This document shows, in pieces, positions 1-64,000 of a DNA stretch of 64,000 bases. The notes under the pieces were generated by a model that made no database searches, was not told where the DNA came from, and was given only the letters and a program-made list of their open reading frames with translations. Source of the DNA: Antedon bifida (Eukaryota > Echinodermata > Crinoidea > Comatulida > Antedonidae); assembly GCA_963402885.1 (NCBI GenBank), contig OY727094.1:31312501-31376500 (forward strand). Direction: 5' to 3'. Numbering within the stretch: the first letter of the stretch is position 1; the number at the start of each line of letters is the position of its first letter. The position numbers and the translations under genes are program-made.

Positions 1-304
1 TTAAAGATTGTCCTGAAAAATGAAGTTGTTTTAGTTTGTTTGCCATTTTAATGTCACATAATAGTTATTCACTTTAACCAAAAATTGCATGGGAAAAACA
101 TATTTGCTTAAACAAAAAACTACAAATTTAAAGCAAGGCCGTCAGCCAATGGGTTTTTGATTGAATTTAGGCCCTACCGTGAAAATATTATTTTTTCTAA
201 GGAAGTGATAAACTTGATTTAAACTACACTACTTACAAAATGGCTTTTTCAATGTCTAATTTTATTACTCTTACATGTTTGTTGGGCAGACAATTACATC
301 TATA
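1..304. mobile_element. Family C MITE-like element, copy 1
   Basis: The segment begins TTAAAGATTGTCC at the window edge and ends near GACAATTACATCT. It matches the elements at 33478-33818 and 34218-34555 along its length, sharing the internal words CAGCCAATGG and AAGTGAT.AAC. It is non-coding. A small gap in the left terminal repeat means this copy is degenerate. Confidence 0.7.
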
Positions 305-663
305 TCGTATAGTACCGTACATTGCGTCACACAATGGAATGATATGAATACAATTCCATATGAAAGGAGATTATAGGCCTACTTTTGTTCCCGCAGAAAA
401 CAAATCCCATAATACTATCTTATAGTGACTAACCGCAGATTCGATTCTCAGTACTCGTAAAGAAAACATGGTTAAACTAAATATAAACGTTACGAATGGT
501 ACAGGAAGCTCTTTTTGCTGTAATAAAAATAAACTGTTAGTTACCCGATCTCCGGATTCAGATTCATCATTCATAGAAAATTAAATTGTTTGAATTTAAA
601 AGCGGATATAAATTATGTTACAATATTAAAGTACAAGACACCAAAAATCAATCACTTTTTAAA
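305..663. other. Non-coding stretch, nothing recognised
   Basis: AT-rich unique sequence with one TAGGCCTAC word near 376. The short ORF on the minus strand has no recognisable domain, and I see no repeat boundary. Confidence 0.5.
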
Positions 664-1122
664 ATGTGAAATTAATTGCTTAATAACCTGGGGTAGCAAG
701 GAGAGAAGATGGCGGTTTGTGCGTACATTTTCTCCACACTCTGTGAAACAGTATGACCAAACCCCACAGATAAAGCTTGGTTCCCACTAGCGGCGCAACG
801 TAACGCAACCTACGCAACGTAAGAAAATGCTCTTCCGATAATTGTGTTTGCCCCCGCCTGCGTGAAATCAAACATGCGACTTTGCAGCACTGTTTCGTCG
901 TCGGTTCCCACTTGTGATTACGCAACATAGCATTTTGCGTCGATACGTCGCTGCGTTACGTTACGTTGCGTTCTAGTGGGAACCACGCTTTATAATGTGA
1001 AATTAATTGCCTTATACCCTGGGGTAGCAAGGAGAGCAGATGGCGGTTTGTGCGTACAACTTCAGTGTAGCATTTTCTCCCCACTCTGTGATACAGTGTG
1101 ACAAAACCCCACAGATAAGCGA
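664..1122. repeat. Tandem duplication of ~110-125 bp with a MITE at its junction
   Basis: The segment 664-771 (GTGAAATTAATTGC ... CCCACAGATA) recurs at 996-1122 with few changes. The second copy has about 14 extra bases after TGCGTAC. A family A element at 772-992 lies exactly between the copies. Confidence 0.75.
772..992. mobile_element. Family A MITE-like foldback element
   Basis: About 220 bp bounded by inverted ends TAAAGCTTGGTTCCCACTAG and CTAGTGGGAACCACGCTTTA. Much of the body is self-complementary, with stacked ACGCAACGTAACGC motifs. The conserved centre contains GCCCCCGCCTGCGTGAAATC. TA at both outer edges suggests a TA target site. No coding capacity. Confidence 0.85.
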
Positions 1123-1254
1123 TTTATAAAAAAATGGACAGAATTTCTTTACGAACTCATACAAATCTGGAATTTATGTTTTTATGAGGCGGTAATTTAC
1201 TACAGTAGAACCCCTAATTAAGGGTCAAATGAAGGAACACATATATTTTAACTT

Positions 1255-1464
1255 TAAACGTGGTTCCCATTAGAACGCAACGCAACGACGTATTGACGCA
1301 AAGTGCTGTATTGCGTAATCACAAGTGGAACAGAAGACGCAACAGTGCAATAAATATCGCAGATTTGATTTCACGCATGCGGGGGCAAACAATTATCGGA
1401 AGGGCATTTTCTTACGTTGCGTAGGTTGCGTTACGCTCCGTTGATAGTGGGAACCACGCTTTAT
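1255..1464. mobile_element. Family A MITE-like element, reverse orientation
   Basis: Reverse-complement copy of the 772-992 element (CGTGGTTCCCATTAGAACGC ... TAGTGGGAACCACGCTTTA), with the centre TTTCACGCATGCGGGGGCAAAC. Slightly degenerate. Confidence 0.8.
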
Positions 1465-4149
1465 AGCTATTCTAACGGACTAACATGCATGATTCGTATA
1501 TTATTAGTTACGCGTTTGATAAACAATATTGTGTGTGTGGTTTTGTTTTTGTGTGAATAACATAAATATTATATTATGTAATTGCTATTTGTAGTCATTA
1601 TACTGTACGAAACAAATTATAAACTTGAAAACAATTTATAGGGGTTGCCAGGTGATTTTGGTATTTACCCAAATCATCGCAACAACAATGTCGACGACTC
1701 CCTGTAATGTATGATAGTTTATAAGGATAACAATAGATGTGTTTGTTTATGATGATTCTATAGCATTAAATTTTCATCTAAAATATTTCTTGTGAAAGAA
1801 TTTCTATACTGCCTTTGTTGTGGTTTTTTTTCGTGCTTTTCGTGGAGGTGAACGCTTTGATAAATCGTAAACATCATCTTGTATGTAACGAACTTTTTAA
1901 CGAATGTTGAAGTGATGCCCACGATATTGTCCATTGATCTTCGATACAAAGGTGGGCCGAATCCGGCTCCTGTCGATATGACCAACGAACCATAACAACG
2001 GAATGTACCAACACACACTGGGAGACATTCTCACAAATCCACTAAGATATCTTGTCCTAAATTTTATTTGTCATTTTTGTTTCGTTTTGGTCCCGTGCTA
2101 CTTGCGAGGATTGAACGCGATTTGATGAAAATCTCCTCCTTTCGTGCCTTGTCGGTGAAAGGCGACTAATAACCACTATTCTCAACCCGGATTTACCCAA
2201 CAGATGTCAAAAGTGTTCATTTATCATACGTTTAATAGACACCAGTTTAACCACAACCAAAACATTTAGTATGGGGTTAAAAATGACATTTGTCCAATAA
2301 ACCGTTTTGGACAAGAAAAACAATTATTCCTCTGTGTATGACTTGTTTTTTCCAAAGTAAAATACTTCGAGCAGTAAATCTAAAGTTTTTCTGATGTTTT
2401 CTTTATGGCTGTTAAAAAGTGAGACTGTACCTGTAAGGTTGTTAGACTGAATAATATTATGGAGCTTACTCGATTCCTCGAAACGGATTCAATTCTCACT
2501 TGTAATCAATATCCAACCATTGTCAACTTGTTTGATAATTCCATCCGTTTTTTAATTATTGTTTTCTTTTCTGGAGAGTATAATGGAGGCCATTTACTCA
2601 CCGAGATTATGTCACTCGGATACTCTGCTTCAACTCATTGTCTTCCGCTGTAAACAAATAGATCCACCATGAACTAACTGTACCCCCGTAAACTTCAGCT
2701 TTTGTTCGCTTTCTTCTTAAAAACTTTTTTATTACACCTCTTCTTCCTCTTACTATAGCGACAACAAACAATCTATAGAACCTACGCTTAAACGATTTAT
2801 CTCCTGTCAAAGAACTATTATAACACATTATATGCACCAATTGCGACTAACAAATCGATTTAGTAAATAGAAACATAACAATTGAGTTCTACGCTTTTAT
2901 TAATGTTGTTTGTTGTCCGACGGAAATTGTTTTCTCTTTTACATCCGTAAATTGGTAATCTCCAGAAATCTTCTAAAATCCTTTTTATTCTCCGTACGCG
3001 TTTTAAATTGTTGAATTGTTTATCAATCCTTTTTTCAAAATTATTTAATGAAATATGCTATATATCATTTTGATTATAATATACCTGATACAATACAAGT
3101 TTATTTTATAATATAAGGTCTAGTATTGAAAATATGTGATTTAAATTTAGATTTATGTTCTATATCTGGAACATTATTTTATGATATATGAGAATGAGAG
3201 AACTATACAACCCGAAACAAAAAGTGGTCAAATATTTTTATTACGAATACGATATTGTTCAAATCGATCCATATAATCTATTTAGAAACAATTCCAAAAT
3301 TCTCTCACCAGCCAGTAATAGTTTGATATTAGAAAAGATAAACTTATGTAAGTATGGTCATCCGGTGGTGGAATGCGGAAGAATATTTAATGACATTTGT
3401 TGCGGTAAATCGGCCATGCGCAAGAGTTGAGACCTTAACCTGGTTACATTCTGGGGCAGGGTATATTCCCATTGCAGCAGTGGTACTCTTATAATGAAAA
3501 GGGTTAATCAGATAGAAACTTCCATAAATTCAATTTCCCAGGAGTGGGTTTAAATACTACACAGTAAATGTCTTTCCCATCAAAGTTTATTTTAACCGAA
3601 CTTCAATTTTTGTCAAAGTCGTTTACAAAGTCAACATACAGTAAATGTTGCTGCGCTCATGAAATCTAGTTTGAAATTGCTTATTAGCTTCAAGAAAAGT
3701 CACAATTAATAGTGTATCAAGGATACAGTTTGAAGACAGTCCTCATATTGGAAAAAGTGTGCACTTTCACCCGTACGTGATATTAAATCACGTTTTCCTA
3801 AACTTTTTCCTTCATACCATAATTTCAATTTACAAGGTAACTTTATTTGGCAATTTTTTGTAGGTTAAAAAAAAGATTAAGTTTATTTAGGTAGTGGTAT
3901 AATAATAGAACGATTAACCACCAGCGACCGTGACCTTTGACCCACGACTATGTCTAGACATTAACTATGTTAGGATACCAATTTGAAATGTTCAAATGTA
4001 ATTTTCCGATAATACATTTCTATAAAGGACCCCTGATATCCCATTAGACGAGACATATCGACGACGCTATTGGACCCTGTAACAATCAAGTTTGTTATTT
4101 AGTTATTATAGAAGTCCAGTCGCAATGTTTACACTTGACAACACTTGAC
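1465..4149. other. Gene-poor non-coding region
   Basis: AT-rich sequence with only short ORFs (for example 1758-2018 minus and 3188-3430 plus) that show no domain, no codon bias I can see and no paired splice sites. An isolated exon cannot be excluded. Confidence 0.5.
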
Positions 4150-4255
4150 TTTTAAGAGTCGTTCACACCTGTTCCGGCACGGTTCCGGTCCGGCGAATCG
4201 AACATCAATAATGTTTCGTTTTCAGGACGCCGGAACAGGTGTGAAAGACCCTTAA
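4150..4255. mobile_element. Family D small inverted-repeat element
   Basis: About 105 bp with inverted ends: TTCACACCTGTTCCGGC at the left and GCCGGAACAGGTGTGAA at the right. The same terminus and the internal GCGAATCGAACATCAA plus AATGTTTCGTTTTCA words recur at 50305-50453. Confidence 0.7.
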
Positions 4256-5860
4256 CACAATAATGCAATTTCGATAGAAATTTCAATTGTTCTTTCAATT
4301 TTTTTACTGAATAAAACCATATACAGTAAAAATAAATATAAGTAACAGAGACTTGGGATTTAGAGCACCTTTTTTAGCCAGTTCACGAAGCAAAACTTAC
4401 ACAATTATTTGAAAACAATGACACATTTTTATGATTTTGAATTTCTATTTTTTTAAACTATGGTCTTTTAAAATAATGTACAGTTAAAACATCACTTTTA
4501 CACCGGTTGTGCCTGCTTTCCAAATAATTGCTGATAATAAGATGTGGTCAACGTTGTAGAAGGAGATTCGGTTTAATATTCGTAAAAAAAAATATGGCGT
4601 GTCATACTTAAATCCAGTTTACCAATAAAATCAACAGGCTTGTTGGTGGCGCTACGTATAAATAGTGTGTATCTTGTGGCAAGTCTATGTCTCTCAGCTT
4701 AAAGGGACGGTCGGTGACGAAGTGATGAAACAGATCGAAGAGACGAGACTTTTATGAGTTTTTAACTAGACGTTGTTTGTCCAATTTAACGCTAACGTTG
4801 ATGATAATGATGATCCGTCACTGTGAAATTACGTATTTAATTAAAAATAACTGTACTAATTACCGTACCGTGCCGTGACCTCTGGCCAATTTTGACTAAA
4901 TTGTAGGTACATTCATAGGCCTACGATTAAGAAATATGGCCACATAAAAAAAGTAATTAATATCATTCTCTAAATAAAAACTATAGGCCTATATCTGAAG
5001 AAAAAAAATTATAAGCAAGATATGTAGGCCTATATTTGTATTTGCATACGTTTTTATATTTAATCTTAAGAGCGTTGTCTGCGTACAAACAACAAATTTT
5101 ATATATTTTATATATTTGATAAAAAATGCTGTGCAAGCAGCGCATTCATTAGACGGCATAAATAAAAAATATTGTATCTATAATTTTATTTTTAATAACA
5201 AAATGATATTCATCTTCAACTTCATTTAAGTTTACATACTGTTTTCCATCTTCCCAGTAAATTTGAAGTTTATCCAGTCTGCCTCAGAGCTCGCTCTTTT
5301 AACATTCAAGAGTCTACAATAGATATCTAACTCCAAATGTGTATTTTTGAACATTTTATAATATCTTAGTCACCTTTATATTGTATTTTGTCTGTAAAAA
5401 TGATATAAAAGAATTGTAGGCCTATAGCTACATTTGTATGGTGTCATTCTCGGTTTCTTCGACCCAAGAATAGGATAAAAATTATAGTATTACATAATAT
5501 ATTTTGCACAAAATGTCCAAGGCTTCTTATTAACTATACATTAAAGCGCATTTAACATTTCTATTAATTGTGGTTGTTGTACTATTTTTACCTCCGCCGC
5601 CAGAAATGGTGAAATGTTGTGAGGTTAATCGGGCTTGTGTCTATATTTATTATTAGCAGGCCACGGTTCCCAGAAAGTTATTGCCCATTTTATTTTTAAC
5701 GGGAACATGAGATTCAATTGTCATATGCCTAGGCGGAGGTTTGCGCTCTCAGGGTGGTTTCTTCTAGTTAATGTTAATGTAATTTAGGTCCGGATCTGTC
5801 ATTGTCATAGTAAATAATGTATAACGGATCTCATATTCTCATTCTTCAGTGTGTTATATT
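4256..5860. other. Non-coding stretch
   Basis: AT-rich, several TAGGCCTA words (near 4918, 4985, 5026, 5420) and AT microsatellite-like runs. No gene or repeat boundary could be supported. Confidence 0.5.
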
Positions 5861-6042
5861 TATTACCGGTATTGGTGAATAAACTTTCATATTTCCTATA
5901 CATCGGATATAAACTGTACAAAATTTCATAGAAGGAAGGATTTGTTAACAATAAACCCTTTCTCACTAACTTAGGGCAGTGAACCCGGCGCGCCGGTTAT
6001 GTCGGAATGTTTACGGAAATACTAATAGTAACGTCACAACGA
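5830..6042. repeat. Dispersed repeat, copy 1 (upstream of the GPCR)
   Basis: Contains GGTGAATAAACTTTCATAT, then GTTAACAATAAACCC, then CTTAGGGCAGTGAACC, then TACGGAAATA and GTCAC. The same blocks occur in the same order at 9130-9365, so the GPCR and the retrotransposon remnant sit between two directly oriented copies. Confidence 0.65.
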
Positions 6043-6742
6043 ATCGTTTTGTTCAAAGTGCCTGGATTATCGCCCAGGTCATCAACATTGACAGAATCCA
6101 TTCGTTGGACGTTATTTATAATAAGGGATCATTATCGACATAGGCGTACATATTCCTTTATTGACAAAAAATAGCAATTGCTCATGTCGCAACGTCACAT
6201 GACAGTAGGCCTAAATGAGTCTATCTTTTACAAATGAACAGCTACAAACAACAGATACAGACACCGCGCGCCGCGGAGAATATGTATACAGTACAGTACT
6301 GTTGGTATTTGTCGCAGCCAGACATAAGATCAAAGAACTGTTACGCGTTCATGTCTTGGCAAGGCGAGCTCAGTGTCCTGTTGTTAGATTGCCTTGTTCA
6401 AGCAACGACAACGTTGTTGAAGATGATGATGATCATATCGACGGCATTGCAATTAGGAAGGAAAATGGTTCTCCGTCCGTGCGCCCACCAGTACCATTGC
6501 TTTATACTTGATTAAAAACTTACATTCTTAGCATTGTTTTATAATAAAAATGAAAGTCGAAATATAACATCACTCACCATTGAGATTGTCTAATATTAAT
6601 TTATAGGCTACACATACTTTCCGCTTGGAGTACGCATGCCCAGTACCCGTATAGGACTGTAGCGGACGGAAATGTTGGTTTTACTCAATTGCTTATGTAA
6701 AGTCAAACCTTTAAAAATTAATTAATATACATTCAATTAACA
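6043..6742. other. Upstream region of the GPCR gene
   Basis: Two overlapping ORFs (6215-6511 and 6234-6515) lack any recognisable domain and look like chance frames. No promoter motif can be assigned with confidence. Confidence 0.4.
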
Positions 6743-7696
6743 ATGGATGAACATCTACTTACCAGGAATGTTACGTCTGACGAAATGCGAGATAATTTAA
6801 TGTTTGTTCTATCAGTGTATATGCCTTTGGCGTTATTTATTATTGCTGGGAACGCACTTGTTCTTTTTTTAATTCGACAAACTCGAAGTTTTGACGAACC
6901 GCAGTTTGTTTTACTAGGAAGCTTAGCGTTTGTGGACCTACTCACAGGAATTATCGCCGTACCAATGTATATGTGGGCTTGTATCTCACGCAGATCTCTC
7001 CATCTATTGAATTTTGATGAATTTGAGTTACAGTTCATACCTGTAAAAATATTTCTTTTAGTCTCCTGTTTGCATCTAGTGTTTATCACCGTGGATCGCT
7101 ACGTTTCTATAATGAAACCACTGCAGTATTATAAGCTAATGACATTCCCTAAAGTGTACTTTTCTATTGCTTCTTCATGGATTACAGGTTGTGTTTACGG
7201 TGTCATACAATTGTTCGGCGAAATGACACAAAACGAAGGTATTTTCTTCTGCTACAAGATGGATCCTCACTTGATTGAAGCTCAGCGTTACATGTCGTTG
7301 GCCACCGTGTCTACTGGTACAATTTTAGTCAGCATAATGTATTTCAAAATGTTTATGCAAGCAAGGAGACATAGCAAAAACATAGTCGGTATTCCAGTCC
7401 GCACACGGAATGTTGTTCGTAAAAGATTAAAAGCGGCTAAAACAAGCGCTTTGATCGTCGGTGCATTCGGTATTACGTTTTTGCCGTTTGCTCTGAGACC
7501 GATCGTATACTCAATCGGATACCAACGGTCAGGCGTGTATTGGTATGACCTGATTGCAGAAGTTCTGGTCACAATGAGTTCCGCTGTGAATCCTTTCATA
7601 TATGTTTGTCGTCTCCGGCGATTTTCACGTGCTCTGCGTCGTCTTTTTAAAAAATTCATGCCTATACCTTTAACATCAACAATCGAGACTTGTTGA
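6743..7696 (+). CDS. Class A (rhodopsin-like) G protein-coupled receptor, single exon
   Basis: A 317-aa intact seven-helix receptor. Visible class A marks are GN in helix 1 (IIAGNALVLFLI), LAFVDLLTG in helix 2, VDRYVSI at residues 117-123 (the DRY motif that couples to G protein), a helix 4 Trp (SSWITG), FLPF in helix 6 and NPFIY at 283-287 in helix 7, then a short basic tail. There is an N-glycosylation site NVT at residues 9-11. The helix 6 CWxP motif is changed to TFLP. The position that usually carries the helix 3 cysteine (25 residues before the DRY arginine) is Phe, so the canonical loop disulfide is absent. In known families this loss is typical of the melanocortin/S1P/cannabinoid (MECA-type) cluster, but the ligand cannot be assigned. 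The start ATG has a favourable context (AACAATGG), and an AATAAA lies 5 bp after the stop. Confidence 0.9.
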   Translation: MDEHLLTRNVTSDEMRDNLMFVLSVYMPLALFIIAGNALVLFLIRQTRSFDEPQFVLLGSLAFVDLLTGIIAVPMYMWACISRRSLHLLNFDEFELQFIPVKIFLLVSCLHLVFITVDRYVSIMKPLQYYKLMTFPKVYFSIASSWITGCVYGVIQLFGEMTQNEGIFFCYKMDPHLIEAQRYMSLATVSTGTILVSIMYFKMFMQARRHSKNIVGIPVRTRNVVRKRLKAAKTSALIVGAFGITFLPFALRPIVYSIGYQRSGVYWYDLIAEVLVTMSSAVNPFIYVCRLRRFSRALRRLFKKFMPIPLTSTIETC

Positions 7697-7700
7697 TGTT

Positions 7701-7706
7701 AATAAA
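7701..7706 (+). terminator. Poly(A) signal of the GPCR gene
   Basis: AATAAA begins only 5 bases after the TGA stop, which would give an extremely short 3' UTR if used. Confidence 0.5.
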
Positions 7707-8049
7707 GACTTTGTGCTTTTTTCCGTCAACAAGCATCATTTCGTTCCACAGAGAAATGATCCCACTCGTCAGTAGGATTTTCACCCGTGAAGTGCTTGAA
7801 TGTTATACATTGAATCAACACAGTATTTGACGTACACTAATTTATAAACATTTTTTACAGAGTGGACCAATTTTGCTTAAAACACTATTAATCCACCAAT
7901 TGTTTTACCATTTGGAAGAAAGTTGAATCATACTGAGAACGGTGAAGAATTAGAGTATTTTAATAGAAAAGCAATAGGCCTACCTACGGTATCAAAATGT
8001 ATTACCTTCGACTCTTTAAGTATGCCATGATCAATAGGCACAAATAAAA
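7707..8049. other. Non-coding stretch
   Basis: Sequence between the GPCR poly(A) signal and the retrotransposon remnant. It has one TAGGCCTAC word near 7977 and nothing else recognised. Confidence 0.4.
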
Positions 8050-8640
8050 TTGTATAATGAAATTAAAATAGTATTCAATAGATTTTTGCTGATATTATGT
8101 GTTCCATTACATTTACATTTCTTTCTATTCTTACTTTTGTATAAAAGTCTGGTAGATCAAGTTGAATTAATCATTGATAGACATGGTTATAATACTCGAT
8201 TGGCTAAACCCTTAAATGTAGTTATACCCAAGATAAATGTTACCAAAATGAATATGTCACTTCAAGTGGCTGGTGGTAAAGTATGGAATAACCTTCCTAT
8301 ATCATTGCAAGAAGCGACTTCTTACAATGCGTTTAAATATAAGTACAAAACACAACAAAAATGATGTATTTAAATAGAAACCTCAACTTGAGAACCTGTG
8401 TAATTGCGATGTAGGCCTACTTACTTAGCTGTTTATTATTATTATTCTGTATCTGTATTTAAAATGTAATTGTTCTTGTATGTTTTTCTATAATCTAAAA
8501 AAAAAAAAAAATGTTTTGTAACTTATGAATATTCACTTTTATGCATACATTTCTTTTATCATGGACCATTTGTAAGAACATTATTTTTAATGTAAAATAA
8601 GTTTATAAATATAAATAAATAAAAATAAATAAAAAACTTA
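8050..8640 (+). mobile_element. 3' end of a non-LTR (LINE) retrotransposon
   Basis: The ORF at 8050-8364 ends with the pattern found at the C-terminus of many LINE reverse transcriptases: HGYNTRLAKPLNVVIPK, then VAGGKVWNNLPISLQEA and YNAFKYKYK before the stop. No reverse transcriptase core lies upstream, so this is a 5'-truncated copy. The non-coding tail has A-runs near 8499 and ends in TAAATAAATAAAA repeats at about 8612-8636, as expected for a LINE 3' end. The clade (CR1/L2-like or other) is uncertain. Confidence 0.8.
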
Positions 8641-9129
8641 ATTATTATACATTTTGGAAACACGCCGAACGTTTTGCAATTTTTTAAATAGTTTATATCA
8701 GCGCTTCTTTTGCTTAATTATAATAATATCACTTTTGTTTTAAGTTGTTAATTTTATATTTATTTTTCTGTAAATTATGTAATAATTGTACACAATGATC
8801 TCATGCCATATAGAATTCTCTGATACTTGCTTTTATGAGTAGATATAAGTAAATAAAAAATACTATTAATTAGGCCTATTATTAATTATGTTATTAGGTT
8901 TTTGCAGAAATTCCGGCTTTCTTATTCAAATAAGATTTTATTAAATAAATAAATTTAATTTTAATTAATTATGAATATTAATTCATAATTAATTTTAATT
9001 TTTTCTCGCAATTTTATTAAATAGGCCTACACATTTCCATATTCTATTTTTTTTTTATAGTGTTTTTATATTGAATGCAAAAGTGCAATACTGTCATTTA
9101 AGTAATTAGGTCTCACGTAACTTATTGGT
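8641..9129. other. AT-rich non-coding stretch
   Basis: Very AT-rich. A short palindromic stretch at about 8955-9000 is built from ATTTTAATTAATTATGAATA and its complement. No gene seen. Confidence 0.5.
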
Positions 9130-9365
9130 TTTTGTTATATTTATGGTGAATAAACTTTCATATTTTTGTGTAAATGTTTCGCATCACTGAACTCAAATTC
9201 CACGCCACAAACTCGAAACAAACCGGTACGATGTTTTAGAGGAAGGAAATTTCTCGAGGTTCTTAGAATTTGTTACCAATAAATCCACTTTTCTCACAAC
9301 TTTAGGGCAGTGAACCGGTATGTATACGGAATATTATACGGAAATAATAAAACAACAAAACGTCA
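9130..9365. repeat. Dispersed repeat, copy 2 (downstream of the GPCR)
   Basis: Direct repeat of 5830-6042 with shared blocks GGTGAATAAACTTTCATAT, CTTTAGGGCAGTGAACCGG, TACGGAAATA and CGTCAC, but with extra internal sequence. Confidence 0.65.
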
Positions 9366-10355
9366 CCCATATAAAAGTGATCATTTGTATTTTCATAATT
9401 AATTATTAATTAATTAATTGATCCAACCGCAATCGCCGTCGTTGTCATCGTCGTCATCATCAATGTTATCAACTCCTAAATTCGACCATTCACCGTCAAA
9501 TTTCCAAAATGTCTTCACCCAGTTTCCTTTTCAATATTTTGTTTTAGTGCCCATTAATGAGTCAATTGATCCCTTGTTTTACTGCAGCAGAATCAAAGGG
9601 AGCATTGTTTTTTCTACAGGCGGATCCGGTTCAGGCCACTTTTTTTTAAACTACTGTATTATCCAATTTTGTACCAAAAGTAGGCTGGGCATACATTTGA
9701 TTTGTTGATATACTTTTTGATGGTAGGCCTCTATAAGCTAGGGTGCAATTTTATGCAGAGCCACGTTCCTGGATACGTCAGTTATTCAACTGAATTTCTT
9801 TTATCATAATTAATACACTGCAAAATATATACATTCTTATCTACAACCTAATAAATTAATGTAGGATCTAACGGAATTTACTATACAATAAACTTCCAAC
9901 CAATTCCGGAAGTTATATTCTATTCATTATCATACAACTGTGGTCCTGCGTCATAATACCTGAAACCCGTCACCCATGTATGTGGCACAACAAATAAGTT
10001 CGAAGAGAATTATCATTAAAATTGTGTACCTTCAAATACATTTATTAGCATATCTATCAAGTATTGAAAATTTAAAAATATTATGTCATTGCAATCACGA
10101 AAATAATGAAAATTGATTGTTGATGATATAATTTATTGATTTTTGCTATGAAAAAAATGCTGATCGCGTCAGGGAATAATATTTTTGCTTCCCACCGGAA
10201 CTACTTTCTAATGCCTCTCGCATGTACGCTGGCGCGGCCATTGTAGGCCTACGAATGTTGATAGTGAAAGATTATATACATTTCATTCGCATAGAAAAGC
10301 CTTATTGGAACGGGGTACTACAGGACTAAGTGACAGGAAACTAGAAATAAAGGCA
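9366..10355. other. Upstream region and 5' UTR of clathrin heavy chain
   Basis: Holds a TTAATTAATTAATTG run at 9402-9420 and an ORF (9418-9708) without recognisable domains. The more GC-rich stretch 10195-10260 (CTGGCGCGGCCATTGTAGG) is a plausible promoter-proximal region for the gene starting at 10356. No TATA box could be assigned. Confidence 0.4.
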
Positions 10356-31865
<21,510 letters not shown>

Positions 31866-33477
31866 ATCAACATTAGTGATATGAGAACTTAATATTCAAT
31901 TGAGTGGAGAAGGAGGATATATACTACCTGAAATGAATATAGAATGAATGGAATGATTAGTGGATAACTTCAGTGTGCGACCCAGTGTAAATGATAAAAA
32001 ACCCAATTATGAAATTGTATCGTCGTTAGGGGACGATTCACACTGCACGCATTTTAATATAACTACTCCCGGTATTGTAATTATAGATCTGTCGAATGAC
32101 TAAGGTATGAAGACATAACAAAAAAAGAGGCTACTCGAAAATAATATATAACCATGATTATAGAACGACAATATTTGATTGGTCGGCGGAAAAGAATATT
32201 AACGATTCTTTTCGATTTAGCAAATTAAAGTACTTTATCCTATGAGCAATATATTTTTTTCGCCATTTAAAACATTTTAGTTTATAAATCTATGATAAAA
32301 TTATCACATCTTAGCAAACAACTACAAGTCTGTGGCTATCAGTTATGACCATATATGATTTTATTTGTCTGAATTAATATGGACAAAAGGTCATTTGAAG
32401 TTCGTTGAACTTCTTTTTAAAATACATGGGGTTCCTTTTCCAGAAAATAATAGTGTTACGAGATTTTTGCACATTTCATGATGGTGCAGCACTAGGTTTT
32501 AATATGTTAGTTTTCACTTTAATTTTTTGTTTAAATGTTTAATATAAACAAGATGATATTACTATTATTATATTACTATATTAATATTGAAGTTTTATTC
32601 CAAAAGCATGATATTATGTTGTGTTTACTCTTGTATAGATTTATACTATGGCTATATAATTCCCTTGTAAGGTGATGGTGGTATACAGTGATCATTTTAT
32701 AAATGAAGAAAATGGAATGTAGTAGAAAAATGATAATGTTAAATAAAGAAATCGATTGTCCAAATGTTACAATTAGGTTTATAAACAAACCCCAAATTAT
32801 ATCTATTACCAATAATTTGACATGATGAATTGTTAATTTTTTAATTTTGTCAAATCCAAAAATTTATTGAAATATAAAACCGTATATTATGATATTTTTA
32901 GATTGAGTTTATATAATCAGATGTTTAAAAAACAATTATACCAACCCGGTTTTGTACTCTGGTTGAATTCAGAGCTGTTTTACGGCGCTTAAATGGCAAA
33001 GTATTAAAAAATAACAAAAACAATTATATGTAGGGGAAACCCCCTGAAAAAAAAAGATAACGTACGTAGCAATGAATTATAGTGAAATTGCTTTATTCTT
33101 GTGGAATGTGAAGTTGTATTCGTCTAGTGTATAGCATTTGTAATATGATTTCATGAGTTATCTATCATAGATTTCTTTAGATATGTGTATTGGCTTTTAG
33201 TTAATGGCAAAGACAACTCTATTCTTGGTTAGATCGTAAAAATTTCCAACAAATTACAAAAAAAAAAATTTAACAAATCTATGTAATGTGAGAAAAATTC
33301 AATCAAAAGTCGTGAAAATAAAAGACCATGGGCCAACCATATATGAACTCTTGTTTTGTGTGTCCTTTTGAGATTATTCAGACACTTATTTTGTTTCGTA
33401 TGTTACAGAATCTGTAATTTTTTTACTACAAAAAACCCATGATTAAGATACTACTGTATTTATCACTATATGTTCAT
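31866..33477 (+). other. Clathrin 3' UTR and downstream sequence
   Basis: AT-rich with no coding potential. Candidate poly(A) signals AATAAA occur at 32742-32747 and 33317-33322. The first would give a 3' UTR of about 0.9 kb and the second about 1.45 kb. Confidence 0.55.
32742..32747 (+). terminator. Candidate clathrin poly(A) signal
   Basis: AATAAA in AT-rich sequence about 880 bp after the stop. A second AATAAA is at 33317-33322. Confidence 0.4.
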
Positions 33478-33818
33478 TTAAAGATGTATTGTCCCCCTGA
33501 AAAAATATTTTTTTTACATTTTTTTGTTGAATATGCCATTTTAATCTCCTAATAATTATCCACTTTGACCAAAAATTGGATCGAAAAAAAATGTATTTAC
33601 CTGAAAAAAATGTAATTTAAGCAAAAAATTGTCAAATTGGCTGCCAGCCAATGGTTTTTGGTGAAATTTAACCATTTATTTTGTCATTTTATAAGTAAAA
33701 ACATCATTTTTTTTTCTATGGAAGTGATTAACTTTATTAAAACTACAAAATAACATATTCAAAGTCTGATTTAATTAATCTTCATTTTTCATATTTTTGG
33801 AGGACAATACATCTTTAA
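33478..33818. mobile_element. Family C MITE-like element, copy 2
   Basis: 341 bp, bounded by TTAAAGATGTATTGTCC and GGACAATACATCTTTAA. The outermost TTAA on both sides could be a target duplication, leaving AGATGTATTGTCC as the terminal repeat. A TTAA target is the hallmark of piggyBac-type elements, but no transposase is present. Same orientation as 1-304. Confidence 0.85.
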
Positions 33819-34217
33819 CATTTTTTAATTGTATTTTATGAACAGTTATTACATACACAACACTACACTTAATATAATTTGTCTGAAAAGTTAGTTTATC
33901 ATATGAATTTTTATACGCTCAATCACCTATTTAAGGAATTTCTCTTTCCTTTTTTATACGATCGATATGCTGCTTCTGGTCAACAAGTATGGCACGCCGT
34001 CGTCGCATGATTCTATGTACCATTATTTTGCTACGACACTGCAGAAACTTACAAATCGTTCTATTACTTTCGTCCGTCCTCTTTTCATAGTATTGGTTAT
34101 CAAGACCTCCAGAATTAAGAAATTCTGTCCTAAAATGTGCCAATCATTCCATAATAGATTAGTGACTGCTCCCCAGATTATATTTATCGAACAAACTGCC
34201 CAAAATATACAAAATGT
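33819..34217. other. Spacer between two inverted family C elements
   Basis: Short ORFs on both strands (33931-34143 minus, 33967-34221 plus) have no recognisable domain. Confidence 0.4.
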
Positions 34218-34555
34218 TTAAAGATGTATTGTCCCCCAAAATCATGAAAAAATTAATAAAATCAGACTTTGAATAGTCCATTTTGCAGCTTTAATAAAGT
34301 TAATCACTTTCGTAGAAAGAAAAAATGCAAACAAAAAATGTTTTCACTTACAAAAAAACAAAATAAACGCTTAAATTTAACCAAAAACCAATTAGCTGGC
34401 TTTGCTTTGCTTTAAATTTTAGTTTTTTAAGGTAAATATTTTTTTTCCGATCCAATTTTTGGGCCGGAACTATTAGGCCTATGTAACATTAAAATTGCAT
34501 TTTCAAAACAAAAATGTAAAAAAAAATATTTTTTCAGGAGACAATATATCTTTAA
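34218..34555. mobile_element. Family C MITE-like element, copy 3 (inverted)
   Basis: 338 bp, TTAAAGATGTATTGTCC at the left and GAGACAATATATCTTTAA at the right. It is the reverse complement of copy 2, about 400 bp away. Confidence 0.85.
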
Positions 34556-35122
34556 ATTGATCCAAGCAAGTTAGTATTACTTTGTTCAGCCTACATTGCA
34601 TCATTTACGATTCTTTTTTTATCATTAAAATTATTTTATTGCAGTATACAATACAAATCACGTCTCTAAATAAACTAAACAGTATTTAATTTAAATATTA
34701 CCAAACTCTACAGCTAATATAAATAATGCTTATAAAATAGTCATACAGAAAATGCACATAGGGCCTAAATATGTATAAATTAATCAAACGTTAAAATTGT
34801 ATATCATAATTACGTTACTAAATACTCCTACATGTTCCTTTAACCAGATTGACACCGAATCATGCATTTGCAACAATAAGCGAAAGTGTATTTTATATCA
34901 TACATGTTTGCTGTGAGATTATTAAGTTCTTTATAATAAACATTCAGTTAACGAGATATTTTTAGTAAGATTATATAGTAGTGCTTGCCGTTATTATCAA
35001 ACACATGCAGCGCACACGGCACTTTGAAGTACGTCACACTTTAGATTACGTTAATTCGGTAAAAAAACATTTTTACGATCGTGTGAAATAAAAATACTAC
35101 CGGTATTATCTATCCCTGTCAC
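34556..35122. other. Non-coding stretch downstream of the SBSPON-like gene
   Basis: AT-rich, with no coding potential. On the minus strand TTTATT near 34637 reads AATAAA, a distant candidate poly(A) signal for the minus-strand gene ending at 35417. Confidence 0.35.
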
Positions 35123-35280
35123 TTAAGCTTGGTTCCCACTAAAGACGCAACGCAAGGGCGTAAACGCAACACCAACAAGTTGACCAATGACAATCGACTG
35201 TTCGAATAATCCATCGCCTATGATTGGTCAAATCACTTACGTTACCTTTACGTCCTTGGGTTGCGGCTCAGTGTAAGAAA
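35123..35280. mobile_element. Family S (short relative of family A), degenerate right end
   Basis: AAGCTTGGTTCCCACTAAAG at the left, then ACGCAACGCAAGGGCG, then GTTGACCAATGACAATCG and its mirror GATTGGTCAAATCAC. The right terminus is eroded. Confidence 0.75.
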
Positions 35281-35416
35281 CAGGGGCTTATGAGATACGA
35301 GATTCTTAATATCATTGCAGCTGAATTCCGCACTTTGATGGTGGTATGGTACTCACACTCCGGGGTGAACAGATGGCACAAATTACAAATTAACAAAATT
35401 AATATTTTCTCTAGGC

Positions 35417-35607
35417 CTACACAAAAATAAAATCGCTGCCCGTGTTACATGTACAGGGTTGTTCAATATTCTTTCGTATCCAACGTCCTCTACAACCAGG
35501 GGAATCAATGGCCGTCCATCTTGTCCTCTCCCCCTGTACTCCATCTCCCCTACACAGACCATCGTCTTTCATGGCTGGTTCTTCACACTGTACACATAGC
35601 TCTGTAC
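35417..35607 (-). CDS. SBSPON: SBSPON-like exon 5 (last)
   Basis: Encodes TELCVQCEEPAMKDDGLC followed by RGDG, CRGRWIRKNIEQPCTC and a final FIFV-stop. Cysteine spacing matches the C-terminal block of vertebrate SBSPON. The acceptor is TTGTAG, and the first two bases complete a Gly codon from exon 4. Confidence 0.9.
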
Positions 35608-38600
35608 CTACAATACAACAGAAACTAATGAATTAGTTCGAAATATCACTTTTATATTAAACACTGTTTCCCTCCCCGAAGGAAAAGAAATAAACTTTAT
35701 GGAAAATCTAAAGCTCTGCCTCCACTATCAAACTAGTTTGACAAAAAAAAGTGTGATATGCACAAATATGGTAGTGATGACATCATCGTGTACATATATG
35801 GGCACATCACTTTTTTTCACATAAAGTTTAAAAGTGTAGACAGGGCTTTAGAAGACCTGGACTTTATCGTTGGACCAGTAAAAATAAAATGGTATGCTTT
35901 TATACAGGAGATAAAAATGCGTCATTCTTGTTACATAAATGCTAAGCATTTCTTTCCTTGAATACATAATTTGCATAAACGTGTGTCTGTCGTGTGTATT
36001 TACGAAACGTTCCATATATTACATCTACGAAGTCTAGCTGAAACACTATGCATCTTCATATTATAGGTATGTTTTTTTTTTATTATTGGCATAATAGGTA
36101 CCTTTTGTTATGACGTCAGTCCACTTGGTGCTAACCTGATTTCGGCATCCTTTATTAACCTTTTGAATGGTGAATGTTACACAGTATGAGCTGTATCTAA
36201 AACACGAGAAATGTCATATTACTAGATTGAGTAGTATAATGAACGAATTTATAGGTATATGATAGACCAGTGTAGACTGGAGAGGGGGATAGCCGACAGG
36301 GTAGGGTGGAGTAGGTTGTTAAGTTCAATTTCTTTTGACAATCATTCAATTCTGTTCACCAGTGTCGTAAGTTCAAGTGCCGAACGATGTTTTTCGGATA
36401 ACTCTTGACCTCATAATAGCAACGATTAAAGTGTACAGGCCTACCTAATGTGGATCATTCGTTTATTTATTTAATACGATGATATCCTAGGTGTTGATAT
36501 GTCCACACTTTCATTTAACACCGTAATTCTAAACCGAACGAACGTAATGATTACGTGGAGTAAGTTGAGCGACGAGTGATCGGGCTGGGTGAATCGGACA
36601 AAACATAATTGATATTGAAAATTACTTCCAGATTTGCTTGTAAAGTGATTCTTAATCGGTATATGCAATATGATAAAGAACTTAAGTCATACCGAGGTTA
36701 CATGCCTTAAGTGCCAGACATAGAATTTTACATTTCGTGAAAAAAATGAATGACATACGGTAACTAACAGTTCTGAGAAAAAATTACGACGTCAGAAATC
36801 TTGTTCAAAAGTGAAAACGCAACTCTATCAGCATAATTTTATAGATGGCGAAGGCATTAAAGTATCTAAAGCTCTGTCTACACTATCACACTAGTTGACA
36901 AAAAAAGTGTTATGTGTCCAAATATGGTAGTGATATACCCAAGTATGGTAGTGATATGACATCATCATGTCCATATGGGGGCACATCACATTTTTTGTCA
37001 CATAAAGTTTGATAGTGTAGACAGACAACAGTCATCTGATGAGATTGGTAGATACGCGACCGAAACGCATTACAAATTGATTTTGTTTGATAGTTTTGTT
37101 TTTGCCTATTTCATATCGGTAGTGTCGTTTTATTATTTTGGGATGGCGTGACGAAAAAGTTAAAATAAATCGAAATTTACGAATTATAAGAACAATGTAA
37201 ATGTGTTTAATCTAGGCTAATTCGGCTAAAAGTTCCAAACAAATACAAAAGGGGTGAACTTGTCATACGTTGATAATTTAAAACATAAAATACGTGTATG
37301 TAGTGGAAAGGAATTCAAATTCATTTGAAGAACTGTTTCTCATTTTCATGATCAGTTTTTGGACCATACTGGCATCCTCCCATTCCATAAAGATGAGTCT
37401 GTTGTTCAGCAGCTGGAATCAATCTGTTTTTGATGTTTGTACTTTTGAACCATCTTCATGAAGGATTTTTTCAATATTCAATTTTTACTATATATATAGT
37501 AGACGGTGAGATCATGACGAGTTGGAAACAGGGGCGTAACGGCTATGAGCGCTTACTGGCTAAACCCAGAAGCCCTGAGCTTATATGGGCCCCTGAGCAG
37601 TGCCCATAGGAAAACAGGCTTTAAATATGTCGAAGGCTAAAAACGCCTGAGGTCTTCAGCGTTGGAGGGCCACTTAGGGTTCCTAGACCAAGGGCATCAG
37701 GCATTACGTCACCGACGCTACACAGTCGTCCCGTCTCCCCTTCTTGTCGACACGGTCCCGAAACGAAAGCTTTCGAATAACGTCACCTACATTATTATGA
37801 ACAATACCATCGCTATCGTCAGTCGTCGGTGGTCAGATCTAAATCCCCGTAATCATGATTTCATCATCAAATTCAAAAGGCAGGTTCCAAAAATGTATAC
37901 TATTACTTACTTTGGTTCGTCGATTCCAATTAAATTAGTAATAGCGTTCCATTTTGGATTGATACGTCCTTTACGGTAGTGATATGGTAATATGTGTGCT
38001 GCATCTATATAGAAAACAAAAATAGAGTGGTTACGCGTGGTTCTCACTAGCGACGCAACGTAAAGCAATCTAACGCAACGTGAAAAAATGCCCTTCCAAT
38101 AATTGTGTTTGCCCCCGCCTGCGTGAAATCAAACCTGCGATATTTACAGCACTGTTGCGTCGTCGGTTCCCACTTGTGATTACGCAATACAGCACTTTGC
38201 GTCAATACGTTGTTGCGTTGCGTTCTAGTAAGAACCACGCTTTAAAAACGGTTATTCAGTCAGTTCAGTTGAACTCGTCAAATATTCTTGTTATAGGCCT
38301 ACATTAAAATAATTGTTATAGGCCTACTCACTTAATTTGTTCTTTTTCTTGGGTTCGTTATCACAATACAAGCTCATACAGGCCCGTTTCTGAATTGTTT
38401 CAGGGCAGGCCTTACCCCCTTCTTCGGCCTCAATTTCGACGTAACGTAGCCGGACCGCATGCCCGATACCACATTGAGCATTGCAACCACTCCAGTGACT
38501 CCAATCATTCACCACACAGTCTTGTGCTGTATAAGAAAAGTGATTTTTATTAGCGATAGGAGAATAAATAGATTTTTTGTAAGACCCTTAAAAAGTTACA

Positions 38601-41600
38601 CAATTTTGTAGCTTTTTGGTTCGCTCTGGAACGTAACGCAAATACGTAAGCGCAACGTAAAGCTTGGTTTCCACTAGGACGCAACGCAAGGAGGTAGACG
38701 CAACGCAAGCGAGTTGACCAATCACACGCGACTGTTCGAATAATCTATCGCTTGTGATTGGTCAAATCACTTTGCGTTGCGTTACGTCCTTGCGTTGCGT
38801 CCTAGTGGGAACCAAGCTTAAACGAGTTGACCAATGACATTAGCGACAGCTATAGTTCGGATAATCCATCGCTTGTGATTGGCTCAGATTACCTGCGTTG
38901 TTTGGCAGAAGAATCAAACTAAAAATTGTGTTGGTTAAAGTGTTATATTTCTTTAAATATTCATAGTAAACGTACTCTAATTCGTAACTAATGCTTGGTT
39001 CCCACTAGACGCGCAACACAAGTAGGCCCTAACGCAACGTAAGTGAGTTGACCAATCACCAGCGATTCTAACTGTCGCTAGGTCAACACGCTTGCGTTGC
39101 GTTTACGTTTACGCCCTTGCGTTGCGTCCTAGTGGGAACCAAACGAAAATGATTAATAGCATTCAAAAATTATCGACCGGGCTTGATGCTCCAAACCTAC
39201 CCCACCCACTTTCATTAATAGGGATTGCCAAATACCTGGTGGTATATTAATTATATCGATAGAAAACTGTCAATAACTGCAGACAGCTCTCTCCTCACAC
39301 TGTACCAATGCCACCGGCATCAATTTCGTGCTTTTTAAAACTTCCATCAATTTTTTGATTGGCATATCCTTTGATGATTTTACTGTTAATTATTTGATTA
39401 AACATGGTTACAACAATCGATGGCACTCTATGAAAAGACGAGCACGCGGTGAGTCAAAGGTCAATCGTTATGCAAACTTCCTTGCTGACAAAAATATATC
39501 GGCAAATACAAGAAATGCAAACAGAGGCTGGGAACGGAAATATTGTCCACATGACAGGACTTTTATTGTGAAAACAATTTTCATTGGATCTAATTAATAA
39601 TAGAACATCTGGCTACAATGAATTTCGTGAAGGGTTGGGTCACTTGAACGGATAACTAATTTTTAACTTTTTGTTGTACTGTATTAAGCAAATTAATCAA
39701 ACTTTATGTGACAAAATAATGTGATGTGCCCATGTATGGACATGATGATGTCATATCACTACCATATTTTGCCATATCACTACCATATTTGGGCACATCA
39801 CATATTTTTTTCCAAACTTGTTTGATAGTGTAGACAGAGCTTTACTGTTGAAATCGACATAAATTATTGTAGTAGGCTTAATTTTCAATAACTTCCAGCA
39901 TAACTTTGTTTTAAATGTTGTTTTTGTTCTTCTGTTCTTCATTTTTGGAAACGTTTTAAATAAAGAATGATAAATGTGCGTTTAAACTAACTGACAGGAC
40001 ACTGAATTTTTTTCACACTTAAGAGGTGTTGGGATAAGTGAGCGGTACTTAAAAAGCACTCTAAGGTATCACGTCAGTCTTCACATCGGAATGTGAATTT
40101 CGGTACTACGCTTCAACATACACGGAAATGTCACGCTTTTAAAATTACTTAATTTTCACGCATTTAAAATTACTTTATTTTCACGCATTTAAAATTACTT
40201 TATTTTCACGCATCTCTAATTAAGTATTTAGTCATGGTGTTGGATTTCCAACTCATTGAACATTTTGGTTTTTGTAAATTCGAGATTGTAGGCCAAATAG
40301 GCCTACATCGGTGTATCTTCAGTGACGAATTTATAATTTGTTTTTTTAGGACGTATAATCATTGGATGTGTGCTCGAAGAAAAAACAAACTGCTTTTCTC
40401 ATGCACCCTCCCGTTCTCCCCAAATCCATAATTACTTGGCGTGATATTCACCGCCCTTACTAACCAGGACGCTGCCATCGGGAGATATAAATATGTCTGA
40501 GTGACTTTTATTTTATCGTAATTGTTGAAAAGGCCAACATTTTGTTTACCGCATTTCAAGTTGGTGGAATTTATTCAGATTATTGCTGAATGTGATTCCA
40601 TTAACATTCGCTGAATGTGTCGACATGAAGTCGACATTGTCGCCATTATTATGGTATCGTTTTCAATTACTTTATTTGAAAACAAGCAGCAGTACGATAC
40701 TCTTTGAATTGTATAAATTAGTCACAGCTCATAATCTGAACATGATAGTTTAATTTATAAGTTTAAATAAGCAATAATTATGTCTTTTGCACTATTGAAT
40801 GATTTTACACCCAAATGAATAATCTTTGAACCGTGAAGTTCTATAAAGCGCGCGTCGACGCTGAATAAGTTCATTAGGGTATCGAATACACTGCCGAATA
40901 AGTATCGATATCGAATAAGTACACCGTTACTAAATAAGTGTTGATACCAATAAGCAGCAATGTATTTCCGCTGAGCGCCGCTGTGAAATTATGTACCGAT
41001 ATTTATTAAGTACACCGTTACTAAATAAGTGTTGATATCCCAATAAGCAGCATAATGTATTACAGCTAAGCGGCGCTGTGAAATAAGTATATTCAATAAG
41101 TACCCCATTACTAATTAAGTGTTGCTATCGAATAAGCAACATAATGTATTACCGCACCATATGCCGCTATTCCACAATTATAACCGACAATCGATATTGA
41201 ATAAGTACTATGAGGGAAGAGTGAAATTACCTCTTTCCTTGTACTACACACCATGCCGAATAAGTGCTATTCTATAATGTATTACCGCTTAGAACCCCTC
41301 TCAAATTATTACTAACTGATATTGAATAAGTACACCAATGCATTATACCGCCATTATAATTACCGATGCTGAAAGTGCTATCGGAATTTATGTTCGGTTT
41401 AATTGTGTGTAAAATCACTGGTATCACTGTTTGAAGTACCGTAATAAACCAACAGAGTGCGATGAAACACAAACAACCCGTTTGACTTGGTTTTAACAAT
41501 CATATGTCAGTAAATACTTCAGTTTAATCAGTATAAGTAATGAAACGGATGGTGGAATAACACAGTAACATCTTTTTTTTAAAGATGGGATTCGATTCGA

Positions 41601-42275
41601 TCTGCGATAATTTGTATAGGGGTGAGGCACTGGGAGGAATGGGTGTTGAATAAGAGATGGCACCGGGATATTAAAAGAATATCGTTATCGTTATCATATT
41701 CATTTATAGTATTCATTTTATATAACAATCACTTTTCATCAAATCGAAACGTAGGCCCAATGGCCAATTTACACAGACGAGTGGTAACGGTAAGCGGAAA
41801 ACCGCGTAGTTTGTCTCACGTGAGCAGAAACCACCCGTCATCATGTCATAAGGAATAAGTAGATTCTAGGCTATATTCTTATTACCGTTACCGCTCGTCT
41901 GTGTAAATTGGCATTTAGTGGAATTACAGAATAATAGGACATAATACTTTTCTAATGTTTAAAAGCACACCAAATGTTTCCCCAATTTAAGACAACTTTT
42001 GAACTCGTTTTGTTCGCAAAAACGTCCAATTTTTACTTACGTTGTTTGCATGTCCTATCGTAGTCCACGCAGCAGTCCTTTGTACTAATACAGTGAGAAT
42101 CACAGTAACAGATTCCGTAAGATGTGGAGTCGATTTGATATCCTTCTGCCGTGCAGTTTAAAACCGCCCCGTCGCAACAAAGATCGCTACCATCAGAATT
42201 AGCACCTGAACAAAATGCGTCAACTTTTACAAACAAACCAAGAACAAGTACTAAAATTAAAAGTAAATTATTCAT
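35417..42275 (-). CDS. SBSPON: Somatomedin B and thrombospondin type 1 domain protein, complete gene (5 exons)
   Basis: Minus-strand coding exons: 42275-42041, 38526-38332, 38004-37911, 36196-36102 and 35607-35417, all GT-AG with consistent phases (1, 1, 2, 1), giving 269 aa (human 264). Order: signal peptide (MNNLLLILVLVLGLFVKVDA), somatomedin B domain with the same 10-Cys layout as vertebrate SBSPON (LCC ... GICYCDSHC ... DCCVDYDRTC), thrombospondin type 1 repeat (DWSHWSGCNAQCG, with a WxxW C-mannosylation motif), then a conserved C-terminal region (YCVTFTI ... ELCVQCEEPAM ... CRGRWIRK ... PCTCNTG) ending FIFV. That end mirrors FIFI at the human C-terminus. Likely a secreted extracellular-matrix protein. 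The start is the second in-frame ATG, immediately before the signal peptide; an upstream ATG would put a charged stretch ahead of it. Confidence 0.92.
35709..35849. mobile_element. Family B element in SBSPON intron 4
   Basis: TAAAGCTCTGCCTCCACTAT at the left and AAAGTGTAGACAGGGCTTTA at the right, with the usual core between. Confidence 0.85.
36102..36196 (-). CDS. SBSPON: SBSPON-like exon 4
   Basis: Encodes YSSYCVTFTIQKVNKGC, then RNQVSTKW and TDVITKG. It corresponds to the GYCMEFK ... W ... LREG segment of human SBSPON. Acceptor TTTTAG, donor GTACCT. Phases join exon 3 (2 nt carried) and exon 5 (1 nt carried). Confidence 0.8.
36867..37026. mobile_element. Family B element in SBSPON intron 3
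   Basis: TAAAGCTCTGTCTACACTAT at the left, GATAGTGTAGACAGAC at the right. The AAGTATGGTAGTGATAT unit is doubled in the core. Confidence 0.9.
37027..37910. other. SBSPON intron 3, remaining part
   Basis: No recognised repeat or additional exon. The plus-strand ORF at 37662-37979 overlaps SBSPON exon 3 antisense and has no domain. Confidence 0.5.
37911..38004 (-). CDS. SBSPON: SBSPON-like exon 3
   Basis: Encodes AAHILPYHYRKGRINPKW followed by NAITNLIGIDEPK. It aligns by position with the poorly conserved segment after the thrombospondin repeat. Acceptor TATATAG, donor GTAAGT, and phases agree with both neighbours. Confidence 0.8.
38032..38244. mobile_element. Family A MITE-like element filling SBSPON intron 2
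   Basis: CGTGGTTCTCACTAGCGACG at the left, TCTAGTAAGAACCACGCTTT at the right, with the conserved centre GCCCCCGCCTGCGTGAAATC. It makes up about two thirds of the 327-bp intron. Confidence 0.9.
38332..38526 (-). CDS. SBSPON: SBSPON-like exon 2 (thrombospondin type 1 repeat)
   Basis: Encodes QDCVVNDWSHWSGCNAQCG through ACPETIQKRACMSLYC and a Lys-rich linker. WSHWSGC is the classic repeat start. Acceptor TACAG, donor GTGAGT. Confidence 0.95.
38658..38821. mobile_element. Family S MITE-like element in SBSPON intron 1
   Basis: Complete copy of about 164 bp: TAAAGCTTGGTTTCCACTAG at the left, CTAGTGGGAACCAAGCTTA at the right, self-complementary throughout (ACGCAACGCAAGGA against CCTTGCGTTGCGT). 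Confidence 0.9.
38822..38905. mobile_element. Partial family S element
   Basis: Central part only (GAGTTGACCAATGACATTAG ... GCTTGTGATTGG), directly adjoining the complete copy on its left. Confidence 0.65.
38991..39141. mobile_element. Family S MITE-like element, third in the cluster
   Basis: GCTTGGTTCCCACTAGACGC at the left, GCGTCCTAGTGGGAACCAAA at the right. About 150 bp. Confidence 0.85.
39142..39694. other. SBSPON intron 1, unassigned part
   Basis: The ORF at 39328-39597 has no recognisable domain. Nothing else seen. Confidence 0.4.
39695..39843. mobile_element. Family B element, left end truncated, SBSPON intron 1
   Basis: Family B core in reverse orientation with a doubled CATATTTTGCCATATCACTA unit, and a right end GATAGTGTAGACAGAGCTTT. 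Confidence 0.85.
40137..40213. repeat. Short tandem repeat, ~25-bp unit
   Basis: Three copies of TTTTAAAATTACTT.ATTTTC joined by ACGCA. Confidence 0.8.
40860..41340. repeat. Degenerate GAATAAGT repeat region
   Basis: GAATAAGT or AATAAGTG recurs more than ten times at irregular spacing of about 15-60 bp. The larger blocks AGTACACCGTTACTAAATAA and AATGTATTACCGCT also recur. It looks like a decayed tandem array. Non-coding. Confidence 0.65.
41762..41915. mobile_element. Family H element with ~32-bp terminal inverted repeats
   Basis: CCAATTTACACAGACGAG then TGGTAACGGTAA at the left; TTACCGTTACCGCTCGTCTG then TGTAAATTGG at the right. The arms are almost perfectly complementary around a 90-bp centre. 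Single copy here. Confidence 0.8.
42041..42275 (-). CDS. SBSPON: SBSPON-like exon 1 (signal peptide and somatomedin B domain)
   Basis: Encodes MNNLLLILVLVLGLFVKVDA (signal peptide) and a 10-Cys somatomedin B domain ending in CCVDYDRTCKQ. The donor GTAAGT leaves one base that joins exon 2 to make a Pro codon. Confidence 0.93.
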
Positions 42276-44312
42276 TCTGAACTTTTTTTTCACGATTCCG
42301 TTTGGTATAAAAAAAACTAAACTTTGTTTGATAATAATTAAACTCGAATTCACCCCCTACGTCACGAATACCAGTCAGATTTGAAAACTCTTGACTGTTA
42401 TCTTGAGACTGGAACCTGCTTCAACTCATTTACAAATATTAAATATTGTAGGCCTAAACTATCTTTCAATTCACAAAACATCAATGTCGTCCTCTGACAT
42501 AACTTAACACGACCGATTATCTTTTCCAGTGGTATGGAAATGTTCCACGCTTCATTTAGAAAACTAAATAGTTCTTCTCATCAACTCCGTCCAATTATTA
42601 TTTCCACTATCGGCTGACGAGTGAATCGCGGTTGGCTGAAAATTGTCTGCTCTAAAACGAATCAACCCCTCTCGCGCGTTAACAACTCTGAACCGTACAA
42701 TGTTGTCTTATTTATTTGATTAGGCAGCAGACATGGGCAACAACGCTTGTGATGAGATCAGAACAACATGCTAAGATGTCAATCTATCTTGGCCGTTCAG
42801 TAGGCCATTGGCAAAAAAAGCAAACATGTTATTGACCAATCATGTTCGCGTGTACATTCTTATCAATCACATCGTTCTTTAGTTTAAGTGGTTCCCACAC
42901 ATTAGCCGATAATCATAATCGTTGGACAAAAATACAATTTTTACATAATGGCGGATTTATCGTAGCAATAGAACTACTAATCTAAGCACTTCATAATTTT
43001 TATGGTGGCTGTGATTTTGTATCTAAATGCCAAAATCGAACCTTTTGAGTTATACAATACAATAGCCAACAATATACTAAGTAGACTAGAAAACACACCG
43101 GTATGTCAATAGTTTTTAAAATAAAATCGTGTACAATGCAAGGATATGCGCGCACCTAAGAAAATAGATCATCATACGGAGAAAATTTGGTCTTTATTGT
43201 AAATAAATGCAAATACATTACCCACAATAGGCCCTACATTTAATTAAACAAACTTTATTCATTTTACATTCACCGTCTCCTGGTTTAATGTTCAGAGGGC
43301 CGAACAAAATAGTTAATGTCTATCACAGTTACACGTGACACTGTGAATAATTCCCCCTAGCAAGGGTGATAGTCTGAAATGTATAATTAAGCCTTTTAAC
43401 CGCAATGATTAAAGAGATAGGCATACCTTTCTAGTATTGTTCTCACTGAACAACCACCGAAGAATCCATAATAATAATGAATATTCACCCCGGTGTACTA
43501 CATTATTAATGTTGAGGGCTACCTCGTTGCAATGCAAGGGCCTAGGCCTACATAGTTTCAACAACATTTCCGAAAAAATAGTCTTTAACGTCATGTCCAA
43601 AACCGGCCAATCTAACTTGATGGCATTTCTACAGTGTTGACTTAAGATAATTTATAGTTATTACAGGAATATAGCTAAGTAAACACACGTCTCATAAACT
43701 ACAAAGTGGGAATCTTGCCGCATTGCTTGTAATTGAGTCAGCTTTGGCTATTTCAATAGTTTACGATGTTTGCTATGTAAAGCTATTAATGGAAAGTAGG
43801 CCTATAGGTTTTGTAAGGACAGTGACGCATCGTTCGTGATCTTCAACATTAAATTGTAAACAGATAAGCAACGAATATCCATTGTCTTTATAATCAAATG
43901 ATATGGAAAGCAGCCCTTCAAGGAGAAAGTTTAAAACAGGAAAAAATTTCATTGAAGGATTATTGCCCCTCTATCATAATTGAAATCTCTGAAAAAAAGT
44001 TTAATTTGAAAAACAGAAATACATTCTGAAAAAGGGTATTTCGGGGCCAGTCAAAAGGTGCCTAGGTTTGGAAAGTTGACTACAGTTTAGGCTATATGGC
44101 TTTTCCTTTGTGACGAACAAACCGCAATTATTATTATTTTTACCGGCGACAACGACGTTCCATATTTTTTAGAACAGCGCCACCACCGTCGTCGTCATAA
44201 ACAACTACCAACAACGTTTTTTGCAAGTTGAATTCTTCGTTTAAAAATACTGTTTTTATGATGAAAATCAAAACGTTCAAGACCTAGACAACAAAGGTCT
44301 CAATACATACAA
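42276..44312. other. Divergent intergenic region between two genes
   Basis: About 2.0 kb separates the start of the SBSPON-like gene (minus) from the start of the cysteine-rich membrane protein gene (plus). It must hold both promoters. No TATA box, repeat or ORF with a domain could be assigned. Confidence 0.45.
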
Positions 44313-47300
44313 ATGGCGGATGCATCGGTAAGCAGTAACGATGAATAATGCAACTTGTCATACTCAGTAAAGCACTTAGACCTCTAGCCTAGGTAGGCCT
44401 AGCTAGGCCAGGCCTACAGATACAGACTCATTACACATTCAATCAGATGGACGTTTCGGAGAGGGCACCGTTTCGGACCAGTGCAAGTTTCAGGACGACG
44501 ATAGACCTAGCCTAGAAGCTACTAGACTAGCCATAGCAACTACTGCTACTAATACTAGTCTAGGCAATATATAATGTCTTTTATTCATAGTAAAAGGCAA
44601 ACATTTATTAAGAAGTACAACTTCAACGAATTTTATTTTAAAAAATGTATAAAAATCGTGTCAAATCAATCCTATTAAATTAATATTATTTATTTTGATT
44701 TCAGAATCCTACATCAAGTCCATCAAATAGTACCCAGCTTCCGGTGTCTGTGATTCTTGTAATAGCCATTGGTGCCTACATGGTTGTAATAGCAGCTCTT
44801 TTAGTGCTAAGGCAATTTATCGTTGTAAGTATTTCAAAACAACGGCTGTAAATGTATGATGCCTGATGGTCAAGTGTCCTAACCACTCGGCTACCCAACT
44901 CCTAATATATATAATATAATTAATAAATTATTGATGTTTTTATTATATTCAATTCAATCAATTGTTTTTTAGGCTAGAGGAAGCTGCACAGAGTGTTCTC
45001 CGTGTGGTAAAGATGATGGGTCATTTCAATGCTGTGACTGCTGGGTTGGCTTTGCAGAGTCATGTAATTGCTGTGCTTACCCAAATAGAAGAAGCTGTTT
45101 AGATTCTGTGTGTGGACCACCATCAAATGTAAGTTTTATTTCAATAAGCTCTGTCTACACTATCAAACTAGTTTGACAAAAACAGTGTGATATGCCCAAA
45201 TACGGTAGTGATATGACATCATCATCATGTTAATATATGGGCACATTACATTTTTTTGTCACATAAAGTTTGATAGTGTAGACAGAGCTTTAGTTTTTTA
45301 TAATTCAGATATACTGATTTTATAGCTATTATCTAGGTCACAGGTCACAGAAGACTGACAATTTATGGTATTCCGTATTAATTAACACCAGTACTTTACT
45401 ATTGTTAAAATGTTATATGTCTTCTTTTATTGTCAAACTTGTGAAATGGTATCTTTATTTTATTGTGTGATATAAAAGGTATTGCTTGATTGGTGTGTGG
45501 GAAAAACTAATTTTCAATATGCAGAGAAATTGTAAAATATATTTTAAAAATGTACAGTTACAATTCCATAATATATAATATACAAATATTATGCATAAAT
45601 TAATCATTTTCCAAGTTAAAGAGTAATATAGTTATCTTTAACTTAACATGGATCTAAAATGACCACTTAAAAAATGACCACATAAAATGACCACATAGAA
45701 AATGACCACATAGAAAATGACCACATTGAAAATGACCACATAGAAAATGACCACATAGAAATGACCACATAGAAAATGATCACATAGAAAATGATCACAT
45801 AGAAAATGACCACATAGAAAATGACCACATAGAAAGGACCACATAGAAATGACCACATAGAAAATGACCACATAGTAATGACCACATAGAAAATATCCAC
45901 ATAGAAATGACCACATAGAAAATGACCACATAGAAATGACCACATAAACTAATTGTGTTTGTTTCTCTGATCACTGTGTAATATATTTTATAGTTTTATT
46001 CTATCCTCTATCTTGTGTGCATTGTGGTTTGACCTTTGACCTGCTTCTGTTTTTAACCCAAATTTCATAGCGCTGCACTTTAACAAGATGTCTATCATGT
46101 GATTCTTGTCAAAATGATGAATGTTGTGGTCCAGATTCCGGTTGCAATGTAAGTATTTTTAAGAAAAAAATTAAATTTGATATAATATCATTTATTGGAT
46201 AAAAACAGTTGATTAGAGATTCTGCTTTTACAGAGTTTCTTTCTGTGCAAATTTTGCCAAAAAGAAAATTGAAATCAAATCAATGAATATTTAGCTATGC
46301 CCATTTTTGTATCATCACCTCCCAACAATAGAGGGCACTATGTTATTTATATTATCCATAAATTGAGAGACATTACTAAAATAATGGTTTATATAGTTTT
46401 TATCTGGTCTAATATCCCATTTGTTTTGCTAATAATCACCATGCAATACCATGTTTAACTGATATGCCTGTGGAGAATTTAAATTAGCTATTTAAAAATT
46501 AGTTGCATGGAAAGAAGCCATTGAATCGGATGGCTTCCCTAGCGTAGAGTAGAGGATAGCATATTCTAACATTGAATAACTTAAAACAACGTCTATGATG
46601 TTGCTTTAATTTTGAAAATTAATCCAATGTTTGAAAAAAAACATATTTTATACAAAGACCATGCTATTAAGGAAATTGTAACAGGCATTTGGAAATGAAA
46701 CATAAATTGATTTCAGTTTGATTTTATCATTATATGCCATAATCATAAGGGTAGCCATAGTTCATTAGTCATTCAGTTGCGCAACGATGGCTATCATTTA
46801 TCATTTTAGTATTAAATTAAAAACATTTCAATAATTGTTATGGATTATTTCATTATTGTGCCATATTCATGCCAATTTTCACAGATTCAATTTTAGCAAA
46901 GAGAGCCAAATCAGGTATGATTCAAAACAAACCAAATTTTTGTAATTGCAACCTAAAGCAGGAATCTACTATTTCTTTAAACTTGTTTTTTGCTTTTACT
47001 AACCTTTGCATATAACAACCAGCACTCAGTTTTGTTGATATTATTGTACAATGTATTGCTTTATAATATGGGCGGATCCAGGACACGTATGAAATGCAGA
47101 AAACTTGTATTTCCTGAGTTTCTTCACACTTAAATTGGTTTTATTTTTAACATTTCTATTTGTAGGAGAAGCAAAGTTTTTCGAGTTGGGCACTTAGGTA
47201 TAGTGCTTTTTGTGTCCACTGCTGGATCGGATCCGCCCCCACCCCCCTTTTTTTGCCTTTTGGTGTTATATATATATATCTATTATATATTATCTATATA

Positions 47301-48806
47301 ATGTTACAAATTCTCTTTACATTGGTTATTTTTATTTCTCTGTGATTGTGAATATAACTCTTAGAAATTTACATCAAACTCTACAAAAGGTGGACTCCCT
47401 GAAAGCTGCAACTCTCAAAAAATAAAATTTTGCTTATATTTTCCAAAAACTTGAAAAGTCTCAAATTGTTGTTATTACTATTTAAAATACAATTTAAAAC
47501 TAGACTTTCCCAAAAATTGACATTTTTTCCAACCGAAGGGTGTCCGTTTTTAAGAGTTGTGATTGACATTTTCTTACCTTTCAATACTGAATAATTTATA
47601 ACAGTATTTTGTATTGGTCAGTACTAAAGATATAAATACTTGTTTTGTTTTGTGAATGCCGCTATGTCTTTGTTTTATAGTATTAAGTATATTTGATTTT
47701 ACTTTCATTGTTTTCTTCTTATTAACTGCAAAGTTTCTGTGTAAAGGTTAATTGTCTGTATCTACTTTACTTTCTGCTAAAAAATGTTTTATATTGCTGT
47801 TGTGCATGTAAATTGTAGGCTGTGGGATTCTGCTGGCAAAACAATAGGGTTATTTTATGACATCCAAAGCCCTTTTTTTTCAAAGGGTTATTCTGTTATG
47901 GTGTCTTGCACAAAGCGATTGCAGAGACTAAAAAATGGAAAGCATCCAATTGTGCTTCAGCTGCTACGTAAATTCCGAAATAGGGAGTAGTAATGGCAAG
48001 CTATCACAATATTGAGTAGTTAGTGAGCATGCTCAGCTGTTTATTACACTCAGTTGCTTCATAGTATCTTGTGTCATGTGACTTTTATTGACCAATTGCC
48101 TAAGTCAATAAATAAAGTCTGACAAAGCACCTGAATAAATGAATTGGACAATACACAATTAATGTTGTCTTGTTGACCACAAAGTAAATTGTTATCTACT
48201 GCTTCCCCTCCACCCACCCCACATTCTGTATTCTAGATATATTTTTTTATTGTTTCATATAGCATTGCTTATCTTGTTATTTATCTTATATAATAAAAAT
48301 TACTTTTTATCTTGATGTGTTTGTTGTTAATGTGAAACTCTCACATATACAGATTATTTTTAATTGCACTCTCATTTATATTTCCTTATTGCGTGCTTGC
48401 AACTTTTGTTTTTAATTTTTTACTCAAGTATCACACGAAATTCACAAATTTGTTTTTCTTATTCAGTAAAGATGTTTTATCTTACTTGTTTTTTCATGCA
48501 AAAACCACCTCAGCACTCACCTCTTATTTGACATTTTTACACGTTTTAATATACACAATATTTTTACTACAATTTGCTCTACAATATAGGAAATATTGTA
48601 ATAAGATTTAATGTTAATGTCTTTATTTAAACAATTTCAACGTGTGTTGTTTGGTTAATTGTGTGTTATCTAGCCTAGAGCGTTGTCTTATTCTTTTCTA
48701 TTTTATTTATATACAGTGTGGTGGCTGCAACTTCGCATGTCATGCTCCGGAGTGCGAGTGCTCGGAAATTGATTGCTTGTGCTTTAAGATACAACTGACA
48801 ACCTGA
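44313..48806 (+). CDS. Small cysteine-rich single-pass membrane protein (5 exons), family not recognised
   Basis: Exons 44313-44327, 44705-44824, 44973-45128, 46071-46148 and 48717-48806, all GT-AG and all phase 0, give 152 aa. Residues 1-18 are a short polar N-terminus (MADASNPTSS...). Residues about 20-45 are a single hydrophobic helix (PVSVILVIAIGAYMVVIAAL). The remaining ~105 residues contain about 29 cysteines in pairs and CxC patterns (CTECSPCG, CCDCW, CNCC, CDSCQNDECC, CGGCNF, CECSE, CLCF) and end KIQLTT. A short N-terminus with no signal peptide suggests a signal-anchor protein. The Cys-rich part could face the cytosol (metal binding or palmitoylation) or the outside (disulfides). I do not recognise the family. 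Support comes from five consecutive clean splice junctions and composition, not homology. Confidence 0.75.
44858..44911 (-). pseudogene. tRNA-like fragment (SINE head) in intron 2 of the Cys-rich gene
   Basis: The minus strand reads GGAGTTGGGTAGCCGAGTGG then TTAGGACACTTGACC. The A-box TAGCCGAGTGG fits the tRNA consensus exactly and resembles tRNA-Ser/Leu. No B box or full cloverleaf follows. Confidence 0.55.
45145..45292. mobile_element. Family B element in intron 3 of the Cys-rich gene
   Basis: TAAGCTCTGTCTACACTATC at the left, GATAGTGTAGACAGAGCTTT at the right. It begins 16 bp after the exon 3 donor. Confidence 0.9.
45656..45947. repeat. Minisatellite with ~15-bp unit
   Basis: About 19-20 copies of ATGACCACATAGAAA (14-15 bp, some with ATGATC). 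The period keeps long minus-strand frames open, which yields spurious MWSFLCGHF-type ORFs. It lies in intron 3 of the Cys-rich gene. Confidence 0.95.
46149..48716. other. Intron 4 of the Cys-rich gene
   Basis: 2.6 kb with a TA-rich microsatellite at about 47266-47303 and a few short ORFs (47210-47425, 47784-47990, 48393-48611) without domains. No MITE family recognised in it. Confidence 0.5.
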
Positions 48807-48837
48807 AGTTACATACTCTGCAATTGAGACAGTTATT

Positions 48838-49380
48838 ATTGTACTGCAGCTGCTATTGTACTGTAGCTGATATTGTACTGCAGCTGCTATTGTACTGTAG
48901 CTGATATTGTACTGCAGCTGCTATTGTACTGTAGCTGATATTGTACTGCAGCTGCTATTGTACTGTAGCTGATATTGTACTGCAGCTGCTATTGTACTGT
49001 AGCTGCTATTGTACTGCAGCTGCTATTGTACTGTAGCTGATATTGTACTGCAGCTGCTATTGTACTGTAGCTGATATTGTACTGCAGCTGCTATTGTACT
49101 GTAGCTGATATTGTACTGCAGCTGCTATTGTACTGTAGCTGATATTGTACTGCAGCTGCTATTGTACTGTAGCTGCTGTTGTACTGTGGCTGCTGTTGTA
49201 CTGTAGCTGCTATTGTACTGCAGCTGCTATTGTACTGTAGCTGATATTGTACTGCAGCTGCTATTGTACTGTAGCTGCTGTTGTACTGTGGCTGCTGTTG
49301 TACTGTAGCTGCTATTGTACTGCAGCTGCTATTGTACTGTAGCTGATATTGTACTGCATATACAGTAGGCCTACTGTACT
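48838..49380. repeat. Minisatellite, 17-bp unit, in the presumed 3' UTR
   Basis: About 31 tandem copies of GCTGCTATTGTACTGCA or its variants, starting 32 bp after the stop at 48806. CTGCAG and CTGTAG units largely alternate, giving a 34-bp higher-order period, and one block of about 100 bp (GCTGTTGTACTGTGGCTG and neighbours) is duplicated. A diverged tail of the same words continues to about 49570. Confidence 0.95.
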
Positions 49381-49654
49381 GGAACTGGTTAGGCTACAGT
49401 TGATGCTGTATGTAGCTGATGTGGTACTACAGCTACTATTGTACTGCAGCTGCCATTGTACTGCAGCTGTTATTGTACTGCATATACAGTAGGCCTACTG
49501 TACTGCAGCCGATGCTGTATGTAGCTGCTATGGTACTGCATGTTTACTGCACCTCCATTTTTACTGCAGCTTTCATTCCGTGGTGCTATTTTATATGTTT
49601 GCTAAGAAGAGATAAACATTTCTCAGCTAAATGTTAGCTGCCTTAAAGTGACGA

Positions 49655-49660
49655 AATAAA
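49655..49660 (+). terminator. Candidate poly(A) signal of the Cys-rich gene
   Basis: AATAAA after the minisatellite and the first clear signal downstream of the stop. If used, the transcript carries the whole repeat array in an ~850-nt 3' UTR. Confidence 0.5.
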
Positions 49661-49721
49661 AACTTGGTGTAAAAAAATGAATATTAACTCTGTGACCCAA
49701 AGCTATTTCAAAGTAGTTTAT

Positions 49722-49850
49722 TAAATCATCATCATGCTGGTGCAGTACCCCCTGCTTGGGCTTGAATCTAACACCATCAACGCAAGCTTGGTGGTCTAGA
49801 GGTGTGAATTCTAGGCTAGTGATCTAGATTTGTAGAAGTCAACCAGAGAA
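49722..49850. repeat. tRNA-like/SINE fragment
   Basis: The words GCTTGGTGGTCTAGAGGTGT contain TGGTCTAGAGG, a good A-box. The sequence around it is repeat-like but incomplete. Confidence 0.4.
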
Positions 49851-50186
49851 GTACTTTTTTTGCAAGTATTCTCAAATGTACTTATTTAGTAATAAGTACA
49901 ATTAACTCAAAGTAGGGCAAAACAAATAAATTTTGTACTTAATAGATTATTATTATTAACATGTATCATACTGTAATATTTTAATGTACATATGTTTTTT
50001 CCCATGACCAATTTTAATATTTGTACAGTAATATTGCAAAAAAAATAGAGATGTTTTATAGTTTTTTTTTTAAATTCGCTGATGTAGTTTTTAGTGAATG
50101 TATTAGAATATAATATTTTTAAAGTTTCCAAAAATACCACCTGTGAATTCTGTACTGTTACTTGGACGTAACGTTAGGACACCACT

Positions 50187-50300
50187 TTGACGTAACGCAA
50201 GGACGTAAGCATAACGCGAGTAATCTGATCAAACACAAGCCAAAGATTATTAGTAGAACTGTCACTTGTCATTGGTCAACTAGCTTGTGTTACGCCTCCT
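50187..50300. mobile_element. Degenerate family S element
   Basis: CGTAACGCAAGGACGTAAGC followed by diverged arms and CATTGGTCAACTAGCTTGTG. Neither terminal repeat is clear. Confidence 0.55.
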
Positions 50301-50304
50301 ACAG

Positions 50305-50453
50305 TAGGCGAATCGAACATCAATGTTTCGTTTTCACGACGCTCCACGCGGCTATGCGCCAATCGATATGCGTGTAGCCACGTGAAAACGAAACATTGAC
50401 GTTCGATTGGATTTTCCGGCGCCGAACCGGAACAGGTGTGAAAGACCCTTTAA
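50305..50453. mobile_element. Family D element, second copy, with internal palindrome
   Basis: GGCGAATCGAACATCAATGT then TTCGTTTTCACG at the left is mirrored by CGTGAAAACGAAACATTGAC then GTTCGATTGG. It ends CGGAACAGGTGTGAAAGACC as in 4150-4255. Confidence 0.7.
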
Positions 50454-50570
50454 ACGTCCAATGGTTTAAATTGTAAGTTATTTAATGATTTTGTAATTTC
50501 AGTTTTTAAAAATGGATTGATAATAGTAAACTATTATATTAATAGCCGATTGACTCATAACAATGTAAAA

Positions 50571-50921
50571 TGCGTAGGACGCAACGCAAGGACTTAAACG
50601 CAACACAACCGAATTGACCAATGACAAGCGACAGTTCGGATAATCCATCGCTTGTGACCAAGTTACTAAAGCTTGGTTCTCACTAGCGACGCAACGTAAC
50701 GCAACCTACGCAACGTAAGAAAATGCCCTTCCAATAATTAATTTCCCCCGCCTGCGTGAAATCAAACCTGCGATTTTTGCAGCGTCGTCGGTTCCCACTT
50801 GTGATTACGCAATACATCACTTTGCGTGAGTACGTCACTGCGTTGCGTTCTAGTGAGAACCACGCTTTACATTGCGCTTACGTCCTTGCGTAGCGTCCTA
50901 GTGGGAATGGAACCAAGCTTT
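50571..50921. mobile_element. Family S element split by a family A insertion
   Basis: The left half AGGACGCAACGCAAGGACTT ... ATCCATCGCTTGTGACC is separated from the right half GCGCTTACGTCCTTGCG ... AACCAAGCTTTA by a complete family A element (50667-50869). This is a clear nested insertion. Confidence 0.85.
50667..50869. mobile_element. Family A element nested in a family S element
   Basis: TAAAGCTTGGTTCTCACTAG at the left, CTAGTGAGAACCACGCTTTA at the right, with TA on both sides. Confidence 0.9.
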
Positions 50922-51059
50922 ATGCATTATAAACATAACAAGTCTTCAATACGGTTAAGTCTATTTTAATAAACGTACAAACTAAGGTTTCTTATTTCAT
51001 TTTTTTTCTTATTTTTGATTTTTTTGATTTAAGATTCTTCGTTTCGGCAAACTTACCTG

Positions 51060-51270
51060 AAGCGTGGTTCCCACTAGAACGCAACGCAGCGACGTATCGA
51101 CGCTAAGTGCTGTATTGCGTAATCACAAGTGGGAACCGACGATGCAATAGTGCTGCAAACATCGAAGGTTTGATTTCACGCAGGCGGGGGCAAACGCAGT
51201 GATTGGAAGGGCATTTTCTTACGTTGCGTAGATTGCGTTACGTTGCGTCGCTAGTGAGAACCAAGCTTTA
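51060..51270. mobile_element. Family A element, reverse orientation
   Basis: AGCGTGGTTCCCACTAGAAC at the left, GCTAGTGAGAACCAAGCTTT at the right. Centre TTTCACGCAGGCGGGGGCAA. Confidence 0.9.
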
Positions 51271-51868
51271 GGCATTACAGGGCATGTAGTCTTTAGTAGA
51301 ATTACACAGAAAACTTAAGAAATACAAGCAACAAAGGCGACTAGGCATATTCAGCGCACACTGGTCGCGTAGGATTGGAATTTGTAAAAAACGGAATGCG
51401 TAAATAGATTTAATGCATAATTATTGAAGATAATGCAGGATCGTAAAATTGTTTTTCTGCTTTTTTATTTATTTATAGATACCGTATTATAGAATTGTAT
51501 ACATTTTGCTGTTTTTTTCTTACGACAATGTTAGGTATTCTCGTAAACAGAGTGCACCCTATTGGGCCTATTAAATTACAACAATCATACATTGTTTGCT
51601 CCGCTTATGGTTATTCCAGGGACCTAAAAATTGTTCCAGGGTTATTCCATTTTTAGTGGATACCGAAAAAATTGAAGGGAAACAGCCAAATAAAGAAACC
51701 GAAAGCCGGTATCGATTTGAATTTCCTTATAATTACGTCTTCGCGTCTGTCATTTCATAATTTTTGATTGAGTGAATCGAGAGGTGTCACGCTATATAGC
51801 AGTAACATGGTATTGATTAAAGACAACGTTTATGCCTGATATATTTTTTTTGTGTTGGCTTAAAAGAA
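51271..51868. other. Upstream region of the LRR receptor-like gene
   Basis: About 600 bp of unique sequence before the start codon. It must hold the 5' UTR and probably part of the promoter. No motif assigned. Confidence 0.4.
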
Positions 51869-54800
51869 ATGGATTCCATATTGTACGGTCTTCTTGTTTT
51901 TGCGGTAACCGTGTGTGTTTCTGAAACTGATGTATGTGACGTTTGTAGCTGCAGCGCACGTCGAGGAGGAACTGTCGACTGTACAGGCAGGCAACTGACA
52001 GAGTTGATACAACCGATTCCAGGCAACACTAGTGTATTGTAAGAAGTTATAATATTAAGCTTGGTGTTCCACACAAACGCAATGCAATGACGTATGATGC
52101 GCAATGACGGGATTATCCAACGGCATCGAGATCTGTCAACTTGCGTTTCGCGTACGTCTTTGCATTGCGTCCTAGTGAGGAACCAAGCTTTAATACATTT
52201 ATTTTTTTTAATGATTTCATACACATTCAACCAGCGAAAAACTCGCCATGAAAATGGATGAACTATAATTGACCGTGCTTAGGCCTAAACTAAGTTTAAG
52301 ACTTAATAAGTGGGATAGAAAGAGTCGTGGATCGTAAGCCTGGCTCCCACTAGAACACAACGTAACGTAGCGACGTATCAACGCAAAGTGATGTATTGCG
52401 TAATCGAAAGTGGGAACGACGCAACACACTAGTGCTGTAAAAATCGCAGGTTTGATTTCACGCAGGCGGGGGCAAACACAATGATTGGAAGGGAATTTTC
52501 TTACGTTGCGTAGATTGCGTTACGTTGCGTCGCTAGTGAGAACCAAGCTTTAACGAGTAACGTTAACCAATACTAATGGTATGTTTGTTATATGATATAA
52601 AAAATATCAAATAGCAAAAGGAAGAGAAATGAAAAAAAAAACATGAAGATGATTTCCGATAACATTATCTGTCTCCTTAGAGCATCCGGAAAGTGTGTAG
52701 GCCGGATGTTTATTCATATTACTACAATAATACTTCATGTATTTGTATTTAAGATTGTTTTATGATTGTAAATGTTCATCTGGTTTGAAATCACAAATGA
52801 ATAAGTCCACTGATAAAAAGAATGGCTACAATATTGTATCAAATTGTTCTCTAGGCCTAGCTAAAGCTCTGTCTACTCTATCAAACTAGTTTGATAAAAA
52901 AGTGTGATGTACCTAAATATGGTAGTTGTATTCTCAAATATGGTAGTGATATGACATCATCATGTCCATATTTGGGCACATCACATGTTTTATAGTGTAG
53001 ACAGAGCTTTAGTTACCACTCACAATATTTTGTGTGAGTGGTGAAGTATCGGTATGCGGTACGTAGAACTGTTGCCACTATCGGTAACGATAATAATTAA
53101 GTATAATACACAATTGAAATACTTTTAAAAATTTAAGTTATTTAACTCTGATGTTGTAATGTAGTTTTTAAATCTATACAACGGCGCTATCAGCTGGATT
53201 CGTCAACGCTAAGCAGTAATTTATATTTCTACAGATACCTTGACAATAATTTACTGAGTAAATTGCCAAAGCTACCAAAACCAATCCAGTTGGTGTAAGT
53301 ATAAAAACTACAAGGTATAGTATATTGTTTTTGTTGATATAATGCCACTTTTGGGACAGCGGTATTCACGACGAAATAGAAGGTGCTGGAACACTGGGAA
53401 GGTTTTCCACGTTTTGCGGGAAAATAAAATAAAATGATGCTTTGAGAGTAGGCCTACGTATAATATACGATTTAATCATTTATAGTGTACTGAAACTGTG
53501 CTGTTGGTTTATCAGGATATTAAAGCAGCATAAATGTTCTCCTGGCGCCAAAACTGTCACAGGTCATGGTTTTAAAGAACTATTATCACAAGAGACTTCA
53601 ATAATGTTACACAGATTACAGTATTATGAAAGTAGTAATGATGCAGGGGTTTGTCTTTAAGTGCAGTTTGATTATGAGAAAGTTTAGGGTTCAAGTTCAG
53701 TAACAAAGCTCTGTAGTGTAATACCAGTATTTCTTATTAATAATCAATTCTATTATTTTTCAGAAGCGCTAAAAACAACAATTTTACCGAAATAGACCAC
53801 GTTTTCCAGAATCTAACATTTCTTTCAGTAATGTAAGATAAAACCTTTACCGACATTCTCATAATTAACATAATAACCAATATCGAAATCATTCTCACTC
53901 AATGCCATCATAATCACCAAACCAAGGAGTTATCGAATATATGAACTTATCAAAACCAAACTATGCACACACAACTAATTTTGTAACTTATACACTCGTC
54001 AAAATTTGCAACTTTCTCTAATAGATTTATTTTTATTTAGAAATTTTGAAAACAATAACATCAGAAAACTCAAGGATGATATGTTTAAAGGATCTGGACT
54101 GTTACGTGACATGTAAGTTGGCCTATTTAAACTCTTATTAGTTGACCAATGACAAGCGACAGTTCGAATAATCTATCACTTGTGATTGGTCAAGTCCCCT
54201 GCTTTGATTGTTTACGTCCTTGCGTTGCGTCTCTAGTGAAAACCAAGTACCATCTGTACCGATCTTTCCTCAATATAGTAATATGTGGTGAATGCTGGCC
54301 ACACGAAATAAAAAAATATACGACAGACTACAATTCCATAAACGACACTTTATATTATGTTTTTCATTTGTTCTATTTAGTAATTTAAATTCGAACCCGA
54401 TAGAAGAAATTGAACACGGTGCATTTAGAGGGGTACATATAAATACTGTGTAAGTCTAAATTAAATTAAACGTTAGTAACAAGAAAATGAATGTATCAAC
54501 TTTTCTATTGTATTCTGCTTCTGCATGTGTACAGTGAACAGAATGTGACGTTGTACACTAGAATGAATCACACTCTAAAACTGAGCCAGAATATACTGTT
54601 TTACAATAATTTCTTCCGAAACCTTTAAAGTACAGTACTTTAATATGCTTCTTTTTCATTCTTTTTCTTTTAGGAGATTATCGTACAACCATTTAGAGAC
54701 TTTGCTGACGGATGCTTTCACGTTGAATCAAATTGCCTCACTATACATGTTAGTAAAGTAATGATCAACAATTAATGTTTGTCCTTTTTCAACATACCTT

Positions 54801-57800
54801 TCCAATAATAATAATATTGATCAATATTAATTTTATTATTATTATTCAGTTTTTTAGATCATGGGCTATTAAATAGTTTATCATACAGAGCATTTGACAA
54901 CTGTCCAGTTGACACATCAATGTAAGTTTTAGACGAACTTGACAATGCACAGAGCGAAAGAGGGCGCGCTATTTATTATTTCGGCCCATTTAAACGTGCA
55001 GATAACTCGAGATTTCATTTAAACATTTTTCACGTTATTTCTATATCGATTTTCATGAAAATCGATAGGCATAATCTATTGATATATCTATTAACAAATC
55101 AGGAGAAAAAGTTGAGAATTGTGGACGTTATTGAGCAAACAACGTAGTAATACAAAGCGAAAAATTAGCATACGTGTTTTAATATTATTAATTTTATTTT
55201 ATATTAATAATTAATGTAATTAATTAAAAGCTGGCATAAAGATATTTACAAACGCTACGGTCATTTTCTGATAGTTGTTGGGTAAGACTTTTTAACCCAC
55301 ACTGCTGGTTGAGTTGAGTGTTGTATTTCAAAATATTTTATCCTGATTTCCATAGTTTTATGGATAACTGTAATTTGACAAGACTCGAAAAAGGCGTTTT
55401 TGATGGATGCAGTACTATCGGCACCCTGTGAGTAGATTTCATGGACTTTGTTATTCTAACAAGTTTTATTTATATCAAAACGAAGAGCTTAGAAGTTTCA
55501 ATAAGCAATATCGGAGGAAGGCGGCGGCAATGTTTATAATAGAGTCTATATAATGTATTGTATCTTAATATAATATCATATTTATTTGTTAGATCATTGG
55601 AAAATAACCAGATTTCATATATTGACGATGAAGCATTTGACAGTGTATGCATCATACATGGATTGTGAGTAATATCGCGGTTTTCTGATTCATACAACCC
55701 AACATCCTCCTCTAAAACAGGCCTTATTTAAAGTAGAATACTGTATACGGGTGCTGTATATGGAGCTGGGGTCCCATTAGGCATTTGAAATCGGCACTGC
55801 TGACTCTTATGGCAGCCCCTGCATCTAGTATCTGCCTCAGACGTATTGGCTTATGCCTCTCCTCTGGTTAAGGTGGGCACTGGACGAGAGAAGCCATTGG
55901 TCAATGTTGGTGCTTTAAACAGTCCTGGCTTAGTCATCATTCAGATGAATGTAAGACTAATTGACATTGTCGTTTACGACAGAAGTCGGCCATTAAAAAA
56001 TACATCTTTACAATTTCAGGTTTCTGACCAACAATATGCTTACCGAAATTTCACCAGCCGTTAGTATGTGTACAGTTACACAATTGTAAGTTCGGTTCTA
56101 TATTTAATTTTTCGATTATATTATTAATGTATGGTCTAGTTGTGCCCTAGAAGATTTGAAGCACACACGTGACTGAAATGGCAGTTTGAACATGTGTCTG
56201 CTAAATCCGAAAATGACTTTGTGGTAGGCCTGCTATCTTCTGAAATGAGATTGCCGCAATATTTGAAAAATAAGCTTTTCTTCGAGATTGAGTTCCTGTA
56301 ATGCTTATTAGCTCGTCACAGTAGACGGTTTAACATTTATATCTAGCTAATTTCTCAATTAATATTATAAGATTCGTCTACTACGTGTCATCATGGGCCA
56401 TCTTATAGCAGTTACTAATCTAGAATAGTAAGTTTACGATTTCTAAAAGTGTTAATCATTTTTCTTGAAGAATTCTCAGTTTCAACAGCATTGAAACACT
56501 GGGAACAGGCAAAATTGGTACCAATGCAACCGAAGGAGTCATGTTGTCTCAAAACAATATTTCAAGCATTGGAAAGGCGAATTTCAAGGGAATGACAAAT
56601 CTGAAAGTCTTGTAAGTTTTATTACTGTATTAAGTAGCTTATCAACCTTTACATGCCTCGACTAACTATTTAGTAACACTGTAATGGCCAACTGAGATAG
56701 CGTCGTACGACGAGGCCCGACGAAACGTCTCGATTCGTCAGTGCTGTCTGAGTTGAATCTCGACGAGACGAGTCGTCTTGAGATTGCTTCGGGCGTATTT
56801 TTTAGGTCTTCGTCGTAGCCTACGATGCCGTCTGAGTTGGCCTTAATTTAACTGGAACTCAACTCTCCCATCCTTTAACTCATGGAGGTGCGATCGCCGG
56901 AATAGTCGTAGGAAGCGTACGGTATAACGAACGGGTTATATATTAATTGAACATTTCTGTTATTTTTTTTTTCAGAATGATAGCCCATAATAACATCAGT
57001 AGTATTGATGACTATGCGTTTGATGACACCAACCTGTATGGAATGTAAATAAGCATTATGTTAACAAATGGAAGGTTACAATTTAAATCGAAACTCCCAA
57101 AAAGAGACTCGAATTGTAACTTAAATTTAATATCATAGAGCGTGACAAAAAGGCGTTTGATGCATGCAAAGAGAATGGAAGGGGTGTGGGTAGGTCTGAC
57201 CCAAGGCAAGACAGGCCGTCTTCGTTGCGATCCAAAGTAAATACGTTGACATTTTTCAATTACGTAAATAATTTATTGCTTTATTAACATTATCATTTAT
57301 ATTTTAGATATCTTTACGGCAATCAATTAAGTAGTATCTCGCAATTTGCTTTCAAGATGCCAGAAGAAAAACAACAAGCATATCTGTAAGTTAAATGATA
57401 TTGACTGTCTGTCCCTCTTATTATATTATATATAGCCTAGCATACAAGTAACAAATGGAAATATATTTTTACTTGTTACACTGTTATGGATTGTTTTAAT
57501 GCAATAATTCATGTACAATAGGTATATACACGACAACCCAATATATACAATTGATGAGGACAGTTTTGCAAGTTTGAAAATAGTTTACCTATCTTGTGAA
57601 CAGCTACACAAGTTGCCAAATTCGGTTGGCCAGAATGTTAATGCGTAAGTTCTGTCTGAAGCAAATTATATCTTTTATTTAAATTAAATTATTAATTTTA
57701 CCGAACCCATTCACTGACCGACAGTAGTTTTCTGTGTCAAGAGAAGACGAAACACATCTTAACTCAATATCCCACTGTGCACAGTGAATTAACATGACGT

Positions 57801-60800
57801 AGGCCTACTTTGGTATAAAGTTTGTATTATACGGTGGCGCTATTGCTCACAAACCCTTCCCATTATGCATTGTGCAATGACGTTTCTAAACCTTATATTA
57901 GAGCATTCGATTTGCGACGGCCGACGACACTGGTGGTGGCGCTATTGCTCCCAAATCCTTCCCATTATGCATCGCTTACGCAATTTGCGATAAACCTTAT
58001 TACTGGTAACTTGTTCGTTATGTGCTCATCAATTTAGGATGTGAAATTTATTTCCAGGACCTGTACATATGATGGAATCAACATTAAACTAAAGGGACTC
58101 AACAACGCTGGCCCTGAAAAAGAATCGGTAATACGTATCAGCGGCATTGAATGTCCCGGCAAAAAACAAATAGAGTGTACGTTTTGCCAAAAGGGCACGT
58201 TTGGAAATAAAGATGAACATCCCGTGTGTCTGAAATGCCCACCAGGTACGCAACATTTTGTAAAGCTTGGTTCCCATTTGGACGCAAAGTAAGGACGTAA
58301 GCCGTAACGAAGCTAATTGACCAATCACAAACGAAAGTTCAAATAATCCATCGCTTTGATTGGTCAATTCGCATGGATTGCGGCTTGCGTCCTTGCGTTG
58401 CGTCCTAGTGGGAACCAAGCTTTAGTCTAATCATGAAACTTATTCCTCCACGGTCTAACAATAGTATTGACTCCAAAAGTGTGGTTCTCACTAGGACGCA
58501 ACTCATGGACGTACACGCAGCGCAGAGGCAATGTTGGTTGTCATTTCTCAACTCGCTTGCGTTGCGTCTCGTCCTTGCGTTGCGTCTCTAGTGGGAAACA
58601 AGTTTTACGCACGTATAATCATAATATATATATTTATCTACGTTTTAGGCGGGTACTATCAAGATATGCTTGGCTTTGTAAAAACAGGAAACTACACAAC
58701 TGACTGCAAACGATGTCCAATTGGAACATTTTCTAAAGAAGCCGGGGCATCGTCAATGAGTAATTGCTTAGCTTGTCCTCTGGGTACTCAAACCGACTCT
58801 AACGCTAGCCTAAACGCTTGCGACTGCAGTTCGATGTTCCATCGATTTGACAGATTTGAGAAATGTATTCCGTGTCCTTCAGAAGGAGTAGATTGTTCTG
58901 GTGGATATCAACAACTACAGAATGGATACTGGTGGAGTTGGAACTTCACCAACAGCATTTGTTATGGTAATAACCATTCTGGAAGTCCTGCTGAGTATGA
59001 TGAGTTTATAGATGGGCTAAACAACAGCACATTCGATGTATCCGATCCAGAAGAGCTTAAGAACGTCAAATACCACGGCTCCATTCCATCTGTGCACAGA
59101 TGTCCCCGGCCTAAAAGCTGCATATCTAACGGGACATTGGCCGCGTGTGCTGAAGGCTACGAAGGCTGGTTATGTGTCGTGTGTAAAGAAGGTTATTACA
59201 CATTATTTTACGAATGCCACAAGTGTCCTCATTCTACAATCCTTCTTTTGATGTTCAGTGTCGTCACACTACTCGTTGTTTTGATTGGAACATTAACTTT
59301 CAAATATCAAACTATTTTGCGTCAAAAATATGATAAACTGAATATAAAATCTGTAAGTATGTACGTTAAAATTGCCATTAATTATTATCAAATTATTGGA
59401 ATTTTGTCAGTCAGAAGAAACGATTTATCTAAAACAAGTGGCGGGAATTTATTCATCTATTTGGATATTGTAGGCTACATCAATCTTCTCAGCCCAAGAT
59501 GTATTTTTTACGGCTTCGCCTGGAATGCATACAAGCAAGCAGTACTATCAATATGTGTTCCTGTTGTTATTATACTCTTAGGATGCGTCGCTGTGATTAT
59601 CGTCACTATAAAACGAAAACGGAATGTTGATTTCCCAGTTACCAATGGTTTAGTGTGCTTTATCGTGTTGCTACTTCTCTACTTTACTTATGCAAACACA
59701 TGTTCGGGAATCATGGCTATAGGACCGTGGGCGTATCGTACGCTTAACGTGACGCACGACGGAAGTTGCACGCGGACGATGTTGAAAATGGATTATTCCA
59801 TTATCATACCCAATGACACAGGCACAAATGCCTACCTAATACTTTGTTATTTTTCTTTTCTGTACGTGATTGGTTTTCCGGTTTCAATTGGGTGCATTCT
59901 GTATTATGTTCGCCGACGTCGCCGACCTCCTGTTGGTAGATATCATAGTTATCAACAGCTACTGAGCACAGACTGTTCCAATATTGGTGGAGAGAACAAT
60001 GAAGAACATGCATTTAAAAACGATGCCATTGTGCAAGATATCTTAAACTCTATCGATTATGAGCAGACAGAGCAGCAAAATCAACAGCATGATCAGAAAC
60101 AGCGATGTCAATGGCCGCAGCAGCACCAAAAGCAAGAACACCATCTGTCGTTCTTTTACGTCGAGTACACTCCGCGCTGTTGGTTCTGGGAAGTTATTGA
60201 GATATTTACAAAAGCAGCTCTAGCGCTGATTGTCAATTACGAAAACTATTCAGACGTTGATATAGCGTACTCTGTACTGGTGATCGTTTGCCTCATTCTT
60301 CTCCATATCCACTTTCGACCAATCAAGAACAAATTTGCACAACGATTTCAGATCACTACATTGGTCTATGTCGTTCTAAACTTGTCGGTGAAATCAATTT
60401 TGAGTAGGGAAGGCATTAGCAGAACCAGCGAAACCGTGACCTCTGGCGTGTTGACCTGTATCAACGCTTCTGTCGTTGTCATTGCCGTTTGTGAGTATTG
60501 CATTCTTTTCTTTATTTAAAAAAAATACAGATATCAACAGAGGGCGTGCTATTTAACATTTCGGCCCATATTGAAGATAGCGATAACTCGAGATTTTAAT
60601 AAGCTTTTGTGACGTCACCAATGTATCTATTTTAATCAATAGGTAAGGTCTTGGTATATATAGCTATGTGCAAAATATTCAGGACAACTTTGTTTAAGAC
60701 GTAATTTATAACATTAAGTTTTCTATATTTTCAGTGGTGTTCGTCCAAACGTTTTTCGGAGGTTTAATTCGAAAGAAATTTGCTTCAGTCATCGTTTCAT

Positions 60801-60826
60801 GCTTTTGCGATCCAAAACAAGCATGA
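51869..60826 (+). CDS. LRR - cysteine-rich - polytopic membrane receptor-like protein (17 exons)
   Basis: Exons: 51869-52038, 53235-53294, 53764-53832, 54041-54112, 54381-54449, 54674-54748, 54850-54921, 55356-55427, 55593-55664, 56020-56085, 56471-56611, 56976-57044, 57308-57385, 57522-57644, 58058-58245, 58649-60490 and 60735-60826. All junctions are GT-AG and in phase, giving 1109 aa. Order: signal peptide (1-19), Cys-rich LRR cap (VCDVCSCSARRGGTVDC), about 13 leucine-rich repeats mostly one per 66-78-nt exon (residues 57-440), two ephrin-receptor-like (GCC2/GCC3) Cys repeats (CTFCQKGTFG, CKRCPIGTFSKE; 450-520), a Cys-rich juxtamembrane block (GYEGWLCVVCKEGYY), then about 8-10 helices (roughly 661-1092). 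A Gln/His-rich cytoplasmic or loop segment lies at about 937-966. The membrane part lacks DRY and NPxxY, so it is not a rhodopsin-type LGR. Likely a surface receptor; ligand and signalling unknown. Confidence 0.88.
52056..52192. mobile_element. Family S element in LRR gene intron 1
   Basis: TAAGCTTGGTGTTCCACACA at the left, CCTAGTGAGGAACCAAGCTT at the right. It begins 17 bp after the exon 1 donor. Confidence 0.85.
52335..52552. mobile_element. Family A element in LRR gene intron 1
   Basis: TAAGCCTGGCTCCCACTAGA at the left, GCTAGTGAGAACCAAGCTTT at the right, reverse orientation. Confidence 0.9.
52862..53011. mobile_element. Family B element in LRR gene intron 1
   Basis: TAAAGCTCTGTCTACTCTAT at the left, TATAGTGTAGACAGAGCTTT at the right. 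Slightly shortened right arm. Confidence 0.9.
54138..54248. mobile_element. Partial family S element in LRR gene intron 4
   Basis: GTTGACCAATGACAAGCGAC through CTTGCGTTGCGTCTCTAGTG and AAAACCAAGTA. The left terminal repeat is missing. It begins about 25 bp after the exon 4 donor. Confidence 0.75.
54960..55016. repeat. Intron repeat, copy 1 (LRR intron 7)
   Basis: GAGGGCGCGCTATTTATTAT then TTCGGCCCAT and GATAACTCGAGATTT. It matches 60540-60597 in intron 16 of the same gene. Confidence 0.75.
55665..56019. other. LRR gene intron 9
   Basis: A 355-bp intron. The short ORF reading MAYASPLVKVGTGREK is not supported by a domain. It may be a fragment of an unknown repeat. Confidence 0.4.
56682..56845. 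mobile_element. Family G inverted-repeat element in LRR gene intron 11
   Basis: TGGCCAACTGAGATAGCGTC then GTACGACGA at the left; TCGTCGTAGCCTACGATGCC then GTCTGAGTTGGCC at the right. The middle contains further inverted TCGACGAGACGAG words. Confidence 0.75.
57836..57998. mobile_element. Family F-related element in LRR gene intron 14
   Basis: GGTGGCGCTATTGCTC.CAAA then CCTTCCCATTATGCAT occurs twice in direct orientation (57836 and 57936). It matches the arm of the hairpin at 18398-18555, and the right end reads GCAATTTGCGATAAACC. Confidence 0.75.
58261..58424. mobile_element. Family S element in LRR gene intron 15
   Basis: TAAAGCTTGGTTCCCATTTG at the left, CTAGTGGGAACCAAGCTTTA at the right. 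It begins 15 bp after the exon 15 donor. Confidence 0.9.
58477..58609. mobile_element. Second family S element in LRR gene intron 15
   Basis: AAGTGTGGTTCTCACTAGGA at the left, CTCTAGTGGGAAACAAGTTT at the right. Together with the element at 58261 it fills about three quarters of the 403-bp intron. Confidence 0.85.
60540..60597. repeat. Intron repeat, copy 2 (LRR intron 16)
   Basis: GAGGGCGTGCTATTTAACAT then TTCGGCCCAT and GATAACTCGAGATTTT, a direct match to 54960-55016. Confidence 0.75.
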
Positions 60827-61469
60827 CGCATGACACATCTACGCCGCTTTTGTTTTCAGTTTTTATGAGCTCACTTTATGTAATATACGTTTCAATCGAG
60901 GAGTCCAGTTGAAATATCTGTTATTAAAAAAATTATAAGCAATAATTTTATTATGAGATAATAATTATTGAAAGATAGAGTTTAAAATATTGTGAAAATG
61001 ATAGATGTATAAGAATTAGTAACATTTTGTATGAGTAACTTTATTAATTATTTACAATTTTAAATTGTGAGCTTTCAAACGGTAGCAGAATGATTCGAGG
61101 AATTGCCAATCAGTTTGTAAGAGGGAGGTAGGCATAACTTTGCTTGTATCATATCGTAATGTATTTATACTTTTATTGAAATAAAATTATGGTAAGTTAT
61201 AATGTACTACGTTTGACATTTTAATGTTCCAACTCCAAAGAAAAAGTAAACTAAAACTTTCCTATTTAGTTGGAGTTTGAACACAAAACAAACACACAAA
61301 CTAACTTTTATCCAATCAGAATTCGGCCCAATAAATATTTGATAGAGAGCGACCTCAAACATTTACGTACGATCGACGTCTCCGTAAAATGGCCGATCAT
61401 CACATTGGTTTTGAGTGAATATATCCATTCGAATTTTTACCGCGAAATTAAGTCTTTTAAACGCGTATA
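60827..61469. other. Compact intergenic region between the LRR gene and SART3
   Basis: About 640 bp that includes the LRR gene 3' UTR with AATAAA at 61180-61185 and, after it, the SART3 5' region. A short upstream ORF (61389-61418, MADHHIGFE-stop) precedes the SART3 start. Confidence 0.55.
61180..61185 (+). terminator. Candidate poly(A) signal of the LRR gene
   Basis: AATAAA about 350 bp after the stop at 60826, in AT-rich sequence. Confidence 0.5.
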
Positions 61470-64000
61470 ATGGACACCGATAAAATGGAATGTGAAGCCG
61501 AAACTAACGAAGACTCTGATTCAAGTTTAGACGATGAAGACAACGAATTACAGGAGCAAGAATTGACCAACAAGGTAGGCTTCTTCCTAGGCTAGGCCAA
61601 GGCGGCGGCGATAAGTATAGCTTAAGAGAGGACAGGCCTGTCGATGGGGTTACATCAGTGAGTGGTTTTAGGCCTAGGCCTACGCACTGACTATTGAATA
61701 TGATACTTTCATATTGTGACGTACAACAGTTTAGTAGACGGCATAGGCTAGAGCCATGTGGAAATTATTATTTAAAAATCGCATTTGCAGCAGTTGAAAT
61801 ATTTATTTTGAAAGTCAACCCACCGTACCCCGGCCCTCTGCAGTAAAAGTGTAATGTTAAGTATTTTCTGTATATGTACTACAATATATTTATATTTAGG
61901 CCTGACATGACATAATAATCCGGTAAGAAAAAGAAACTTAACTGTAAATATTTAATTTAATATTTAATTTGCCTGTTATTATTATGACATGTTAATGTTT
62001 TTAAATTTATTTTTGTACAGTAGTTACTTAGGCCTAATAATAATTATTAATATTATTATGTAGGCCTAATAGGCCTCTGTCTGTTTTGCATTTTAATGTT
62101 CCTTTCACTTGTAAATGTTGATTTAATTCACTTCTTGACTGCAATATGAAGATGTTTATACATATACCAGAATAAAATAAAATTATTATTATTTTTTTGT
62201 TATTTCAGGTCACAGAAAGCCCTTATGAATACGAAAATCATGTGAAACTGATCAAATTCCTAAAAGAATCTGGGGAATTGGAAAAACTAAGAGATGCACG
62301 GAATGCAATGGCCCAGATATTTCCTCTCACTGAAGGTATTTTATTAGATCTATACTATTGACTTTGATATGCCTATAATACTACTAGCATTCTCCCGACC
62401 GACCGTATTTAAAGTATTATTTACATGCAAAAGTATTTATATTTAAGATCTTTTGTGTATTCACTTGCTATAAGGTCAAAGGTGAACTGTGCTGATTTTA
62501 GAACCTCTTTTTGCTGTGCAACTGGCCTGACTTCCACAGAAACTAGTATCTATTTAGCCTATAGATCATTGTGCTTCTTTATTCAAGGGTATTTTGTCAT
62601 ATGATTAACAATTTATTTATTTGCCATAGAGTTGTGGTTGGAATGGGTGCAAGATGAGATTAAGCTAGCCTCAACAGAAGATGAAAAGAAAGCAGTGCTG
62701 GAGCTGCTTGACAGAGCTGTTTCTGATTACCTTTGTAAGGACCTTATTTCAGATTATAGTCACCATAAACACTTTATATACCATTTGCTATTACAGTAGT
62801 TTGTATTCATAAAATGTAAATGTTTTCATTTCCATTCTCCCTTTATGCATACAGTAAGAGCATGGCATGAAGATCCTGACCGCCACAGAAACTAGTATCT
62901 ATTTAGCCTATAGATCATTGCGCTTCTTCATGCAAGGGTTGACTTTGACTGGTAGTGTATGAACTACATTATTCCAGGGACAATAGTAGCAGATCCCGGA
63001 TTTTGAAATATTTGGGGGCCTACAATTTGAAAAAAGCTCTGAACCAATGTTCTATATTTTGCATTGTATTTTTTCCATATTTATAATAAAATCAGTTATG
63101 AAAATGAAATTGCCAGTTTATGGTTACCACAGCAGTTTTAGTATGAGATGCAAATGAAATTAATAAATGGAAATAATTAATATAATAATACATGTAATAC
63201 ATTTTTTTAAAATAGCTATTAGCCTTTGGCTAGAGTACTGTCAGTTCACCATTGGTGGCATTGGAACAGAAGCGGGTCTCGCTAAAGCACGGGATACATA
63301 TGAAAGGGCGGTCTCTGTTGCTGGTCTTCATGTTACTCGTGGTTCACTGATATGGGATTCTTACCGTGTTTTTGAAAATGCCATATTACAGAGTTTGCAG
63401 GTTTGTGCTTGGATCATAGAGATAGTATTAAACTACAAGGGTGACTATATATATTCTTATAGTGAGCTTTGATTGTGTTGGGAGTTGACACTCTAGTAGT
63501 TTAATAGCATCTTTGGTTCAGATTAAAGAATAAGATATAATGATAACGTAAGGTTTCCAATTAAAGACCACTTAAGTTTTCAGTATTTGTACAATCTCTA
63601 TAAGCACTAACTCAGGCTTATATTGATTACAGCCTCAGATTGGAGCTGTTCAAACAAGTGAAGAACAGACGAAATTAGAAGAACAAGAAAAGCGAATTGA
63701 AAGCCTCTTTAAAAGACAGCTTTCTACACCTCTTCTTAGTAAGTAAAAAAGTAGAATATTTAGTGAGATAATCAAAATCTGGCTCATGTGCACTGTAAAG
63801 AACCTAGTATATCTTTCGAGATGAGTAGGGGTTACCCCGGTGCACACACAGCCACTGTCACACACAGACACTTATCATAAACTCATCAAGAGGACCCTTG
63901 ATTTTAAGCATACACTGTTTGGGGTCACCCTCTATAAATAAGGTGAAATAAATAAATAAAAAATAATTTCTTTTAATTTCATAGGGTATCCACACAATAG
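61470..64000 (+). CDS. SART3: SART3 (U4/U6 snRNP recycling factor), 5' part, runs off the window
   Basis: Exons: 61470-61574, 62209-62335, 62630-62734, 63216-63400, 63633-63738 and probably from 63985 onward. Phases agree. The product has an acidic N-terminus (MDTDKMECEAETNEDSD...) followed by half-a-TPR (HAT) repeats matching SART3: SPYEYENHVKLIKFLKESGE, AQIFPLTEELWLEWVQDEI, LWLEYCQFTIGGIG, YERAVSVAGLH, SLFKRQLSTPLL. SART3/Prp24-like proteins reassemble U4/U6 snRNPs in the nucleus after splicing; the RNA-binding domains would lie beyond the window. The last junction (donor after 63738, acceptor at 63983-63984) gives RYPHN, which does not clearly match the family, so that exon edge is uncertain. 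Confidence 0.9.
61575..62208. other. SART3 intron 1
   Basis: Rich in TAGGCCTA words (61671-61682, about 61898, 62032, 62062). No mobile element boundary seen. Confidence 0.5.
62534..62590. repeat. 57-bp direct repeat, copy 1 (SART3 intron 2)
   Basis: CCACAGAAACTAGTATCTAT ... ATTCAAGGGT, nearly identical to 62883-62940 in the next intron, with SART3 exon 3 between the copies. Confidence 0.85.
62883..62940. repeat. 57-bp direct repeat, copy 2 (SART3 intron 3)
   Basis: CCACAGAAACTAGTATCTAT ... ATGCAAGGGT, about 5 differences from copy 1. Confidence 0.85.
63771..63970 (+). repeat. R1-type repeat 3' end with LINE-like tail (SART3 intron 5)
   Basis: GCTCATGTGCACTGTAAAGA, then GGGGTTACCCCGGTG and CACACACAG words as at 20990-21100. 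It continues to GGGGTCACCCTCTATAAATA and a (AAAT)n tail. The end resembles the 3' end of the minus-strand SINE at 21535-21748. Confidence 0.7.

Follow-up and report, generated by a model that had tools for sequence, protein, structure and literature searches.

A probable cell-surface receptor family with leucine-rich repeats, cysteine repeats and a multi-helix membrane part in the crinoid Antedon bifida

A 17-exon gene of the crinoid Antedon bifida encodes a receptor-like protein that combines, in one chain, leucine-rich repeats (LRRs), Cys repeats of the ephrin-receptor-like kind and a polytopic domain that is not of rhodopsin type. The gene lies on the forward strand at 51869..60826 of the window, the 64,000-nucleotide stretch of DNA that was analysed, and most likely belongs to an undescribed family of recognition receptors. 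The arrangement was proposed in an initial annotation and is borne out by Pfam matches, hydropathy and paralog junctions. The explanation favoured here, with some reserve, is a cell-surface receptor gene in a locally expanded multigene family, whose LRR arm would recognise and whose helix bundle would signal. The architecture, the family, the junctions and the repeat order are read directly from the DNA sequence; ligand binding, its coupling to the helices and a signalling output, by ion conduction or a non-canonical route, are what we infer beyond it. The initial annotation knew of no function for such a combination, and the literature searched contained neither a described function nor a paper describing LRRs, ephrin-receptor-like Cys repeats and a polytopic domain together.

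The gene was rebuilt by splicing at consensus sites from the ATG at 51869 to the stop ending at 60826, giving 1106 amino acids. This splicing reproduced the span and the 17 exons given before. Exon 1 (51869..52038) provides a signal-peptide-like N-terminus and an LRR N-terminal Cys cap (CDVCSC...VDC), the cap being named by eye. Nine single-LRR exons in phase 2, matched by Pfam LRR_8, occupy 53235..56085 (exons 2-6 at 53235-53294, 53764-53832, 54041-54112, 54381-54449 and 54674-54748; exons 7-10 at 54850-54921, 55356-55427, 55593-55664 and 56020-56085). Exon 11 (56471..56611) holds two LRRs, like the 135-nt double-LRR exon of the C9 paralogs. Exons 12 (56976..57044) and 13 (57308..57385) hold LRRs, and exon 14 (57522..57644) holds the final one at the array end, equivalent to two exons of 72 and 60 nt in the C1 and C9 paralogs. 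The first model began exon 11 at 56480 (132 nt). The start is probably 56471 (141 nt), because a regular repeat (LILSFNSIETL) is then restored and the 135-nt exon of the C9 paralogs is matched; the protein would then have 1109 amino acids.

In the first model, exons 2-14 measure 60, 69, 72, 69, 75, 72, 72, 72, 66, 132, 69, 78 and 123 nt. Since exon 1 ends in phase 2 and all these lengths are divisible by three, the introns after exons 1-14 are in phase 2. The LRR exons had been described as near-uniform, of 66-78 nt and in one phase; the phase holds throughout and the length for ten of the 13 exons, the other three falling outside the range. Under a fixed search rule, 51869-58060 has 13 phase-2 LRR exons on its forward strand and one on its reverse strand. 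The 51,868 bases preceding the gene gave one and three on their two strands, and 20 shuffles gave 0-3. The number of LRR exons in the gene exceeds chance.

The Cys part begins in exon 15 (58058..58245), which carries a linker and the first Cys repeat and ends one base into the codon following CPP. Exon 16 (58649..60490), the main exon, contains an Ephrin_rec_like repeat, a DUF7630 block (59095..59226; CPRPKSC...GYEGWLCVVCKEGYYTLFYECHKC) assigned by Pfam, and the membrane helices. The end of the last helix, the C-tail and the stop are in exon 17 (60735..60826). On the full protein, Pfam reported LRR_8 at 7.5e-28 (six stretches), Ephrin_rec_like at 3.1e-9 (two) and DUF7630 (PF24633) at 3.4e-8, with 33.9 bits against a cut-off of 27. 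NCBIfam gave no match. DUF7630 was found in all 16 family members scanned, and its genome-wide matches (20 of 20) fall inside this receptor family, so the domain is a marker of the family within this genome. The literature searched does not name DUF7630. The ELAPOR1 TNFR-like Pfam model matches the Cys part of 10 of the 16 members (best 0.00077) and is below cut-off in the window protein. Among solved structures in the PDB, profile A1 met TNFRSF21 (0.013 and 0.04) and EphB2 (0.18) through the Cys part only, and exon 16 alone met EphB2 at 0.23.

Hydropathy places the polytopic domain at 59242..60489 and yields ten candidate membrane segments in all, within the 8-10 helices annotated initially. 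Eight helices were called from hydropathy averaged over 16 members and the sixth from a single-sequence profile. Helices 1-5 are predicted at about 59242-59298, 59356-59412, 59545-59601, 59656-59712 and 59845-59901, and helices 6-9 at about 60178-60234, 60259-60315, 60352-60408 and 60433-60489, with an amphipathic segment near 59449-59505. At the chosen cut-off, single members have six to nine segments, including one in L024 that falls outside the membrane domain. Helix 6 is weak, with values of no more than 0.63-0.93 in 14 of the 16 members. A topology of nine helices with the N-terminus outside is indicated, as it mostly fits the loop charges (+2.1, -0.1, +2.7 and -1.9) and a predicted outer-loop sequon present in 13 of 16 members; against it, the stretch containing helix 6 and the loop has a raw charge of -8.0. 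This loop, predicted to be cytoplasmic (59902..60150), bears poly-Arg and the Gln/His-rich stretch noted earlier. The latter is present in the window protein and missing from 14 aligned C1 and C9 copies; the loop of the C8 copy is long and of different sequence. Residues Q247, N349, E514 and K521 (P0001 numbering), in or near the helices, are invariant.

No known family or structure could be assigned to the membrane part. Pfam gave no credible match at E up to 10. PqiA, CbiQ and TssN on the window helices (best 0.0068), and matches of single or paired members such as PDR_assoc (0.0044) and DUF7631 (0.0039), were set aside as chance, being below cut-off and not common to the members. Membrane profile A2 retrieved only chance matches from the PDB (best E 1.3, coagulation factor VIII). 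The AlphaFold model of this part (pLDDT 41.5, pTM 0.27) was too poor for use.

The main exon has 20 further copies in the genome, and the family comprises at least 21 loci after merging fragments of single copies: the window gene on C7, a singleton on C8, six on C1, and four and nine in two C9 clusters. Three of the 21 look disrupted. All 11 upstream paralog stretches fetched contain an exon that resembles exon 15 and has the same split-codon donor, and the exon 16 acceptor is kept in 19 of 19 main exons examined, including that of the window. LRR exons were present in 10 of the 11 stretches; at L044, none was found within 8 kb. Because paralogs, on three chromosomes, keep the same order and split-codon junctions, it is very unlikely that the LRR exons and the exon at 58649-60490 belong to separate transcripts. 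In a tree of 16 copies, C1 (99/99) and C9 (99/98) form separate clades. Profile A1 was also run outside the genome, on viral contigs (101 pattern matches) and on bacterial and archaeal genome contigs (85), a search confined to these non-eukaryotic collections, and found no relatives. The multigene family is absent from the initial annotation.

The exon layout had been taken to allow repeats to be added or lost by shuffling, an idea that finds weak support at best. Repeat order is largely collinear. Membrane-proximal repeats are collinear across the copies compared, with the 5' portions of the paralog arrays covered only in part, and for these repeats frequent exon shuffling finds no support as the origin of the repeat number. 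In C1, three of three copies have all eight of the single-LRR exons compared; the loss of two of them suggested by a pattern search disappeared on alignment. Local change of repeats does occur, as L040 in C1 carries one LRR exon a second time as a degenerate fragment and exon 14 of the window gene equals two paralog exons.

The LRR arm and the membrane part appear to evolve at different rates. In a C1 trio, dN/dS of the eight single-LRR exons was 1.08, 0.92 and 0.69 against 0.37, 0.31 and 0.23 for the membrane part (Fisher p 0.11, 0.030 and 0.031 for pairs that are not independent). In the C9-A trio, the values were 0.81, 0.83 and 1.10 against 0.49, 0.76 and 0.66, with non-significant tests (p 0.28, 1.0 and 0.26); there, the Cys part is tighter (0.25-0.43) than the loosely held membrane part. 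Between the C9 clusters, dN/dS was low for the LRRs (0.23 and 0.29) and 0.18-0.22 for the membrane part. Faster change of the LRR arm is thus indicated clearly in one tandem array (C1) and weakly in the second (C9-A), and relaxed constraint on the arm would look similar. Replacements appear to fall mostly on the predicted concave face, where 14 of 40 positions vary against 15 of 137 elsewhere in C1 (one-sided Fisher p 0.0007) and 13 of 35 against 24 of 119 in C9-A (p 0.036). Compared with exposed positions only, p was 0.026 in C1 (six exons), 0.20 in C9-A and 0.024 pooled.

In the favoured recognition receptor, the secreted N-terminal LRR solenoid would be the recognition arm and would probably bind through its concave sheet. 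A disulphide stalk, formed by the GCC2/ephrin-receptor-like and DUF7630 Cys modules, would couple ligand binding to the bundle of about nine helices, which, with its C-terminus inside, would relay the signal through the membrane. Tandem duplication would have enlarged the family, and change would be tolerated more readily in the arm than in the membrane part. By analogy, the setting would most plausibly be the sensing of microbes or chemicals. Only tentatively do we suggest that these proteins are a new class of animal receptors for pattern recognition or chemosensation. A diversifying LRR arm would then gate the nine-helix protein directly, either as an LRR-gated channel or as a transducer independent of GPCRs, with tandem arrays as in invertebrate immune and chemosensory receptor expansions. 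To our knowledge, animal LRR receptors are either single-pass with signalling tails or carry rhodopsin-type seven-helix domains. A conserved family with an LRR arm and a Cys stalk on about nine helices outside recognised families would be a further way of signalling LRR recognition. Its role can be tested through the tandem arrays and the way in which the arm changes, and DUF7630 offers a handle for finding relatives.

A TRP-like or polycystin-like ion channel, making the protein an LRR-gated channel, is possible, if clearly the lesser prospect. About nine helices with conserved charged or polar residues in or near them would suit it, and a passage of PMC9600462 describes fungal FLC proteins that pair an N-terminal ML-like domain with the TRP domain PF06011. 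However, neither PF06011 nor another channel family matched the full protein (E up to 1) or the membrane part (E up to 10), bearing in mind that HMMER would miss a distant relation. For 16 members at E up to 1, no channel family was among the matches listed (25 of 29 families), and the membrane profile matched no solved structure beyond chance.

It is improbable that the protein serves adhesion or self-recognition with the membrane part as a mere anchor. PDB matches of the LRR part include LRRTM, FLRT3, LRIG1 and chondroadherin, and the C9-A membrane part is loosely held, but a long membrane part constrained as in C1 and between the C9 clusters exceeds what an anchor would seem to need. Membership of a known GPCR class, as an LGR-like protein with diverged rhodopsin helices or a glutamate-class receptor, is less credible still. 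The LRR arm is common to LGRs, and LGR4 and LGR5 ectodomains are among its PDB matches. Neither 7tm_1, 7tm_2 nor 7tm_3 was found, however, in the full protein, the membrane part or the matches listed for 16 members; another gene of the window, a rhodopsin-type receptor, scored 4.7e-34 as a control. Family-averaged hydropathy gives eight helices plus a weak one rather than seven, but single members vary from six to nine segments, some having only six or seven above cut-off. The reported lack of DRY-like and NPxxY motifs was confirmed for the helices, a loose [DE]R[YFWH] pattern matching only DRF at residue 530, outside them. A wrong joining of two adjacent genes or exons can practically be dismissed: the model comes from genomic sequence rather than RNA and L044 shows no nearby LRR exon, but order and junctions recur in 10-11 of 11 paralog stretches and shuffles never approach 13 LRR exons.

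Among known systems, fungal FLC/TRP-like proteins are alike in placing an N-terminal domain before a polytopic one, but show no sequence match by Pfam and have an ML-like domain where the window gene has LRRs and Cys repeats. Glutamate-class GPCRs with Ephrin_rec_like domains, which a passage of PMC12716839 assigns to choanoflagellates and other close metazoan relatives and not to metazoans, share the Cys repeats and a polytopic domain; as described there, they differ from the window protein, which has an LRR arm, probably more helices and no 7tm_3 match. Eph receptor tyrosine kinases have only the Cys repeat in common with it, as Pfam found no ephrin-binding domain or kinase. Pfam proteins with DUF7630 share that domain, for which Pfam lists no function. 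TLR3 and variable lymphocyte receptors, whose ectodomains are also among the PDB matches of the LRR part, share the LRR recognition arm, but the window protein has several helices instead of a single pass and no TIR domain by Pfam on the full protein. LGR genes usually have one LRR per exon, in phase 2, a layout like that of the window gene. LGR receptors combine an extracellular LRR arm with a multi-helix membrane domain, as does the window protein, which differs from them in lacking a 7tm_1 match and class A motifs and in having a predicted eight or nine helices and a GCC2/DUF7630 Cys stalk.

The gene at 51869-60826 (+ strand) is a member of a multigene family in the genome of Antedon bifida. 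The window's own genome (315.6 Mb) was searched with the main exon (exon 16, 58649-60490), and the 42 matches were grouped into 21 loci. Next to the window copy, one locus lies on chromosome C8 and six on C1 (12.57-12.66 Mb), while C9 carries two clusters of four (7.09-7.25 Mb) and nine (10.49-10.91 Mb). Among the 15 other copies aligned, exon 16 is 38-40% identical to that of the window, the C8 copy reaching 28%. A tree of 16 copies separates a C1 clade (99/99) from a C9 clade (99/98); the window and C8 copies form long single branches of unsure relative placement. Three main exons look disrupted, being split over two frames (C1:12580030-12581615), interrupted by one stop (C9:10607817-10609106) or in pieces (C9:10641483-10643110), which suggests birth and death of copies within the arrays. 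All 20 genome matches to DUF7630 fall inside family main exons, one C9 copy being below the threshold for this domain. Ephrin_rec_like has at least 49 genome matches, many of them outside the family.

Splicing at consensus sites reproduced the gene span of the initial annotation, with the ATG at 51869, 17 exons, a stop ending at 60826 and 1106 amino acids. The one-phase layout described for the LRR exons was also borne out, as exons 2-14 have lengths divisible by three and phase 2 introns. A fixed rule for phase 2 LRR exons found 13 on the + strand of the gene stretch and one on the - strand, against one and three on the two strands of the preceding 51,868 bases and 0-3 in 20 shuffles. A start of exon 11 at 56471 instead of 56480 is suggested (1109 amino acids), since it restores a regular repeat and agrees with the 135-nt double-LRR exon of the C9 paralogs. 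Pfam detected LRR_8 (7.5e-28), two Ephrin_rec_like repeats (3.1e-9) and DUF7630 (3.4e-8) in the window protein, and no credible match for its helices.

The join between the LRR arm and the main exon was studied in 8 kb of upstream sequence for each of 11 of the 20 other copies. An exon like exon 15 (58058-58245), ending TGYCCWCCWG/GT (phase 1), is present in all 11; its phase 2 acceptor passes the filter in 10 and fails in L041, a C9 stretch. Counting that of the window, 19 main exons were examined, and all start AG/Gn before GG. Upstream, ten of the 11 stretches carry LRR exons like those of the window gene. The exception is L044 (C9:7252000-7260000), with no LRR exon within 8 kb upstream; there, they were perhaps displaced by an insertion, or lost. 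On the sequence evidence, the assignment of the LRR exons and exon 16 to one gene is supported. Similarity between L044 and the neighbouring stretch L042 is confined to roughly the final 1.4 kb, which surrounds the exon-15-like exon.

Other elements occur in the window and in the paralog stretches. A dispersed repeat around AGTGGGAACCAAGCTTTA, probably a MITE-like element, has 17 sites on both strands of the window (771-58607, including 52535, 58261, 58407 and 58590), all at no more than three mismatches (0.04 expected). Five pairs run - then +, about 145-205 bases apart, and four sites lie within introns of the LRR gene. Inside or close to introns of the family, some open frames (L040 6767-7159; L041 929-1558, reverse strand) look like a putative Penelope-like element in its GIY-YIG portion. 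In L040 and L043 (C1), the exon-15-like exon is followed by simple-sequence tracts that read as poly-Asp, and a C8 intron holds a minisatellite with a unit of about 26 bases (L039, about 1378-2547, reverse strand). The window also contains clathrin heavy chain exons (13868-29735, +; Clathrin_propel, Clathrin-link and Clathrin repeats).

As for the gain and loss of repeats by exon shuffling, which the initial annotation took the layout to allow, exon order near the membrane is collinear across copies, which speaks against frequent shuffling in that half. The membrane-proximal exon lengths are 72-66-132/141-69-78-123 in the window and 72-66-135-69-75-72-60 in four C9 copies (L042, L046, L047 and L048, the last with 63 for 66); L041 and L049 (C9) show the later part of the series only. 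In C1 copies the series starts with 72 and 69, continues with a double exon and ends with 69, 69, 72 and 60, and all eight compared single-LRR exons were found in three of three copies. The C8 copy has a double-LRR reading, then 69-75-72. However, exon 14 of the window corresponds to two exons in paralogs, and one LRR exon has a second copy in L040, partial and degenerate (2147-2207, reverse strand), which hints at local exon duplication.

There is an indication that the LRR arm changes faster, chiefly on its predicted concave face. In three C1 copies, dN/dS was 1.08, 0.92 and 0.69 for the eight single-LRR exons, compared to 0.37, 0.31 and 0.23 for the membrane part (Fisher p 0.11, 0.030 and 0.031). 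The Cys part of exon 16 gave 0.41, 0.49 and 0.25. An LRR subset including the double exon gave 1.64, 1.03 and 0.99, the first from 2.5 synonymous changes, and another subset 1.43, 0.79 and 0.68 (p 0.055-0.11). The trio from one C9 cluster (C9-A) gave 0.81, 0.83 and 1.10 for LRR exons, 0.49, 0.76 and 0.66 for the membrane part, with no significant difference between the two (p 0.28, 1.0 and 0.26), and 0.25, 0.43 and 0.28 for the Cys part. Between the C9 clusters, dN/dS was low in all parts (LRR 0.23 and 0.29; membrane 0.18 and 0.22; p 0.039 in the one pair tested). In one-sided tests, changes at predicted concave positions versus the rest numbered 14/40 and 15/137 in C1 (p 0.0007), 8/30 and 8/101 with six exons (p 0.011), and 13/35 and 24/119 in C9-A (p 0.036). 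Against exposed positions only, the figures were 8/30 and 5/59 in C1 with six exons (p 0.026), 13/35 and 18/67 in C9-A (p 0.20), and 21/65 and 23/126 pooled (p 0.024). Because the genes are few, the pairs are not independent and constraint may be relaxed, this is an indication and no proof.

Mean hydropathy over 16 members places eight helices near 59242, 59356, 59545, 59656, 59845, 60259, 60352 and 60433. A ninth segment (WFWE, near 60178, the sixth in order) is clear in the window protein (1.56) and in the C8 copy (1.41) and weak in the other 14 (0.63-0.93); a further segment near 59449 is amphipathic. Individual members have six to nine segments above 1.3, one of them, in the L024 copy, within the Cys part. 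Nine helices, with the N-terminus outside and the C-terminus inside, are preferred because eight would set the last loops against the positive-inside rule. The nine-helix loop charges are +2.1 (in), -0.1 (out), +2.7 (in), -1.9 (out), the long loop, +0.6 (in) and -1.6 (out). In the window protein the long loop includes poly-Arg, but the stretch spanning this loop and helix 6 has a raw charge of -8.0. Thirteen of 16 members share a sequon near 59750, in a predicted outer loop. Two others, present in 15 of 16, lie inside predicted helices, where they would go unused.

The combination of LRRs with GCC2/GCC3 or Ephrin_rec_like repeats and a membrane part was not described among the matches listed in the literature searched, which leaves out most subscription journals; the searches extended to DUF7630, catalogues of GPCRs, TRP-like proteins of fungi and LRR combinations in invertebrates. 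The earlier remark that no function had been described for it holds in that literature. The family is undescribed there rather than unseen, as the existence of DUF7630 in Pfam implies related sequences in databases. Its fair interest, as a case of LRR receptors, lies in a multigene family with a membrane part of no assigned family.

The LRR arm would serve as a changing recognition arm, the Cys stalk as a coupling element, and the membrane part as a better-kept engine, acting by ion conduction or otherwise. The search that scored the control, the window's rhodopsin-type receptor (6743-7693, +, a long open frame), as 7tm_1 (4.7e-34) gave no credible match for the helices of the studied gene. 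Class A, B and C GPCR, TRP (PF06011) and kinase families were found neither in the window protein nor among the Pfam families listed as matching the copies scanned (25 of 29). The protein may work like an LRR receptor, but the features tested place it outside the LGR, TLR, Eph and FLC families. Among the matches listed (60 of 75), the solved structures nearest in sequence to the LRR arm are IGFALS, LRIG1, LRRC15, LGR4 and TLR3, as expected of extracellular LRRs in general.
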